Assembly: GCA_016218365.1 (NCBI GenBank)
Contig: JACREF010000009.1
Span: 155,727 to 219,726, forward strand
DNA: 64,000 nt
Source: Gammaproteobacteria bacterium
GTDB lineage: Bacteria > Pseudomonadota > Gammaproteobacteria > SZUA-140
Direction of reading: 5' to 3'
Positions 1 to 64,000 of the stretch are shown piece by piece. Under the pieces are notes generated by a model. That model was not told the DNA's origin, made no database searches, and saw only the letters and a list, made by a program, of their open reading frames with translations. The translations under genes were made by a program, and so were the position numbers. How positions within the stretch are numbered: the stretch's first letter is position 1; the number at the start of each line of letters is the position of its first letter.

Positions 1-2
1 TC

Positions 3-1355
3 ACTACCCCGCGCAACAATCTGGCCGCGTTCGATCTCACAACACATGCCCTGTTGCCCTGGAATCCCGATATCAACGGAAGGATCAACACGCTGGCGTT
101 AAATGGTGATGGTTCACGGCTGTTTGCTGGCGGCAGCTATACGCAGGTGGGTGGGCAATCGCGGAACAATCTGGCGATGATTTCAACTGCAGATGCGGTG
201 TTGCAGGCCTGGGATCCTTCCGCATCGATGACTGGCGGTGAGGTGAAGCAGCTGCTGTTTCACAAAATGAACTATTTTGCGGCGCCCATTTTCAATGCGG
301 ATGAATACCTTGATCACCTGCTGGTGATGGGTTCGTTTTTCGGTGTAGGCGCGCCGGTGCCGAATAGTCTGGATTATTACCAGGGTTACATGCTGGAACC
401 GCCGAAGACCGTGGCCAGCCCGTTGACGGGTGCCTTTCAGTCGGCAGCGTGGAATAACGGGCAGATTGCGCTGAGTTGTACCAGCTATACAGGTGGCATC
501 TGCGCGAAGATTTCCTATTCGCTGGATGAGGGCGTTTCGTTTCAGGACTATGCAGGACCTATTTCGGCGTGCGGGGTTTCGCCATGTACTCAACACCTTC
601 GTTACCGCGGCATAGACGTGGAGGGCAACAGCGAGGCCTTGCATGATGAGGTCTTTGTCCGCGATGATGAGCCACCAGTGACAGTCGCTGACCCCCATGG
701 CCTTGCCATGGGGGTCAAGAACTATCAGCCCATCGCATTGAACTGTACCGACAGCGGCGACGCCGGTTGTGACAAGATTTATTACACCGTGGATGGTTCA
801 GAGCCAACCCTGCCGCCAGGGGCGACCCAGAAGCTCTATGACCAGGCAATAGATCTTGGCGGTGACCAGGTCTATACGTTGAAGTTCATGGCGGTCGACA
901 AGGCGGGCAACGCCGAGATCCCTCATTCAGAGATCTATACTATCGATCGCGTACCGCCGGAGGTCATTGTTGCGCCCGGTGCCGGGGTCTACAGCGCGCC
1001 GATCACGGTGGAACTGCGCTGCGCCGATTGCCAGCAGGTTAACGGGTTGCCGCGCATTTATTATACAGTCGATGGCACGGCACCATTTGACCCGCTCACG
1101 ATGGACTCACTTACCCCCCAGCCTTCTGATACGGCGATCCCCTATACCACGCCGATCTTGATCAGCAATGCCACGCTGCTGCGGCTGATGTCGTTTGACG
1201 ATGTTGGCAATGTGACCGAGGGGATGGGGGGGATCTATACCTTTATCGACACCCAGCCGGAGCGGCGTGTCGGCTTCGGTGCGGCGAGTGAGGGGATGCT
1301 GGCGCTGCTGGCCGCGGCGGTTGTGATGCTGCGCCGTCGTCGCCTTCCGGCATAA
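3..1355 (+). CDS. Secreted beta-propeller/chitobiase-C-like repeat protein, 3' part (5' end outside window)
   Basis: The frame is open from the first bases of the window, so the N-terminus is missing; about 450 residues remain. The first 70 or so residues carry two units of the type RNNLAAFD...WNPD and [10 protein letters not shown]..., typical of delta-60/DUF5122 beta-propeller repeats. Three chitobiase/hexosaminidase C-terminal-like Ig modules follow ([22 protein letters not shown] and an earlier degenerate SYSLDEG version), with paired cysteines. The tail is a short Gly/Ser-containing stretch, a hydrophobic helix ([13 protein letters not shown]) and RRRR, the three-part layout of GlyGly-CTERM/PEP-CTERM-like sorting signals. 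I infer an exported, possibly surface-processed protein. The ligand is unknown. Confidence 0.75.
690..716. repeat. Perfect 12-bp inverted repeat inside the coding region
   Basis: GACCCCCATGGC at 690-701 and its exact reverse complement at 705-716 are separated by 3 bases (CTT). It lies in the linker before the second Ig-like module of the secreted protein and encodes the residues [10 protein letters not shown]. There is no T-tract, so it is not a simple terminator. Confidence 0.85.
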
Positions 1356-1385
1356 ATCCGATCAGCGGGCTGTCTCAGCAAGCTG

Positions 1386-2957
1386 TCAGTGCCGGAAATG
1401 CCGCATGCTGGTGAATACCATTGCGATACCGTGTTCATCGGCGGCAGCGATGACCTCAGCATCACGCATCGAGCCACCGGGCTGGATCACGGCGGTGATG
1501 CCCGCTTCGGCGGCGCTGTCCAGTCCGTCGCGGAACGGGAAGAAGGCGTCGGAGGCCATGACAGAGCCGGCGACCTGCAGGCCGGCATCGGCGGCCTTGA
1601 TCGCGGCGATCCGTGCGCTGTAGACCCGGCTCATCTGTCCGGCACCGATGCCGATGGTCATGCCATGCTTGCCGTAGACGATGGCGTTGGACTTGACGTA
1701 TTTGGCCACCTTCCAGGTAAACAACAAGTCGTCCAGCTCCTGATCGCTGGGCCGGCGTTGGGTAACAAGCCTGAGCGCACTCCTTTCAACCATGCCATGA
1801 TCCTGATCCTGCACCAGCAGTCCACCGGTGACGCGGCGGTAATCGAGGCTGGCCGGATAGCTGCCGTGCCAGGGTTCGCAGACCAGCATCCTGACATTGG
1901 CCTTTTGCGCCAGCAATGGCAGCGCGTCATCATTGATGCCGGGGGCGATGATGACCTCGACAAACTGCTGTGTGAGGATTGCCTGGCAGGTTATGGCGTC
2001 GAGCGGACGGTTGAAGGCGATGATGCCACCAAAGGCCGAGGTCGGATCGGTGGTGTAGGCGCGGTTGTAGGCCTGCAGCAGATCACTGCCCAGTGCGACA
2101 CCGCACGGATTGGCGTGCTTGACGATGACGCAGGCCGGCTGATCGGCAAATACCTTGACGCACTCCAGTGCGGTGTCGGCATCGGCGATGTTGTTGAAGG
2201 ATAATTCCTTGCCCTGGATCTGGCGGGAGCGGGCTACACTGGGTTGATGGTCGCGTGGATCGGTGTAGAACGCGGCCCGCTGATGCGGATTCTCGCCATA
2301 GCGCAGGTCCTGGGCCTTGACGAAATGAAGGTTGCAGGTGCGCGGGAAGGCGTCGGGCGTGTCATGGCCGCTGGTCAATCGTCCGAGATAATTGGCGATG
2401 GCGCCGTCGTATTGTGCGGTATGTTCGAAGGCCTTGACCGCCAGCGAGAAACGCAAGGCAGCGCTGACGGCGCCGTGATGGTTCGTCATGTCAGCGATGA
2501 CGGCCTGGTAATCCTGATGATCAACGACGATGGTGACATGGGCATGGTTCTTCGCCGCAGCGCGGACCATCGTCGGCCCGCCGATATCGATGTTCTCTAT
2601 GGCGGTCGGCAGGTCACAGCCCGGCCGGGTCACCGTCTGCTCGAACGGATATAGGTTGACGACCACCAGATCGATGGTGGCTATGCCGTTTTTTGTCATC
2701 ACCATATCATCGATGCCGCGCCGGCCGAGGATGCCGCCATGAATCTTCGGGTGCAGCGTCTTGACGCGGCCATCCATCATCTCCGGAAAGCCGGTGTAGT
2801 CGGCAACCTCGATGACCGGCAGGCCATGGTCTGCCAGCAGTTTCGCCGTGCCGCCGGTAGACAATAATTCGACGCCCAGCTCATGCAGACGGCGGGCAAA
2901 GGCAACCGCCCCGGTCTTGTCAGAGAGACTGATCAGGGCGCGTTTGATCGGGGACAT
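1386..2957 (-). CDS. purH: Bifunctional AICAR formyltransferase/IMP cyclohydrolase
   Basis: Catalyses the last two steps of purine synthesis in the cytoplasm: formyl transfer to AICAR, then closure to IMP. The 523 residues are full length for the family. The N-terminal cyclohydrolase domain (MGS-like, about 1-150) shows [19 protein letters not shown] and [14 protein letters not shown]. The C-terminal transformylase domain (about 190-523) shows [31 protein letters not shown] and SDAFFPFRD. The ATG start is 55 bp downstream of fis on the same strand, so it probably ends the dusB-fis-purH transcription unit. No anomalies seen. Confidence 0.97.
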
Positions 2958-3011
2958 GCGGTATCCTGTGACGGGCAGATCCTGATCGGCCGGAAACTCT
3001 CTGGCCGGTGA

Positions 3012-3302
3012 TCAGGTGTTGAGGTCGTACTTTTCGAGTTTTTTGCGCAGCGTGGCCCGGTTCAGGCCCAGCATCCTGGCCGCCTTGCTCTGGTTGCCGC
3101 GGGTGTAGGTCATGACATGACGCAGCAGCGGCGCCTCGACCTCCTGCAGCACCATCTCATAGAGCTCAGTGGGCTGCTGGCCTTGCAGGTCCATGAAAAA
3201 CAGCTGCAGCGCGGTGTCCACGCAGGTGGCAACCGGCTTGCTGCGACGTTCACTGATGATCTCTTCAGTCTGGATCAGCGCAGTATTATTCTGTGTATTC
3301 AT
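3012..3302 (-). CDS. fis: DNA-binding protein Fis
   Basis: Nucleoid-associated DNA-bending protein that regulates growth-phase genes and site-specific recombination. The 96 residues match the size of enterobacterial Fis (98). The C-terminal helix-turn-helix is clear: [26 protein letters not shown]. The first ATG overlaps the dusB stop by 4 bp (ATGA), the classical gammaproteobacterial dusB-fis coupling. Confidence 0.96.
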
Positions 3303-4285
3303 GCGGCGAGTTCCGTCTGTTCGATGAGTTGATCAAAGTAGGCCCTGATTTGAACGAGCTGTTGCTCGGCATTTTCTACATTGTTGATGGTGTCGCGGAA
3401 TACCGCGCCCCCTCGTTGGCCCTTGCTGTACCATGAGATGTGTTTGCGCGCCATCCGTACGCCTGTGTATTCGCCGTAGAAATCGTACAAATGTCCGACA
3501 TGCTCCAGCATGATATCGCGTATTATCGCTATCTGAGGCTCGGGTAGCAACTGTCCGGTCTGCAGATAATGACTGATATTATTGAAGATCCACGGCCGCC
3601 CTTGCGCCGCCCGCCCGATCATCACGGCATCCGCGCCGGTATACTCAAGCACGTAGCGGGCCTTGCGCGCTGAATCGATATCACCGTTGGCGATCACCGG
3701 TATCGCAACACTCGCCTTGATATCCCGGATAGTATCGTATTCTGCTGTCCCATGGTAGGCGCAGGCGCGGGTCCGGCCGTGGACCGCCAAGGCCTGAATG
3801 CCGGCCTGCTCGGCGATGCGGGCGATCGTGACCCCGTTGCGGTTCTGGGCGTCCCAGCCGGTACGTATTTTTAACGTTACCGGGATATCCACGGCCCGAA
3901 CGACGCCCTCGAGTATCCTTCCCACCAGCACCTGGTCCTTCAGCAATGCCGAACCGGCCATGACATTGCAGACCTTTTTGGCCGGGCAACCCATGTTGAT
4001 GTCGATGATCTGGGCGCCGTGGTCGGCATTGTGGCGTGCCGCATCGGCCATCAGGGCCGGGTCGGCGCCGGCGATCTGCACCGAACGGGGCTCGATTTCA
4101 CCGTCATGATTGGCTCGGCGCAAGGTTTTCTGGCTGCCGCGCAACAGTGAGTTGCAGGTGACCATCTCGGAGACGGCCATGCCGGCCCCCAAGCGCTTGC
4201 ATAACTGGCGGAACGGGCGGTCGGTGACGCCGGCCATCGGCGCCAGGATCAGGTTGTTGCTGAGCGTGTAGGGTCCTATTTTCAT
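3299..4285 (-). CDS. dusB: tRNA-dihydrouridine synthase B
   Basis: FMN-dependent enzyme that reduces specific uridines in the tRNA D-loop. The 328 residues are full length. [12 protein letters not shown] near the N-terminus, [21 protein letters not shown] around the catalytic cysteine, [15 protein letters not shown] and PVIANGDI are diagnostic of the Dus TIM barrel. The coding end overlaps the fis start by 4 bp. The 137-bp gap upstream, to the DUF3426 gene, is AT-rich and probably holds the dusB-fis promoter. I could not place boxes with confidence. Confidence 0.96.
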
Positions 4286-4422
4286 TGAAATTCAGTGTTT
4301 AATATAAATCGGTAAAGAAAAAAAGGGGCCGCCTGTCAGGGGCGCATGTAAAACCATTCTTATGATACCCCTTAATCATGTGCTTATAAAGTCAGCAGTG
4401 GTGACCGCAGGGTCTGTCGAGG

Positions 4423-5067
4423 TCAAAAGAGCGAAAATTCATAATTGATGGCCGCAGCGCCCGGGTCAGCCAATTCCAGCCGGGCGAGGACAGCCTGACC
4501 CGCCGGGATGCCGGTGGCCGGGTCAAGCCGCTGTTGCAGGTATTCAGCGGGTCGAAAGCGGCGCTGGGCAACGATCCGACCCTCGAGATCAGAAAAGCTC
4601 AGCATCAGGTCAGGGTAGCGTTGGGGGTAACCACCAAGGTTGTGCAGCGTGACGGTGATCAGCAGGCTATGGGCATACTGCGGGTGACTGGCGATCGCCC
4701 GTTCTTCGATCTTGATCATGTCCAGTTTGTGTAACAGCGGCAGTGTGCAGCCGCCGAGACGACACAACAACTGCAGTCCGGGCCGCCACAGGTCGTGTTG
4801 GGCCAGTCGATCACGGTTGAAATAGCCATATTGTGCAACGAGGCCTGTTATCAACAGAGCGGCGCAGAGCGCCAGCCAGACCGCTGGTCGGTGCGATGAC
4901 AACACAGGCGCATGTTCCACGGCTGTGGCTTCCGTGTTGCTTGCAGCAGGTTGATCTATCGGGTTGTTCAAGGGGGTGCTGCAGCGTGGGCAGGCGCCAC
5001 CATTGCCGTCATCGGCGATCTCGACCAGGGTCTGGCAATGCGGGCAATGGATGATACGGGTGAACAT
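4423..5067 (-). CDS. DUF3426 zinc-ribbon membrane protein
   Basis: A 214-residue protein. Residues 1-35 hold a zinc ribbon (CPHCQTLVEI ... CPRCSTPL, MJ0042 type). A Pro/Thr-rich linker and one transmembrane helix at about 64-86 (VWLALCAALLITGLVAQYGYF) follow. The C-terminal domain (about 100-214) has the DUF3426 pattern of periplasmic beta-rich domains (ALLITVTLHNLG, PDLMLSFSDLEGRIVAQRRF, RLELADPGAAAINYEFSLF). The gene lies 12 bp after prmA on the same strand, the usual neighbourhood of this family in gammaproteobacteria. Its function is not established. Confidence 0.85.
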   Translation of the reverse strand: MFTRIIHCPHCQTLVEIADDGNGGACPRCSTPLNNPIDQPAASNTEATAVEHAPVLSSHRPAVWLALCAALLITGLVAQYGYFNRDRLAQHDLWRPGLQLLCRLGGCTLPLLHKLDMIKIEERAIASHPQYAHSLLITVTLHNLGGYPQRYPDLMLSFSDLEGRIVAQRRFRPAEYLQQRLDPATGIPAGQAVLARLELADPGAAAINYEFSLF

Positions 5068-5079
5068 GCGGCAGTTACT

Positions 5080-5973
5080 TTACTCTTTGCGTCGCGCCGC
5101 AAGGCACAGCCAGTCCTCACGCTGCTGCTGCCAGATAAAATCAAACCAGCGGCGGTAACTGCCCTGCAGGGCCGGACCCTGTGGGCTCAGCAGGCCGGAC
5201 AGCACCAAGCTGCCACCAGGTTTGACGAGTTGCGCCAATTGTGGCGCTAGGTCTGCCAGCGGGCCAGCCAGGATGTTGGCCAACACAGTGTCGGCGGCGA
5301 TGGCGGGCAGGTCGGCGGGCAGATAGCCATGGATCAGATGATCGACATGATTGCGGCGGGCATTATCTGCGGTTGCCAGCAGTGCCTGGTGATCGATGTC
5401 CACGGCTGCGACCTGGCGGGCACCGAGGCGGGCGGCAGCGATGGCCAGGATGCCGGAGCCGCAACCATAATCGATGACATGGTGGTCGGTGACAGCATGA
5501 CTGTCCAGCCACTCCAGGCACAAGGCGGTGGTGGGGTGGGTGCCGGTGCCAAACGCCAGGCCTGGATCCAGCATGATATTGACGGCAGTGGGGTCAGGCG
5601 GCTGATAGGCCGTTGGGCAGATCCACAACCGCTGACCAAAGCGCATCGGCCGGAAATGGGCTAGCCACACCCGTTCCCAGTCCTGGTTGGCCAGGCGTTT
5701 GACATGACAGGCCGGCATGTCTTGGCCCTGCAGGGCGTGTTGGATGTGTTGCAGTACGCCACTGACATCGGTGTCGGCGTCGAACAGGCCGATGACACAG
5801 GTATCCGACCACAACGGCTCGCTGCCGAGCGGTGGTTCGTAGATCGCTTCATCGCCGCGATCCTGCAACGTCACGGCCAGTGCGCCGGTCTCGCTGAGCA
5901 GGTCGGCGATCAGGCCGGCATTGTCCGGGCGGGCATCGAACAGGATCTGCAGCCATTGCGGAGAGGTGGTCAT
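5080..5973 (-). CDS. prmA: Ribosomal protein L11 methyltransferase
   Basis: SAM-dependent enzyme that trimethylates ribosomal protein L11. The 297 residues are full length. The N-terminal substrate-recognition domain (about 1-100, with GALAVTLQDRGDEAIYEPPLG) is followed by the Rossmann methyltransferase domain: LDPGLAFGTGTHPTT, VIDYGCGSGILAIAAARLGA (SAM site), AVDIDHQAL and VLANILAGPL. It heads the minus-strand block that runs through the DUF3426 gene toward dusB. Confidence 0.96.
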   Translation of the reverse strand: MTTSPQWLQILFDARPDNAGLIADLLSETGALAVTLQDRGDEAIYEPPLGSEPLWSDTCVIGLFDADTDVSGVLQHIQHALQGQDMPACHVKRLANQDWERVWLAHFRPMRFGQRLWICPTAYQPPDPTAVNIMLDPGLAFGTGTHPTTALCLEWLDSHAVTDHHVIDYGCGSGILAIAAARLGARQVAAVDIDHQALLATADNARRNHVDHLIHGYLPADLPAIAADTVLANILAGPLADLAPQLAQLVKPGGSLVLSGLLSPQGPALQGSYRRWFDFIWQQQREDWLCLAARRKE

Positions 5974-6158
5974 CAGCGGATACCGGACTGGACATGGCTC
6001 AATCTAGCAGAAAGGGCTGCCCTGCACCATGTTGGGAGCGGGTTCACATTTTAGTGTTGCAACATGGTGGATGGGTTGATTATCGGCCTTGCACTGCAAC
6101 CATATTGGGATTAATTTCGTCCTTCATCGGAAATCTAAATTTAGTGGAGGCTGTGATC

Positions 6159-6893
6159 ATGTTCAAGTCGATGCGTGCAGTGACAATGATGGCGGCGCTG
6201 CTGGCGACCCAGGCTTGGTCACCGGCCCAGGCTGCGGTGAGTGATATCCTGTTGCAGTTTCAGAATACCGAGCAGGCGGCGTTTAATTCCTTTATCGATG
6301 ATCTGGGCATGATCGTGGCCTATAACCCGGTTGCGCCGGCCGAACCCTATGGCATCACCGGCTTTGACATTGGCATTGCCTTGTCGAGTGTCGAGGTCGA
6401 TGCCACGGTGTGGCAGGGCGCAATGGCTGGCGTCCCGTCATCGATCCCGGTGCCGAAGCTGATGGTGCGTAAGGGCCTGCCGCTGGGCATCGATGTGGGC
6501 ATTGAATATACGCAGGTGCCCGGCAGTAATATCACGATCACGGGTGGCGAGCTGCGTTACGCGCTGCTTGACGGCTCGACGACGCTGCCGGCAGTCAGCC
6601 TCAGCGGCCAGATGAGCAATCTGAGCGGTGTTGATGACGTCGACGTGTCGACCTATGGGCTGGATCTGGCCGTCAGCAAGGGGATTGCGATGTTGACGCC
6701 GTATGCCGGGATCGGCCAGGTCTGGGTCGATGGCAAGGATAATCGCGCAGGAGGTCTGGCAGACCACAGTGCATCGCTGACCCGCTATTATGCCGGCGCC
6801 AAGTTCAGTTTCCTGCCGTTTATGAATATGGTGGCCCAGGCGGACATGGGCGCCGTGCAGGGGTATTCGGTACGTCTCAACGTCGGCTTCTGA
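6159..6893 (+). CDS. Small exported outer-membrane beta-barrel-like protein
   Basis: A 244-residue protein with a Sec signal peptide (MFKSMRAVTMMAALLATQA...AQA, cleavage near residue 25). The rest alternates short amphipathic strands (LPLGIDVGIEYTQVPG, GELRYALLDG, YAGAKFSFLPFMNMVAQADMG) and ends in NVGF, a terminal aromatic typical of outer-membrane barrels. I chose the ATG at 6159 because GGAGG lies 8 bases upstream and the signal peptide begins there; the frame is open further upstream but without a ribosome site. It stands alone between divergent and convergent neighbours. I do not recognise a named family. Confidence 0.7.
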   Translation: MFKSMRAVTMMAALLATQAWSPAQAAVSDILLQFQNTEQAAFNSFIDDLGMIVAYNPVAPAEPYGITGFDIGIALSSVEVDATVWQGAMAGVPSSIPVPKLMVRKGLPLGIDVGIEYTQVPGSNITITGGELRYALLDGSTTLPAVSLSGQMSNLSGVDDVDVSTYGLDLAVSKGIAMLTPYAGIGQVWVDGKDNRAGGLADHSASLTRYYAGAKFSFLPFMNMVAQADMGAVQGYSVRLNVGF

Positions 6894-6915
6894 GCCGGCT
6901 GGCGATGTCTGCAGA

Positions 6916-6940
6916 CCCCGCATCGTTGCGCGGGGTTTTT
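6916..6940 (+). terminator. Rho-independent terminator after the barrel protein gene
   Basis: CCCCGC (6916-6921) pairs with GCGGGG (6930-6935) across an 8-base loop and is followed directly by TTTTT, with more T-rich sequence after it. It lies 23 bp past the stop codon at 6893. Confidence 0.8.
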
Positions 6941-7003
6941 AATTTTTTGATCGGGACGTACTCCTGAGCGAGATGCGGCGTGGCGCACCCGAGGCGGAGT
7001 TCG

Positions 7004-9313
7004 TTATTGCGAATCGCCGTCCTTTTCAAACGGCGCCTTGTAACCGCATCCTTCCTGAGGGCAGACCAGCTCGCTGCCGCTGCGTTTGGTGACCTTGACG
7101 GTCAGGATCGGCCAGTTACATTGCGGACATTGCTGCGCGACCGGTTCGTTCCAGGTCGCGTATTCACAATCGGGGTAGGTGGAGCAGGAATAGAAGACCT
7201 TGCCACGGCGCGATTTGCGCTGCAGCATCGTGCCCTTGTTGCAGGTCGGGCAGGTGATCTTGGTGTCCTGGGGTTTTGCCAGCGGCTCGATGTGGCGGCA
7301 CTCCGGGTAGTTGCTGCAGCCAATGAACTTGCCATAGCGGCCATGACGGATGAGCAGCTGCCCCTGACACTCTGGACAGGTGCGGTCGGCAATGGCCTCT
7401 TCCTGTTCCTTGGAGTCGCCCTCCTCATTCAGACTGCGGGTGTAATCACATTCCGGGAAACCGGTGCAGCCGATGAAGCGGCCGCGGCGCCCGAGCCGGA
7501 TCGATAAGGGTTTGCCGCATTTGGGGCAGGCCTCATCAAGCGCCTCCTGGGTCACATCCTTGCGTTGGACCGAGTGCTCCTTGTCATCAACCAGCTGTTT
7601 GAAGGGTTGCCAGAATGCCTTTAACAACGGCACCCAGTCCTGCTCGCCGCGCGATACGGCATCCAGCTCATCCTCGAGATGGGCGGTGAAGTCGTAATCG
7701 ACATACTGGGTGAAGTGTTCGGTCAGGAACTTGTTGACGATGCGCCCGACATCGGTCGGGCGGAAGCGTTTCTTGTCCAGTTCGACGTATTCCCGCGCCT
7801 GCAGTGTCGCGATGATCGAGGCATAGGTCGACGGGCGGCCGATGCCGTGTTCCTCAAGGGCACGGATCAGGCTGGCCTCGCTGTAACGCGGCGGCGGCTC
7901 GGTGAAATGCTGCTCGGGGACGATGTGCTGCAATGCAATGGCTTCACCCTCCTCCATCAGCGGCAGGATGCGTTCACGTTCTTCATCCTCCTCTGCCACA
8001 TGGGCGGCATCATCGACGTCTTCCTGGTAGACGGTCATGAAGCCGGGATGGACGATGGTCGAGCCGGTGGCGCGGAACGTATTGCCATCACCTGCTGTCA
8101 GGTCAATGCTGACGGTGTCGATGGTGGCATGAATCATCTGGCAGGCGATGGCGCGCTTCCAGATCAGGTTGTAGAGCTTGTACTGATCCGCGGCCAGGTG
8201 TTGCTTGATATCGTCCGGGTGGATCTCCGCCGAGGTCGGGCGGATGGCCTCATGGGCCTCCTGGGCATTTTTTGCCCGGGTTTTGTAATGGCGCGGCTCA
8301 TCCGGCAGATTATCCTTGCCGTAACGTTCGCTGATATGCCGGCGCAGGTCATCCAGTGCCTCCTGGGCCAGGTTGACCGAATCGGTACGCATGTAGGTGA
8401 TCAGGCCCACCGCGCCATCACCGATGTCGATCCCTTCATACAACTGTTGTGCGGCGCGCATGGTGCGTTGGGCCGAGAACCCCAGCTTGCGGGCGGCCTC
8501 CTGCTGTAATGTCGAGGTGATGAACGGTGGCGCAGGATTGCGCTTGCGTTGTTTCTTTTCGATCTTTTGTACCGTCAGTTTTCCCTGCGCAGCCTGGCGC
8601 AGCGCGGCCTCTGCCGCCTTGGCCTCGGTCGCGGTCGTCACGCTGAACTGAGACAGCTTCTCGCCTTTCAGGTGGGTCAGCCGGGCCGCAAACTCGCTGC
8701 CATCCTTGAGCAGCTTGGCTGAGATGGTCCAGTATTCGCGCGGCTTGAAGGCCTCGATCTCCAGTTCGCGCTCCACAATCATCCGCAGCGCCGGGCTTTG
8801 TACCCGGCCGGCAGACAGGCCGCGGCGGATCTTTTTCCACAGCAGCGGCGACAGGTTGAAGCCGACCAGATAATCAAGGGCGCGCCGCGCCTGTTGCGCA
8901 TTGACCAGGTCCATCGACAGCTCCCGGGGGTGCTCAATGGCCTCCTTGATCGCGCGCTTGGTGATTTCGTTGAAGACCACACGATGCGTGGTCTTGCCAT
9001 CCAGCAGCCCGCGTTCCTTCAGGATCTCGAACAGGTGCCAGGAGATGGCCTCGCCCTCGCGGTCCAAGTCGGTGGCCAGATACAGCTCATCGGCCTTATG
9101 CATCGCCTTGGCCAAGGCTTCAATATGCTTGCTGTTCTTGTCGATGATCTGGTAGTTCATCGCAAACTCATGCTCGGTATCGACGGCGCCTTCCTTCGGG
9201 ATCAGGTCGCGCACATGTCCGTACGAGGCCAAGACCTGGAAACCACGGCCCAGGTATTTCTTGATGGTCTTGGCCTTGGCCGGCGATTCAACGATGACGA
9301 GATGGGTGGTCAT
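7004..9313 (-). CDS. topA: DNA topoisomerase I
   Basis: Type IA topoisomerase that relaxes negative supercoils. 769 residues. The TOPRIM domain at the N-terminus begins LVIVESPAKAKTI and contains TDLDREGEAISWH. SAGRVQSPALRMIVERE and the active-site region GLITYMRTDS (Tyr nucleophile) follow. The C-terminus carries four zinc-ribbon modules: CPKCGKPL...CTGFPEC, CPECQGQL...CSNYPEC, CPTCNKG...CSTYPDC and CPQCNWP...CPQEGCG. It is followed divergently by the small barrel protein and preceded by smg-dprA on the same strand. Confidence 0.97.
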   Translation of the reverse strand: MTTHLVIVESPAKAKTIKKYLGRGFQVLASYGHVRDLIPKEGAVDTEHEFAMNYQIIDKNSKHIEALAKAMHKADELYLATDLDREGEAISWHLFEILKERGLLDGKTTHRVVFNEITKRAIKEAIEHPRELSMDLVNAQQARRALDYLVGFNLSPLLWKKIRRGLSAGRVQSPALRMIVERELEIEAFKPREYWTISAKLLKDGSEFAARLTHLKGEKLSQFSVTTATEAKAAEAALRQAAQGKLTVQKIEKKQRKRNPAPPFITSTLQQEAARKLGFSAQRTMRAAQQLYEGIDIGDGAVGLITYMRTDSVNLAQEALDDLRRHISERYGKDNLPDEPRHYKTRAKNAQEAHEAIRPTSAEIHPDDIKQHLAADQYKLYNLIWKRAIACQMIHATIDTVSIDLTAGDGNTFRATGSTIVHPGFMTVYQEDVDDAAHVAEEDEERERILPLMEEGEAIALQHIVPEQHFTEPPPRYSEASLIRALEEHGIGRPSTYASIIATLQAREYVELDKKRFRPTDVGRIVNKFLTEHFTQYVDYDFTAHLEDELDAVSRGEQDWVPLLKAFWQPFKQLVDDKEHSVQRKDVTQEALDEACPKCGKPLSIRLGRRGRFIGCTGFPECDYTRSLNEEGDSKEQEEAIADRTCPECQGQLLIRHGRYGKFIGCSNYPECRHIEPLAKPQDTKITCPTCNKGTMLQRKSRRGKVFYSCSTYPDCEYATWNEPVAQQCPQCNWPILTVKVTKRSGSELVCPQEGCGYKAPFEKDGDSQ

Positions 9314-9375
9314 GCAAGTGTGGTCACACGGCGCTGGTAGGTTGTGCAGGCATCGGGGGAGGCTGTCGGGTTGGT

Positions 9376-9861
9376 CTAGTGCAGCAGGCCGACGCGCTGG
9401 TCGAAGACCACATCTTCCAGCCAGGTGTAGGCGGTTTCATGGCCAGGCTGATTGAACAGGATCATCAGCAACACCCATTTGAACCGGTCAAGGTCAAGCT
9501 CACCGCACTCCAGTGCCATGGCGCTGGCGATGATCATCTCGCGGGTGGCGCTGTTGATGATGCCGTTTTGTTCGAGGAACAGCAGAAAACCCCGGCACTC
9601 TATATTAAGCACGGCCAGCTCGGCGCTCGAGAAGATGCGCGCCGACGGCTGGCGCCTACCCTGGGCCCAGTCCGTCAGGACCGGACGGCTGCTCAGCTCA
9701 TCCAGCCAGCCCAGCGCGCGCTCTATGTCATGTTCGCGGAAGCCGGCTTCGGACAGGTGCGCCTTCAATGTTGATTCATCGGGGTCCGCGGAGGCGTGAT
9801 CATCGCCTTCCATGTAGTGTTCGACCAGATAGATCAGGACATCGAGCATGGTTTCTTTCAT
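9376..9861 (-). CDS. smg: Smg / DUF494 family protein
   Basis: A 161-residue protein beginning MKETMLDVLIYLVEHYM, the signature start of DUF494/Smg. Acidic residues follow (GDDHASADPDES), then an alpha-helical body. The position between dprA and topA is the conserved context for this family in gamma- and betaproteobacteria. Its role is poorly defined. The gene starts 9 bp after the dprA stop, so the two are probably cotranscribed. Confidence 0.92.
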   Translation of the reverse strand: MKETMLDVLIYLVEHYMEGDDHASADPDESTLKAHLSEAGFREHDIERALGWLDELSSRPVLTDWAQGRRQPSARIFSSAELAVLNIECRGFLLFLEQNGIINSATREMIIASAMALECGELDLDRFKWVLLMILFNQPGHETAYTWLEDVVFDQRVGLLH

Positions 9862-9870
9862 CAGGCCTCT

Positions 9871-10986
9871 TTATTTGGTTCGCAGGTAACCGCCGCCTGG
9901 TGACAAAACGACCAGCTGCTCAAGTTCCAGCATCAGCAGGATGGAGGAAACCTTTTCAGCCGTCAATCCACTGCGGGTGATGACGACATCTACAGGGATC
10001 GGCTCCGGGCCGAGACTATTTAGCACCTTTTGCGGATCACCTTCAAGATTTCTCTGGACCTGATCTGCGGGCCGCGTGGTTTCAGGGAGAGCGCAGTGCT
10101 GAGCGGCAAACGGAATTTCCTCAAGGATATCAGAGCACTCCTCTACCAGTTTGGCGCCAATACGGATCAAGGCATGGCAGCCGGATGACAAGGGATTGCG
10201 GATCGATCCAGGGATTGCAAACACCTCGCGCCCCTGTTCGAGGGCCAGCCGGGCCGTGATCAGCGAGCCGCTGCGCCGCGCCGCCTCGACGACCAGTATT
10301 CCGAGGCTCAGGCCGCTGATGATCCGGTTGCGGCGTGGAAAATGTTCGGCCCGGGGTGGGGTGCCGACCGGAAACTCACTGACAACGGCGCCGGTTGCGG
10401 CAATGCTGTTGGCCAGTTCACCGTGGCTGGCCGGATAGATCCGGTCCAGGCCGGCGCCGGTGATCGCCAGTGTCACGCCGCCCGCTGACAATGCCCCGTG
10501 ATGGCTGGCGGCATCGATGCCAAGCGCCAGACCGCTGGTGATGGCGAGGCCGTGGCGGGCAAGCTGCGCGGCAAACTCGTGGGCCAGCTCCCGGCCGGTG
10601 GGTGTCGGATTGCGGCTGCCGACGATGGCCAGTTGCGGCCGATGCAGTTGCGCAGGATGGCCGGTGATAAACAGCACGGGCGGCGGGGCGTGGATCTCGC
10701 GCAATTGCGCCGGGTAGGCCGGATCACGGAGACTGATGATGTAGCGGTCGGAGGCGGCGTCGCACCAGACCAGGTCGCGTTCGACAGCATGCCAGTCGGG
10801 TTGTTGCAGATAGCGCTGGGTGATTTCGGGCAGCGCTCGGCGTTGTGGCAGCCCGCGCTCCTCAAACAACTGCTGCAGCGCAGGCAGTGCATTGCTCAGC
10901 CGTTGCAGCTGTACCGGACCCAGCCCGGGTGCATGCAGCAGCGCCAGCATGCAGTCCAGCTCGCTGCGGGAACTAACAGTCTCCAT
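9871..10986 (-). CDS. dprA: DNA-processing protein DprA
   Basis: Loads RecA on incoming single-stranded DNA during natural transformation. 371 residues. The Rossmann-like core reads LAIVGSRNPTPTGRELAHEFAA, SGLALGIDAASHHGAL, AITGAGLDRIYPASH and FPRRNRIISGLS...GSLITARLALEQGREVFAIPGS. An N-terminal helical domain (ALLHAPGLGPVQLQRL) and a C-terminal winged-helix-like DprA domain (VVITRSGLTAEKVSSILLMLELEQLV) complete it. Confidence 0.96.
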   Translation of the reverse strand: METVSSRSELDCMLALLHAPGLGPVQLQRLSNALPALQQLFEERGLPQRRALPEITQRYLQQPDWHAVERDLVWCDAASDRYIISLRDPAYPAQLREIHAPPPVLFITGHPAQLHRPQLAIVGSRNPTPTGRELAHEFAAQLARHGLAITSGLALGIDAASHHGALSAGGVTLAITGAGLDRIYPASHGELANSIAATGAVVSEFPVGTPPRAEHFPRRNRIISGLSLGILVVEAARRSGSLITARLALEQGREVFAIPGSIRNPLSSGCHALIRIGAKLVEECSDILEEIPFAAQHCALPETTRPADQVQRNLEGDPQKVLNSLGPEPIPVDVVITRSGLTAEKVSSILLMLELEQLVVLSPGGGYLRTK

Positions 10987-11028
10987 GTCTTCAGTGCCTC
11001 CATTCCTTGGAGTGTTATCACACCCTGT

Positions 11029-12129
11029 TCAGGGCGCGCTGACGCTATCCTTTACCCTTAATTCCTTCAGTGATTCCATGACCAGGGCGTAGCTAACCTT
11101 GGCGAAGGGGCGGATGATCATGACAGACCCGAGACGCTGGCCCGGTACCGTGACGCTGGAACGCAGATTGGACGTGTAGTGGTCCTTCATGCGGCTGTCC
11201 TGCTGATGTGCCATCAGCACATGGCCGACCTCCAGCCCATGGTTGAGTCCAACATTCAGCACGACGATCTGATACTGTCCGGCCATGTTATTGCCATCCA
11301 GTATCGATATGATCTTGCCGCGGACCGCCTGGTCGGGCACATGGGGCAGAAAGTGCCGCGGGACGGTGTCCTGTTGCGTTGGGACCAGCCGGTCACCTGA
11401 GCGGACCTCATGTGTGGCATCAACGATGTCCAGTACCGCCGGGTCTCCGGAGCGGGCGACGCTCGCCTCGCCGATATGCAAGGCCTCATAACCGAGCAAG
11501 CGCTTGTTGTCCGGGTCAACATAGGCCTTGCCCTGACGCAGGATGCTCCAGTTGGCGGCAGGGTTCTTGCCCAGGCCGCGGGCATGGACCTGCTCCTTGG
11601 AGGCGCTGATCAGTTTATTGTCTGCCGCGGAGAGGACATATGCCGTCTTGCCCAGCTCGGATTTGTCTACGACACGCGGAAATTGCAGGAATTTGTCCAG
11701 GATGTCATCGGCCACGGTCGGGATGGCGGCGGTTTCGGGCAATGCCGTGCTGTAAACGCGCGGCTCCAGCCGGAGCACACCCTGTGGCGCGGCGTCATCC
11801 TGATGCGGGGGCGCAGCCTGTGGTTGAGGTGCCGGCTCCGGGCCGCGCGTGATGGCAATCCTGGGTTGCCCATCCACATAATGAAAACGGATGCTGTCAC
11901 CGGGCAGGATCAGATGCGGGTTGGGGATCTCGGGGTTGACCTGCCAGATGTCAGGCCAGCGCCACGGATCCTGCAGAAACATCGACGAGATCCCCCACAA
12001 GGTATCGCCACGTTTGACGGTGTATTGTTCAGGGTGGTCGGCGCGTAGCGCCGGCGGATCGATAGCCCCGTAGCCGGGCGGCGGCAGTATCAACAAGGCC
12101 AGCAGGCCGCAGAGCAAGGTGGTGCGCAT
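11029..12129 (-). CDS. LysM-domain exported protein
   Basis: 366 residues. I start at the ATG at 12129, where the signal peptide begins (MRTTLLCGLLALLILPPPGYG) and AAAGG lies 9 bases upstream. A LysM domain at about residues 25-75 (YTVKRGDTLWGISSMFL...WPDIWQVNPEIPNPHLILPGD) should bind peptidoglycan. The remainder resembles the long periplasmic domain of the LysM proteins usually found beside dprA. It is divergent from def, a conserved arrangement. Likely a periplasmic or cell-wall-bound protein of unknown exact role. Confidence 0.88.
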   Translation of the reverse strand: MRTTLLCGLLALLILPPPGYGAIDPPALRADHPEQYTVKRGDTLWGISSMFLQDPWRWPDIWQVNPEIPNPHLILPGDSIRFHYVDGQPRIAITRGPEPAPQPQAAPPHQDDAAPQGVLRLEPRVYSTALPETAAIPTVADDILDKFLQFPRVVDKSELGKTAYVLSAADNKLISASKEQVHARGLGKNPAANWSILRQGKAYVDPDNKRLLGYEALHIGEASVARSGDPAVLDIVDATHEVRSGDRLVPTQQDTVPRHFLPHVPDQAVRGKIISILDGNNMAGQYQIVVLNVGLNHGLEVGHVLMAHQQDSRMKDHYTSNLRSSVTVPGQRLGSVMIIRPFAKVSYALVMESLKELRVKDSVSAP

Positions 12130-12260
12130 GTGGATAGACCTTTGTCGGTAACCGATCATCAGCTGAAAAGATTCCCCTTATGTAGCGGGATTCTGGCACA
12201 ATCCTTTATGATTTTCCTGTGTTGCGTCAAGTTGATTTTTCAGCGTCCGGATACCCCGAC

Positions 12261-12764
12261 ATGGCCATCCTTCATATCCTGCATTATCCCGATGAACGGC
12301 TGCGCCGCAAGGCGGTGCCGGTAACCTCATTCGGTCCCCCGTTGCAGCGGCTGATCAGTGATATGCTCGAGACCATGTATGATGCCCCCGGGGTTGGTCT
12401 TGCCGCTCCCCAGGTCGACGTCGATCAGCGCCTGCTGGTCATCGATATCAGTGAGGATCGCAGCCGGCCGCTGTGTCTGATCAATCCCGAGATCCTGGAG
12501 TGCAGTGATTCCGAGCAGATGGAGGAGGGGTGTTTGTCGGTACCCGGCGTCTATGAGAAGGTCGAGCGGGCGGCGTGGGTGCGGGTACGGGCCCAGGATC
12601 GTGATGGCACGTCATTTGAGCTCGAGGCCGATGGTTTGCTGGCAGTGTGTATCCAGCATGAGATCGATCACCTGGAAGGCAAATTATTTGTCGATTATCT
12701 GTCGTCGCTGAAACGCAAACGCCTCGACAAGCGCCTGGACAAGATGCGCCGGCATAATATGTGA
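12261..12764 (+). CDS. def: Peptide deformylase
   Basis: Metalloenzyme that removes the formyl group from nascent proteins. 167 residues from the ATG at 12261 ([18 protein letters not shown]), which matches the family start; an in-frame GTG 42 bp upstream is less likely. All three motifs are intact: [16 protein letters not shown] and QHEIDHLEG (metal-binding His pair). First gene of a tight operon with fmt and rsmB. Confidence 0.97.
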
Positions 12765-12784
12765 TCGGGCGTACGGAGCTACGG

Positions 12785-13726
12785 ATGACTGCTGCATTGA
12801 AGATCGTTTTTGCCGGTACGCCGGAGTTTGCGGCCGCCAGCCTGCAGGCCGTCCTCGATGGCCGGCATCAGGTGCTGGCGGTCTATACCCAGCCGGACCG
12901 GCCGGCCGGCCGCGGCCGCCAGCTGCTGGCCAGCCCGGTCAAGCAGCTGGCCCTGCGTCACGGCTTGCCCGTTTGTCAGCCGCAGGGCCTGCGTCAGCCC
13001 GAAGTGCAGCAGCAGCTGCGATCCTGGGACGCGGATCTGATGATCGTCGTGGCTTATGGCCTGTTATTGCCGCCGGCGGTGTTGCAGATACCGAGGCTGG
13101 GGTGCATCAATGTACACGCCTCGTTATTGCCACGCTGGCGCGGGGCGGCCCCGATCCAGCGCGCGATCATGGCCGGGGATACCGAAACCGGCATCACCAT
13201 CATGCAGATGGATCAGGGGCTGGATACCGGTCCGATGCTGATGTCGCGCCGTTGCCCGATCCACGGCGATGACACCGGCGGTACGCTGCATGATCGACTG
13301 GCGCGACTGGGGGCAGAACTGCTGCTGGAGGTGCTGGAGCGCGTCGCCACAACCGAGGTCGCCGCGACACCGCAGGAGCAGGACCGGGCCTGTTATGCCG
13401 CCAAGCTGGACAAGGAAGAGGCCTGTATCGACTGGTCACGCCCGGCCGTGGAGCTGGAGCGGATGGTGCGGGCCTTTGATCCGTGGCCAGTGGCGTATAC
13501 CTCTCTCGGTCAGCTTCGGTTGCGGGTCTGGCAGGCCGAGCTCTGTGGCGGTGCGAAGGGTGCGCCGGGCACTGTGATCGGCGTCGGCCGGGCAGGCATC
13601 GAGGTGGCCTGTGGTCATGGCAGCCTGCGCTTGCAGCAGCTGCAGTTGCCAGGCGGTAAACGGATCACCGCTCGCGACTTTCTCAATGCCCATGCGCTAC
13701 AGCCTGGCCAGGTGCTGGGGGGCTGA
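12785..13726 (+). CDS. fmt: Methionyl-tRNA formyltransferase
   Basis: Formylates initiator Met-tRNA, the reaction that def later reverses on the protein. 313 residues from the ATG at 12785, which has GGAG just upstream. The N-terminal domain shows IVFAGTPEFAAASL, QPDRPAGRGRQL and NVHASLLPRWRGAAPIQRA; the C-terminal OB-like domain holds TVIGVGRAGIEVACG. The stop codon shares one base with the rsmB start (TGATG). Confidence 0.97.
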   Translation: MTAALKIVFAGTPEFAAASLQAVLDGRHQVLAVYTQPDRPAGRGRQLLASPVKQLALRHGLPVCQPQGLRQPEVQQQLRSWDADLMIVVAYGLLLPPAVLQIPRLGCINVHASLLPRWRGAAPIQRAIMAGDTETGITIMQMDQGLDTGPMLMSRRCPIHGDDTGGTLHDRLARLGAELLLEVLERVATTEVAATPQEQDRACYAAKLDKEEACIDWSRPAVELERMVRAFDPWPVAYTSLGQLRLRVWQAELCGGAKGAPGTVIGVGRAGIEVACGHGSLRLQQLQLPGGKRITARDFLNAHALQPGQVLGG

Positions 13727-15057
13727 TGGGACGTCGTCCATCCGGCGTCGCGACCTCGGATGATCCCCGCGTTATTGCTGCCCGCTGTCTTGTCGAGCTG
13801 ACAACGGAGCATCGTTCGCTGTCCCAATTATTGCCAGCGTACCTGGCGGGACTGGAGCCGACCACACGGGCCCTGGTGCAGGAGCTGTGTTTTGGCGTTG
13901 CCCGTTGGCATAGCCGCCTGGAGTATCTCGCCACTCAGCTGCTGGAGCGGCCGCTCAGGGGGCGCGACGCGGATGTCCAGATGTTGATCCTGATCGGGAT
14001 CTACCAACTTATATATATGCGGATCGCCGCGCATGCGGCCGTGGACCAGACCGTGGCCGCGGCGGGACATCTGGGCAAGGGCTGGGCGCGGGGGCTGGTC
14101 AATGCGGTGTTGCGCAACCTGCAGCGTCGTCGCGAGGAATTGCTGGCCGGGGCCGAGCAGGATGCCGTGGCGCGCTGGGCACACCCGGCATGGTGGCTGA
14201 CGCGCTTGCAGCAGGCATGGCCGGCCGACTGGACAACGATCCTGGAGGCCAATAATTCCCGGCCGCCGATGACCCTGCGTATCAACATGGCGCGTACAAC
14301 CCGCCAGCTTTATCTGCAGCGCTTGCTGCAGGCGGGTATCGCGGCCGACGAGGTGGCGGCAGTGCCGTCGGCGCTGACGCTGCATCAGCCGATGGACGTT
14401 GCCCGGTTGCCGGGTTTTGCCGAGGGCGATGTGTCGGTGCAGGATGCAGCCGCACAACTCGCGGCACCGCTGCTGGCGCCGCTGCCGGGAGAGCGGGTGC
14501 TTGATGCCTGTGCTGCGCCCGGCGGCAAGACCTGTCATGTGCTGGAGTGTCAGCCTGCGCTGGCCGCGCTGCTGGCGCTGGATCATGATCCGCAGCGTTT
14601 GCACCGCATCAGCGAAAACTTGCAGCGGACAGGGGTGCGGGCGGATCTGGTGTGCGCTGATGCCGCCGTTCCCGCCACCTGGTGGGACGGGGTCCCTTTT
14701 GATCGCATCTTGCTTGATGCCCCCTGTTCGGCAAGCGGTATCATCCGCCGCCACCCGGATATCAAATTATTAAGGCAGCCGGCGGATATCAGTGCATTGG
14801 TGATCCAGCAACGCTTGATCCTCGATGCGCTGTGGGGTGCGCTCAGGCCGGGCGGTTTGCTGTTGTATGTGACCTGTTCCATACTACCTGAGGAGAACAC
14901 CGAGCAGATGATAGCGTTCATGGCGCGACATCCGGAGGCGACCGAGGGCGGCATTGATGCCAGCTGGGGTCGGCCGATGGCGGTTGGGCGTCAGATACTC
15001 AGCGGGGATCAGGGGATGGACGGTTTCTATTATGCCGCGCTGCGCAAACGGCCGTGA
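13726..15057 (+). CDS. rsmB: 16S rRNA m5C967 methyltransferase
   Basis: 443 residues. A NusB-like RNA-binding domain covers about 1-140 (ALVQELCFGVARWHSRLEYL, LIGIYQLIYMRIAAHAAVDQTV). The SAM-dependent domain contains LDACAAPGGKT, LALDHDPQRL, ILLDAPCSASGIIRRHPDIKLLR and VTCSILPEEN with the catalytic cysteines of the RsmB/RsmF family. Overlaps fmt by one base and DUF4390 by four. Confidence 0.97.
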   Translation: MGRRPSGVATSDDPRVIAARCLVELTTEHRSLSQLLPAYLAGLEPTTRALVQELCFGVARWHSRLEYLATQLLERPLRGRDADVQMLILIGIYQLIYMRIAAHAAVDQTVAAAGHLGKGWARGLVNAVLRNLQRRREELLAGAEQDAVARWAHPAWWLTRLQQAWPADWTTILEANNSRPPMTLRINMARTTRQLYLQRLLQAGIAADEVAAVPSALTLHQPMDVARLPGFAEGDVSVQDAAAQLAAPLLAPLPGERVLDACAAPGGKTCHVLECQPALAALLALDHDPQRLHRISENLQRTGVRADLVCADAAVPATWWDGVPFDRILLDAPCSASGIIRRHPDIKLLRQPADISALVIQQRLILDALWGALRPGGLLLYVTCSILPEENTEQMIAFMARHPEATEGGIDASWGRPMAVGRQILSGDQGMDGFYYAALRKRP

Positions 15058-15662
15058 GCATGACCCGATCTGAGGGTGGGAGGTGGTGGATTCTGCCTAG
15101 CCCGAGATGGCGCGGCTGGATCTGCGGCATCGTGCTGGGTTTCGCGCCACTGGCGGCTTGCCTTGCCGCGCCGTCGGTGACTATTGACAGTGTACGAGCC
15201 AGTCGTGATGAGGCCGTCTATTATCTTGACCTGCGGTTGGGTTACCAATTGAGTGATGCAATGCGCGATGCCGTGCTGAACGGGATGGCGCTGACCTTTC
15301 TGGTTGAGATCGAGTTGCTGCGGGAACGGAAGTATGCCTGGGACAGCACTGTGGCCACATTGGAACAGCGTTATCGGATCAGCCATCAGACATTAACAGG
15401 CAACTATCTGGTACAGAATCTCAACAGCGGTGCGCAACATATCCTGCCGACGCTGGAGGCGGCGTTGTCGGTCGCCGGGATCGTGACTCGGCTGCCGGTG
15501 ATCGATCGAAACCTGCTGGAGGAAGGTGAGCGTTATTATGGCAGGGTGCGCGCTGGTCTGGATGTCGATGATCTGCCGATTCCATTGCGGCTGCAATCCT
15601 ACCTGGCGATGGCGCCGGGCTGGAATATGAGCAGTGATTGGGTGTCATGGAAGTTGCCGTGA
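15054..15662 (+). CDS. DUF4390 protein
   Basis: 202 residues from a GTG that overlaps the rsmB stop (GTGA); an ATG at 15060 is an alternative. A hydrophobic segment at about 18-38 acts as signal peptide or anchor (WICGIVLGFAPLAACLA). The rest is a beta-rich domain with the family pattern LDLRLGYQLSDAMRDAVLNGMALTF and YRISHQTLTGNYLVQNLNSG. It always travels with the ntrY-like kinase in this neighbourhood, so it is probably a periplasmic partner of that kinase. Its role is unproven. Confidence 0.85.
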   Translation: MSMTRSEGGRWWILPSPRWRGWICGIVLGFAPLAACLAAPSVTIDSVRASRDEAVYYLDLRLGYQLSDAMRDAVLNGMALTFLVEIELLRERKYAWDSTVATLEQRYRISHQTLTGNYLVQNLNSGAQHILPTLEAALSVAGIVTRLPVIDRNLLEEGERYYGRVRAGLDVDDLPIPLRLQSYLAMAPGWNMSSDWVSWKLP

Positions 15663-17890
15663 TCCGTCGCCTGGGTACAGGCATCGTGCCGGCGATTGTG
15701 CTGTGCGGATTATTACTGGTCTCACTCTATTTGATGAGTGCGGCAACCCAGAACTCGGAGCAGTTCAGTCGCCTGTATTTCACCCTGCTGCTGATCAATG
15801 TGTTGGGGCTGATTACCCTGGTGATCTTGATTGGCTTTAATATTGTGCGGCTGTTGCGTCAATACCGCCATCGGGCAGTGGGTTCACGGCTGACATTGCG
15901 GCTGGTGATATTGTTCAGCCTGCTGGCACTGTTGCCGGTGTCGATACTGTATTATTTTTCGCTGCAGTTTATCCAGCGTGGCATCGATAGCTGGCTGGAT
16001 GTCAGGGTCGAGCAGGCACTTGACGGCGCTCTGGAGGTCAGCCGTGCTTCGCTGGATAATCGCAGGCAGGAATTGCTGGCGCATACTGACCAGATGGCGC
16101 TGGAGTTGCGAGCCGTGCCTCCGCTGCAGCTGCCAGCGCAGCTGCAATCACTGCGCAGCAAGCATCAGGCCCAGGAGCTCGGATTGCTGTCTCGCAGCGG
16201 CCGTCTGGTTGCGTTCGCACCCACCCCGGAAAATCCTGCCATACCTTCGGTTCCGGTAGAGCTGCTGGTGCAGGAGTTTGCAAAGGGGGCGGGCTATCTG
16301 AGTATCGAGGATGCCGGAAACGGCACATTCCGCATTCGTGTCCTGGCCGATGCTGGCATCAGCAGTGATGGTGGTGAGCCGCTGCTGCTGTATGCAGTAT
16401 TTCCGGCGACCGATCGCGCCACCATACTGGCGGGCAATATGCAGTCCGCCTATGCCGAGTACAAGAAGGTTATCCTGTTGCGGGATCCGCTCAAATTCAG
16501 TTTTACACTGACATTGTCATTAATCCTGTTGCTGACGCTGCTGGCAGCGGTATGGGCGGCATTTTTTGCCGCGCGCCGTCTGGTGGCGCCGATACGGGTG
16601 CTGGCGATCGGCACCCGGGCCGTGGCCTTCGGGGACTACAATAAACGGTTGCCGCAGCATGGGCATGACGAGCTCGGCTTTCTTGTTGAGTCGTTCAACG
16701 AAATGACGCGTCGCATCGCCGAGGCCAGTGACGAAACCGAGCGCAGTCGTCAGCAGGTTGAGCGGGAACGCGCCTATCTGCGCGCGGTATTGGGCCGGTT
16801 GTCTTCCGGCGTGTTAACCCTCGATCTGCACGGCGCGGTGCGGACGGCCAACAGCGCTGCGGGTCAGATCCTGGCAGTTGAGTCCCGGGAGTTGATCGGT
16901 CTGTCACTGCAGCAATTTTCCGCTGTGCGTAACTGGCTCGGGATGTTTGCCGGCCAGATCCAGTCTCATGTTGCCGGAGACGAGGCCGAATGGCGCGAAG
17001 AGATCCGGATCTCTACAGATAACGGCCAGAAGGTGCTGATTTGCGCGGGTACCCGTTTGTCATCGCTCACCGGCCGGCATGCCGGACAGGTGATCGTTTT
17101 CGAGGATGTGACGGCCCTAGTGCAGGCGCAACGCGATGCGGCCTGGGGTGAGGTGGCGCGGCGTCTGGCGCATGAGATCAAGAACCCGTTAACACCGATC
17201 CAGTTATCTGCCGAACGGTTGCGTCACAAATACCTTGCCAAACTGGCGCCGGCGGATGCCGAGGGTTTTGATCGCCTGACCTATACCATCGTCCAGCAGG
17301 TCGAGGCCATGAAAGAGATGGTCAATGCCTTCAGTGATTATGCGCGCGCGCCACAGCTGCAGCTGAAAAAATTGCAGCTTAATACACTGGTTGAAGAGAT
17401 ACTGGTGTTATACCGCGAGGGTGGATGCCATGCCCGGCTGGTGGCGGCCTATGGTGAGGGGTTGCCGGAAGTGGCCGTTGATGCCGGGAGGATCCGGCAG
17501 TTGTTACATAATCTGATCAAGAATGCGCTGGAGGCATTTGGGGCCGTAGGTGTGGATCAGGGCGAGATCAGCGTGACTACCCGGCGGATTAGTGAAGCAG
17601 GTCGTGAGCGGATCGAGCTTGCGGTAACTGATAATGGTCCGGGCATTCCTGCGGAGATACTGGAGCATCTGTTCGAGCCCTATGTGACGGTCAAGGCGCG
17701 CGGCAGTGGACTGGGCATGGCGGTAGTCAAGAAGATTGTTGAGGAGCATGCCGGCACCGTGTGGGCGCGTAATAACGAAGGAGGTGGTGCCACGGTGATC
17801 GTGCAGTTGCCCGTCGAGGCCCTGTCGCGTACTCAGGATGCAGAGCATCGGGCTGCGGCACAGTCACGGGTTGCAGGAGGCAACAGATGA
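15647..17890 (+). CDS. ntrY: NtrY-like membrane sensor histidine kinase
   Basis: About 747 residues from the ATG at 15647, overlapping the end of DUF4390. There are three N-terminal membrane helices (about 8-110), an extracytoplasmic region, a fourth helix (FTLTLSLILLLTLLAAVWAAFFAARRL), a HAMP domain, a PAS-like region (AVLGRLSSGVLTLDLHG), the phospho-acceptor box HEIKNPLTPIQLSAERL, and an ATPase domain with NLIKNALEAFG, DNGPGIP and GSGLGMAVVKKI. It should phosphorylate the regulator encoded next, whose start overlaps its stop. The signal is unknown; envelope or redox sensing is proposed for relatives. Confidence 0.93.
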   Translation: MEVAVIRRLGTGIVPAIVLCGLLLVSLYLMSAATQNSEQFSRLYFTLLLINVLGLITLVILIGFNIVRLLRQYRHRAVGSRLTLRLVILFSLLALLPVSILYYFSLQFIQRGIDSWLDVRVEQALDGALEVSRASLDNRRQELLAHTDQMALELRAVPPLQLPAQLQSLRSKHQAQELGLLSRSGRLVAFAPTPENPAIPSVPVELLVQEFAKGAGYLSIEDAGNGTFRIRVLADAGISSDGGEPLLLYAVFPATDRATILAGNMQSAYAEYKKVILLRDPLKFSFTLTLSLILLLTLLAAVWAAFFAARRLVAPIRVLAIGTRAVAFGDYNKRLPQHGHDELGFLVESFNEMTRRIAEASDETERSRQQVERERAYLRAVLGRLSSGVLTLDLHGAVRTANSAAGQILAVESRELIGLSLQQFSAVRNWLGMFAGQIQSHVAGDEAEWREEIRISTDNGQKVLICAGTRLSSLTGRHAGQVIVFEDVTALVQAQRDAAWGEVARRLAHEIKNPLTPIQLSAERLRHKYLAKLAPADAEGFDRLTYTIVQQVEAMKEMVNAFSDYARAPQLQLKKLQLNTLVEEILVLYREGGCHARLVAAYGEGLPEVAVDAGRIRQLLHNLIKNALEAFGAVGVDQGEISVTTRRISEAGRERIELAVTDNGPGIPAEILEHLFEPYVTVKARGSGLGMAVVKKIVEEHAGTVWARNNEGGGATVIVQLPVEALSRTQDAEHRAAAQSRVAGGNR

Positions 17891-19260
17891 AGCTGCCATA
17901 TATTCTGGTCGTTGATGATGAGCCGGATATCCGTGCCCTGGTACAGGAGATCCTTGAGGATGAAGGTTATCAGGTGGCCACCGCCGAGAATGGCGAGCAG
18001 GCGCGCCGGCTGCGTCGCAAGCGCAGGCCCGATTTGATCCTGCTTGATATCTGGATGCCTGATATTGATGGCATCAGCCTGTTGCGTGAATGGGTGGGGG
18101 ATGCACACTATGCGCCGGTGGTCATGATCTCCGGTCACGGTACGCTGGAGATGGCGGTCGAGGCGTTACGCCTCGGCGCCCACGATTTTCTCGAAAAACC
18201 GCTATCGACAGCCAAACTGTTGCTGACTGTACGGCGGGTGCTGGAGCTGGAGCAGCTAAAACGCGAAAATCGTGGCTTGCGCAGCGCAGGCTTGCTGCAA
18301 CAGGAACCCATTGGCCGCAGTACCCAGATGATAGCCTTGCGGGATCAGGTGCAGCGTATGGCCAGGCATAATGCCTGGGTGTTGCTGAGTGGTGAGCCGG
18401 GTTCGGGATTGAGCCTGTTCGCACGTTATCTGCATCGGTGCAGCGGCCGCGCAGCGGGGCCGTTTGTTGTGCTCAGGGTGGCAGCTCTTTCCGATGACCC
18501 CGCCGCTGTGGAGTTATTTGGTTCCGAGCGCAATGGCAAGATTCAGTATGGTTTGTTCGAGCAGGCCAATGGCGGCACGCTGTTTCTCAGTGAGATTGCC
18601 GATATGGCGCCAGCGATCCAGGCCCGCCTGCTGAGCATCCTCGAGAACCGCAGCCTGGTACGTGCGGGTGGGAGTGAAGAGGTGGCCCTGGATGTGCGGA
18701 TTGTTGTTGCAACCCACAAGGATCTGGCGCTGGAGGTTCAGCAGGGACGGTTCCGCGGGGATCTGTATTATCAGCTGAATGTATTGCCTGTGGTGGTGCC
18801 GCCGTTACGCAAACACCCTGACGACATACCGGAGCTGATACGGCATTTCATCGGGTTCTTTGCCGAGCATGACGGCTTGCGGGCGCGGGATGTCGACCCT
18901 ATGGCCCTGGAGCGGCTGCGCCAGTATCCGTGGCCGGGTAATGTGCGGGAGCTCAAGAATCTGGTGCAGCGGCTGCTGATACTTGTCCAGGGTGCCGGGA
19001 TCACTCTGGCCGATGTCGAGGTCGCACTGGGTCAGTCCGCCGCCAGGGATGACCATGTGCCGGCAGAATATTTTCTGCCATTGCGCGAGGCGCGCGCCAG
19101 CTTCGAAAAAGGCTATATTGAGTACCACTTGCAACACAGCGATGGAAACATTGTCCAGGTGGCACGTCAGGCCGGCATTGAGCGTACCCATTTGTACCGC
19201 AAGTTGCGGGCGTTGGGCATCAAGGCGTTACGTGAGGATGCCGAGAGGTCTGGCGGGTGA
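17887..19260 (+). CDS. ntrX: NtrX-like response regulator with degenerate AAA+ domain
   Basis: 457 residues. The receiver domain (1-120) is intact with VVDDEPD, phospho-acceptor Asp54 (LILLDIWMPDIDG) and Lys104. The central sigma54-type AAA+ domain is degenerate. Walker A reads GEPGSGLS, so the conserved Lys is Leu175. The GAFTGA loop is replaced by a short ELFGSERNGKIQYG. Walker B reads TLFLSEIADM, with Ser235 in place of Asp. The C-terminus has a Fis-type helix-turn-helix (GNIVQVARQAGIERTHLYRKLRALG). It probably binds DNA but cannot hydrolyse ATP or activate sigma54 polymerase in the usual way. Overlaps ntrY by 4 bp. Confidence 0.92.
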   Translation: MKLPYILVVDDEPDIRALVQEILEDEGYQVATAENGEQARRLRRKRRPDLILLDIWMPDIDGISLLREWVGDAHYAPVVMISGHGTLEMAVEALRLGAHDFLEKPLSTAKLLLTVRRVLELEQLKRENRGLRSAGLLQQEPIGRSTQMIALRDQVQRMARHNAWVLLSGEPGSGLSLFARYLHRCSGRAAGPFVVLRVAALSDDPAAVELFGSERNGKIQYGLFEQANGGTLFLSEIADMAPAIQARLLSILENRSLVRAGGSEEVALDVRIVVATHKDLALEVQQGRFRGDLYYQLNVLPVVVPPLRKHPDDIPELIRHFIGFFAEHDGLRARDVDPMALERLRQYPWPGNVRELKNLVQRLLILVQGAGITLADVEVALGQSAARDDHVPAEYFLPLREARASFEKGYIEYHLQHSDGNIVQVARQAGIERTHLYRKLRALGIKALREDAERSGG

Positions 19261-19309
19261 TGAATTATCCATTCACTTTCCGCGGTGGCAGGATTAAGAT
19301 AGCCGCGCG

Positions 19310-20683
19310 ATGAAAATTATTATACTGGGTGCCGGGCAGGTCGGGTCGTCGGTAGCGGAGAATCTGTCACGCGAGGCGAACGACATCACGGTTGTTGATA
19401 ATAACTATGAATTACTGTCCAAGCTGCAGGACCGTCTGGATATCAGTACGGTGCATGGTCACGCCGCCCACCCCGATATCCTGCGTCAGGCCGGGGCCGA
19501 TGATGCCGACATGATCATCGCGGTGACCAACAGTGATGAAACCAATATGGTGGCCTGTCAGGTCGCCTACACGCTGTTTCATACCCCGACCAAGATTGCC
19601 CGGGTACGGTCGCGCAGTTACCTCGACCAGCCGCAACTGTTTACCCAGGAGGCGCTGCCGGTCGACATGCTGATCAGTCCCGAGCAGGCGGTCATCGATC
19701 AGGTGCAGCGGCTGATTGAATTTCCCGGGGCCTTGCAGGTGCTGGACTTTGCCGATGGCCGGGTTCGGCTGGTAGCAGTACGGGCCTATTACGGTGGTCC
19801 GCTGGTGGGCCATGAATTGCGCGAGCTGGGCGGACATATGCCCAACATCCAGACCCGGGTGGCCGCGATCTACCGGCGCGGTGAATCGGTGATCCCGCAG
19901 GGTGATACGGTGATTGAGGTGGACGATGAGGTGTTCTTTGTTGCGGCCAAGGGACATATCCGTGAGGTCATGAGCGAGTTGCGCCGTCTCGATCGACCGG
20001 TCAAGAAGGTGATGCTGGTGGGCGGCGGCAATATCGGCCGCGGCCTGGCGCGGGCGCTGGAGGGCAAATATCAGGTCAAGTTGATCGATCATAATGCGCA
20101 GCGGGTCGAGCAGCTGTCTTCGGAGCTGGAACGGACGCTGGTGCTGCTGGGTGATGCCGCCAGTGAAGAGTTGCTGCGCGAGGAGAATATCGAGAATGTC
20201 GATGTCTTCTGCGGCGTCACCAATGATGATGAGGTAAATATCCTGTCGGCGATGCTGGCCAAGAGGCTGGGCGCCAAGAAGGTCATGAGCTTGATTAACC
20301 GGACCGCCTATGTTGACCTGGTGGAGAGTAGTGATATCGATATTGCGATCTCGCCGCATCAGGCGACGATCGGCGGGCTGCTGGCCCATGTGCGGCGCGG
20401 CGATGTCGTGGTTGTGCATTCATTGCGCCGCGGCGCGGCCGAGGCGATCGAGGCCGTGGCGCACGGTGACATGAATTCCTCCAAGGTGGTCGGGCGCGCC
20501 ATCGAGGATATCCGGTTGCCACCGGCTACTACCATTGGCGCCATAGTGCGTGGTGACCAGGTGATCATTGCCCATCACGACACTGTGATCGAGTCCGAGG
20601 ACCATGTCGTGCTGTTTCTGGTCGATAAAAAACACATCGCCGAGGTCGAAAAGCTGTTCCAGGTCGGGGTGACCTTTTTGTGA
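19310..20683 (+). CDS. trkA: Trk potassium uptake regulator TrkA
   Basis: Cytoplasmic NAD-binding subunit that gates the Trk potassium channel. 457 residues with two RCK_N/RCK_C units: [17 protein letters not shown] at the N-terminus and [19 protein letters not shown] at about 235, each followed by a TrkA_C domain ([42 protein letters not shown]). It begins 49 bp after ntrX and 18 bp before trkH. Confidence 0.97.
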
Positions 20684-20701
20684 GCAGCATGTAGCAGCAT
20701 C

Positions 20702-22147
20702 ATGCAGCGTAAGGCTATACAGCGTTTTACCGGGATATTGCTGATTGTTTTCAGCCTGACACTGCTGCCCTCGATCCTTCTGGCATGGATCAATGATGAG
20801 GAATCCCTGACCGGATTCGCCTTGTCGTTGCTGGTCACGGCGGGATCTGGGTTGGTGCTGTGGTGGCCGGTGCGCAATTATGCGCGTGAACTGCAGGTGC
20901 GGGACGGTTTCGGCATTGTCGCCATCTTCTGGCTGGCACTGGGGCTGTATGGCGGTATCCCGTTTCTGTTTAATCCCGGGGTGCCGCTGGTCGATGCCTT
21001 TTTTGAAACGGTATCGGGTCTGACCTCGACCGGCTCGACGGTCTTCATCGGTCTGGACAAGCTGCCGCTGTCGACATTGTATTACCGTGCCCAGCTTGAA
21101 TGGGTGGGCGGAATCGGCGTCGTCGTTCTGGCGATCGCGGTGTTGCCGATGCTCGGTATCGGGGGCATGCAGCTCTACCGGGCCGAGACCCCAGGGCCGA
21201 TGAAGGACAGCAAGCTGACGCCGCGCATCACCGAGACCGCAAAGGCCTTGTGGTATGTCTATCTGGGGTTGACGGTGGCCTGCGCCGGTGGTTACTGGCT
21301 GGCCGGCATGGATGTCTTCGATGCGATCTGTCACGCCTATGCGACGGTGTCGCTGGGCGGCTTCTCGACCCACGATGCCAGCTTCACCTATTTCAACAAT
21401 GTCTGGATCGATGTGGTCTGCATGGTGTTCATGGTGCTGGCCGGCGTCAACTTCGCGGTGCATTTCCTGGCATGGCGCGGGCTGAGCCTGAAGCCATATA
21501 AAAATGATCCCGAATTTCTCACCTATATCCTGATCCTGTCCGTGGCAGGCCTGCTGGTGGTGCTCGGCCTGTATCTGCACGGCGTCTACCCGACCTGGGG
21601 TGATGCCGCCCGCTTCGGGCTGTTCAATTTCATCTCGGTGGCGACCACCACCGGCTTTGTGTCCGCCGATTTTCCGAGCTGGCCGGCCTTTGTCCCGGCA
21701 CTGATGTTCATGACCAGTTTCATTGGCGCCTGTGCCGGGTCGACCGGTGGCGGCCTGAAGGTGATACGGGTATTGATGCTGGTCCGTCAGGGGATGCGCG
21801 AGGTGCGGCGGCTGATCCACCCCAATGCCCAGTTCCCGGTCAAGATCGGCGGCGTGCCGTTGACCAGCCGTGTCATCAGTGCGGTGTGGGGTTTCTTTGC
21901 ATTGTATATCGCCAGCTATGGCCTGTTGTCGCTGGCGGTGGCGGCCACCGGGCTGGATTACGTGACCGCCTTTTCGGCCGTGGCCGCCTGTTTGAACAAT
22001 GCCGGCGTGGGCCTGGGGGCGGTCAGCGCCAACTTTGCCGGCCTCAGTGACACGGCCAAATGGATATTGAGCTTTGCGATGTTGCTGGGCCGGCTGGAGA
22101 TCTTCACAGTGTTAGTGCTGTTGATGCCTGAGTACTGGAGGCACTGA
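20702..22147 (+). CDS. trkH: Trk potassium channel subunit TrkH
   Basis: 481-residue integral membrane protein, full length. The four pore-loop repeats are visible: TVSGLTSTGSTV, ATVSLGGFSTHDAS, VATTTGFVSADF and AACLNNAGVGLGAV, the last three each with the selectivity-filter glycine region. SFIGACAGSTGGGLKVIR is characteristic. With TrkA it makes a proton-coupled low-affinity potassium uptake system. Confidence 0.97.
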   Translation: MQRKAIQRFTGILLIVFSLTLLPSILLAWINDEESLTGFALSLLVTAGSGLVLWWPVRNYARELQVRDGFGIVAIFWLALGLYGGIPFLFNPGVPLVDAFFETVSGLTSTGSTVFIGLDKLPLSTLYYRAQLEWVGGIGVVVLAIAVLPMLGIGGMQLYRAETPGPMKDSKLTPRITETAKALWYVYLGLTVACAGGYWLAGMDVFDAICHAYATVSLGGFSTHDASFTYFNNVWIDVVCMVFMVLAGVNFAVHFLAWRGLSLKPYKNDPEFLTYILILSVAGLLVVLGLYLHGVYPTWGDAARFGLFNFISVATTTGFVSADFPSWPAFVPALMFMTSFIGACAGSTGGGLKVIRVLMLVRQGMREVRRLIHPNAQFPVKIGGVPLTSRVISAVWGFFALYIASYGLLSLAVAATGLDYVTAFSAVAACLNNAGVGLGAVSANFAGLSDTAKWILSFAMLLGRLEIFTVLVLLMPEYWRH

Positions 22148-22150
22148 TCC

Positions 22151-22729
22151 ATGAATGACGAGACGCGGGATAAATGGGATGCTGTCTACGACGCGAGAGA
22201 TGTGGCAGCAGCCGAACCGGCGCGGGTCCTGGTTGAATATGTCCATCTGCTACCAAAAAGCGGTCAGGCGCTGGAGGTTGCCTGCGGCCGCGGGGGCAAT
22301 GCGGTATATCTGGCGCGGCATGGCTTGCAGGTGACGGCGTGGGACATATCGCCGGTGGTCGTTGATAAGCTGCGGCACTATGCTGAACAGCAGCAGCTCG
22401 ATCTGCATGCCGCGGCGCGGGATCTGCGTCAGCACCCCCCAATCCCAGGGAGTTTTGATGTCATAGTCGTGACCCACTTTCTTGATCGATCGCTGATCCC
22501 GGCACTGATCGATGCATTGCGCCCGGGGGGGCTGATGTTCTATCAGACCTTCACTAGGTCGTGCGTCAGCGCTGCCGGGCCCAGTAATCCCGAGTTTCGC
22601 CTGGCCGATAATGAGCTGCTGGTTTTGTTCGGCGGTTTCCGGCTCCTTGCCTACCGTGACGAGGGGCGGGTTGGAGACCTGGGCCGCGGATTCAGGGATC
22701 TGGCGCTGATCGTGGCACAGAAGATATGA
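22151..22729 (+). CDS. Class I SAM-dependent methyltransferase (TehB-like)
   Basis: 192 residues, starting 4 bp after trkH. The first part reads TRDKWDAVYDARD, as in TehB-like enzymes. ALEVACGRGGNAVYLARHGLQVTAWDIS is SAM motif I/II, FDVIVVTHFLDRSLIPALIDALRPGGLMFYQTFT covers motifs IV-VI. The substrate is unknown; relatives include thiopurine and tellurite methyltransferases. It appears to end the def-to-trkH transcription unit. Confidence 0.85.
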   Translation: MNDETRDKWDAVYDARDVAAAEPARVLVEYVHLLPKSGQALEVACGRGGNAVYLARHGLQVTAWDISPVVVDKLRHYAEQQQLDLHAAARDLRQHPPIPGSFDVIVVTHFLDRSLIPALIDALRPGGLMFYQTFTRSCVSAAGPSNPEFRLADNELLVLFGGFRLLAYRDEGRVGDLGRGFRDLALIVAQKI

Positions 22730-22865
22730 ATCAATGGCATGCGAGGGAAAAATGTTGTTTAAGCATCCTATAACGTAAGGTTCGAGGTTGTCGCAATTAT
22801 TTAACTATATGTTATTTAAAGATTATATTCTGCGTCTGGTGTAATTGCTCAGGGGGCATCATGCC

Positions 22866-22893
22866 TTGACAGTAACGGGTTGACACGGATAAT
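22866..22893 (+). promoter_or_regulatory. Strong sigma70-type promoter candidate
   Basis: TTGACA (22866-22871), a 16-base spacer and GATAAT (22888-22893). A second TTGACA (22880-22885) lies 14 bases on, opposite a weaker CACTAT at 22903-22908. About 70 bases separate the first -10 from the start at 22962. The 232-bp gap from 22730 is AT-rich with no gene. Confidence 0.6.
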
Positions 22894-22961
22894 ATTAATC
22901 GTCACTATTCGTCAGTATAGGCCAGAGAAAGTGGCAGTAGAAATTCCACCAGGGGGGTTAT

Positions 22962-24017
22962 ATGAAGTTAGGTAAAGCGATCAAGCTGGTAACCATCATC
23001 AGCGTCCTGCCTGTCGGTAGTGCGTTTGCCTTGGGATCGGGCGACTTCCAGAAGTTTAAGGCAGCAACCGGCACCATAACGAGCTCGCTCTGTACTGGTA
23101 CTAACGGGTTAACCTGCCAAGTGATTAATAGTGGCGCAGGTTTCCTGCAGGAGCAGGTCACTGAGACCCTCTCAGGTGGTGTGGTAAATAAATATATTCA
23201 TACGATCATCACCGAGCAGACTGCAGGTGACGCTGCAGGTACTGTCGCTAGCCTCCTGCCCTACAGTGATGAGAGCTTTGTCCGCGCCGATGGCACCAAT
23301 CCGGGCATCCTATCCAAGCAGACGGTTGTTGATACCGCAAAGAATTTCAACAGTTCAACCAGTCTGAGTACCGGGTGGGCGGGTAGTGTAGTGGCTGGCA
23401 AGAATATCAATAAGCTGGTCATCGATCAGGGCTTTACCGATTATGGCAAGCTCAAGTATGCCAATGGTAACCCGGTCAAGAACGACGGTGATTCATTCTC
23501 CAATCATTTCACCCTTGCGTTGGACAGTGATGCAGCGACAAGCGCGGTACTGGGTAAGAACATGACCCTAGACCAGCTCGTTGAAATGGGGAATGGTGGT
23601 ACGCTGGCCAATGATGCCTTGGTAGCTGGCACGGCCAATACGACAGACATACAGCGCTTTACTGCCAGTATGCTGCAGGGCACGGTTCTGCCTGCATCGG
23701 GCAGCATTGATCTGGGCGCTGATACTAACGGCGTTGATCCTGCTGCTGTGGCATGGAATAACAGCGGTGCTACCAATATCAGTGGCGACTCTGTGATGTT
23801 GGTGTGGTTAGGTCAAGGTGTAAACCTTAGTACGGGCACCACGCTTGATATGTCCAATTTTGGTTTTGAAAGTGTTAGTGCCAATGTTCAGGGTGTAGCG
23901 ACGACAGCGAGCACCTATTCTAGGACGGCGGCGGGCGGTGGTGCTCCGTTTGTTTGGGATACTGCATTTGGAGTAACAAATCCGATTACATTGCCAGCCC
24001 TGAATTCGATCCCCTGA
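22962..24017 (+). CDS. Secreted protein of unknown function
   Basis: 351 residues, not recognised. A Sec signal peptide (MKLGKAIKLVTIISVLPVGSAFA) is followed by a mature region rich in Gly, Ser, Thr, Ala and Asn with few charged residues, as in extracellular or surface proteins. Two cysteines lie close together (SSLCTGTNGLTCQV). Segments such as GGGVV..., STGWAGSVVAGKN, SGDSVMLVWLGQGVNLSTGTTLDM suggest beta-structure. GGGGGG lies 5 bases before the ATG. It heads the AT-rich envelope cluster and has its own promoter and a hairpin after it, so it may be expressed at a higher level than the genes behind it. Confidence 0.75.
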   Translation: MKLGKAIKLVTIISVLPVGSAFALGSGDFQKFKAATGTITSSLCTGTNGLTCQVINSGAGFLQEQVTETLSGGVVNKYIHTIITEQTAGDAAGTVASLLPYSDESFVRADGTNPGILSKQTVVDTAKNFNSSTSLSTGWAGSVVAGKNINKLVIDQGFTDYGKLKYANGNPVKNDGDSFSNHFTLALDSDAATSAVLGKNMTLDQLVEMGNGGTLANDALVAGTANTTDIQRFTASMLQGTVLPASGSIDLGADTNGVDPAAVAWNNSGATNISGDSVMLVWLGQGVNLSTGTTLDMSNFGFESVSANVQGVATTASTYSRTAAGGGAPFVWDTAFGVTNPITLPALNSIP

Positions 24018-24040
24018 TCGCGCATAACTGTTGTTGAATC

Positions 24041-24068
24041 GACAAGGGCACCTTCGGGTGCCCTTGTC
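24041..24068 (+). terminator. Hairpin after secreted protein gene
   Basis: GACAAGGGCACC (24041-24052) and GGTGCCCTTGTC (24057-24068) form a perfect 12-bp stem with a TTCG tetraloop, 23 bp past the stop. Only a short ATTT follows, so it may terminate poorly or protect the 3' end of the upstream message. Confidence 0.7.
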
Positions 24069-24156
24069 ATTTGCGGCGAACGCAATTGGGATTCCACTGT
24101 TATACATGATAGTATTATGTATAACGTTTTTCATCGCAGGGTGGCGGGATTTTGTT

Positions 24157-25113
24157 ATGTCAGTAATTAGATATGCAACAGTGCTGATGATGATGCTGAT
24201 TGCTAGTGGCGTCATTGCGGAGTCAATGGCCCCAGCAGCAGATAACATTTCAGGTGAAGAAGTGTTTCGAAAGTGTGGGTATAAATATCCTGGCAAGGAT
24301 CAGGTATCCAGGTTTACGGTATTGCTACGTAATGATGATGGTCAGGTCAAGAAAAGCGAATATATAAGGGTCTGGAAGGATTTTGACGGCATTGACCAAA
24401 TTGCCGATAAGATGCTGCTGTTTACCATCTATCCACCTGACGCCAAGGGCGCCTCATTTATGCGCGTGGCTTATACCAAGGAGCAGCAATATAAGGTTGA
24501 TCAGTGGATTTATCTGCCGGTGCTGAAAAAGATCCGGCGCGTTACGGTGCGAGACCCTGGCGATAGTTTTCTGAATTCAAACCTGACCTACGCAGATGTT
24601 GCCATGCGGGCGCTGGAGGATGACACGCATAAACTGTTGGGAGTAAAAAAGGTCAAGGACTTGGAATTTTATGTTGTAGAGAGTATCCCAAGAGAAACGA
24701 AACCTTTATACAGTAAGCGAGTGTTCTGGTTTGAGAAGACGGTAGATTGGAAAGATTGTTCAAATGTTCGTATAGATTATTATGATACCAAAGGCGAGCT
24801 GCAGAAGGAGCAGTTCATTAAGTGGCAGCGCGTCGGCGACGCATGGATATGGGACCGGGTCTTGGTGCGTAATAGGCAAAACCAAAGCGCATCCGTATTT
24901 GAGCTGAGTGGTGTCAGGATAAATACCGGCATACGTGAGGATGTCTTTAGCGAGCGTAGTCTGGTGCAGGGTCTGAAGCTGGAGGGTGGGGGTGAAGACT
25001 CCCCGGCATCGAGGGAAGATGGCAAGAAAGGTGAGGGCACTGGAGATGTGCCAGCTGCAGCAGTAACAAATAATGTTCTTGACGGCAGTGCTGAGGGCGC
25101 AGCCAGAAAGTGA
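24157..25113 (+). CDS. LolA-like outer membrane lipoprotein-sorting protein
   Basis: 318 residues from the ATG at 24157, where a signal peptide begins (MSVIRYATVLMMMLIASGVIAES). The body matches the LolA-like family found beside DUF1302 proteins: VRKSEYIRV-type strand, LLFTIYPPDAKGASFMRV, WIYLPVLKKIRRV, DSFLNSNLTYADV and KRVFWFEKTVDWKDCSNVRIDYYD. The tail after residue 275 is Ser/Gly/Lys-rich and probably disordered. It is a periplasmic protein thought to handle lipids or lipoproteins for an exporter. The DUF1302 gene two positions downstream supports the pairing. Confidence 0.8.
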   Translation: MSVIRYATVLMMMLIASGVIAESMAPAADNISGEEVFRKCGYKYPGKDQVSRFTVLLRNDDGQVKKSEYIRVWKDFDGIDQIADKMLLFTIYPPDAKGASFMRVAYTKEQQYKVDQWIYLPVLKKIRRVTVRDPGDSFLNSNLTYADVAMRALEDDTHKLLGVKKVKDLEFYVVESIPRETKPLYSKRVFWFEKTVDWKDCSNVRIDYYDTKGELQKEQFIKWQRVGDAWIWDRVLVRNRQNQSASVFELSGVRINTGIREDVFSERSLVQGLKLEGGGEDSPASREDGKKGEGTGDVPAAAVTNNVLDGSAEGAARK

Positions 25114-25155
25114 TCGATGTGAAAGAGCGCTGTTGTATGGACGAGTAGTTAAATC

Positions 25156-25182
25156 GTGTTATACTTTGTCTAACACTTGTTA
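25156..25182. promoter_or_regulatory. Inverted-repeat operator candidate overlapping a -10 box
   Basis: GTGTTA (25156-25161) and TAACAC (25171-25176) are exact inverses, and TAACA (25171-25175) with TGTTA (25178-25182) forms a second, overlapping inverted repeat. A TATACT (-10-like) sits at 25160-25165, inside the first arm. The ribbon-helix-helix gene starts 13 bp downstream, so autoregulation is a reasonable inference. Confidence 0.5.
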
Positions 25183-25194
25183 GGCGGAGGCGAT

Positions 25195-25641
25195 ATGATA
25201 AACATGAACGAAATGACAAAAAAGATGCGCGTAGAAGCGCGTAGACATGGCGAGTCTATGCGAGATCAGGCAAGGGCAGCAGCGCAGCTGAGAAAAGAGG
25301 AGTACCTTGGTGCTCGCGTGCCTAGGGAGTTAAAGGATAGGGTTATAGCGCATGCAAATTCTCTTGGCATCCCGGTATCAATCCTGATCAGGAATATTCT
25401 GGAAGAGAGTTTTAAAAAGCCGCTTGTGTCAAGTAGTGGCAATAGTGCTGGCCAAGGCTTGGTTGCAGGTGAGGGGAAATATCCGGGCGTATTAGGCTGG
25501 GAGCGTATCACACTGAACCGTGGTATGAGTTGTGCGTCATGTGGCAAAAGGATGAGTCAGGGTGGAGAGGCAACACTTGGGGTTGGCCAGCCAGGGGAAG
25601 GGTATGTGATCCTGTGTGGCGATTGCAAAATCAGTTATTAA
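25195..25641 (+). CDS. Ribbon-helix-helix and zinc-ribbon regulator-like protein
   Basis: 148 residues. Start at ATG 25195 with GGAGG 4 bases upstream (25204 is an alternative). A basic N-terminal helix leads into a ribbon-helix-helix-like segment at about 38-74 (LGARVPRELKDRVIAHANSLGIPVSILIRNIL; strand then two helices). A Gly/Ser linker follows and a C-terminal four-cysteine knuckle: Cys113/Cys116 (CASC) and Cys141/Cys144 (CGDC). It looks like a small DNA-binding regulator with a metal site. Its gene separates the LolA-like and DUF1302 genes and overlaps the start of the latter. I do not know a named family with this combination. Confidence 0.75.
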   Translation: MINMNEMTKKMRVEARRHGESMRDQARAAAQLRKEEYLGARVPRELKDRVIAHANSLGIPVSILIRNILEESFKKPLVSSSGNSAGQGLVAGEGKYPGVLGWERITLNRGMSCASCGKRMSQGGEATLGVGQPGEGYVILCGDCKISY

Positions 25642-27098
25642 AGTATGTTCTGGTTGGGGCGCTGGTCTGCATAAGTGATGCAGCACTGGCGGATGACCAG
25701 ACCCCTGATGATGTAATTAATGACATTGTCGGTGAGGTCAGCGCGACCAGGGAGCAGCCGCGTCCATGGACGTCAAAACTGTTTCATGGCTATATCAAGA
25801 ACGAAACGGCCTTCCGCTATGATGAGCCAAGATCAATCACCAAGTTGAGAAATATCCTGTATCTGGAGCGAGAGGGGCAGCTGACAGAAAAGGTCAGGAC
25901 GAAGATTTCAGGCTGGTATTATTACGATTTTGCATATGATCTGTTTGACTACCAGACGATAGCGGCTCGCTCTGTGCGAGACGCGAATCAGCCGTTGGTT
26001 TTCATCGAAAACCTGGGCAGGCAACGTGATAGCAATGTAGCAGAAATAAAGGAGTTGTATGCCGAATATAACAGTGAAAAGTTGGATATCAGGATTGGTA
26101 AGCAATATGTAATATGGGGTGTTATTGATGGGATCAGGATAGTAGATGAAATAAACCCCCAGAACTTTCGTGAGTTGATATTACCTGACCTGATTGATTA
26201 TAGAATTCCATTATGGACAGCCAAGCTGGACTACTATTCAAATTCTGCCAAATGGGAGATGCTGTGGATACCGGACCTGCGATTTCATAAGCCAGCGCCG
26301 CAAGGGTCTGAGTGGGAGCTTTTGCAGGAAGTGCCGAACACGCGTTATCCAGACCCGGGCCGACTTGAGAATTCGGAGCTTGGATACAGGGTAACCTGGA
26401 ATATCTTCGATGGCGAGGCATCGCTCAGCCACTTTATTACCTGGGATGATTTCCCGGTGATTTTCAGAAATATTGCAATGGACTCGGCAATTTCTCCTGA
26501 GTTCTACCCGACGTTTACCAGAATAAATATCTTTGGCGCGACCTATCTGCGAGATATTGGCCCAGGAATTCTTAAGGCAGAGCTGGCGTATGTGCCAGAT
26601 AAGTATTTCGGAATTGCCAATGATACAGATCTCGATGGTGATGGATATCTCGATTATGAAGGTGAATTGCAGCGACGCCATATTCGATGGGCACTGGGAT
26701 ATGAGTTTAGTTTCAAAGGGATCGATTTTTCGCCAGCTGTTACTCAATGGATAATTGATAATTATCACCCAAAGATGATTCAAAAACAGAATGATACTAC
26801 CCTAACGCTTTACATGAGGAAGCCTGTCCCTGAGAAGTCAATGGTATTTCAGATGTTAATAATAGATCTGAATAGTCTAAATGAGTTATATCTGAAGCCA
26901 AAGATTACTATCATGCTTTCAGACAGCTTTCAGGTTGGATTTGGACTAGATCTATTTTACGGGGAAAAATCCTCACTAGGTGTTGCGACTGGCGCTGCAA
27001 CAATATCTGGAATTAACAGTCTGGAGCAGAGCGCACAATTTTTCGGGAATTTTTACAATAATGACCGCGTGTTTGCTGAATTTAAATATTCATTTTGA
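25614..27098 (+). CDS. DUF1302-family outer-membrane protein
   Basis: About 494 residues. No ATG fits; GTG 25614 or TTG 25623, both inside the previous gene, give a proper signal peptide (LLKYVLVGALVCISDAALA) and GGGGAAGGG lies upstream of the GTG. Strong family signature: YIKNETAFR, LDIRIGKQYVIWGVIDGIRIVDEINPQNFRELIL, IPLWTAKLDYY, WEMLWIPD, and a C-terminal FAEFKYSF ending in Phe as in barrels. Family members sit in the outer membrane and are linked to LolA-like proteins and RND-type exporters; no RND gene is visible here. Many ATA, AAT and GAT codons, unlike the flanking core genes. Confidence 0.82.
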   Translation: MWRLQNQLLKYVLVGALVCISDAALADDQTPDDVINDIVGEVSATREQPRPWTSKLFHGYIKNETAFRYDEPRSITKLRNILYLEREGQLTEKVRTKISGWYYYDFAYDLFDYQTIAARSVRDANQPLVFIENLGRQRDSNVAEIKELYAEYNSEKLDIRIGKQYVIWGVIDGIRIVDEINPQNFRELILPDLIDYRIPLWTAKLDYYSNSAKWEMLWIPDLRFHKPAPQGSEWELLQEVPNTRYPDPGRLENSELGYRVTWNIFDGEASLSHFITWDDFPVIFRNIAMDSAISPEFYPTFTRINIFGATYLRDIGPGILKAELAYVPDKYFGIANDTDLDGDGYLDYEGELQRRHIRWALGYEFSFKGIDFSPAVTQWIIDNYHPKMIQKQNDTTLTLYMRKPVPEKSMVFQMLIIDLNSLNELYLKPKITIMLSDSFQVGFGLDLFYGEKSSLGVATGAATISGINSLEQSAQFFGNFYNNDRVFAEFKYSF

Positions 27099-27135
27099 AG
27101 GCATTCGCTGTCGCGAATATGGCAAGGGTGCGGGC

Positions 27136-28041
27136 GTGCGCGGGTATGCATTTTTCTTGGTTAGGTTGATGCTTGTATTGTCAATGGTCTTGGAGGCATC
27201 AATGGCTCATTCCGCGTCGCGACATTGGAAGGTGTCCCCGATGTTGGGAATAGCCAGCCCAGAATTCCATGATCTCGGGAAATATGAGTTCAAGGCAGAT
27301 ATGCCCTCGGCAGGAAATATTATTCTGGATAATGAAACCAATATTAGGGTTGATTTCATGCTGGTTAATGACCTGCCAAGAATCAGCTATGGAACATTGG
27401 CAGGAGCTGAGATATCAACGCAGCTTGACGATAGAAATGATGTGATATTCGGATTGAGCAGTTGGGAGGGAGGAAGCGGATCCCGGGTGAGGGTCAAGAT
27501 ACCATTCCAGGGTGTGATGAGTGATACGGCCTTTGAACGGACCGGAAATATTTCATATACCCAGTATAGCCTTGGCTGGCGACACTATTATATGAATAAT
27601 AATGCTGCATGGAGATGGAGTTATAAGCTTGCTGTTCATGAAATATTTGATATTGATTTCAAGGAGCGCATGGTATTCGCATTTGCAAGCGGCCCTGCGG
27701 CAGGCTTCAAAAGAGTAGTTGTGATGGAGTCTCAGGGGGCCGGGATGATGGCCATAGAGGCGGGTTTGGGCGCAGAGAAATCAATGAATAGATGGTTGTC
27801 ATTTGGCATGGATGCGGGCTATCTGCAAGGTGTCAGGCGTGTGGTGCTGAATAATGGAACGATGAAAACAAACTTCCAGGAAGAGGCGTCGGGCAGCGAT
27901 TATTTGCAGATCAAGTTGCCGGCCCAATTAGGCCCTGATGGTAGTCTGGGATACCTGGTGTCGGGTACTGATGTATATAAAAAGATGAGGATGAATGTAG
28001 ATGGCTGGCAGATCGTATTCAAGGTGAACTTCCATTACTGA
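27136..28041 (+). CDS. Exported envelope protein, unknown family
   Basis: 301 residues from GTG 27136, which has AAGGG upstream and begins a signal peptide (VRLMLVLSMVLEASMAHSA). The rest alternates beta-strands with aromatic residues (ISYTQYSLGWRHYYMNNNAAWRWSY..., WLSFGMDAGYLQG, WQIVFKVNFHY). The terminal Tyr and strand pattern suggest an outer-membrane barrel or a periplasmic beta protein. Close spacing to the DUF1302 gene (37 bp) and the TPR gene (54 bp) indicates one transcript. I do not recognise the family. Confidence 0.68.
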   Translation: MRGYAFFLVRLMLVLSMVLEASMAHSASRHWKVSPMLGIASPEFHDLGKYEFKADMPSAGNIILDNETNIRVDFMLVNDLPRISYGTLAGAEISTQLDDRNDVIFGLSSWEGGSGSRVRVKIPFQGVMSDTAFERTGNISYTQYSLGWRHYYMNNNAAWRWSYKLAVHEIFDIDFKERMVFAFASGPAAGFKRVVVMESQGAGMMAIEAGLGAEKSMNRWLSFGMDAGYLQGVRRVVLNNGTMKTNFQEEASGSDYLQIKLPAQLGPDGSLGYLVSGTDVYKKMRMNVDGWQIVFKVNFHY

Positions 28042-28095
28042 TATGAATTTGCGCGATATTGTCCAGATTAATTTGATCCTGAAGGCGGGCTTGCC

Positions 28096-30768
28096 GTGAT
28101 TGCAAGGGCATTGATGATATCTATAATGCTGTTTTATCCCGTAGTGGACAGTATTGCCGCCGCTCCGACAACGTCGGAAAGATTGGCGGAGTCCGACCAT
28201 CTTATCAACAGAGGAATTTATAAAGATGCTGAGGTGATCCTGGGAGAGATTCTGGCGATTGAGCCGAACAATTCGGCCGCAATCTATCAAAGTGGTGTGA
28301 TAGCAGTACGAGAAGGCCGACTTGATGACGGGCAGATATGGATAAGGCGCGCCATAGAGCTGGAGCCGCTAAGGGTAGAGTTCCGGGTTGCCCTGGCGTC
28401 AGTTTATCAATTCAAGGGCCTGTTTACTGAGGCGCTTCAGGAGTATCAGCAGATCATGTTGCTTGCCGCCAAAGACGATGTTTTCTATAAATTAGCTAGA
28501 AAAGAATCGAGATATATTATCGCGACTGAAAACGCAAAAAAGGGTGATTATGCTACTGCTGCCGAGTTATTTACATGGTTGGTCGATGAATATCCAGATG
28601 ACATCAGAAGTCGCTATAGCCTTGGAGTAGCCAAGCTGTATCTTGGAAAAATTGATGAGGCGATAATCGACTTTAACGCCGTTATAGATCTATCGCCCGA
28701 TTATGTGGATGTGTACTTCGCACTTGCTGACGTCTATTACAAGACCGGTAGAATACCAGATTCTGTTGAAACCATGCAGCGCTTACTGAATCGTGGTGAT
28801 AAAGTTCCATCTGAAGCAAAGCAGCGTGCTCAGATCAAGATTAATCTGACCGAGGCCGCAGCAATCCTTGAGCAGGGCAATGCCGAGGATGCGCTAGCCA
28901 TATTCAAGGCGGTTCTGTTAATTGACCCAGCGAATCAGGTGGCCGCAATCGGCAAGGGCAGGGCTGAGATCGAGCTTAAAGAATACGATGCAGCAATAAT
29001 TACCTTAGGAAAGGTTATTGATAGATATGGCAAAGACCCGGCGGCACAATATTATTATGCTATTGCCCAGATTAGGCGTGGCAATATGGATGAAGGAATT
29101 CAAAAGCTATACGTCATGAAGGATGACATAACTCAGGGAAGATATGGGGAAATGGCTCAGCATGAGATTGATGTGCTGGCGCGTGACCCGAGGTACCGCG
29201 AAAGGATCAGCGAGCAGATGATAAATATTGCCAGAGAACGCTTGGCATCTGATCCTCATGATGCATCAGCACGAAAAATTCTTGCTGATGATTATGCGAG
29301 GAAGGGGGATTTGGTTAATGCGCGCATGGAATATGACCAATTGCTTGCGGGAGATGAGAATAATCTATTGTTTAGAGTCATGCTCGGCCAGTTAAATGAA
29401 GGGCTCGGTGACTATGGGCAGGCAATTGATCATTATGCACGAGCGGTGGCGCTCACGATGGATTCTTCGCTTGCCGAGCAAGGTGGGCGAATGTTGCTGC
29501 TGACAGCAGCACGCAGGATGTATCAGGAGAAAAACTATACTCAGGCGCTAGAGCTTGCGACTCGGGCCCGAGGGCTCGACCCTGGAAATCCAGATATACT
29601 GTTCATGCTGGGTATGATCGACATTCAACTGGGAAGAACTAAAGAGGCAATTGACGAACTTAGCATGTTGCTGCAAATGGCCCCTGAACATGTCGGGGCG
29701 CGGATTAATTTGGCGTTTAGCCTCGAACAGATTGGGCGTGAAGAAGACGCGCTGATTGAGTATCAGAACCTCCTTAAACAGAAAGAGCTTGGGGATGAGT
29801 ATAGAATGATGGTGGTCGACCGCGTTGATGTGGTGGAGAGAATGCTGATGGGGCTGAGCGGTAGTTTCAGCTATTCACTAGGTGTTACTGATAACGTTAG
29901 TCTAAGCAAACACAAAGAGAGTGATCTGCGCTCTGATCTTGCCTTCAATATGGGGTATAACTATAAGGATGAAAACGGCGTTAAGTGGAGGATGGCGCTG
30001 TCGCCAAGTTATACCAGTTATCATGTTGGTCAGTATGATTATTTTAATTCGGTAAGCTCATTGAGTGCTGCGACAAGTGAATGGTATGGATTCAAGTTTA
30101 ATGCTGGCTTGACGCATAATCTGTCACGCGGGGTCCTTGATCAGCACAGTTTGATGGAGTCAGTGTCGGCAAGCCTTGGTGGTCAGAGGAGTCTATACCT
30201 GCCTGTCGTATATAATCCAACTGGATTGAAAAAAGGACTTGCTACGGTGTCCATTAATCTTGCAAGGACCGATTCTGAGAATATAGCCACTCCGGCATTG
30301 AGCGCCTATGTTACTGCTATTAACCTTTCTTTGAACCAGTCTGTTGGAAGCAGCGACAGCATTGAGGCTTCCTATGACTATTCCATTTCTGATAACAAAT
30401 ATAATCAGGGAACTGATTACGCTAACACTTCATATGGCATTACGCTGGGGATTGAGCATGCCTTTCAGGCCGGTATTGTCGGCAAGGCGGGTTATAGCTA
30501 TGCCAAGATATTGTATGGATATCCGGATTCATATACCAAGTACAAACAGTATCGGACCAATGATCATCATGGGCTGGACCTGAGTGGATCATATAGTTTC
30601 CGAGGGAGGCTGCGTTTTTATGTAAACCTATCCTTGGTTATTAACCAATCTGATCTACCGGTGGGCTTCTCGCTATCGCCTCAGAATGTCATCCAGGGAC
30701 AGCAGAGCTTTTCGTTGGGAAGTTATAACGCGACCACCCTGTCAACAGGTATGGTGATGGGGTTTTAA
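28096..30768 (+). CDS. TPR-repeat outer-membrane beta-barrel protein
   Basis: 890 residues from GTG 28096, with GAAGGCGGG just upstream and a signal peptide (MIARALMISIMLFYPVVDSIAAA). Residues about 30-580 are tetratricopeptide repeats (AEVILGEILAIEPNNSAAIYQSGVIAVREG; AIIDFNAVIDLSPDYVDVYFALADVYYKTG; ALELATRARGLDPGNPDILFMLGMIDIQLG). Residues about 595-890 are strand after strand with aromatic girdles (FSYSLGVTDNVSL..., GLDLSGSYSFRGRLRFYVNLSLV) ending in VMGF. The layout, periplasmic TPR superhelix plus C-terminal barrel, resembles Slam or BcsC/PgaA-type export proteins. I infer export of a surface protein or polymer, cargo unknown. Confidence 0.8.
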   Translation: MIARALMISIMLFYPVVDSIAAAPTTSERLAESDHLINRGIYKDAEVILGEILAIEPNNSAAIYQSGVIAVREGRLDDGQIWIRRAIELEPLRVEFRVALASVYQFKGLFTEALQEYQQIMLLAAKDDVFYKLARKESRYIIATENAKKGDYATAAELFTWLVDEYPDDIRSRYSLGVAKLYLGKIDEAIIDFNAVIDLSPDYVDVYFALADVYYKTGRIPDSVETMQRLLNRGDKVPSEAKQRAQIKINLTEAAAILEQGNAEDALAIFKAVLLIDPANQVAAIGKGRAEIELKEYDAAIITLGKVIDRYGKDPAAQYYYAIAQIRRGNMDEGIQKLYVMKDDITQGRYGEMAQHEIDVLARDPRYRERISEQMINIARERLASDPHDASARKILADDYARKGDLVNARMEYDQLLAGDENNLLFRVMLGQLNEGLGDYGQAIDHYARAVALTMDSSLAEQGGRMLLLTAARRMYQEKNYTQALELATRARGLDPGNPDILFMLGMIDIQLGRTKEAIDELSMLLQMAPEHVGARINLAFSLEQIGREEDALIEYQNLLKQKELGDEYRMMVVDRVDVVERMLMGLSGSFSYSLGVTDNVSLSKHKESDLRSDLAFNMGYNYKDENGVKWRMALSPSYTSYHVGQYDYFNSVSSLSAATSEWYGFKFNAGLTHNLSRGVLDQHSLMESVSASLGGQRSLYLPVVYNPTGLKKGLATVSINLARTDSENIATPALSAYVTAINLSLNQSVGSSDSIEASYDYSISDNKYNQGTDYANTSYGITLGIEHAFQAGIVGKAGYSYAKILYGYPDSYTKYKQYRTNDHHGLDLSGSYSFRGRLRFYVNLSLVINQSDLPVGFSLSPQNVIQGQQSFSLGSYNATTLSTGMVMGF

Positions 30769-30902
30769 TCATGCTGCAGCAAACAGCTCTTTCCGGGCTG
30801 TTATCATGATCTCCCTGCCCCAGAAGGGTCATCGGGTGCGTTGTGCGGCCGGGCGCGGCCCTTGCTTGGTGTTGTACGCGCGCCGCCAGCATCAGGATTG
30901 TA

Positions 30903-31655
30903 TCAGTCGCGCAATGCCTTGAAGGCAGTGACAGCCCATATTAATGTTGCGGTTGCAAAGATCGACATCAGGATCAACCCCTTGATGAACAGATGGCTGT
31001 CTACCGGTGTGGTCAGGATGGCGCGTACCGCATCGACGGCATAACTGATCGGATTGATCACAGAGATATACTGAATCCACTTGGGAATAAACTGCTCCGG
31101 GACCAGTGCCGACGAGAAAAACATCAGCGGCAGCGTCATCAGGTTGCCTATCATGACCAAGGGCTCTTCACGTTGCAGCGTGATGGCAAAGCCATTGGAG
31201 ATGGCCGCAAAACCGATGCCGAGCAGAAATACAATCAGCAGACCCAGCAGGATATTGATCGGGTTCATCGAGATCGTTGAACCCATTGACCAGGCAACAA
31301 TCAGGATGATCAGTGTTTGCGCCAGCACCTGGACCGCGGAATGGAGTACCCGGCTCAGGACGATGGCAACGCGTGATACCGGCGCCACCAGCATCTTGTC
31401 CACGGTGCCAGAGGAGATCTCGCGCAGCAGGCTGACGCCTGACCACGAAGAACCAAACAGTACCGTCATGATCAGGATACCCGGGACCATGAAGTCGACA
31501 TAATTGCCATCAGACTTTTGTACGAAGGCACCAAACAGCTGGCCGAAGATGACCAGCCAGATCATCGGCTGGATCAGGGTGAATAATGACCACAGCGGCA
31601 TGCGCAGGGTGATGGTCATGTATTTCTTGAACAGATACCAGGTATCGGAAATCAC
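30903..31655 (-). CDS. ABC-2 type exporter permease
   Basis: 250-residue membrane protein of the DrrB/ABC-2 type. Six hydrophobic segments are visible (SLFTLIQPMIWLVIFGQLFGA, VPGILIMTVLFGSSWSGVSLL, ..., MTLPLMFFSSALVPEQFIP, YISVINPISYAVDAVRAIL). The short hydrophilic loop REISSGTVDKMLVAPVSR is the conserved coupling region. It follows the ATPase gene on the same strand after 35 bp and must pair with it. Substrate unknown. Confidence 0.9.
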   Translation of the reverse strand: MISDTWYLFKKYMTITLRMPLWSLFTLIQPMIWLVIFGQLFGAFVQKSDGNYVDFMVPGILIMTVLFGSSWSGVSLLREISSGTVDKMLVAPVSRVAIVLSRVLHSAVQVLAQTLIILIVAWSMGSTISMNPINILLGLLIVFLLGIGFAAISNGFAITLQREEPLVMIGNLMTLPLMFFSSALVPEQFIPKWIQYISVINPISYAVDAVRAILTTPVDSHLFIKGLILMSIFATATLIWAVTAFKALRD

Positions 31656-31690
31656 GCGTGTTCTCCTGAGTGTTGGGTTGAGTGGACCGG

Positions 31691-33187
31691 TCAGCCTTTC
31701 CAGTCATCTTTTTTTGGCTTGCCGTCCTTGTCCACCCATTCATTGCCTTGCCAGTTCGGATCCTTGCCCCAGTCGCCCTGTTGCTGGCCTTCTTTATCGA
31801 CCCATTCATTGCCCTTCCAGTTGTCGGGCGTGCTGTCAGTGGTTTGTTGCGGCTTTCCTTGCCAGTCAGCTTTGGGTTTGCCGCTCGGGTCTACCCATTC
31901 ATTGCCTTGCCAGTTCGGGTCCTTGCCCCAGTCGCCCTTCTGGCTGCCATCGGGGCTGACCCATTCGTTGCCTTGCCATTGTTCCTTGGTCTGCGTGGCA
32001 GCGGGCTGTTCCTTGGGTTTGCCATCCTTGTTGACCCACTCGTTGCCCTGCCAGTTCGGGTCATTGCCCCAGTCGGTTTTCTGGGTGCCATCGGGGTTGA
32101 CCCATTCATTGCCTTGCCAGGCTGAGCCATCACCGGCTTCATCCTCCCCGTCACCGGCCCACTTCTTCCAGTTGCCACCACCACCCTTGCCGGCCCATTG
32201 TTTCCACCACTCATCCTGACCCTCATCATCCTTTTTCTCCAGCATGCTGGTGCCGGTGTATTTGAGGAAGACATCATCCAGGGTCGGGCGTGCCAGCGAC
32301 AGGGTCTTGATCGTGACCTGATGGTGTCCGGCCTGTTCCATGATCTTTGCGACACGGCTGGCGCCGTCGTCTACATAGATATACAGGTTATTGCCTTCCC
32401 AGGTGATGTGAGTGACATAATCAAGTTGCTTGAGCTGGGCCGCATAGGCCTTTTCATTTTGCCCGGCGCTGTCAAAACTGAGTTTGACGGAGTCACCGTG
32501 GATGCTGTTTTTCAGTTCATCCGATGTGCCGATGACCTGGATCTTGCCGGCATTGATGATGGCCACGCGGTCCGACAGGCTGTCGGCCTCCTCCAGATAA
32601 TGCGTGGTCAGCAGGATGGTCAGGCCAAACTTGCTGTTCAGTTCCTCGATATAGCGCCACAGGATCTTGCGGCTGTGGATGTCCAGGCCCAACGTTGGCT
32701 CATCGAGAAAGAGCACCTTGGGGCGATGGATCAGTGCGGTGGCGATGTCCAGCTTGCGGCGCATACCCCCGGAATAGGTGCTGACCATCTTGTCCAGGCT
32801 CTTCTTGAATTCAAAATAGTCCGCCAGCTCCTCGACCCGTTCATGGATGACCTTGGTGTCCATCTTGTACAGGTGACCCTGTAGCACCATGTTTTCGCGG
32901 CCGGTCATGAAGTAGTCGACACCGGTTTGCTGTGCTACAACACCGATGGCCTGACGGACCTGTTCGGGATTCCTGTCGACATCGATGCCGCTGATCACGG
33001 CCTTGCCGTCGTCGAAGCCGGACAGTGTCGAGAGGATGCGTATTGTCGTCGACTTGCCGGCGCCATTGGGGCCGAGCAAGGCCATGATCTCTCCTTCCAT
33101 GACCTGCAGACTCAAATCGTTCACGGCCTTGAGGTCAGGAGGGTATACTTTGGTCAGCTTGCTGACCTCGATTGCGATTGTCGTCAT
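31691..33187 (-). CDS. ABC exporter ATPase with Trp-rich repeat tail
   Basis: About 498 residues from ATG 33187; an in-frame ATG at 33229 adds 14. The ATPase domain is complete: Walker A GPNGAGKS (39-46), signature YSGGM (139-142 region), Walker B LFLDEPT (159-165), switch His196, and a C-terminal DrrA-like domain to about residue 312. Residues 317-498 are an extra tail: a Trp/Gly/Asp linker (EWWKQWAGKGGGGNWKKWAG) and six W(Q/K)GNEWV units. Ordinary DrrA-type ATPases end near residue 310. The permease gene follows at once. The tail is predicted to be cytoplasmic; its function is unknown. Confidence 0.9.
   Translation of the reverse strand: MTTIAIEVSKLTKVYPPDLKAVNDLSLQVMEGEIMALLGPNGAGKSTTIRILSTLSGFDDGKAVISGIDVDRNPEQVRQAIGVVAQQTGVDYFMTGRENMVLQGHLYKMDTKVIHERVEELADYFEFKKSLDKMVSTYSGGMRRKLDIATALIHRPKVLFLDEPTLGLDIHSRKILWRYIEELNSKFGLTILLTTHYLEEADSLSDRVAIINAGKIQVIGTSDELKNSIHGDSVKLSFDSAGQNEKAYAAQLKQLDYVTHITWEGNNLYIYVDDGASRVAKIMEQAGHHQVTIKTLSLARPTLDDVFLKYTGTSMLEKKDDEGQDEWWKQWAGKGGGGNWKKWAGDGEDEAGDGSAWQGNEWVNPDGTQKTDWGNDPNWQGNEWVNKDGKPKEQPAATQTKEQWQGNEWVSPDGSQKGDWGKDPNWQGNEWVDPSGKPKADWQGKPQQTTDSTPDNWKGNEWVDKEGQQQGDWGKDPNWQGNEWVDKDGKPKKDDWKG
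31694..32119 (-). repeat. Six-unit Trp-rich coding repeat
   Basis: Each unit starts W(Q/K)GNEWV(N/S/D)xxG. The units alternate between type A, ending in DWGxDPN, and type B, carrying KPK and a variable spacer, so the array is three A-B pairs. Alternation is visible in DNA as well as protein, so it grew by duplication of the pair. Confidence 0.92.
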
Positions 33188-33401
33188 GGACTGAAATACC
33201 GTCAGTTGGTTAGCAAAAAGGCCCGGCATCTGGCGCAGCGGACTTCAGCAGTTTTGCCCTGAAATCAGCCGGCTGGTTGCCATGGGTTACTTCGGCACGG
33301 CAGCGGGACCCTTGAGGATCCTGCTGTCGCACATTGTATTACATTTGGCAGTGGTTTTCGATAATAACAATCGGAATTTTCTCCTCACGAATGGGGCGCG
33401 G

Positions 33402-34442
33402 GTGGACAATCAACACAGGCAGTGGCGGGTACTGGGCATCGAGTCCTCATGTGACGAGACCGGTGTGGCGGTGTATGACTCAGCGCAGGGGCTGATGGCG
33501 GAGGCGCTGTTCAGTCAGGTGTCATTGCACGCCGAGTATGGCGGGGTCGTCCCGGAGCTGGCATCGCGAGACCATGTACGCAAGCTTATCCCGCTGATCG
33601 ATGAGGTGCTGACGAAGGCAGCGGTCAGCAAATCCATGTTGTCCGGGGTGGCCTACACCGCCGGGCCGGGTCTGCTCGGGGCCCTGCTGGTGGGGGCTGC
33701 GGTCGGTCGCAGCTTGGCCTGGAGCCTGGGCATCCCGTCGGTGGCGGTCCACCATATGGAGGGGCATCTGCTGGCGCCGATGCTGGAGGCAAACCCGCCG
33801 CGCTATCCGTTTCTGGCGCTGCTGGTGTCCGGGGGCCATACCATGCTGATCGAGGTCAGCGGGCTCGGGCAGTATCAGGTGCTGGGGGAGTCGGTCGATG
33901 ATGCGGTCGGGGAGGCCTTTGACAAGACCGCCAAGCTGTTGGGACTGGGGTATCCGGGCGGCGCGGCGCTGGAACGGTTGGCCCGGTCTGGCAGCGCGGG
34001 TCGATTTGAATTTCCGCGGCCGATGACCGATCGGCCGGGACTGGATTTCAGCTTCAGCGGACTGAAGACCCGGGCACTGACGACATGGCGGGACGGGGAG
34101 CGCGATGACAGCTTGCGGGCCGACATTGCACTGGCCTTTCAGCAGGCGGTCGTCGACACGCTGGTCATCAAGTGCCGGCGGGCATTGCAGCAGACCGGCT
34201 TGCGGTCATTGGTGATAGCCGGCGGGGTGGGCGCCAATCAGGCACTGCGCCAGCAGATGCAGCAGCTGGCCGCAGAGCAGGGGTGCAGCGTTCATTATCC
34301 GCGGCCAGAGTTCTGTACCGATAATGGAGCGATGATTGCCTATGCCGGTTGCCAGCGGTTGATGGCAGGGGAATGTGATGGACCCGGATTTACCGGGCGT
34401 GCCCGCTGGCCGCTGGATCAGGTGTCGCGGCCGCCGGGTTGA
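33402..34442 (+). CDS. tsaD: tRNA N6-threonylcarbamoyladenosine synthase subunit TsaD
   Basis: Transfers threonylcarbamoyl to A37 of ANN-decoding tRNAs. 346 residues from GTG 33402, which brings the length and N-terminus ([17 protein letters not shown]) into line with the family; a longer in-frame start at 33282 adds residues without family similarity. Metal-binding [34 protein letters not shown] and [12 protein letters not shown] are present. Divergent from the ABC exporter; its end overlaps plsY convergently by 25 bp. Confidence 0.95.
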
Positions 34443-35050
34443 TTGCCCTGGCGGGGCTTTTTTCGACCGATGCGGGGTTCAGCACCCTGCAGCAGATTGC
34501 GGATATTGGAACGGTGTCGCCACAGCAGCAGACCCGACATCACCAGCAGCGTGGTCACCAGGACCAAGCGGCCGTCGAGCAGATACCAGCCGAGCAGCGG
34601 GCTGGACAATGTTGCAATCAGTGCCGCCAGCGATGAGATCCGGAATATCAGGCTGGTCGTCAGCCAGACTGCGACCAGCGCCAGACCCAGTGGTGGTGAC
34701 AGCGCCAGCAGTGTGCCGGCAGCGGTGGCGACACCCTTGCCGCCACGGAAGGCAAAAAAGACCGGATACAGGTGGCCGAGAAATGCCGCCAGCATGACAG
34801 CGGCCAGCACAACGTCGCTGCTGGCATACAGCCGCGCCAGGATGACCGGGATTGCGCCCTTTGCCGCGTCACCGAGCAATACCAGTGCAGCCAGCTTCTT
34901 GCCGCCCAGGCGCAGTACGTTGGTGGCGCCCGGATTGCCGGAGCCCTTGGTGCGCGGATCGGGCAGGCCGGCCAGCTTGCAGACAATGATGGCCGACGAC
35001 AGTGAGCCGGCCAGGTAGGCCAGCACCGTGAAAGAGACTGCCACCAGCAT
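34418..35050 (-). CDS. plsY: Glycerol-3-phosphate acyltransferase PlsY
   Basis: Inner-membrane acyl-phosphate:glycerol-3-phosphate acyltransferase, first step of phospholipid synthesis. 210 residues with about five to six membrane helices. The three family motifs are seen: [39 protein letters not shown] and a short [11 protein letters not shown]. The last 25 codons are basic. Convergent overlap with tsaD. Confidence 0.95.
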
Positions 35051-35151
35051 CTGTGAACAAACCCCGCTGCATTGATGCTGCGCCCATGTGGTGTGGGCAC
35101 AGATTCGCCTTATAATGGGCGCATCTTATCACCCCACGACAGGACGGGACA

Positions 35152-35517
35152 GTGCATCAGGACATCATCTACCTGCGGGATCTGAAGATCGATACTGTTA
35201 TCGGTATCTTTGATTGGGAGCGCCGGGTGAGTCAGGCTGTGAGCATCGACCTGGATATGGCAGTGGACATCAGCAGGGCTGCGGTCAGTGACGCGATAGC
35301 TGATACCCTGGATTACAAGGCGGTGGCCAAGCGGCTGATTGCGTATGTCGGTGCCTGCGATTGCCGGCTGGTCGAGACGCTGGCGGAACGGGTCGCCGGG
35401 GTGGTGTTGTCAGAATTTGCCGTGGATTGGGTGCGTGTGCGTATCAACAAGAAGGGGGCGTTGCGCGGCGCCACCGACGTCGGGGTGATGATTGAGCGCC
35501 ACAAGGGGGAGGGGTGA
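35152..35517 (+). CDS. folB: Dihydroneopterin aldolase
   Basis: Folate pathway enzyme that cleaves dihydroneopterin to 6-hydroxymethyl-dihydropterin. 121 residues from GTG 35152. DIIYLRDLKIDTVIGIFDWER, the active-site region DTLDYKAVAKRL, VETLAERVA and VRINKKGALRGATDVGV fit the family. Divergent from plsY. Its TGA shares a base with the folK ATG. Confidence 0.93.
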   Translation: MHQDIIYLRDLKIDTVIGIFDWERRVSQAVSIDLDMAVDISRAAVSDAIADTLDYKAVAKRLIAYVGACDCRLVETLAERVAGVVLSEFAVDWVRVRINKKGALRGATDVGVMIERHKGEG

Positions 35518-36035
35518 TGGTCAGCGTATACGTCAGTGTTGGCAGCAATATCGAACGGGAAAAAAATGTTCGTTCGGCCATTGCCGCGTTACGCGAGCAG
35601 TTCGGGGAGCTCACGCTGTCGACGGTCTATGATTGCAAGGCGGTAGGTTTTGACGGCGATGACTTCTATAATCTGGTGGTCGGGTTCGAGACCGATGACG
35701 GGGTGCAGGCGGTGGCGCAACTGCTGCAGGAGATCGAGGTCGAGCATGGCCGCACGCGGAATCGCCAGCGTTTTGTCTCACGCACGCTGGATCTGGACTT
35801 GCTGCTGTACGGCAACCTGATCCTGAAGGATGATGTCATCTGTCTGCCGCGCGAGGAGATCACCCGCTATGCATTCGTGCTGGCGCCGCTGGCCGAGATT
35901 GCCGGTGAGCGTCGTCATCCAATGAGCGGCAAACGGTTGCGCGACATGTGGGCGGCCTTTGATGGCGGCAGCCAGGTATTGCGGCCGGTGCAGTTTGACT
36001 GGGAGCTGCCGGCAGCTGCAGTAGCGACGGAGTAA
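35517..36035 (+). CDS. folK: 6-hydroxymethyl-dihydropterin pyrophosphokinase
   Basis: Next step of folate synthesis after folB. 172 residues from ATG 35517, which overlaps the folB stop (TGATG) and has GGGGAGGGG just upstream. VSVGSNIEREKNV, the pterin-binding FYNLVVGFET, and the nucleotide/metal-binding RTLDLDLLLYG are characteristic. It ends 16 bp from the convergent pteridine reductase gene. Confidence 0.95.
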   Translation: MVSVYVSVGSNIEREKNVRSAIAALREQFGELTLSTVYDCKAVGFDGDDFYNLVVGFETDDGVQAVAQLLQEIEVEHGRTRNRQRFVSRTLDLDLLLYGNLILKDDVICLPREEITRYAFVLAPLAEIAGERRHPMSGKRLRDMWAAFDGGSQVLRPVQFDWELPAAAVATE

Positions 36036-36051
36036 GGTTTGCGCGCTGTCT

Positions 36052-36807
36052 TCAGTCGTTCAGTGTGCGGCCGCCGTCGACCTTGATGATCTCGCCGCTG
36101 ATATAGGGCGCATCACAGATCAGGAACAGGATGGTGCGGGCAATGTCTTCCGGGGAGCCCTGACGCTTGAGTGCGGTGCGGGCAATGATGCGATGTTTGG
36201 TCAGTTCGTCGAGGTCGTGTTCCGGCCACAGGATCGCGCCAGGGGCAATACTGTTGACGCGGATCTCGGGGCCGAGGTCACGGGCCAGGGCCTTGGTCAG
36301 CATCGCCAGCCCGGCCTTGGCGGTGCTGTAGACATTGTAGGTTTTCAGTGGCCGTTCGGCGTGGATATCGGTGATGTTGATGATGCAGCCCCGGGTTTCC
36401 TTCAGTGCCTTGGCCGCGGCCTGTGACAGGAAGAACGGTGCCTTCAGGTTGCTGCCCATCAGATCATCCCACTGCTCTTCGGTGACGGATCCAATCGGGG
36501 TCGGATAGAAACTCGACGCATTGTTGATCAGTACGTCCAGCCGCCCCCAGGCCTGCTGAGCGGTGCGGATCGTCGAGGCCAGTTTGGCGGTGTGCAGCAG
36601 GTCAGACTGGATCAACAGTACTGAATCTGCACGTGCCTGATGCAGTTCCTGTTGCAGGGCATGGGCCTCGGCGGTGGAGCGGCGATAGGTCAATACCAGG
36701 TTCATGCCCTGGTGATGCAGCGCGCGGGCGACGGTGGCACCGACACGTCGCGCAGCGCCGGTGATCAGCGCCACCTTGCCCTGTAATTCGGGCCGCTGAT
36801 GATTCAT
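36052..36807 (-). CDS. Pteridine reductase (SDR family)
   Basis: 251 residues. The cofactor motif is TGAARRVG, the TGxxxRxG form of pteridine reductases rather than TGxxxGxG. NNAS, the catalytic YSTAKAG (Tyr/Lys) and PGAILWPE follow. It likely reduces dihydrobiopterin or dihydrofolate, which suits its position next to folB-folK. FolM-like. Confidence 0.88.
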   Translation of the reverse strand: MNHQRPELQGKVALITGAARRVGATVARALHHQGMNLVLTYRRSTAEAHALQQELHQARADSVLLIQSDLLHTAKLASTIRTAQQAWGRLDVLINNASSFYPTPIGSVTEEQWDDLMGSNLKAPFFLSQAAAKALKETRGCIINITDIHAERPLKTYNVYSTAKAGLAMLTKALARDLGPEIRVNSIAPGAILWPEHDLDELTKHRIIARTALKRQGSPEDIARTILFLICDAPYISGEIIKVDGGRTLND

Positions 36808-36869
36808 GTTGCCCCTGTAGTCGAGAGTATGTGGTGGTCAGAGTATAGATGAAGAACAGAGGCGGTGAA

Positions 36870-38054
36870 ATGAGTTCCACGGCCTTGCCGGCACCTCCAG
36901 TCGAGGCGCAGCGGCTGAGTGAACAGCTGGTGGCGTATATTGCTGACGAGATCCGCCGTTCCGGTGGTTCAATCCCGTTTGCACGCTTCATGGAGCTGGC
37001 ATTATATGCCCCTGGTTTGGGGTATTACAGTGCGGGATCGGACAAGCTGGGACAGGCCGGGGATTTCGTCACGGCACCGGAGATCTCGCCGCTGTTTTCC
37101 CGCGCTCTGGCGCGGCAGTGTGCCGAGGTGCTGGCACAGTGCGGCGGTTCGATCCTTGAATTCGGCGCCGGCAGCGGCGTGATGGCGGCGGAAATGTTGC
37201 AGGCGCTGTCACAGGCCGGCCAGTTGCCGGACCAGTATTTGATCCTTGATGTCAGCGCCGACTTGCGGCAGCGTCAGCAACAGTTGCTGACACAACGGGT
37301 ACCTGAGCTGATGGACAGGGTACGCTGGCTGGATCACCTGCCCGCATCGTTTCGGGGCGTGATGCTGGCCAACGAGGTGCTCGATGCGATGCCGGTACAT
37401 CGTATCCACTGGCGAGCGGAAGGCCCGCAGCAACTGCGGGTTGCGCTGGATGTGCACGGCACGCTGGCCTGGGCCCACGGTGCGGTGACCGAGCCGCGGT
37501 TGCAGGCTGCCATCAATGTCATTACCACCACATGTGCCGGGTCATTCAGTGGCGATGAGTATGTCTCGGAGATCAACCTGGCGGCGCAGGACTGGCTGGC
37601 CAGCGTGGCAGAAAGTCTGGAGCGCGGGGCGCTGCTGTTGATCGATTACGGCTTCCCGCGTCACGAATATTATCACCCGGACCGTTGCTCGGGCACATTG
37701 ATGTGCCATTACCGTCATCGCGCCCATGATGACGCGTTATGGTGGCCTGGATTGCAGGACATCACGGCCCATGTCGATTTCACGGCCGTGGCCGAGGCCG
37801 CGGTGGCGCATGGGCTGACCGTTGCCGGCTATACCAGTCAGGCCCACTTTCTGCTGGACTGCGGCTTGATGCAACTGCTGTCTGAGCAGGTGAGTGATGA
37901 TGATCTGCGCGGACAGCTGGAACTGGCGCAGCAGATCAAGAAACTGACGCTGCCGCATGAGATGGGTGAGCTGTTCAAGGTCATGGCGCTGACCCGCGGC
38001 ATGACGTCGCCGCTCACGGGTTTCACCAGCCGCGATCAGCGCGGGCGGTTATAA
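36870..38054 (+). CDS. MidA-like SAM-dependent methyltransferase
   Basis: 394 residues from ATG 36870 (AGAGG upstream); an ATG at 36849 adds 7. PF02636/MidA-NDUFAF7 family: IPFARFMELALYAPGLGYYS, FVTAPEISPLFSRALARQ, SILEFGAGSGVMAAEML, MLANEVLDAMPVHRI, LLIDYGFPRHEYYHPDRCSGTLMCHYRHRAH. Mitochondrial relatives methylate an arginine of a complex I subunit; the bacterial substrate is not established. Confidence 0.9.
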   Translation: MSSTALPAPPVEAQRLSEQLVAYIADEIRRSGGSIPFARFMELALYAPGLGYYSAGSDKLGQAGDFVTAPEISPLFSRALARQCAEVLAQCGGSILEFGAGSGVMAAEMLQALSQAGQLPDQYLILDVSADLRQRQQQLLTQRVPELMDRVRWLDHLPASFRGVMLANEVLDAMPVHRIHWRAEGPQQLRVALDVHGTLAWAHGAVTEPRLQAAINVITTTCAGSFSGDEYVSEINLAAQDWLASVAESLERGALLLIDYGFPRHEYYHPDRCSGTLMCHYRHRAHDDALWWPGLQDITAHVDFTAVAEAAVAHGLTVAGYTSQAHFLLDCGLMQLLSEQVSDDDLRGQLELAQQIKKLTLPHEMGELFKVMALTRGMTSPLTGFTSRDQRGRL

Positions 38055-38083
38055 GGGTGAGGCTTCAGCAGGCTGTTAATGTC

Positions 38084-39037
38084 TTAACTGACATGTTGGC
38101 CATCGGCCTGCAGATCAGCATGGTATGACGAGCGCACCATCGGGCCGCTGGCGACGCGGGTGAAGCCCAGCCCGGTGGCGATCCCGGCCAATTCGGTAAA
38201 CTCTGCCGGTGTGATAAAACGTGACACCGGCAGGTGATGTTTGCTGGGCTGCAGATATTGTCCCAGCGTCAGCATCTCGCAGTGGTGGGCGCGCAGGGCC
38301 TTCATCACATCGATCACTTCATCCACGGTCTCGCCCAGACCAAGCATCAGCCCCGACTTGGTCGGAATGGCCGGGAACGACTGTTTGAAATCACGCAGCA
38401 GTTGCAACGATGAGGTGTAATCGGCGCCCGGGCGCACCTGGCGATACAACCGCGGGACGGTCTCGAGATTGTGATTGAAGATATCGGGCGGATCAGTGGC
38501 CAGTATCGACAGCGCCAGTCCCATGCGGCCACGGAAATCAGGTACCAGGGTTTCGATCCGGGTCTGCGGGCAGTGCGCACGCACCGCCGCGATGCAGGCG
38601 GCGAAATGTCCAGCACCGCCGTCACGCAGATCATCGCGGTCTACCGAGGTGATGACGACATAATTGAGCTGCATCGCGGCGATGGTCTGCGCCAGATGCT
38701 GTGGCTCAGCATCATCAAGCGCGCCGGGTTTGCCGTGGGCGACATCGCAGAACGGGCAGCGGCGGGTGCAGACATCGCCCATGATCATGAAGGTGGCGGT
38801 GCCATTGCTGAAGCATTCGCCGAGATTCGGGCACGCGGCCTCTTCACACACCGTATGCAGATGATGCTGGCGCAGGATGGTCTTCAGTTGCAGCACCCGC
38901 GGGCTGTTGGGCGCACGGGCCTTGATCCACGCCGGCTTGCGCGGCGTGACCGTCGTTACTTCGACCTTGACCGGGATCCGCGCCACCTTGTCGGCGCCGC
39001 GCTGGCGGGCAGGACGTTCCGGAGGGGTCTTGTTCAT
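38084..39037 (-). CDS. lipA: Lipoyl synthase
   Basis: Radical-SAM enzyme that inserts two sulfurs into protein-bound octanoate. 317 residues. It has the auxiliary cluster motif [12 protein letters not shown] and the radical-SAM motif [10 protein letters not shown], then [29 protein letters not shown] and [11 protein letters not shown] conserved C-terminal SSYHADLQ serine is also seen. Its start overlaps the lipB stop by 4 bp. Confidence 0.97.
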
Positions 39038-39699
39038 GGGGTATCCTGCAGCGGCCCGGGCAAGGTGTTGATGGTGGAGATTTTAGCGTATCCGAGCCGC
39101 GTTGTCAGAATGGCGAGCAGCGCTGTGGCCACGGTGGCCAGGTGGCGGGGGCCGTTGAGATCGGCAAGCTGGGTGACCTTGAGCCCGGGATAACCGCAGG
39201 GATTGATGCGGGTAAATGGCTGCAGGTCCATGTCCACATTGAGGCTCAGGCCATGATAGCTGCAGCCGCGGCGTACCCGCAGACCGAGCGCCGCGATCTT
39301 GTGCTCCGCAACATAGATGCCGGGGGCCTTGTTGCGGGTTATACCCTGGATACCATAACCCGCCAGTAATTCAAGCAGCGATTGTTCGATCAGATCGACC
39401 AGTGCGCGCACGCCGAGTTGATGCCGTGGCAGTGCCAGCAGCAGATAGACGACCAGTTGTCCCGGTCCATGATAGGTCACCTGGCCGCCGCGATCGACAT
39501 GGAGCACCGGGATGTCACCTGGGGCCAGCAGGTGTTCAGACTTGCCGGCCCGGCCCAGTGTAAACACCGGTGGATGTTCAACGATCCACAGCTCGTCGGC
39601 GGTGTCGTCGCTACGACGGGTGGTAAAATCCTGCATTGCCTGCCATACCGGCAGATACTCGGCGTGGCCAAGTTGCCGCACGACGACCGTCGCAGCCAT
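39034..39699 (-). CDS. lipB: Octanoyl-ACP:protein transferase
   Basis: Moves octanoate from acyl carrier protein to lipoyl domains, making the substrate for lipA. 221 residues. [75 protein letters not shown] with the catalytic Cys and Lys. Four-base overlap with lipA and 3-bp gap from the YbeD-like gene: one transcript. Confidence 0.97.
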
Positions 39700-39702
39700 T
39701 GG

Positions 39703-39972
39703 TTACAGCACCCACACCAGCAGCGTGCAGGCCTGCAGGTCGCGGTAGATGGCATCCAGCTGCGCTCGGCTGCTGGCCTCAAAGGTGATGGTGATGGCGG
39801 TATAACGGCCGGTCTTGCTTGGGCGGCTGCTCAGTGCAGCCGCAGTCAGGTTTGGCACATGGCGCTGCATCAGTTCCAGCACGGTTTGCTGCAGATGCGC
39901 GTCGCTGTGACCTGCGGCCTTGATCGGATAGCTGCAGGGGAAGGTCAGCAGGCTGTGATCGTTGCTGGCCAT
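39703..39972 (-). CDS. ybeD: YbeD-like DUF493 protein
   Basis: 89 residues from ATG 39972, the family length; a GTG at 39999 would overlap the aminotransferase gene. The sequence starts ...LTFPCSYPIKAAG and contains RYTAITITFEASSRAQLDAIYRDLQ, the ACT-like fold of this family. Sits between the aminotransferase and lipB, as in many gammaproteobacteria. Exact function unknown. Confidence 0.88.
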   Translation of the reverse strand: MASNDHSLLTFPCSYPIKAAGHSDAHLQQTVLELMQRHVPNLTAAALSSRPSKTGRYTAITITFEASSRAQLDAIYRDLQACTLLVWVL

Positions 39973-39979
39973 GCCATCG

Positions 39980-40840
39980 TCATGAGGCGCGGCCGTCACG
40001 GCAGGCCTGCTTGTAGTCCTGGAAGATCATGCTCATGCGGTGATACAACGGGCTTGGCTGGCCATTGCCCACCGTCTGATTGTCGAGGCGGGTGACCGCG
40101 ACGATCTCGCGGGTCGAGCTGGTGACCCAGATCTCGTCGGCAGTGCGCAGATCGCTGCTGGCTATGTCACATTGCCGATGCGGTATGTCATGGGTCTGCG
40201 CCAGCTCCAGGATCAGGTCGCGGGTGATGCCCGGCAGCAGCCACTGACTCTTGGGCGGCGTCAATAACTGTCCATCTTTGACGATGAAGACATTGCAGGC
40301 CGTGCCTTCGGTGATCAGGCCGTCGCGCATCAGCAAGGCCTCGTCAGCGCCGAGCTCGAGCGCCTGCTGACGCAGCAACACGTTCGGCAGCAGCGTGATA
40401 GCCTTGATATGGCAATATTGCCAGCGGATATCATCCAGCACCACCGCGCTGATGCCCTGGGCACGGAGCTGCTCGGCAACCGGTTTGATCGGGTTGCTCA
40501 TGGCAAAGATCGTCGGTGGTATGCCGGCCGGTATCAGGTGATCACGTGGCGCGACACCGCGGGTGATCTGCAGGTAGACAGCCTGATCACCCCCGCCATT
40601 GCGGTGCAGCAGCTCATTGAGGATCTGCTGCCAGCGGTCGGCGGCAAACGGCGCCGTCATCCGGATTGCAGTCAGGCTGTCGGTCAGTCTGCGCAGGTGT
40701 TCCTCAAGGCGGAACAACCGGCCACCATAGGCCGGGATCACCTCATAGACACCATCCCCAAAGACAAATCCCCGGTCCAGTGGCGAGATGCAGGCCTGGT
40801 CGGCGGGCAGGAATCTGTCATTGAGAAAGATCTGGGCCAT
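39980..40840 (-). CDS. dat: D-amino acid aminotransferase (fold-type IV PLP enzyme)
   Basis: 286 residues. IFLNDRFLPADQACISPLDRGFVFGDGVYEVIPAYGG at the N-terminus, YLQITRGVAPRDH, the PLP lysine in CHIKAITLLPNVL, and EGTACNVFIVKDG. It makes D-alanine or D-glutamate from 2-oxoacids, which fits its location 7 bp after a D,D-carboxypeptidase gene. A 4-amino-4-deoxychorismate lyase role cannot be excluded from sequence alone. Confidence 0.88.
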   Translation of the reverse strand: MAQIFLNDRFLPADQACISPLDRGFVFGDGVYEVIPAYGGRLFRLEEHLRRLTDSLTAIRMTAPFAADRWQQILNELLHRNGGGDQAVYLQITRGVAPRDHLIPAGIPPTIFAMSNPIKPVAEQLRAQGISAVVLDDIRWQYCHIKAITLLPNVLLRQQALELGADEALLMRDGLITEGTACNVFIVKDGQLLTPPKSQWLLPGITRDLILELAQTHDIPHRQCDIASSDLRTADEIWVTSSTREIVAVTRLDNQTVGNGQPSPLYHRMSMIFQDYKQACRDGRAS

Positions 40841-40846
40841 ATGCCG

Positions 40847-42016
40847 TTAATTCAGCATCAGGGCAATTTCGTCGAACATGCGTTTGATGATGCCGCCCGG
40901 TGCTACGGCCGCCAGCGCCACCAGCGGTTGTTTGGTGATGGTGTTGCCTTCGATCTTGACCTCGATGATTCCCAGCGCCTGACCCTTGGCGATGGGTGCG
41001 ATGATCTCCTTGTTGACAGTCATCTGTACCGTGTAGGTCTTGTAACGGCCGCGCGGGAAGGTGATGTACAGATCCTGTTGCAGCCCCAGTGGCAGCTCCT
41101 TCAGTGCGCCCTTGTAGATGCGGGCCGTGGTCAGCACCTTGCCGGCCTTGTGCACCGGATGTGTTTCAAAGAAACGGAAGCCGTAGGTCAGCAGCTTCTG
41201 GCTTTCCTGGGCGCGGGCCTCTTCGCTCTTGGTGCCCATGACGATCGAGATCAGCCGCATGTTGTTGCGCACCGCGGAGGCGATCAGGTTGAAGCCGGCG
41301 GTTTCGGTATGGCCGGTCTTGACACCGTCGACCGTTGGATCGCGGCCCAGCAGCAGATTGCGGTTGGGCTGGGTGATGTTGCTATAGGTGAATTCACGTT
41401 GCGAGTAGAACTTGTAGTAATCAGGAAACTCGCGGATCAGTGCCCGGGTCAGGATCGCCAGGTCCTGGGCCGTGGTGTAGTGATCGGGGTCAGGCATGCC
41501 TTCGCTGTTGACGAAGTGCGTGCCCTTCATGCCCAGCGTCGCGGCATAGTTGTTCATCAGCGCGGCAAAGGATTCTTCACTGCCGGCCACATGTTCGGCC
41601 AGTGCAACCGTGGCGTCATTGCCGGACTGGATGATCATGCCCTTGAGCAGGTTTTCAACCGTGACGGTGGTGCCAACCTCGACGAACATCTTCGAGCCGC
41701 CCATCCTCCACGCATATTCACTGATCCGCACCGGGTCCTGAATCTTGATCGTGCCGGTACGCAGCTCGGAAAAGACAATGTAGGCGGTCATCAGCTTGGT
41801 CAGGCTGGCCGGCTCCATGCGCTGATCGGCATTCAGTCCGGCGATGGTGTAGCCGCTGTTGGCGTCCACCAGCAGATAACCCTTGCCGGCGATGGCGGGC
41901 GGGGTCGGCATCAGCGGCTGGGCCCCGGCCTGCGCGGCCCCGAGCGCGCATAGCATGGTGATTGCTATCAGCAGCGATATCAGCGAACGGCGTGACGGAT
42001 TAAAGCAGACAGACAT
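40847..42016 (-). CDS. dacC: D-alanyl-D-alanine carboxypeptidase (PBP5/6 family)
   Basis: Trims the terminal D-Ala of peptidoglycan stem peptides. 389 residues. Signal peptide (LLIAITMLCALGAAQAGA), serine active site SLTK (71-74), SGN (131-133) and KTG (233-235) are all intact. A C-terminal PBP5-type beta domain ends in an amphipathic helix (KRMFDEIALML) that anchors to the inner membrane. Paralogue assignment (DacA versus DacC) is not certain. Confidence 0.95.
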   Translation of the reverse strand: MSVCFNPSRRSLISLLIAITMLCALGAAQAGAQPLMPTPPAIAGKGYLLVDANSGYTIAGLNADQRMEPASLTKLMTAYIVFSELRTGTIKIQDPVRISEYAWRMGGSKMFVEVGTTVTVENLLKGMIIQSGNDATVALAEHVAGSEESFAALMNNYAATLGMKGTHFVNSEGMPDPDHYTTAQDLAILTRALIREFPDYYKFYSQREFTYSNITQPNRNLLLGRDPTVDGVKTGHTETAGFNLIASAVRNNMRLISIVMGTKSEEARAQESQKLLTYGFRFFETHPVHKAGKVLTTARIYKGALKELPLGLQQDLYITFPRGRYKTYTVQMTVNKEIIAPIAKGQALGIIEVKIEGNTITKQPLVALAAVAPGGIIKRMFDEIALMLN

Positions 42017-42088
42017 GTGACCAATGCTCCTTGGGGCTGAAATTACCGGCTATTGTAGCGGCTAACAGACGGGGAATACAGGCGCCGG

Positions 42089-42934
42089 TCAATTCGACTC
42101 GGTACGCAGCGGCCTGATGCCCAGGGTGTCCAGCTGGGCTGAAAAGGTCGCGGCCTCATCAGGCGACGAGAACGGGCCGACACTGACACGGTAGTAGGTG
42201 ATCTGATCGTGTGGCGCGGCGGTGATGTGTATGCTGGATTCATCAATCAGGCCGGCCAGCTGGCTGCGCAGCCGTTCGGCATTGGCGCGTTGCTGGAAGG
42301 CGCCGGCCTGGAGGTAGATGCCAGCGTTATCCGGCAGGGAATCCACGTCCGCGCCGCTCTCAGTCCCGGTGGCCAGCACGCTGGGCTGAGCCGGCGCCTG
42401 CGGCGCGGGTTGTTGTGCTGTGAGGGCGCGGAGGGTGACCTCGGCGGTGCCGTTGCCAAGCATGTCCAGTTTGGCCGCGGCGGCATAGGACAGATCGAGT
42501 ATCCGTCCGCTGCTGAACGGACCCCGGTCATTGACCTTGACGATGACGGTGCGCTGGTTTGCCAGATTGGTGACCTCAAGGTAGGTGGGCAGTGGCAGTG
42601 TGCGGTGGGCCGCCGTCATCGCCAGCATGTCATAGGGTTCGCCGCTCGAGGTGCGTCGACCATGGAATTTGGTGCCATACCAGGAGGCGATACCGCGTTC
42701 CTGGTAGCCGCTATTGTCCTGCAGGACCTGATAGCGTTCACCGGCAACAACGTAGGACTCCGGGTTGCCGTAGGCGGCGCGGGGTTCTTCCCTGGGCACG
42801 GCATCGGGTATGGTCGATGGATCGATGGCGAAGGATGGCGCCCCATCCTGGAGGCCGATCGTACCGCAGCCTGTCAGCAGCACATACAATGCCGCCACCG
42901 CCAGGGTCCGCATGCCGTGACGAGGCCGCAGCAT
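42089..42934 (-). CDS. rlpA: Septal-ring lytic transglycosylase RlpA
   Basis: 281 residues. Lipoprotein signal with lipobox LLTGC (Cys23). A double-psi beta-barrel domain (about 75-165: GIASWYGTKFHGRRTSSGEPYDM, AAHRTLPLPTYLEV, VNDRGPFSSGRILDLSYAAA) and a C-terminal SPOR domain (about 205-281: IYLQAGAFQQRANAERLRSQL, YRVSVGPFSS) for septal glycan. Cleaves denuded glycans at division. One base separates it from mltB; ATG 42913 is an alternative start. Confidence 0.95.
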   Translation of the reverse strand: MLRPRHGMRTLAVAALYVLLTGCGTIGLQDGAPSFAIDPSTIPDAVPREEPRAAYGNPESYVVAGERYQVLQDNSGYQERGIASWYGTKFHGRRTSSGEPYDMLAMTAAHRTLPLPTYLEVTNLANQRTVIVKVNDRGPFSSGRILDLSYAAAAKLDMLGNGTAEVTLRALTAQQPAPQAPAQPSVLATGTESGADVDSLPDNAGIYLQAGAFQQRANAERLRSQLAGLIDESSIHITAAPHDQITYYRVSVGPFSSPDEAATFSAQLDTLGIRPLRTESN

Positions 42935-42935
42935 G

Positions 42936-43991
42936 TTACGGGGCGGGTGTGATCTTGCTCAGGCGCCGTGTCTTGACCTCGGCGCCCAGCTGGATGGCCG
43001 CCATCGCATACAACGGGCTGCGATTGTAGCGGGTGATCACATAGAAATTATTTAATCCCAGCCAGTATTCACTGCCTTCGGCCAGCTGCAACTCGATGAG
43101 GGCAGCGCGGGTGCTGGCCGGCAGTTCATCCTGGGGTTTGATACCCAGGGTGGCCAGGTGTTTGATCGTGACATGGGGTTTGAGACCTTTGGCGATCAGC
43201 TCGGCGGCAGGTGGCGCGTCATGACTGGCGGCGACGACGATCGGCTGTCCCTTTTCCCAGCCATGGGTCTTCATGTAATGGGCGACGCTGCCTATGACAT
43301 CGGCTGGGGTGTCCCACAGATCGCGTTTGCCGTCCTGGTCAAAGTCGACGGCATAGCTGCGAAAGCTGCTCGGCATGAACTGCGGCTGCCCCATCGCACC
43401 GGCATAGGAGCCGAGCAGTGCCAGCGGATCGACCTGTTCTTCGCGCGCCATCAGCAGGAATTCTTCCAGCTCCTTGCGGAAGAACGGGCTGCGAGGCGGA
43501 AAATCAAAGGCCAGCGTTGCCAGCGCATCCATGACCCGGTATTTACCGCGCTGCCGGCCATACTGGGTCTCGACACCGATGATGGCAACGATGATCTCTG
43601 CCGGCACACCGTATTCCAGTTCTGCCTTGGCCAGCAGATCCTGGTGCTGATCCCAGAACTCGACACCGCCGGCGATGCGTTTCTCCGTCATGAAGATCTT
43701 CCGGTATTCATACCACGGTTTGGCCTCGGCAGGCCGGGTGATGGCCTCGATGATGTCCGGCCGCAGCATGACCTGCTCGAACAATGGCTGCAGCTCATCC
43801 ATCTTGAAGGCGTGTTTCTTGACCATCTCCTTGAGAAACTGCTGGACATCTTGACGTTGCAGCAGCGTGGCCGGCGTCGTTTCAGCGCCGGGCGTGGTCA
43901 GCGAGGCGGCCGGTTCCTCCGCACGGGTTGGGCCGGATGCAGTAGCCAGTGCCAGCGTCAGCGGGATGATGGCCAGGAGAGTCTTGTTCAT
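42936..43991 (-). CDS. mltB: Lytic murein transglycosylase B
   Basis: 351 residues with an N-terminal signal peptide (LLAIIPLTLALATASG). SLT-2 catalytic domain with Glu141 in IIGVETQYGR, SYAGAMGQPQFMPSSFRSYAVDFDQDGKRDLW and a C-terminal LGLNNFYVITRYNRSPLYAMAAIQL. No lipobox cysteine is seen at the signal peptide end, so it is probably soluble rather than lipid-anchored. Confidence 0.95.
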   Translation of the reverse strand: MNKTLLAIIPLTLALATASGPTRAEEPAASLTTPGAETTPATLLQRQDVQQFLKEMVKKHAFKMDELQPLFEQVMLRPDIIEAITRPAEAKPWYEYRKIFMTEKRIAGGVEFWDQHQDLLAKAELEYGVPAEIIVAIIGVETQYGRQRGKYRVMDALATLAFDFPPRSPFFRKELEEFLLMAREEQVDPLALLGSYAGAMGQPQFMPSSFRSYAVDFDQDGKRDLWDTPADVIGSVAHYMKTHGWEKGQPIVVAASHDAPPAAELIAKGLKPHVTIKHLATLGIKPQDELPASTRAALIELQLAEGSEYWLGLNNFYVITRYNRSPLYAMAAIQLGAEVKTRRLSKITPAP

Positions 43992-44001
43992 GATTGGATC
44001 C

Positions 44002-45138
44002 TCAGGTCGAAACCAGGCGACGGTGGGTTTGGATGGACATCAGCACACCAAAGGCCGACATCAGTGTGACCATTGACGTACCGCCATAACTGATCAGTGG
44101 TAGCGGCACACCAACGACCGGCAACAGTCCGGTGACCATGCCGATATTGATACACATGTAGACAAAGAAGCTGAGGATCAGGCCACCCGCCAGCAGCCGG
44201 GCAAAGGTATCCTGGGCCTGGGTGGCGATATACAGCCCGCGCGAGATGACGAACAGGTAGATGGCAAGCAGCAGCAACACCCCGATCAGACCGAATTCCT
44301 CGCTCAACACGGCAAAGATAAAATCGGTGGACTGTTCAGGCAGGAAGTCGAGCTGGGCCTGGCTGCCGTTCATCCAGCCCTTGCCATACAGACCACCTGA
44401 ACCGATGGCGATCTTGGACTGGATGATGTGATAACCGGTGCCGAGCGGGTCACGCTCCGGATCGAGGAAATTCAGGATGCGGGATTTCTGATAGTCATGA
44501 AGGTTGAACCACACCAGCGGCGCCAGCGCCGCGCCTGTCATGACGAAAAACATGATGTGACGGATGCGCAATCCCGCCAGCAGCAGCACCGACAGGCCGC
44601 CGGCGACGATCAGCATCGCCGTGCCCAGGTCCGGCTGCCTGGCGATCAGCGCGGCGGGCACGGCGATCAGCAATAGCGTGATGGCGATGCCCCTTTTGTT
44701 GGGGGGAAGTTGGTGGTCGGCAAAATACCAGGCCACCATCATCGGCAAGGCCAGTTTCATCATCTCCGAAGGCTGGAAGCGGAAACCGCCAATGTCCAGC
44801 CAGCGCTGCGCCCCTTTTCCTTCGTCGCCGAACAGCATGACGGCAAACAGCAGGCCCAGGCTCAGGCCGTAAAACCACGGCGCCCAGAACTCAAGGTGGT
44901 GGGGCGGGATCTGTGCGATCAGCGCCATCAGCATAAAGGCCATCAGCAGGCGCAGTAATTGCTGGGCGATCAGGCCTCCATCCTGCCCGCTGGCGCTGTA
45001 CACCACCACCAGGCTGATCAGACACAGCAGGCCGATACCGATCATCAACGGTGCGTCGAGGTGCAGGCCGCGCACCAGTAACGCCGGGCGGCGGCGGTCA
45101 CCCCAGCGGGGCGGATCGCGATGGCGCAGCATGGTCAT
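44002..45138 (-). CDS. rodA: Rod-shape peptidoglycan glycosyltransferase RodA
   Basis: 378-residue SEDS-family membrane protein that polymerises glycan for cell elongation with PBP2. About ten membrane helices; KGAQRWLDIGGFRFQPSEMMKLALPMM, QPDLGTAMLI, LDPERDPLGTGYHIIQSKIAIGSGG and PVVGVPLPLISYGGTSM are diagnostic. The ATG overlaps the mrdA stop by 4 bp. Confidence 0.97.
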   Translation of the reverse strand: MTMLRHRDPPRWGDRRRPALLVRGLHLDAPLMIGIGLLCLISLVVVYSASGQDGGLIAQQLLRLLMAFMLMALIAQIPPHHLEFWAPWFYGLSLGLLFAVMLFGDEGKGAQRWLDIGGFRFQPSEMMKLALPMMVAWYFADHQLPPNKRGIAITLLLIAVPAALIARQPDLGTAMLIVAGGLSVLLLAGLRIRHIMFFVMTGAALAPLVWFNLHDYQKSRILNFLDPERDPLGTGYHIIQSKIAIGSGGLYGKGWMNGSQAQLDFLPEQSTDFIFAVLSEEFGLIGVLLLLAIYLFVISRGLYIATQAQDTFARLLAGGLILSFFVYMCINIGMVTGLLPVVGVPLPLISYGGTSMVTLMSAFGVLMSIQTHRRLVST

Positions 45139-47006
45139 GGTTTCACTCCATTCTGGGGGACCGGAGGGGTGTTGTTGATCAGATAGGCCTCGATCAGTTT
45201 GCGGGCCACCGGCGCGGCGGTGCTGGCGCCGTGTTCACCGTTTTCAACAACAACGGCGATGGCGATCCTGGGGTCGTCGGCCGGCGCAAACGAGATGAAC
45301 AATGCATGGTCGCGCAAGCGCTCCGAGATCTGGTTTGCATTGTATTTCTCATTCTGCTTGATGCCAAATACCTGGGCAGTGCCGGTCTTGCCTGCGATCT
45401 TGAACGGGAGGTTACGGCTGATGCCTTGCGCAGTACCATGCGGGCCATGTACGACATTGGTCATCGCAGCGATGATCTGATCCCAGTAGGCCGGGTTGCT
45501 GAGCTTGATCGGTTCTTTCTTGACCGGCTCAAGCAGGCTGATACTGCTGGAGGCGGAATCCTGGAAGGCATATACCAGGCGCGGCTGCATGCGCTGTCCC
45601 TTCATCGCCATGGTGCTGACCGCGGTGGCCAGCTGAATCGGCGTGACCAGGGTATAACCCTGGCCGATACCGGTGATCAGCGTCTCGCCGGGGAACCACG
45701 GTTGATGACGGGCGCGGCGTTTCCAGTCACGTGATGGTATTAATCCGGAGGTCTCGCTGACCATGTCGATATCGGTGCGTGCACCAAAGCCAAAGCGACT
45801 GAGGATGTCGTGCATCTTGTCGATCCCGAGGTCGAGGGCGAGATCGTAGAAATAGATATCACAGGACTGGGTGATGGCGCTGTCCAGCGTCATATAACCG
45901 TGCCCTTCCTTCTTCCAGTCACGGTAGCGATGGGAGTCACCCTTCAGCGTATACCAGCCGGGGCAGAACGTTGCGCCTTCAACCTTGGCGCTGTTGTTTT
46001 CAAGGCCGGCCAGCCCGATGAAGGGTTTCAGCGTCGAGCCCGGCGGGTAGCGTCCCTGCAGGGCCCGGTTATACAACGGGATATCAGGCGAGGCCTGCAG
46101 GTCGTGGTAGGTCTTGCTATCGATGCCGGCGGCAAACAGATTGGGGTCGAAGGTGGGCATGCTGGCCATGACCAGTACGTCACCATTACGCGGGTCGATG
46201 GCGATGACGCCGCCGCGGAACCCCCCCATTGCGGTTTCGGCGATCTGTTGCAGCCGTGAATCCACGGTCAGGTAGAGGTTCTGTCCCGGCGTCGGCAGAT
46301 CACGTTTTAATATCTGCAGACTGCGGCCTGCGGCATTGGTCTCGGCATGGTTATAGCCGGTGGTGCCGTGCAGCACCCCCTCATAGAATTTCTCGATGCC
46401 GGCCTTGCCAATGAAGCGGGTGGCCCGGTAGTTCGGCGCGTCGAGTACCTTCAGGTCTTCTTCATCAAGGCGGCTGACATAGCCCACGGTGTGTGAGGCG
46501 AGGCCGCCGAACGGGTAGTGCCGGATCAGCTGCGCCTCAACTTCAACACCGGGGAAACGGTAGCGGTGGATGGCAAAGGTCGCAACCTCGTCCTCGTTGA
46601 GGTTATAACGCAACGAGATGCTCATGAAGGGTTTCTTCTGTTTGAGTTCCTTGTTGAAGCGTGTCAGGTCCTCGGCGCTGATGCTGATGATCTTTGTCAG
46701 TTCACTGATGGTTAGCTTCAGGTCAGTGACGCGTTCCGGAATGATGTCGAGACTGAAGGACGGGGTGTTCTGGGCCAGCAATACCCCATTGCGGTCATAG
46801 ATCAGGCCGCGGGTGGGCGGGGTCGGAATGATGGCAACGCGGTTGTTTTCGGCCAGGGTGATGAAATGTTCATAGCTGATGATCTGCAGATAGAACAGCC
46901 GTATGAACAGGATGAGGGTGGCGGTGACCACCAGGCCAAGAATGATCGCGGCCCGCTCATTGAAGGCGCGGCTTTCGCGGATATGGTCCTTGATGGTGGA
47001 ACTCAT
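45135..47006 (-). CDS. mrdA: Penicillin-binding protein 2
   Basis: Class B transpeptidase of the elongasome. 623 residues: one N-terminal membrane helix (IILGLVVTATLILFIRLFYL), a pedestal domain (RGLIYDRNG, HTVGYVSRLDEEDL), then the transpeptidase domain with Ser324-x-x-Lys327 (STLK), SCD in place of SxN (QSCDIYFYD) and KTG (AGKTGTAQV). Works with RodA, encoded immediately downstream. Confidence 0.97.
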   Translation of the reverse strand: MSSTIKDHIRESRAFNERAAIILGLVVTATLILFIRLFYLQIISYEHFITLAENNRVAIIPTPPTRGLIYDRNGVLLAQNTPSFSLDIIPERVTDLKLTISELTKIISISAEDLTRFNKELKQKKPFMSISLRYNLNEDEVATFAIHRYRFPGVEVEAQLIRHYPFGGLASHTVGYVSRLDEEDLKVLDAPNYRATRFIGKAGIEKFYEGVLHGTTGYNHAETNAAGRSLQILKRDLPTPGQNLYLTVDSRLQQIAETAMGGFRGGVIAIDPRNGDVLVMASMPTFDPNLFAAGIDSKTYHDLQASPDIPLYNRALQGRYPPGSTLKPFIGLAGLENNSAKVEGATFCPGWYTLKGDSHRYRDWKKEGHGYMTLDSAITQSCDIYFYDLALDLGIDKMHDILSRFGFGARTDIDMVSETSGLIPSRDWKRRARHQPWFPGETLITGIGQGYTLVTPIQLATAVSTMAMKGQRMQPRLVYAFQDSASSSISLLEPVKKEPIKLSNPAYWDQIIAAMTNVVHGPHGTAQGISRNLPFKIAGKTGTAQVFGIKQNEKYNANQISERLRDHALFISFAPADDPRIAIAVVVENGEHGASTAAPVARKLIEAYLINNTPPVPQNGVKP

Positions 47007-47065
47007 AACGTACCTGGATCAGCTGGCGGTTGATGACGAGTCGTGCTCATGTGAGCGCCGCCGCA

Positions 47066-47557
47066 TCATTTAATATTGTAGCGTCTTCTGACTTCTCTGA
47101 GTGTTATGAACACCGCCGGCCACAGCAGCATGCTGCTGACCGCAGGCAGCCAGTACGACCAGTTTTCACCCGTGGCACCCGTCACCCCTTTGATCCACAT
47201 AATAATCATCAGATGCAGGATGACCATCAGCAGCACGGTCAGCGCCTGTTGCCACAGCGGGAACAGCCGCAGCCGCTGATAGAGTTGTATGGTGATAAAG
47301 GCAATCAGCGCAAAAGACAGCGCATGCTGGCCCAGCAGTCCGGCAGTCAGCACATCCAGCAGCAGGCCGCTCAGCCAGGCGGTGCCGATGCCGATGCGTC
47401 CAGGCAATGCCATGCACCAGTAGATGATAACCAGCGCCACCCATTCCGGGCGGACCGTCGACAGCCAGCTCGGTAACGGCACGATGGTCAGTACGTAAGC
47501 CAATAGAAAGGTGGTGGCAATGGCCATGGCGCCGCGTTGAAAGAACAGGCCGATCAC
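47066..47557 (-). CDS. mreD: Rod-shape protein MreD
   Basis: 163-residue inner-membrane protein with about five hydrophobic segments (AIATTFLLAYVLTIVPLP, WVALVIIYWCMALPGRIGIGTAWLSGLLLDVLTAGLLGQHAL). The start is a GTG overlapping the mreC stop (GTGA). LLLDVLTAGLLGQHAL is the recognisable family core. Confidence 0.94.
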   Translation of the reverse strand: MIGLFFQRGAMAIATTFLLAYVLTIVPLPSWLSTVRPEWVALVIIYWCMALPGRIGIGTAWLSGLLLDVLTAGLLGQHALSFALIAFITIQLYQRLRLFPLWQQALTVLLMVILHLMIIMWIKGVTGATGENWSYWLPAVSSMLLWPAVFITLREVRRRYNIK

Positions 47558-48426
47558 GGTGCGGGTCCTGTCGCTGGTGATGGTGTCATGGCGCCCGCTG
47601 GCTCGGTGCTGCTGAGCCAGATCAGCAATACCTCACGACGCTGGCCGAGTTTGCCGGTAGGTTCGGCATAGACCTGGGTGAACGGCTGTCCCGGTGTGCG
47701 CGTGACCTCAGTGACCTTGGCCACCGGATAACCGGGCGGGAAACGGCCGCCGAGTCCCGAGGTGACCAGCAGATCGCCGGGTTCGATATCGGAATTGTTC
47801 GGGATATGGGTCAGCTCCAGCCTGTCGATCTGCCCGATGCCATTGGCGATGGTGCGCAGGCCGTTGCGATTGACCTCGACCGGGGTGCCGGCATTGGGGT
47901 CGGTGATCAGCATCACGCTGCTGGACAGCGGGCCGACGTGGACGATCTGGCCGAACAGGCCGTCGGCGTCCAGTGCCGGCTGGCCGACAAATACCCCATC
48001 GCTGCTGCCCTTGTTGAGGATCAGTTGCTGGGAAAACGGCGCCATGTCGACGGCCATCAGTTCTGCGATCAGGGTCTTTTCACCGACCCGGAACGATGAT
48101 CCAAGCAGTGTGCGCAGGCGCCGGTTCTCGACCTCCAGCGCCTCGACCTGCAGCAAGCGGGCCTTTAATGCCAGGTTGTCATCGTGCAGACGGAGGTTTT
48201 CGCCCTGCAGTTCATGGCGGCTGGCAAAACTCTCCGACAGCCAGGAGCCGGTGGCCGCAGGCATGTTGACCAGTGCCTGTATCGGGTAGGCGATCAGTGA
48301 CAGGACGCTGCGGACCTGATTGGCATAGTGATAGCGGTGATCGGCCGTCATCAGCGCGATCGATACCAGCGTCAGACCAAGCAGGCGGACGACGGCCGAC
48401 GGGCCCTGTACAAATAACGCTTTTAT
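47554..48426 (-). CDS. mreC: Rod-shape protein MreC, apparently started from ATA
   Basis: About 290 residues if translation starts at the ATA at 48426-48424. The codons after it read KALFVQGPSAVVRLLGLTLVSIALMTADHRYHY, which aligns with the normal MreC start (MKPxFxxGPS) and supplies the membrane anchor. GAGGTG lies 5 bases upstream, and a TGA just above it closes the frame, so no ATG, GTG or TTG is available before it. The first ATG (48351) would delete the anchor. Downstream are a coiled coil (LRLHDDNLALKARLLQVEALEVENRRLRTLL) and the beta-barrel MreC domain (LVTSGLGGRFPPGYPVAKV). Confidence 0.85.
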   Translation of the reverse strand: MKALFVQGPSAVVRLLGLTLVSIALMTADHRYHYANQVRSVLSLIAYPIQALVNMPAATGSWLSESFASRHELQGENLRLHDDNLALKARLLQVEALEVENRRLRTLLGSSFRVGEKTLIAELMAVDMAPFSQQLILNKGSSDGVFVGQPALDADGLFGQIVHVGPLSSSVMLITDPNAGTPVEVNRNGLRTIANGIGQIDRLELTHIPNNSDIEPGDLLVTSGLGGRFPPGYPVAKVTEVTRTPGQPFTQVYAEPTGKLGQRREVLLIWLSSTEPAGAMTPSPATGPAP

Positions 48427-48505
48427 CGGAACACCTCATCACGGCAGGCGGGGGGGATGACAGCCATGGCATCACTCAGGATGATGTTGGCACCATGTCC
48501 CTGGA

Positions 48506-49552
<1,047 letters not shown>

Positions 49553-49604
49553 TTAATATACCCGCTGGTGAATTTGCGTTGCTAGAGTAACAACGGTTGC
49601 TATT

Positions 49605-49632
49605 TTGGGCAATATATCAAATGTGGTAAATT
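49605..49632 (+). promoter_or_regulatory. Possible promoter for gatCAB
   Basis: TTGGGC (49605-49610), 16 bases, then TAAATT (49627-49632) preceded by TGG, an extended -10. The gatC start is 36 bp downstream. The -35 is weak, so this is tentative. Confidence 0.35.
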
Positions 49633-49667
49633 GCCCGCTTACGTTGCCACTATCGGCCGGAGACTGC

Positions 49668-49955
49668 ATGACATTAGAACACACGGACGTCGAACGGATT
49701 GCCCATCTGGCGCGGTTGCAGATCAGCGGTGACGAGATTCCGGCGTATCAGAACAGCCTGTCTGCGATCCTGGCGCTGGTTGGAGAGCTGAAGCTCGCCG
49801 ATGTCGGGCAGGTGTTGCCGATGGCCCATCCGCTCGATGTGGCGCAGCGGCTGCGGCCCGATGTGGTCAGCGAGGCCGATCAGCGCGACCGTTTCCTGGC
49901 CATCGCCCCGCACAGCGAGGCCGGTCTGTATCTGGTGCCCAAGGTCATCGAGTGA
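49668..49955 (+). CDS. gatC: Asp/Glu-tRNA amidotransferase subunit C
   Basis: 95 residues from ATG 49668 with GGAG 6 bases upstream. [33 protein letters not shown] and [23 protein letters not shown] match the wrapping subunit that stabilises GatA on GatB. 13 bp before gatA. Confidence 0.95.
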
Positions 49956-49968
49956 TTACGCAGGATAT

Positions 49969-51456
49969 ATGACAAACTACCATACCGCCACCGTTGCTGA
50001 ATTATCACACGCGCTGCACAGCAAAAAGGTTTCCAGCGTCGAGTTGACCCGGCATTTTCTGGACCGGATCGCCGCTCACGATCGCAGGCTGAACAGTTTC
50101 ATCACCGTCACCACAGAGCAGGCGCTGGCGGCGGCGGCTGAGGCCGACCGGCGGATCGCCGCCGGCCAGGCCGGGCCGCTGACTGGGATTCCACTGGCAC
50201 AGAAGGACATTTTTTGTACAGAAGGCGTGCGCACCAGCTGCGCATCGAGGATGCTCGACAACTTCATCGCGCCCTATGATGCGACGACGGTGCAGCGGTT
50301 GAATGCCGCCGGCATGGTGATGCTCGGCAAGACCAATATGGACGAGTTCGCGATGGGCTCGTCGAACGAGACCAGTTATTACGGCCCGGTCCGGAACCCG
50401 TGGGATCTGGACCGGGTGCCGGGCGGATCATCCGGTGGCTCGGCGGCGGCGGTCGCGGCGCGGCTGGCGCCGATCGCGACCGGCACCGATACCGGCGGCT
50501 CGATCCGTCAGCCGGCGGCGCTGTGCGGGTTGACCGGTCTAAAGCCGACCTACGGTCTGGTGTCGCGCTACGGCATGATCGCGTTTGCCTCCAGCCTCGA
50601 TCAGGCCGGACCGATCGCGCAGAGCGCCGAGGATGCTGCATTGCTGCTGCAGGCGCTGGCTGGTTTCGACCCGCGCGACTCGACCAGTCTGGATCGCCAC
50701 CTGCCGGATTACCGTGCGGCGCTGGATAATTCGGATAATACATCGCCGCTGGTCGGGGTGCGTATCGGGGTGCCACAGGAATATTTCGGTGACGGGCTCA
50801 GCAAGGGTGTGCATGATGCCATCGCTGCCGCCATTGCCGCCTACCGCAAGCTCGGCGCCGAGACGGTCGACATCACGCTGCCCAATACCCGTTATGCGGT
50901 GCCGGCCTATTATGTCGTCGCGCCGGCCGAGTGTTCATCGAACCTGTCGCGCTTTGACGGCGTGCGCTTTGGCCATCGCTGCCAGGATGCTGTGGATCTG
51001 ATGGATCTGTATAAACGTTCACGCGGCGAGGGTTTCGGCGCCGAGGTCAAGCGCCGCATCATGGTCGGCACCTATGTGCTGTCGGCCGGTTATTATGACG
51101 CCTATTACCTGCAGGCCCAGAAGGTACGGCGGCTGATCAGCGACGATTTCCGCCGGGTGTTTGACGGCCAGCAGGTCGATGTCATCCTCGGGCCGACGGC
51201 GCCGACCACCGCCTTCCGGCTCAATGACAAGACCAGCGATCCGCTGGCGATGTATCTGTCGGACATCTACACCATCGCCGTCAACCTGGCCGGGCTGCCG
51301 GCGCTGTCGATGCCGGTACGTCCTGTTGAAGGCCTGCCGGTCGGCCTGCAGCTGATCGGCAATTATTTTTCCGAGGCGCAGTTGTTGAACGTCGCTCATC
51401 AGTATCAGCGGGTCACGACCTGGCATCGCCAGATACCGCAGGCATACGCCAAATGA
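49969..51456 (+). CDS. gatA: Asp/Glu-tRNA amidotransferase subunit A
   Basis: Amidase subunit that releases ammonia from glutamine. 495 residues. The catalytic triad is at the canonical positions: Lys79 (PLAQKD), Ser154 and Ser178 in [13 protein letters not shown]...[11 protein letters not shown]. With gatC and gatB it converts misacylated Glu-tRNAGln and/or Asp-tRNAAsn. Confidence 0.98.
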
Positions 51457-51474
51457 TCAGCGCGACCATTAACG

Positions 51475-51610
51475 GCTTGTTGAAAAACGCATCGGCGGAT
51501 GCCAGGCAAGGCGAACAATGGCGAAAAAGCGCAGTTTACACGCTAGTAAATGAGCATTTTGAGCCATTTTTCAACGCAGCATGGCGCCGTCTAGGTGTTT
51601 TTCAACAAGC
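51475..51610. mobile_element. MITE-like element between gatA and gatB
   Basis: A 136-bp non-coding element with perfect 14-bp terminal inverted repeats, GCTTGTTGAAAAAC (51475-51488) and GTTTTTCAACAAGC (51597-51610). Internal sequence (GAAAAAGCGCAGTTTAC, GTAAATGAGCATTTTGA) is of a type I have seen in other gammaproteobacterial repeats. No transposase. It occupies most of the gatA-gatB gap and could fold as a long hairpin in the message. Confidence 0.75.
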
Positions 51611-51634
51611 TGTGAACAGTACAAGGTAAATATT

Positions 51635-53071
51635 ATGGAATGGCAAGCCGTCATCGGTCTGGAGATCCACGCCCAGCTCGCGACCCGCAGCAAGATCTTC
51701 TCCGGCGCCGCCACCGCCTATGGCGCGGCGCCCAACACCCAGGCCTGCGCGGTCGACCTCGGTCTGCCCGGTGTGTTGCCGGTGCTGAATGGCGAGGCGG
51801 TGCGGATGGCGGTCAAGTTCGGCCTGGCGATCGATGCGCAGATCACGCCGCGCTCGGTGTTTGCGCGCAAGAATTATTTTTATCCCGATCTGCCCAAGGG
51901 CTACCAGATCAGTCAATACGAGCTGCCGATCGTCGCCCACGGCAGTATGGAGATCGAGCTCGAGGATGGGACGACGAAGACGATCGGCATCGTCCGTGCC
52001 CACCTTGAAGAGGACGCCGGTAAATCCTTGCACGAGGATTTTCACGGCCTGACCGGTATCGACCTGAACCGTGCCGGCACACCGCTGATCGAGATCGTGT
52101 CAGGGCCGGAGATGCACAGCGCCAAAGAGGCGGTGGCTTATATGAAGAAGATCCATGCGCTGGTGCGTTATCTGGATATCTGCGATGGCAATATGCAGGA
52201 GGGCTCGTTCCGTTGTGACGCCAATGTGTCGGTGCGGCCGCTGGGGCAGGAAAAGCTCGGCACCCGCGCCGAGATCAAGAACCTCAATTCCTTCCGTTTC
52301 ATCGAGCGCGCGATCAATCACGAGATTGCGCGCCAGATCGAATTAATAGAAGGCGGCGGCAAGGTGGTGCAGGAGACCCGGCTGTATGATGCCGAACGTG
52401 ACGAGACCCGCTCGATGCGCAGCAAGGAAGAGGCCTTCGATTACCGCTATTTTCCCGATCCTGACCTGTTGCCGGTCGAGCTCGATGATAAATATATAGA
52501 GTGGGTGCGCAAGTCGTTGCCGGAGCTGCCGGTCGCCAAGCGCCAGCGTTTCATCGATCAATATGGCCTGACGTCACGCGATGCAACGATCCTGACCGCG
52601 AGCCGCGAGCTGGCAGACTATTTTGAGCGCGTCGCCAAGGCGCCGGGCAGCGACGCGAAACTGGCCGCCAACTGGGTCAGCGGCGAGTTATTGGGCGCCT
52701 TGAACCGCGAAGCGCGCGAGCTCGACCAGTCACCGGTCACGGCGACAATGCTCGGTGGCCTGATCGCCCGCATCGTTGACAACACGATCTCCGGCAAGAT
52801 CGCCAAGGAGGTCTTCGCCGCGATGTGGGATGGTGAGGGCGATTGCGATGCAATTATTAATGCGCGTGGCCTGAAGCAGATCACCGACAGCGGTTCGATC
52901 GAGGCCCTCATCGACGGCATCCTGGCCAAGAATCCGCAGCAGCTGGCCGACTACCGTGCCGGCAAGGACAAGCTGTTCGGCTTCTTCGTCGGCCAGGTCA
53001 TGAAGGCGAGCAAGGGACAGGCTAATCCGGCCCAGCTCAACGACTTGCTGAAGAAGAAGCTGGATTCCTGA
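51635..53071 (+). CDS. gatB: Asp/Glu-tRNA amidotransferase subunit B
   Basis: 478 residues from ATG 51635 (AAGG upstream), full length. [68 protein letters not shown] and a C-terminal tRNA-binding YqeY-like tail ([30 protein letters not shown]). A second copy of the last 78 bp lies at 61325-61402. Confidence 0.98.
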
Positions 53072-53073
53072 TC
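52996..53073 (+). repeat. Left copy of the 78-bp gatB 3'-end duplication
   Basis: Direct repeat with 61325-61402: 73 of 78 positions are identical by eye, from GGTCATGAAGG to TGATC past the stop codon. The left copy is the 3' end of the intact gatB. The sequences upstream and downstream of the two copies differ. Confidence 0.9.
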
Positions 53074-53211
53074 CGTCGCTGGCGGTAGGTGTTTGATCAG
53101 GTTGCCACCGGTGAGGCACTCGGTGCCGATGAGCGGAATGTGTTCAGAATGCTTTGATTTTTTGAAAAACATACCAATGTTCGTGATCTTAATAACGCTC
53201 AGGAGATTCTG

Positions 53212-53490
53212 ATGACAAATGCTGAAATTATCAATAATCTGAATTCTAGAAGAGGCGAGATCTCTAATGCATCTCAAGTGACTTTTTTTGAATGCACTCA
53301 TCGTAAACAAGACGGTGGAGATCACCAAGTTATCGTGGAAATTCACGATCACGGCAATCAAGTATCGCTAGATGCTCGTTATAGTGTTTTTGCCAGAGAT
53401 GCGGATGATCCCAGAATATGCGTATCTGGAAACGACCAGCCTCATATTGAGGCTGCACTTGCAGTGGTTAATTGGAGAGCTCTTGGCTAA
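53212..53490 (+). CDS. Small hypothetical protein
   Basis: 92 residues, not recognised. GGAG lies 8 bases before the ATG. The sequence is polar, with a possible beta-alpha layout (ITNASQVTFFECTHRK-like, VIVEIHDHGNQVSLDARYSVFARD, DDPRICVSGNDQPHIEAALAVVNW). AT-richer than the flanking gatB gene. It lies between the gatB duplication and the restriction-like operon, so belongs to the inserted segment. Confidence 0.6.
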   Translation: MTNAEIINNLNSRRGEISNASQVTFFECTHRKQDGGDHQVIVEIHDHGNQVSLDARYSVFARDADDPRICVSGNDQPHIEAALAVVNWRALG

Positions 53491-53695
53491 CTTCATGCGG
53501 CTTGCTTTTGAGCCTGCGTTGCGCAAACCCATCAATCACATATCTCCAGCGTCAGCTCATGCATGCGGCCGGGTCACGACGCGTCGGTACCGACTTGGCA
53601 GGTCTGTCGGTCAGGCGATAAGCTGTATGCCTATACCGTTTCGCAAGGACGCAGATCATGGCTACGGCGGCAAGGAATGCCGGCCCGGATAGGGC

Positions 53696-53785
53696 GCTGC
53701 CCGTTATGAGCGCCAACGGCCCGAACAAACGCTGCTTTACCGGATTATCGAGCAGCACTGCCCGCTGTTCGTTACCCAAATGGCC
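53696..53785 (+). pseudogene. IS91-family transposase relic
   Basis: One frame reads AARYERQRPEQTLLYRIIEQHC and continues PLFVTQMALW, which matches the N-terminus of IS91-type transposases (PEQTLLYRIVEQH). Only about 30 codons are left; after them the frame loses similarity. No start codon of its own is in place and a TAG stands just before it in frame. Confidence 0.6.
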
Positions 53786-53928
53786 TTGTGGAAGCGGCGG
53801 GGGAGCACTTGGCCTGACAGCTGGGATGGGCCGGAAAGTCGAGGTGGAGAGGGCGGGTGGATTACCGGCGATGGCGGCAGAATTCTGCGCGATTTCGTGG
53901 TCACCATGAGGGGCGCATGGCTGCCCGC

Positions 53929-53992
53929 TGCCCGTGACTACCCGTGGACTTCGACTTGACCTGACGAGGTCTCACGGGCAACCATTTACAAT
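53929..53992 (+). promoter_or_regulatory. Inverted repeat and -10 box upstream of the defence operon
   Basis: TGCCCGTGA (53929-53937) and TCACGGGCA (53972-53980) form a 9-bp inverted repeat; TACAAT (53987-53992) lies 6 bases past the second arm. No good -35 at 17 bp (TTGACC at 53956-53961 is 25 bp away). Could be an operator with a regulated promoter, or a relic terminator next to a promoter. Confidence 0.4.
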
Positions 53993-54087
53993 GACCCCCT
54001 GCAGTGCCACGTCAGTCACAGAGCAACGGACGGATACGAGCGGGAAAAAATCACACAGGCAAGATGCCCCATGAGTGCAGTAGAAAT

Positions 54088-56949
54088 ATGAATGCAGTAG
54101 AAATCGAAGAAGCCATATCGGACCTGGCCCTTCAGCCCTTCGATGCGGCGGAGTTCCCATTTGCGTTCCTGGCCGCTTTCGGCAATAAGGACACGGCACT
54201 CAAGCGCCTGCGTACCGGCAACAACAATGCTTCGGATGTGCCGGGTGGTGTGCTCCAGCGCAACAACATCCATATCGCCGTATGCGCAGCTGGCACTGTA
54301 GGCGAAATCCTCAAGGCGTTACGCGCCAGCCCAGCCACTACAAAAGCCAAGGCCAAGTTCATCCTCGCCACCGACGGGCAGACTATGGAGGCCGAGGAGC
54401 TGACCAGTGGCGAAACCATCGCCTGCACCTACCTGGACTTCCCCAACCATTTCGGCTTCTTCCTGCCGCTGGCGGGTATCTCCACCATCAAGGAGATCAA
54501 GGACAACCCCGTCGACGTGCGCGCCACCGGGCGGCTGAACAAGCTGTACGTCGAGCTGCTGCGCGAGAACCCGGACTGGGCCAAGGACGAACGCCGCGCC
54601 GACATGAACCACTTCATGGCGCGGCTGGTGTTTTGTTTCTTTGCCGAAGACACCGACATCTTCAACGGCGAGGGCCTGTTCACCCACACCATCGAGCAGA
54701 TGAGCGAGCGCGACGGCAGCAACACCCACGAGGTGCTGCAAGCCATCTTCCGCGCCATGAACATCAAGGTGGCCGAGCGCGCCACTCAAAGCCCCACTCC
54801 CCTCGCGGGAGAGGGGTTGGGGAGAGGGGGCGTTAGCGCCCAGCCCCGTTTGCCGAACTGGGCGAACGGTTTCCCCTATGTGAATGGCGGCCTGTTCTCC
54901 GGCAGCACTGACGTGCCGCGCTTCACCCGTATGGCGCGCACCTATCTGATTCACGCAGGCAACCTCAACTGGAAAGAGATCAACCCCGACATCTTCGGCA
55001 GCATGATCCAGGCCGTGGCCGATGACGAAGAGCGCGGCGCATTGGGCATGCACTACACCAGCGTGCCCAACATCCTTAAGGTGTTGAACCCCTTGTTCCT
55101 GGATGACCTGCGCGCGCAGTTGAATGAGGCGGGCGATAACAAAATCAAGCTGCTGAACCTGCGCAAACGCATGGCGCGCATCCGCGTGTTTGACCCGGCC
55201 TGCGGCTCCGGCAACTTCCTCGTCATCGCCTACAAACAGATGCGCGAGATCGAGGCGGAAATAAACCGCCGCCGGGGAGAACTGCATCTAGGCAGTGAGA
55301 TTCCGCTGACTAATTTCCGTGGCATCGAGCTGCGCGATTTTCCGGCGGAGATTGCGCGCCTTGCGCTCATCATTGCCGAGTTCCAGTGCGACGTGCTGTA
55401 TCGCGGGCAGAAGGATGCGCTGGCAGAGTTTCTGCCACTGGATGCGCAAAACTGGATCATCAACGACAATGCCCTTCGGTTGGACTGGTTGAACCTGATG
55501 GATGCTCATCGCATGGGCGTGAAGGTGGTCGGTGATGACTTATTCGGTACTTCACTCGATCAGACGGGAATCGATTTCAAGAATGAAGGCGGAGAGACGT
55601 ATATCTGCGGCAATCCGCCGTACAAAGGTCGGAATAAGCAAAGTGAATTTGAGAAAGACGACACATCCTTCGTATTCTCAACCTATCCAGGTTCTTTCGC
55701 TTCGTTAGATTATGTCGCCAACTGGGTGATTAAGGCGGCTCATTTTTGTAAAGCGACCAATGGTGCTGCGGGACTTGTCGCTACAAATTCAATTTGCCAA
55801 GGTGAGCAGGTTGCTTTGTTGTGGCCCCTCGTTTTCGACTTGGGGATGCGCATTTCATTTGCCCATGAATCCTTTAAATGGTCGAATTTGGCAAGCAACA
55901 AGGCTGGCGTAACTGTCGTAATTGTCGGCATCTCAGGTGGAAAAGCTGGCCCCGCATTGCTTTTTTCTGAAAACGAATCCCGACAAGTGGATGTCATTGG
56001 CCCTTATTTGGTGCCAAACTCCAATGTCGTCGTTTCCGCTAGAAGTGCGCCGGTTTCTGACATCGGAATGATGTACCTAGGCAATATGGCCAAGGATGGA
56101 GGGAATCTCCTTTTTACCAAAGGCGAAGCTCGTAGTCTTATTGCGGACAAGGGTGTTGGTGCGTCCTTGATTCGTGAGTTTTTCGGTTCAGAAGAGTTGA
56201 TCCACTCAAAGCCAAGGGCCTGCCTTTGGATAGAAGATGAACAATTGGAGGCTGCAAAACAGAATGCGGCCATAGGCTCGATCTTGGATCGAGTTAGGGC
56301 TTTCCGTGCAGCTAGTGACGCGTCATCCACACGTTCGCACGCTGCAACGCCACATCGTTTCGTTCAGATGTCCGCGAAGAATGGTGAACGCGCAATTATT
56401 GTTCCGCGCGTTTCATCGGAAAATAGGCCATATCTTCCAGTAGATTACTTTCAAGCTGGACCAATTATTGGTGATAAATGCTATGCCCTTTACGATGAGC
56501 CGCTTTGGAACTTGGCGCTTATTGCGTCCAAGATGCACATTGTCTGGATTGGCACTGTTTGTTCGCGCCTCAGAACTGATTTTTCATACGGAAATAAGCT
56601 CGGCTGGAACACCTTCCCTGTGCCGCTGCTCACCGAGCAAAACAAAGCCGACCTGACCGCCTGCGCCGAGGCCATTCTGCTGGCGCGCGAAGCGCATTTC
56701 CCCGCTACCATCGCCGACCTGTACGACCCGGACACCATGCCGGAGAACCTGCGCCACGCCCACGAGCGCAACGACGAAGTGCTGGAGCGTATCTACATCG
56801 GCCGCCGCTTCAAGAACGATACCGAGCGGCTGGAAAAACTGTTTGAGCTTTATACCAAGATGACGGCGGCGGGCAAACGCCCCTCTCCCGAACCCTCTCC
56901 CCGCAAGCGGGGCGAGGGGGTCGTTACGAACAAGGGAGAAAAAGCATGA
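54088..56949 (+). CDS. MmeI-like N6-adenine DNA methyltransferase
   Basis: 953 residues from ATG 54088; earlier in-frame GTG 54004 and ATG 54064 are less convincing. A helical domain (MNHFMARLVFCFFAEDTDIF, about 173-192), LGMHYTS (319-325), SAM motif I FDPACGSGNFL (368-378) and catalytic NPPY (509-512) place it with MmeI/type IIG-like enzymes. Unlike MmeI I see no PD-(D/E)XK nuclease at the N-terminus; nucleases are encoded separately downstream. Two palindromic repeats are inserted in frame, and the target-recognition region (about 55.5-56.6 kb) is AT-richer than the rest. Overlaps the next gene by 4 bp. Confidence 0.88.
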   Translation: MNAVEIEEAISDLALQPFDAAEFPFAFLAAFGNKDTALKRLRTGNNNASDVPGGVLQRNNIHIAVCAAGTVGEILKALRASPATTKAKAKFILATDGQTMEAEELTSGETIACTYLDFPNHFGFFLPLAGISTIKEIKDNPVDVRATGRLNKLYVELLRENPDWAKDERRADMNHFMARLVFCFFAEDTDIFNGEGLFTHTIEQMSERDGSNTHEVLQAIFRAMNIKVAERATQSPTPLAGEGLGRGGVSAQPRLPNWANGFPYVNGGLFSGSTDVPRFTRMARTYLIHAGNLNWKEINPDIFGSMIQAVADDEERGALGMHYTSVPNILKVLNPLFLDDLRAQLNEAGDNKIKLLNLRKRMARIRVFDPACGSGNFLVIAYKQMREIEAEINRRRGELHLGSEIPLTNFRGIELRDFPAEIARLALIIAEFQCDVLYRGQKDALAEFLPLDAQNWIINDNALRLDWLNLMDAHRMGVKVVGDDLFGTSLDQTGIDFKNEGGETYICGNPPYKGRNKQSEFEKDDTSFVFSTYPGSFASLDYVANWVIKAAHFCKATNGAAGLVATNSICQGEQVALLWPLVFDLGMRISFAHESFKWSNLASNKAGVTVVIVGISGGKAGPALLFSENESRQVDVIGPYLVPNSNVVVSARSAPVSDIGMMYLGNMAKDGGNLLFTKGEARSLIADKGVGASLIREFFGSEELIHSKPRACLWIEDEQLEAAKQNAAIGSILDRVRAFRAASDASSTRSHAATPHRFVQMSAKNGERAIIVPRVSSENRPYLPVDYFQAGPIIGDKCYALYDEPLWNLALIASKMHIVWIGTVCSRLRTDFSYGNKLGWNTFPVPLLTEQNKADLTACAEAILLAREAHFPATIADLYDPDTMPENLRHAHERNDEVLERIYIGRRFKNDTERLEKLFELYTKMTAAGKRPSPEPSPRKRGEGVVTNKGEKA
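54791..54830. repeat. Palindromic GC-rich repeat inserted in frame (copy 1)
   Basis: CCCCTC (54799-54804) pairs with GAGGGG (54811-54816) around GCGGGA, followed by TTGGGGAGAGGGGG. It encodes SPTPLAGEGLGRGG, a low-complexity insertion in the methyltransferase. It belongs to the dispersed CCCTCTCCC-type repeats common in proteobacterial genomes. Confidence 0.7.
56893..56918. repeat. Palindromic GC-rich repeat inserted in frame (copy 2)
   Basis: CCCTCTCCCCGC and GCGGGGCGAGGG flank AA, a 12-bp stem with one mismatched base per side, near the 3' end of the methyltransferase gene. It encodes the tail SPEPSPRKRGEG. Same family as the copy at 54791. Confidence 0.7.
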
Positions 56950-58007
56950 GCGACAAGCCTATTAGCCTGACCTCACCACCGGAGGGTTATGCCGACTGGT
57001 TGGCCGATCTCAAAGGCCGTATCCACACCGCCCAGCAGCGTGCCACGCTGGCGGTCAACCGCGAGCTGGTGCTGCTGTACTGGCAGATCGGGCGCGACAT
57101 TCTGGCGCGGCAGGCCGAGCAGGGCTGGGGCGCGAAGGTGATCGAGCGGCTGGCGCATGATTTGCGCACCGCCTTTTCCGAGATGAAGGGGTTTTCGCCC
57201 CGCAACCTCAAGTACATGCGGGCCTTTGCCGAGGCCTGGCCGGATGCCGAATTTGTGCAAGAGGTGCTTGCACAATTGCCCTGGTATCACCAACTGGCGC
57301 TGCTGGACAAATTGCCCGACCCCGAAACCCGCCGCTGGTATGCGGCCAAAGCCATCGAGCACAACTGGTCGCGTAACATTCTGGTGATGCAGATCGAAAC
57401 CAGGTTGCTGGAGCGTAGCGGCACGGCGGTGACCAACTTCGAGGCTCGCCTGCCCGGGCCGCAGTCCGATCTGGCCCGCGAGTCGCTGAAAGACCCTTAT
57501 CGTTTCGACTTTCTGGGCCTCACCGACGAGGCGCAGGAGCGTGAGATCGAGCACGCCTTGGTGAAGCACGTCACTGAGTTCCTGCTGGAACTGGGCGCGG
57601 GCTTTGCGTTTGTCGGGCGGCAGGTGCTGCTGGACGTGGGTGGCGACGAGTTTTTCATCGATCTGTTGTTCTACCACATCAAGCTGCGCTGCTATGTCGT
57701 GATCGAACTCAAGGGTGGCAAGTTCAAGCCCGAGCATCTGGGGCAGCTAGGGTTTTATCTGACCGCCGTGGATCGCCAAATCAAAAGCGAGCATGACAAC
57801 CCAACCATTGGCCTCTTGCTCTGCAAGAGCAAAAACAAGGTGGTGGCCGAATACGCTTTGAGCGATAAGAGTCAGCCTATGGGTATTGCCGAATACAAAC
57901 TGCTCGAATCCATGCCCGCCGAGTTGCAAACCAGCTTGCCCAGTATTGAACAGATTGAGCGCGAACTGGCAGGCAGCGACATACCCACGGAGGACGATTC
58001 ACAGTGA
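56946..58007 (+). CDS. DUF1016/YhcG-family PD-(D/E)XK nuclease
   Basis: 353 residues. The N-terminal DUF1016_N domain (about 14-160) contains AVNRELVLLYWQIGRDIL, FSPRNLKYMRAF, LPWYHQLALLDKL and ARWYAAKAIEHNWSRN-like sequence. The C-terminal nuclease domain has Asp239 (FFIDLLFYH) and Glu254-x-Lys256 (VVIELKGGKFKPEHLGQLGFYL), the expected PD-(D/E)XK triad. Relatives are DNA nucleases linked to restriction modules. Four-base overlaps on both sides show translational coupling with the methyltransferase and helicase. Confidence 0.9.
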   Translation: MSDKPISLTSPPEGYADWLADLKGRIHTAQQRATLAVNRELVLLYWQIGRDILARQAEQGWGAKVIERLAHDLRTAFSEMKGFSPRNLKYMRAFAEAWPDAEFVQEVLAQLPWYHQLALLDKLPDPETRRWYAAKAIEHNWSRNILVMQIETRLLERSGTAVTNFEARLPGPQSDLARESLKDPYRFDFLGLTDEAQEREIEHALVKHVTEFLLELGAGFAFVGRQVLLDVGGDEFFIDLLFYHIKLRCYVVIELKGGKFKPEHLGQLGFYLTAVDRQIKSEHDNPTIGLLLCKSKNKVVAEYALSDKSQPMGIAEYKLLESMPAELQTSLPSIEQIERELAGSDIPTEDDSQ

Positions 58008-60124
58008 CCAACCCCACCAATGCCTACACCGTGCCGTCGGTGTCCATCACCACGGCGCGCACTGGCGCCTCCAGCAAGGCCAACGCGCTGGGGATGCGCG
58101 CCATGCAGGAGCGTGCCTATGCCAAGCGCGGCGAGCAGTACCTGCTGATCAAGTCACCACCGGCATCAGGAAAGTCGCGCGCGCTGATGTTCATCGCGCT
58201 GGACAAGCTCAATAACCAGGGCTTGCAGCAGGCCATCATTGTGGTGCCGGAGCGGTCCATTGGCAGCAGCTTCGCCGATGAGCCTTTAAGCCAGTTCGGC
58301 TTCTATTGGGATTGGCAGGTGGCCCCGCAATGGAACCTGTGCAATGCGCCGGGCGTGGACGAGCCGCGCGTGGCCAAATCCAAGGTGGACGCGGTGCGCA
58401 AGTTCCTGGATAGCGCCGACCAGACGCTGGTCTGCACCCATGCCACCTTCCGCTTTGCGGTGGAAGAACTGGGCATCGCAGCGTTCGACAACCGCCTGAT
58501 TGCCATCGACGAGTTCCATCACGTCTCCAGCAGCCCCGACAACAAGCTTGGCAACCAGTTGGGCGCGTTCATCGCGCGTGACAAGGTACATCTGGTGGCC
58601 ATGACCGGCTCTTATTTCCGTGGCGACAGCGAGGCGGTGCTGGCCCCAGCGGATGAGGCCAGATTTGAGACGGTCACTTACACCTACTACGAGCAGCTCA
58701 ATGGCTACCAATGGCTCAAGTCGCTGGACATCGGCTATTTCTTCTACACAGGCCCTTACGTTGATGCCGTCACCAAGGTGTTGGACCCGGCGCTGAAAAC
58801 CATCGTTCATATTCCCAATGTGAATGCCCGCGAAAGTCTCAAAGACAAGGAGCGCGAGGTCAACGAGATCATGCACGGTCTGGGCGAATGGAAAGGCGTT
58901 GATCCGGCCACCGGCTTCCATCTGGTGCAGGCCGGTGATGGCCGTATCCTGAAAGTGGCGGACTTGGTGGACGACAGCGACCTGGCCATGCGTTCCCGCG
59001 TGCTGGCCGCGCTGAAAGACCCGGCGCAGAAAAATAACCGTGACCATGTGGACGTCATCATCGCGCTGGGCATGGCGAAGGAAGGTTTCGACTGGATATG
59101 GTGCGAACACGCGCTGACCATTGGCTACCGCAGCAGCCTGACCGAAATCGTGCAGATCATTGGCCGCGCCACCCGTGATGCCGACGGCAAGGAACGGGCG
59201 CGCTTCACCAACCTGATCGCCGAGCCTACGGCTGAACAGGCTGCTGTGGCCGAGGCGGTGAACGACATGCTCAAGGCCATTTCCGCCAGCCTGCTGATGG
59301 AACAGGTGCTGGCCCCGCGCTACGAGTTCACGCCAAGAAACACCGGCCCATTGGGCGGCTTCGATTACGGTGAGGAAGGCTACAAGGACGGCGGCCACAA
59401 CATCGGGGTGAACAAGGACACCGGCCAGATTCATGTGGAGATCAACGGGCTGACGACACCGCAAAGCCCGGAGGCTACGCGCATCTGCAAGGAAGATTTG
59501 AACGAAGTCGTCACCAGTTTCTTGCAGGACAAAACCGTGTTGGAGCGTGGTCTGTTCGACAAGGAAAACACGCTGCCCGAGGAGCTGACTCAGTTGCGCA
59601 TGGGCAAGATCGTGCGCGAGCGTTACCCGGAATTGAGCGATACTGACCAGGAGGCCATTCGACAACACGCGATTGCCGCTATGAACATTACGCAGCAAGC
59701 CAAGTTGGCGTTGGCACAGGCCGATGCGAATGGTGGTGGTACGGGCGACGGCACGATGCAAGGCAATACGGCGTTGCTGGACGGGGTGCGCAAATTTGTC
59801 AATGTGCGCGAGCTGGACATTGACCTGATCGACCGCATCAACCCCTTCGATGCCGCCTATGCGGTGCTGGCGAAAGCGATGGATGAGAAATCGCTGCGCC
59901 AGGTGCAGGCCAGCATTGCCGCCAAGAAGGTGAGCATCCCCGAAGATGAAGCCCGCGAGCTGGCAAAGCGCGCCTTGCAGTTCAAGAACGAGCGTGGCCG
60001 CCTGCCGGACATCAACTCCGCCGACGCATGGGAAAAGCGCATGGCCGAAGGCGTGGCTGCGCTGGCGCGCTACCGCGCACAAGCGAAGGCGGCACAGGCG
60101 CAAGGAGAGTCCGGCAATGGCTGA
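58004..60124 (+). CDS. SF2 (DEAD/DEAH-like) helicase
   Basis: 706 residues from GTG 58004, which overlaps the previous stop (GTGA). Motif I PPASGKS (52-58), motif II DEFH (169-172), motif III MTGSY (200-204) and motif VI QIIGRATR (384-391) are all present, giving two RecA-like lobes in about 40-420. The C-terminal 280 residues are helical and have no motif I know. A translocase or helicase of a restriction system is the natural reading. 8-bp overlap with the GIY-YIG gene. Confidence 0.9.
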   Translation: MTNPTNAYTVPSVSITTARTGASSKANALGMRAMQERAYAKRGEQYLLIKSPPASGKSRALMFIALDKLNNQGLQQAIIVVPERSIGSSFADEPLSQFGFYWDWQVAPQWNLCNAPGVDEPRVAKSKVDAVRKFLDSADQTLVCTHATFRFAVEELGIAAFDNRLIAIDEFHHVSSSPDNKLGNQLGAFIARDKVHLVAMTGSYFRGDSEAVLAPADEARFETVTYTYYEQLNGYQWLKSLDIGYFFYTGPYVDAVTKVLDPALKTIVHIPNVNARESLKDKEREVNEIMHGLGEWKGVDPATGFHLVQAGDGRILKVADLVDDSDLAMRSRVLAALKDPAQKNNRDHVDVIIALGMAKEGFDWIWCEHALTIGYRSSLTEIVQIIGRATRDADGKERARFTNLIAEPTAEQAAVAEAVNDMLKAISASLLMEQVLAPRYEFTPRNTGPLGGFDYGEEGYKDGGHNIGVNKDTGQIHVEINGLTTPQSPEATRICKEDLNEVVTSFLQDKTVLERGLFDKENTLPEELTQLRMGKIVRERYPELSDTDQEAIRQHAIAAMNITQQAKLALAQADANGGGTGDGTMQGNTALLDGVRKFVNVRELDIDLIDRINPFDAAYAVLAKAMDEKSLRQVQASIAAKKVSIPEDEARELAKRALQFKNERGRLPDINSADAWEKRMAEGVAALARYRAQAKAAQAQGESGNG

Positions 60125-61271
60125 GATGGACGATGACGAACTGCTGGACGCGCTGGGGGTAGAAGTCACTCCACTCAAGGCCGCCAGCCGAACCCCGGGC
60201 GAGGAGCGCATCATCGCGGGCTTTGAGGACATCCTGCGCTTCCATCAAGCGCAGGGTCGCGCCCCGCTGCATGGCGAAGGCCGTGATATCTTCGAGCGCC
60301 TGTATGCCGTGCGCCTGGATCAGCTACGCAAGTTGCCGGAAGCGCAAACCCTGCTGTCCGGGGCCGCAGCGGCTCAGGCAGATGTGAGTGAGTTGGACGA
60401 AGATGCCCTGCTGGCCCAACTAGGAATTGGTGATGAACCTGCCGATCAAAGCGACATCACCGTGCTGCGCCATGTACGTTCCAGCGTTGAAAAGCGTGCG
60501 GCGGAGGAAGTCGCCGACCGTACGCCGTGTGCGGATTTTGACAGGTTCCAACCGCTGTTTGAGCAGGTGGAGCGGGAGCTGAAGGCCGGCGTGCGCATAA
60601 CGCTGCGCTTCGGACGCGATACCAGTATTGCCAGCGGGAACTACTTCATACTCGGCGGGCAGCTTGCGTATGTTGCCGAAGTGGGTGAAACCATCAAAGC
60701 TGCGTACGGAAGAAGCGATGCCCGCCTACGCGTGATCTATGCCAATGGCACGGAAAGCAATTTGCTGCGCCGCTCTCTGGAACGGGCGCTCTACAAGGAC
60801 GAGACAGGCCGCCGCCTGACCGACCCGGACATGGGGCCGCTGTTTGGCAATGCGCCAGAACCAGACGACATTGAAACCGGAACCATCTATGTGCTGCGCA
60901 GTCTGTCCAGCCATCCATTCATTGCCGAGCATCGCGAGCTGATCCACAAGATCGGTGTGACCGGCGGCAAGGTGGAGGCCCGCATCGCAGGCGCGGAAAA
61001 AGATGCCACCTATCTGTTGGCCGACGTGGAGGTGGTCGCCACCTACAAACTCCACAACCTGAACCGCACCAGACTGGAAAACATCTTCCACCGCCTGTTC
61101 GGTGCAGCGCAGCTCGACTTGACCATCGAAGACCGCTTCGGGCGTCCGGTGAAGCCGAGGGAATGGTTCCTGGTGCCGCTCCATGTGATTGACGAAGCGG
61201 TTCAGCGCATACGGGATGGCTCGATTACCGAAGTAGTCTATGACCCGAAGACGGCTCTGTTGATAGGTTGA
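60117..61271 (+). CDS. GIY-YIG nuclease (T5orf172-like)
   Basis: 384 residues from ATG 60117, with GGAG upstream. The N-terminal 150 residues are helical and acidic (EMDDDELLDALGVEV and a second DEDALLAQLGIG copy). A GIY-YIG domain sits at about 255-350: IYVL (257-260), KIGVT (279-282 region), Arg289 and the catalytic Glu321 in RLENIFHRLF. Last gene of the four-gene operon; a second nuclease beside the DUF1016 protein. Confidence 0.85.
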   Translation: MAEMDDDELLDALGVEVTPLKAASRTPGEERIIAGFEDILRFHQAQGRAPLHGEGRDIFERLYAVRLDQLRKLPEAQTLLSGAAAAQADVSELDEDALLAQLGIGDEPADQSDITVLRHVRSSVEKRAAEEVADRTPCADFDRFQPLFEQVERELKAGVRITLRFGRDTSIASGNYFILGGQLAYVAEVGETIKAAYGRSDARLRVIYANGTESNLLRRSLERALYKDETGRRLTDPDMGPLFGNAPEPDDIETGTIYVLRSLSSHPFIAEHRELIHKIGVTGGKVEARIAGAEKDATYLLADVEVVATYKLHNLNRTRLENIFHRLFGAAQLDLTIEDRFGRPVKPREWFLVPLHVIDEAVQRIRDGSITEVVYDPKTALLIG

Positions 61272-61324
61272 GCATATGCAGGATTCTGTGGATTTGCACG
61301 GACAGCATTCGTATTCCAATGCTT

Positions 61325-61402
61325 GGTCATGAAGGCGAGCAAGGGCCAGGCCAATCCGGCCCAGCTCAACAAGCTGCTGAAGAAGAAGCTGGATTCCTGA
61401 TC
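61325..61402 (+). repeat. Right copy of the 78-bp gatB 3'-end duplication
   Basis: Encodes [22 protein letters not shown] and DS-stop, the same C-terminus as gatB except Asp to Lys. Five differences from 52996-53073, two of them silent. The preceding sequence (61272-61324) has no similarity to gatB, so this is a bare 3' tail, best read as the displaced end of a gatB gene at the far boundary of an inserted segment. Confidence 0.9.
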
Positions 61403-61469
61403 AGGCGGTGATTCGCTGTGGGGCAGGAATCAGGGATCTGTGTCCGGTTCTTCAGGGCTACTTATGTGG

Positions 61470-61542
61470 CTTTAACGTTCGCGTTAACCCCGCCGATGGT
61501 CGCGCAGCGACCCGAAGATCCGTGTTGAGCGTGTGGTTAGAC
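61470..61542 (-). other. attC-like integron recombination site 1
   Basis: 73 bp. Core sites CTTTAAC (61470-61476) and GTTAGAC (61536-61542) are near inverses. Inside them GCGTTAAC and GTTGAGCG form the second pair, and GGTCGC/GCGACC a central stem around GCA. This is the layout R''-L''-loop-L'-R' of attC sites. The toxin stop codon overlaps its right core, so it lies immediately downstream of the minus-strand cassette gene. Confidence 0.65.
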
Positions 61543-61875
61543 TCCGATAATTTCATTTAAACCATCAATGATGTGGGCCAGTTCTTTGGGATCAACGGAG
61601 CCAATTTTCTTGCCGATTCGCTCGGTTGATAAGGTGCGAATTTGACTAATTTTTACCCACGACTGCTTAGGCAGCTTTGCCTTTGACAGTTCGTGCGTCA
61701 ATGGAAAGTTAGCCCGTTGTTCTTGGCTTATAATTGCCATTGCAATAACAGTTCCTGATCGCTCATTGAATATGTCTTGGCTCAGGATGAGCACTGGACG
61801 CTGCCCTGACTGCTCACGACCCACCGTAGGATTTAAATCAGCCCAGCGAACTTCACCTCTCAGTATTTTGGCCAT
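61537..61875 (-). CDS. MazF/PemK-family toxin
   Basis: 112 residues. [31 protein letters not shown] and [11 protein letters not shown], then [16 protein letters not shown], are the MazF/PemK fold signature including the conserved Arg and Ser/Thr. It should be a ribosome-independent mRNA interferase. Its start lies inside the antitoxin gene (16-bp overlap). Cassette 1 of the array. Confidence 0.92.
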
Positions 61876-62102
61876 GCCGCCAACTCCTCAGACAGCCCCT
61901 CGTCTGCCATCGCTTTTTCAAAGGATGGATCAAGTTTCGCGCATTCTTCTGCCAAGCGGTTCCGCTCAAGACGCTCCAGCTTCTCTTGAACAGCGTCCTG
62001 AATTGCTCGACTTCGATTACTAAATACTTTGCGCCTCACCAGAGCATCTACTTTGGCGAGCATTCCTTCTTCAATTGTGATGGCAACTTTTATCTGGCTC
62101 AT
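61860..62102 (-). CDS. Ribbon-helix-helix antitoxin
   Basis: 80 residues from ATG 62102 (GGAGG 8 bases upstream); a longer in-frame start at 62135 is unlikely. N-terminal ribbon-helix-helix ([39 protein letters not shown]) for DNA binding and autoregulation, acidic C-terminal part to cover the toxin. MazE-like partner of the toxin gene that follows. Confidence 0.9.
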
Positions 62103-62165
62103 GACTGCATCCTCCAGGGTATGATGTTTAATCATACCTGTACTGTACCGCTATGGCAACCAGGG

Positions 62166-62231
62166 AGTCAACGTAGAGTTGAGGGGGCTGCGCGGCTCTT
62201 TGCGCAGCTCCCCTCGAACGCCGGGTTGGGC
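62166..62231 (-). other. attC-like integron recombination site 2
   Basis: 66 bp. Core-like AGTCAAC (62166-62172, one position off the RYYYAAC consensus) and GTTGGGC (62225-62231). Inner stem GAGGGGGCTGCGC with GCGCAGCTCCCCTC and one unpaired base. It resembles site 3 closely (CAACGTA-AGT..., CTGCGC/GCGCAG, GCCGGGTTGGGC). Confidence 0.68.
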
Positions 62232-62396
62232 GATCTTGAATCATTCAAGTATTGCTCACAACTTCAAACCGAGCTGTACTGCAATTTGACGAAGACGGGG
62301 GCTGCCCGGATTAATTCGGTCAAATTCATCCTCGGTCAGGAATGCTTCGCAGGTTGTACAGAATACCGCGATAACTCCCTTTACCTTACGACCGTT

Positions 62397-63191
62397 TTAT
62401 CTATTTCGCCAATCCTCGACTTGTAGAGTCGGATTATTGCACGCTGGACAATGCTGGTGTGGCCACTTAACACCGTGGGGACGTGTGATCGTTCCATTTA
62501 AACGAGCATTAAATCGTACAAAGATTCCGTAGTCGTTGTGATGCTTAAACATTCTTCGCTTTGCATTGAAAAGTCTTTCACTCCTACGCAGTGACTGGAG
62601 TTCTCGCAATTGCTGTCGCTTTCTCGCGAAGGGATCGAGAATGTTGATCTCGCCGCCCAAATGCCAGCCTATCTTTCGTTCCAGATATTCAAATAGCCAA
62701 AGGTAGAGGGTTAGGGAACGACGAGAGAGCTCAAATAGATTCGCAGGGTCTGCTTCCCAGTGGAATAAGCCATTACGGTAATAGCGGAGGCTATTCATTG
62801 CTTCGATAATTTCCAGTGGCACCCGGCGAAAATACCGAAATAGTTTAATTGCTTGATCGAAAGAAATGACATTATTTGATTGAGGCAGCTTAGCCATCTC
62901 AGCAAGAAGAACACGTCTTTGTGCTTTTACTATTGCCTTCTGGTCTACTTTTGAAAGGATGACCTTAAGCTTATCGTCTTTTAGCTTTCGTTTTACCAAG
63001 AGTGGATCGATCAAATGGAGTTCTTTCTTAACGAATATCTCCATACCGATACTAAGGTCAGTTATCGCACGGACTTCAGCGCCAGGATTGTCCGCCTGCA
63101 AGAACGCATCGAGTGCGCTGCTCAATATATGAGCTGGCGACAACGTCACGAAATATTTTTTTCCAAATGCAATGTAGGAAACCGAGGTCAT
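62397..63191 (-). CDS. HEPN-like cassette protein with C-terminal CxxC
   Basis: 264 residues from ATG 63191. The central helical region (about 110-180) contains Arg139-x4-His144 (YYRNGLFHWE), the catalytic pattern of HEPN RNases. The C-terminal part is basic and ends CPACNN (Cys248/Cys251), a possible half of a metal site. No named family recognised. AT-rich against the core genome. Second gene of the cassette array, no antitoxin gene in the same cassette. About 160 bp of unassigned sequence separate its stop from site 2. Confidence 0.72.
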   Translation of the reverse strand: MTSVSYIAFGKKYFVTLSPAHILSSALDAFLQADNPGAEVRAITDLSIGMEIFVKKELHLIDPLLVKRKLKDDKLKVILSKVDQKAIVKAQRRVLLAEMAKLPQSNNVISFDQAIKLFRYFRRVPLEIIEAMNSLRYYRNGLFHWEADPANLFELSRRSLTLYLWLFEYLERKIGWHLGGEINILDPFARKRQQLRELQSLRRSERLFNAKRRMFKHHNDYGIFVRFNARLNGTITRPHGVKWPHQHCPACNNPTLQVEDWRNR

Positions 63192-63194
63192 GAT

Positions 63195-63257
63195 GCCCAA
63201 CGTAAAAGTAAAGGACTGCGCGCTTTTGCGCAGTCCCGCTTGACTGCCGGGTTGGGC
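63195..63257 (-). other. attC-like integron recombination site 3
   Basis: 63 bp. GCCCAAC (63195-63201) and GTTGGGC (63251-63257) are exact inverses and match RYYYAAC/GTTRRRY. Inner stem GGACTGCGC with GCGCAGTCC. The stop codon of the right-hand cassette gene directly follows. The clearest of the three sites. Confidence 0.75.
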
Positions 63258-63830
63258 CTAAGCCTTCGCATAGAGATGAGACTTTACTTCATTGATGACA
63301 ACTTCGATCAGGCTGCGCGCACCCTCGATTGTGATTTCTTGGTGAGGAACGCCAACCAAACCGTTCTCAAGCACAACAGGGACGATATCGTCGATGCCAC
63401 GCTCAGTAGGCAAGACATAGCGACCGCGCCAATAGATGTATTGCGACAAGCTGTTGGCGACTGCAACTTGCTCCTTAGAGAGCATGAGGCCAGCCACCTG
63501 GGCAAGATCGGCAAGGCGATGGCTGTAAAACGCTTTGAGAACATTTCGCTCTACATCGTCCGCTGGCTTCCGGAGGCATGAGACCACGTCTCGTAAGGTT
63601 GCGCGGTTGACCAGAAGAGCCTTGAGTTGAACTTCGATTGCCATACCCGCCAACATTAGTGCTTGATCTCGCAAATCGAAGTTCATGGAGCCGCTCTGTG
63701 AGGCAGCTGCTACAGCCTCAAATGCATGAACAAGATTCTCGCCCTTTACGGCCCACGCGCGTGGAACCCCGTATATTGAACGCCAGTACTTTGTCCAAGA
63801 TGGTTTATCAGGCTTGAATGGCGTGCTCAT
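63258..63830 (-). CDS. Cassette protein of unknown function, helical
   Basis: 190 residues from ATG 63830; an in-frame TTG at 63854 is unlikely. A helical pattern (DLRDQALMLAGMAIEVQLKALLVNR, SHRLADLAQVAGLMLSKEQVAVANSLSQYIYWRGRY) resembles HEPN or nucleotidyltransferase-substrate-like bundles, but I see no R-x4-6-H catalytic pair. Not recognised. Third gene of the array, on the same strand as the other two, ending at the edge of site 3. Confidence 0.65.
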   Translation of the reverse strand: MSTPFKPDKPSWTKYWRSIYGVPRAWAVKGENLVHAFEAVAAASQSGSMNFDLRDQALMLAGMAIEVQLKALLVNRATLRDVVSCLRKPADDVERNVLKAFYSHRLADLAQVAGLMLSKEQVAVANSLSQYIYWRGRYVLPTERGIDDIVPVVLENGLVGVPHQEITIEGARSLIEVVINEVKSHLYAKA

Positions 63831-63848
63831 TAACCGTGTGCCATATAT

Positions 63849-63855
63849 GCCCAAC
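63849..63855 (-). other. Isolated integron core site (GTTGGGC)
   Basis: GCCCAAC on the plus strand, so GTTGGGC reading with the cassettes, 18 bp ahead of the third cassette gene. No second core or stem follows to the right. It could be the end of attI or of an attC site cut by the element starting just to the right. Confidence 0.4.
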
Positions 63856-63934
63856 AGTATCCCCCGGTGTCAGGGTAGTTGTCGCGTTGCCGGGATGTAG
63901 TAAAGGATAGACTGGGGGCGGAAAGCAGTGAGAA

Positions 63935-64000
63935 ATGATTCGTTATTCATTGGAGCGTAAGGCGGCGGTTCTGAAGAAGTTGTTACCACCTCAGAGCCTG
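63935..64000 (+). CDS. IS transposase OrfA-like, N-terminus only (runs off window)
   Basis: 22 codons from ATG 63935: MIRYSLERKAAVLKKLLPPQSL. This resembles the start of IS3-type OrfA transposases (xxRYSxERKxAVLxKLLPP). The rest is beyond the window, so the family is a guess from memory of such starts. Opposite in strand to the cassette genes. Confidence 0.55.
   Translation, partial: MIRYSLERKAAVLKKLLPPQSL

Follow-up and report, generated by a model that had tools for sequence, protein, structure and literature searches.

gatB and the copies of its 3′ end

The window (the whole stretch of 64,000 nucleotides that was analysed) carries gatB, a restriction-like operon, integron-cassette-like genes and one end of an IS3-like element, with copies of the gatB 3′ end standing before and after the operon (Table 1). 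The DNA between copies 1 and 2 is referred to below as unit 1, and that between copy 2 and a third copy on another contig as unit 2. The gatB frame is open to its stop at 53071 and aligns over its full length with the genes of relatives; an intact target gene, one of the marks of a gene-restoring island, is present.

Table 1. Position, strand and supporting evidence of the features at the gatB locus (window coordinates).
Feature	Position	Strand	Evidence
gatB, 478 aa, frame intact	51635..53071	+	ORF list; GatB of relatives 72-76% identical
gatB tail copy 1, end of the present gene	52996..53073	+	repeat search, BLAST, codon alignment
92-aa ORF, first gene of unit 1	53212..53490	+	no Pfam or NCBIfam match
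MmeI-like (type IIG) methyltransferase	54088..56949	+	Pfam MmeI domains; PADLOC REase_MTase_IIG, 899 bits; MmeI 5hr4
YhcG/DUF1016 PDDEXK nuclease	56946..58007	+	PF06250, PF17761; PADLOC PDC-S02
DEAD-like helicase	58004..60124	+	PF00270 just below cut-off; plasmid proteins annotated DEAD/DEAH box helicase
GIY-YIG (T5orf172) protein	60117..61271	+	PF13455, PF10544
gatB tail copy 2, putative displaced end and border of the two units	61325..61402	+	repeat search, BLAST
PemK/MazF-like toxin and RHH antitoxin genes	61537..62135	-	PF02452 above cut-off, PF01402 just below
attC-like site	62168..62231		81% match to 63195-63257; hairpin; full two-core pattern absent
Two cassette-like ORFs, 267 and 198 aa	62397..63854	-	no Pfam match
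attC-like site, both core motifs	63195..63257		pattern and hairpin
Target duplication TAT (63858-63860) and left end of IS3-like element; contig ends	63858..64000

A repeat search of the window paired 52996-53081 with 61325-61410 (86 nt, 91% identity, 8329 nt from start to start), the repeat containing the last 24 codons of gatB, its stop and 2 bases common to all copies. The direct repeats 8.3 kb apart, with five differences, described in the first-pass annotation are thereby confirmed (5 in 75 nt). BLAST of copy 1 against its own genome (2.26 Mb, 33 contigs, 97% complete) returned copy 2 with E=4e-28, which rules out a chance repeat as the origin of the tails, and a third tail at C28:2820-2887 (87% over 68 nt), from which it follows that the event is larger than 8.3 kb. 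The window ends where contig C24 (219,726 bases) ends, and copy 3 was therefore invisible from it. With three tails, the 3′ end of the target gene is repeated at both borders, as in a gene-restoring island.

Copies 1 and 2 both lie in the gatB frame with the stop kept (peptide end [D/K]LLKKKLDS and stop) and differ by one residue (D/K), three of their five nucleotide differences being at third codon positions (P 0.21). The 61.3-kb copy is not part of an unrelated gene, a finding that had been named as a refutation of the island. Over 66 nt, copies 1 and 3 show 9 differences, 7 of them at third positions (P 0.008), and of 7 differences between copies 2 and 3, 5 fall there (P 0.045). This pattern suggests that copies 1 and 3 diverged while each ended a working gatB, and the excess between them fits islands that import tails from other hosts. 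All three tails carry ASKGQ, where relatives mostly have ATQGK or ASQGK; ASKGQ occurred in none of 45 fetched loci with pattern-recognised tails, the pattern having missed more than half of the loci. Since the signature is common to all three, the tails would derive from close kin.

ARAGORN found no tRNA in the window, and a tRNA was set aside as the insertion target. Protein genes had been regarded as rare targets for such islands, a view at odds with the available text of the TIGER/Islander study, according to which 43.4% of its islands lie in coding sequences (PMC12424338).

Cargo of the two units and the contig join

Unit 1 is 8.25 kb long. Its first gene, the 92-aa ORF, has one other homologue (72%) in a search of 5.8 billion proteins. 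The methyltransferase shows the type IIG combination of methyltransferase and target-recognition domains (PF20473 and PF20466, far above cut-off); the N-terminal nuclease domain PF20464 also matches it, and the MmeI alignment starts only at residue 108 of 5hr4. Plasmid proteins of Polaromonas, Acidovorax and Pseudomonas share 86-88% identity with the helicase, homologues of which (E<=1e-30, up to 92% identical) were found in 10 of 274 genomes of the class, our own included. On the plasmids concerned (Polaromonas pE10SP1, Acidovorax p1-T1, Pseudomonas pG20) a GIY-YIG gene follows the helicase in all three, as here, and it is preceded by a methyltransferase gene in two and by a PDDEXK gene in one. 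Unlike the operon described here, these are plasmid-borne, and their DNA likeness ends ahead of copy 2. At six loci elsewhere (three plasmids and three genomes) the shared operon DNA stops at 61257-61269, that is, 56-68 bp before copy 2; the operon is therefore not itself tied to gatB, and likely travels on other vehicles too, given that close homologues sit on plasmids. The operon in relatives with no second tail had been named as grounds for abandoning the insertion, and in a sense such loci do exist, but the insertion stands on synteny (see below) and is not undone by them.

An IS91 relic proposed at about 53.5-54.0 kb was not borne out: four reading-frame pieces gave no Pfam match, and the only nucleotide similarity was 173 nt at 70% in two Acinetobacter plasmids, where no feature is named. 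A short stretch is in our view nevertheless reminiscent of the start of an IS91 transposase.

Behind copy 2, the attC-like calls were made from core pattern, similarity and hairpin, with no dedicated attC model. The combination of attC-like sites and cassette-like genes with no adjoining integrase resembles a CALIN, defined in the available text of PMC7923331 as a cluster of attC sites lacking an integron integrase; unlike a CALIN, the genome does have an integron integrase, on another contig (C29) and at a different chromosomal region. That region (G000:C29:1-8500) holds the integrase gene at 2852-3898, leftward cassettes and attC-like sites, next to chromosomal genes that we take to be rpoH and ftsX/ftsE/ftsY. 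An isolated attC-like site, 93% like window 63195-63257, lies at G000:C23:164145-164207, on a contig without the integrase.

The end of C24 resembles IS3-family (ISAs20-like) plasmid elements (72% over 130 nt). C28 and C29 both open with an identical 141-bp right end of this IS, and the same left end closes C11 and, reversed, opens C9, for which no right-hand partner was found among the contigs. IS3 elements produce target duplications of 3-4 bp, and the flanks match as TAT (or GTAT) between C24 and C28 and as CTT (or GCTT) between C11 and C29, the four other pairings agreeing at 0-1 nt. C24 is therefore likely continued through the IS into C28, an order on which the target duplications and synteny agree; a path from C24 into C29, with the integron integrase gene, was rejected because the target duplications disagree. 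The IS end at the start of C29 pairs with C11 by its duplication.

On C28, the rest of unit 2 consists of an ion-channel gene (PF07885) and a nucleotidyltransferase-like gene with its neighbour, this pair being MntA-like only by a match far below cut-off. An antitoxin-like gene (C28:2673-2804) is cut exactly at copy 3, and a related frame occurs at C12:5760-5876. The likely order of the whole is thus gatB, copy 1, restriction operon, copy 2, cassettes, IS, further genes, copy 3 and a JAB-domain gene.

Insertion elements might themselves have built the region, the IS91-like and IS3-like elements carrying gatB tails as hitch-hiking fragments. An IS3-like end does close the contig and an IS91 relic had been suspected, but Pfam gave no IS91 match, neither type of IS would put such a tail at the 3′ end of the gene, and the IS3-like copy is flanked by a separate target duplication that lies apart from the tails, so that it arrived later and does not bound the units. 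We consider this origin highly unlikely.

Empty sites in relatives and a second duplication

Copy 3 on C28 directly abuts a convergent JAB-domain gene (PF14464), followed by genes presumed to be prmC, prfA and hemA. In three genomes of the same family (G008, G009 and G012) the JAB gene starts 96, 13 and 12 nt past the aligned gatB end, and in one of the same class (G041) 28 nt past it; these empty-site genomes belong to other genera of the family, or of the class. The empty site expected for a gene-restoring island is thus found in relatives, in other genera. The inserted cargo is absent from these gatB-JAB sites. Among the 18 family relatives with gatB, JAB lies within 100 nt in 3; the interval is 2.3 kb in G010 and 8.5 kb in G002, with no second gatB tail in either, and JAB was not seen in the sequence examined for the other 13. 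More widely, 78 loci had 300 nt or more of downstream sequence (flanks of up to 10 kb were fetched), and in 17 of them the flank held a convergent prmC; a convergent JAB was found in 5 of 28 further loci with about 1.5 kb of flank, 4 of these within 150 nt.

On the simplest reading of these comparisons, gatB and JAB would have adjoined ancestrally and copy 3 would be the old native gatB end, because gatB stands beside JAB in relatives and copy 3 touches JAB. The JAB-prmC-prfA-hemA operon is then likely the former native neighbour of gatB. If copy 3 is native, all DNA from gatB to copy 3 would be inserted, the cassettes after copy 2 included. On either side of the insert the GC content is 61-62%; inside, the stretch that follows copy 1 has 53%, the operon and the part of C28 preceding copy 3 have 58% each, and the cassettes have 49%.

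The first-pass annotation had taken the DNA between copies 1 and 2 for an insertion at the gatB 3′ end, which the empty sites support, but had bounded the island at copy 2; the cassette array would also be inserted, giving at least two tandem units. It had expected relatives to show a single gatB end followed by the cassette array: the single end was found, although JAB and prmC follow it there. The native end, which had been sought among the two copies of the window, is by position copy 3, on the other contig.

The tail peptide was matched in 331 of 369 genomes of the class, with more than one match in two, our own (3) and G225 (2). The latter was not counted as a further case, both of its tails lying at contig ends with one gatB cut short. 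Of the contigs G225:C208 and C301, one has a gatB that stops about eight codons short, where foreign-looking sequence cuts it, and the other has the normal end; perhaps this is strain variation at the same gene end. In the family, 19 of 20 genomes were matched, more than once in our own and in G004, a member of another genus. Here 97 nt of the gatB end are repeated on one contig (93%, E=6.5e-38), 4.7 kb apart and 4.8 kb from start to start, the far copy carrying an internal stop. Between the tails lie genes for an RCC1-repeat protein and a TPR/GT41 glycosyltransferase and a third ORF with no Pfam match, cargo unrelated to that of our genome. G004 is a clean and independent second case of gatB-end duplication. 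Its near copy is closer to G008 (69/81 nt, against 62/81 for the far copy), and of 18 differences 9 fall on third codon positions (P 0.11). Beyond the far tail the contig continues for another 181 nt, in which JAB was not seen. Both tails are trailed by similar CTTAGG-type and GGAATCCGG-type intergenic repeats (G004 L165:3943-4060 and 8744-8924), and for this reason the duplicated block may extend beyond gatB.

That the repeats are an artefact of assembly or binning is barely credible. In its favour stand the division of the genome into 33 contigs, the repeat at the end of each of the two contigs concerned and the contig ends that explain the two G225 tails. Against it, differences of 9-13% show that the copies are no double assembly of a single locus, copies 1 and 2 share one contig, as do those of G004, and copy 3 is located where synteny predicts.

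Exact tail patterns matched 0 viral contigs; wider patterns matched 1 and 5, with a GatB match in 3 of the 6, and no tail beside an integrase was found in the ORFs of viral contigs L184, L187 and L189 (extended as L190). A later pattern matched 14 viral contigs, of which L189 was inspected. The predicted prophage contig L190 (L190:613-4644, IMGVR_UViG_2913630200_000002) holds a whole gatB and then, after about 40 nt, an opposite-strand family A DNA polymerase gene (PF00476). This would be a prophage border at gatB in another setting; a second tail was not found on it. Viral proteins with a GatB_Yqey domain (PF02637) were seen in 3 of 3 tested (L191:7409-7951, L192:9596-10195, L199:9722-10174), and the tails of such phage proteins resemble gatB ends and can mislead searches for attachment sites. 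On plasmids the tail peptide gave 40 records, of which 30 were among the matches listed, and the one region inspected contains a whole gatB. Komagataeibacter phage phiKM1 was rejected as a gatB case, as its longer gatB stretch adjoins tRNA-Ser and an integrase; the available text of the phiKM1 paper does not contain 'gatB', and names tRNA-Ser as the target for the related phage phiAP1.

Recombinases and the mode of insertion

The absence of an integrase inside the insertion, remarked on in the first-pass annotation, agrees with our searches: none was found among the Pfam matches of 10 reading frames across 53.2-63.9 kb, and neither PF00589 nor PF00239 matched the insert as assembled, in which the interior and copy number of the IS are unassembled. 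The integrase of a gene-restoring island is thus not seen in the assembled insert. In the whole genome PF00589 has three matches, none near the insert: the integron integrase (TIGR02249) and two others that we take from their neighbour genes to be XerC and XerD. On the gatB contigs of the 18 family relatives there was a single match, 73 kb off in G002. Contig C23 carries a pair of large serine recombinase genes, separated by about 8.7 kb (G000:C23:61400-73900), one of which overlaps and seems to interrupt a gene presumed to be comM/yifB-like. Large serine recombinases leave short cores, making them a poor fit as the agent, and the integron integrase, which acts at attC/attI, would not duplicate a gatB end.

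Insertion in the final codons of a protein-coding gene is known from SGI1, for which the available text of PMC2297512 describes integration at the thdF 3′ end and possible tandem insertion. The likeness lies in the site (the last 18 bp for SGI1), in the gene end at both borders and in tandem stacking. SGI1, as far as that text goes, has its own integrase, tandem copies of one element and an 18-bp repeat, whereas here the target is gatB, the units are unlike each other, the repeat measures 66-97 bp and no integrase is seen. Many genomic islands restore the interrupted gene, according to the available text of PMC12884075. The arrangement at gatB has the shape of such an island, like SGI1 at thdF, but with no integrase seen. 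Literature searches naming gatB or its product showed no gatB attachment site among the matches listed; where the available text mentions gatB, it is as the source of a terminator, as a locus used for typing, as a gene of sugar transport or as an entry in a list.

Our reading, which we hold to be probable, is that two units between gatB and the JAB operon were inserted successively by site-specific recombination at the gatB 3′ end, each with a predicted replacement tail. Each unit would have been a circle with a gatB tail as its attachment site, and recombination with the chromosomal tail would leave gatB complete, with the old tail displaced to the far border of the unit. The cassette unit would have been the first to arrive, copy 3 being native and copy 2 the replacement that it brought, and the restriction unit would have followed with copy 1; the recombinase may have been a tyrosine integrase that has since been lost or that acts in trans. 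Successive insertion is argued for by the three tails, the gatB-JAB junction in relatives, the IS pairing, the G004 case and the lower GC content, and the third-position excess between copies 1 and 3 favours tails taken from working gatB genes. Several observations count against a site-specific island: no integrase is present in either insert (our own or that of G004) as assembled, the excess is not significant for copies 1 and 2 or for G004, the exact tail pattern occurs in no viral contig, and the empty sites come from other genera. Nor would a single integrase predict that the 5′ edge of the repeat varies, as it does, from about 66-68 nt (copy 3) to 76 (copy 2) and 97-123 (G004).

This variation keeps alive an entry by homology, in which foreign DNA that happened to have a gatB tail came in through a single crossover dependent on RecA, or was taken up by transformation and joined homologously at one end and illegitimately at the other, with no dedicated integrase, the duplication being a by-product of the homology. 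Both inserts lack an integrase, the genome's other tyrosine and serine recombinases offer no fit, and a lineage signature shared by the tails of one genome is what exchange between close kin would leave. But it asks much of chance homology that two tandem units in one genome and one more insert in a different genus should share a single gene end as their site, and it is left unexplained why the homology carried is always the last codons of gatB. On balance, we regard homologous entry as unlikely.

Site-specific insertion at gatB, extended to this gammaproteobacterial family, leads to a tentative proposal: the gatB 3′ end may be a recurrent landing site for small recombinase-less islands, each with a lineage-matched tail that would both target and mend the gene, stacking in tandem and moved by a trans helper integrase or by host recombination. 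The TIGER/Islander resource, as its available text describes it, demands an integrase gene, and the inserts found here would go unlisted; catalogues of that kind miss tandem gene-restoring inserts without an integrase. If the proposal is true, a borrowed gene tail would suffice to label cargo and direct its placement, and gatB, which serves tRNA amidation, would tolerate one insertion after another at its end because every newcomer repairs it. The arrangement shows a route by which a defence operon and integron cassettes become neighbours.
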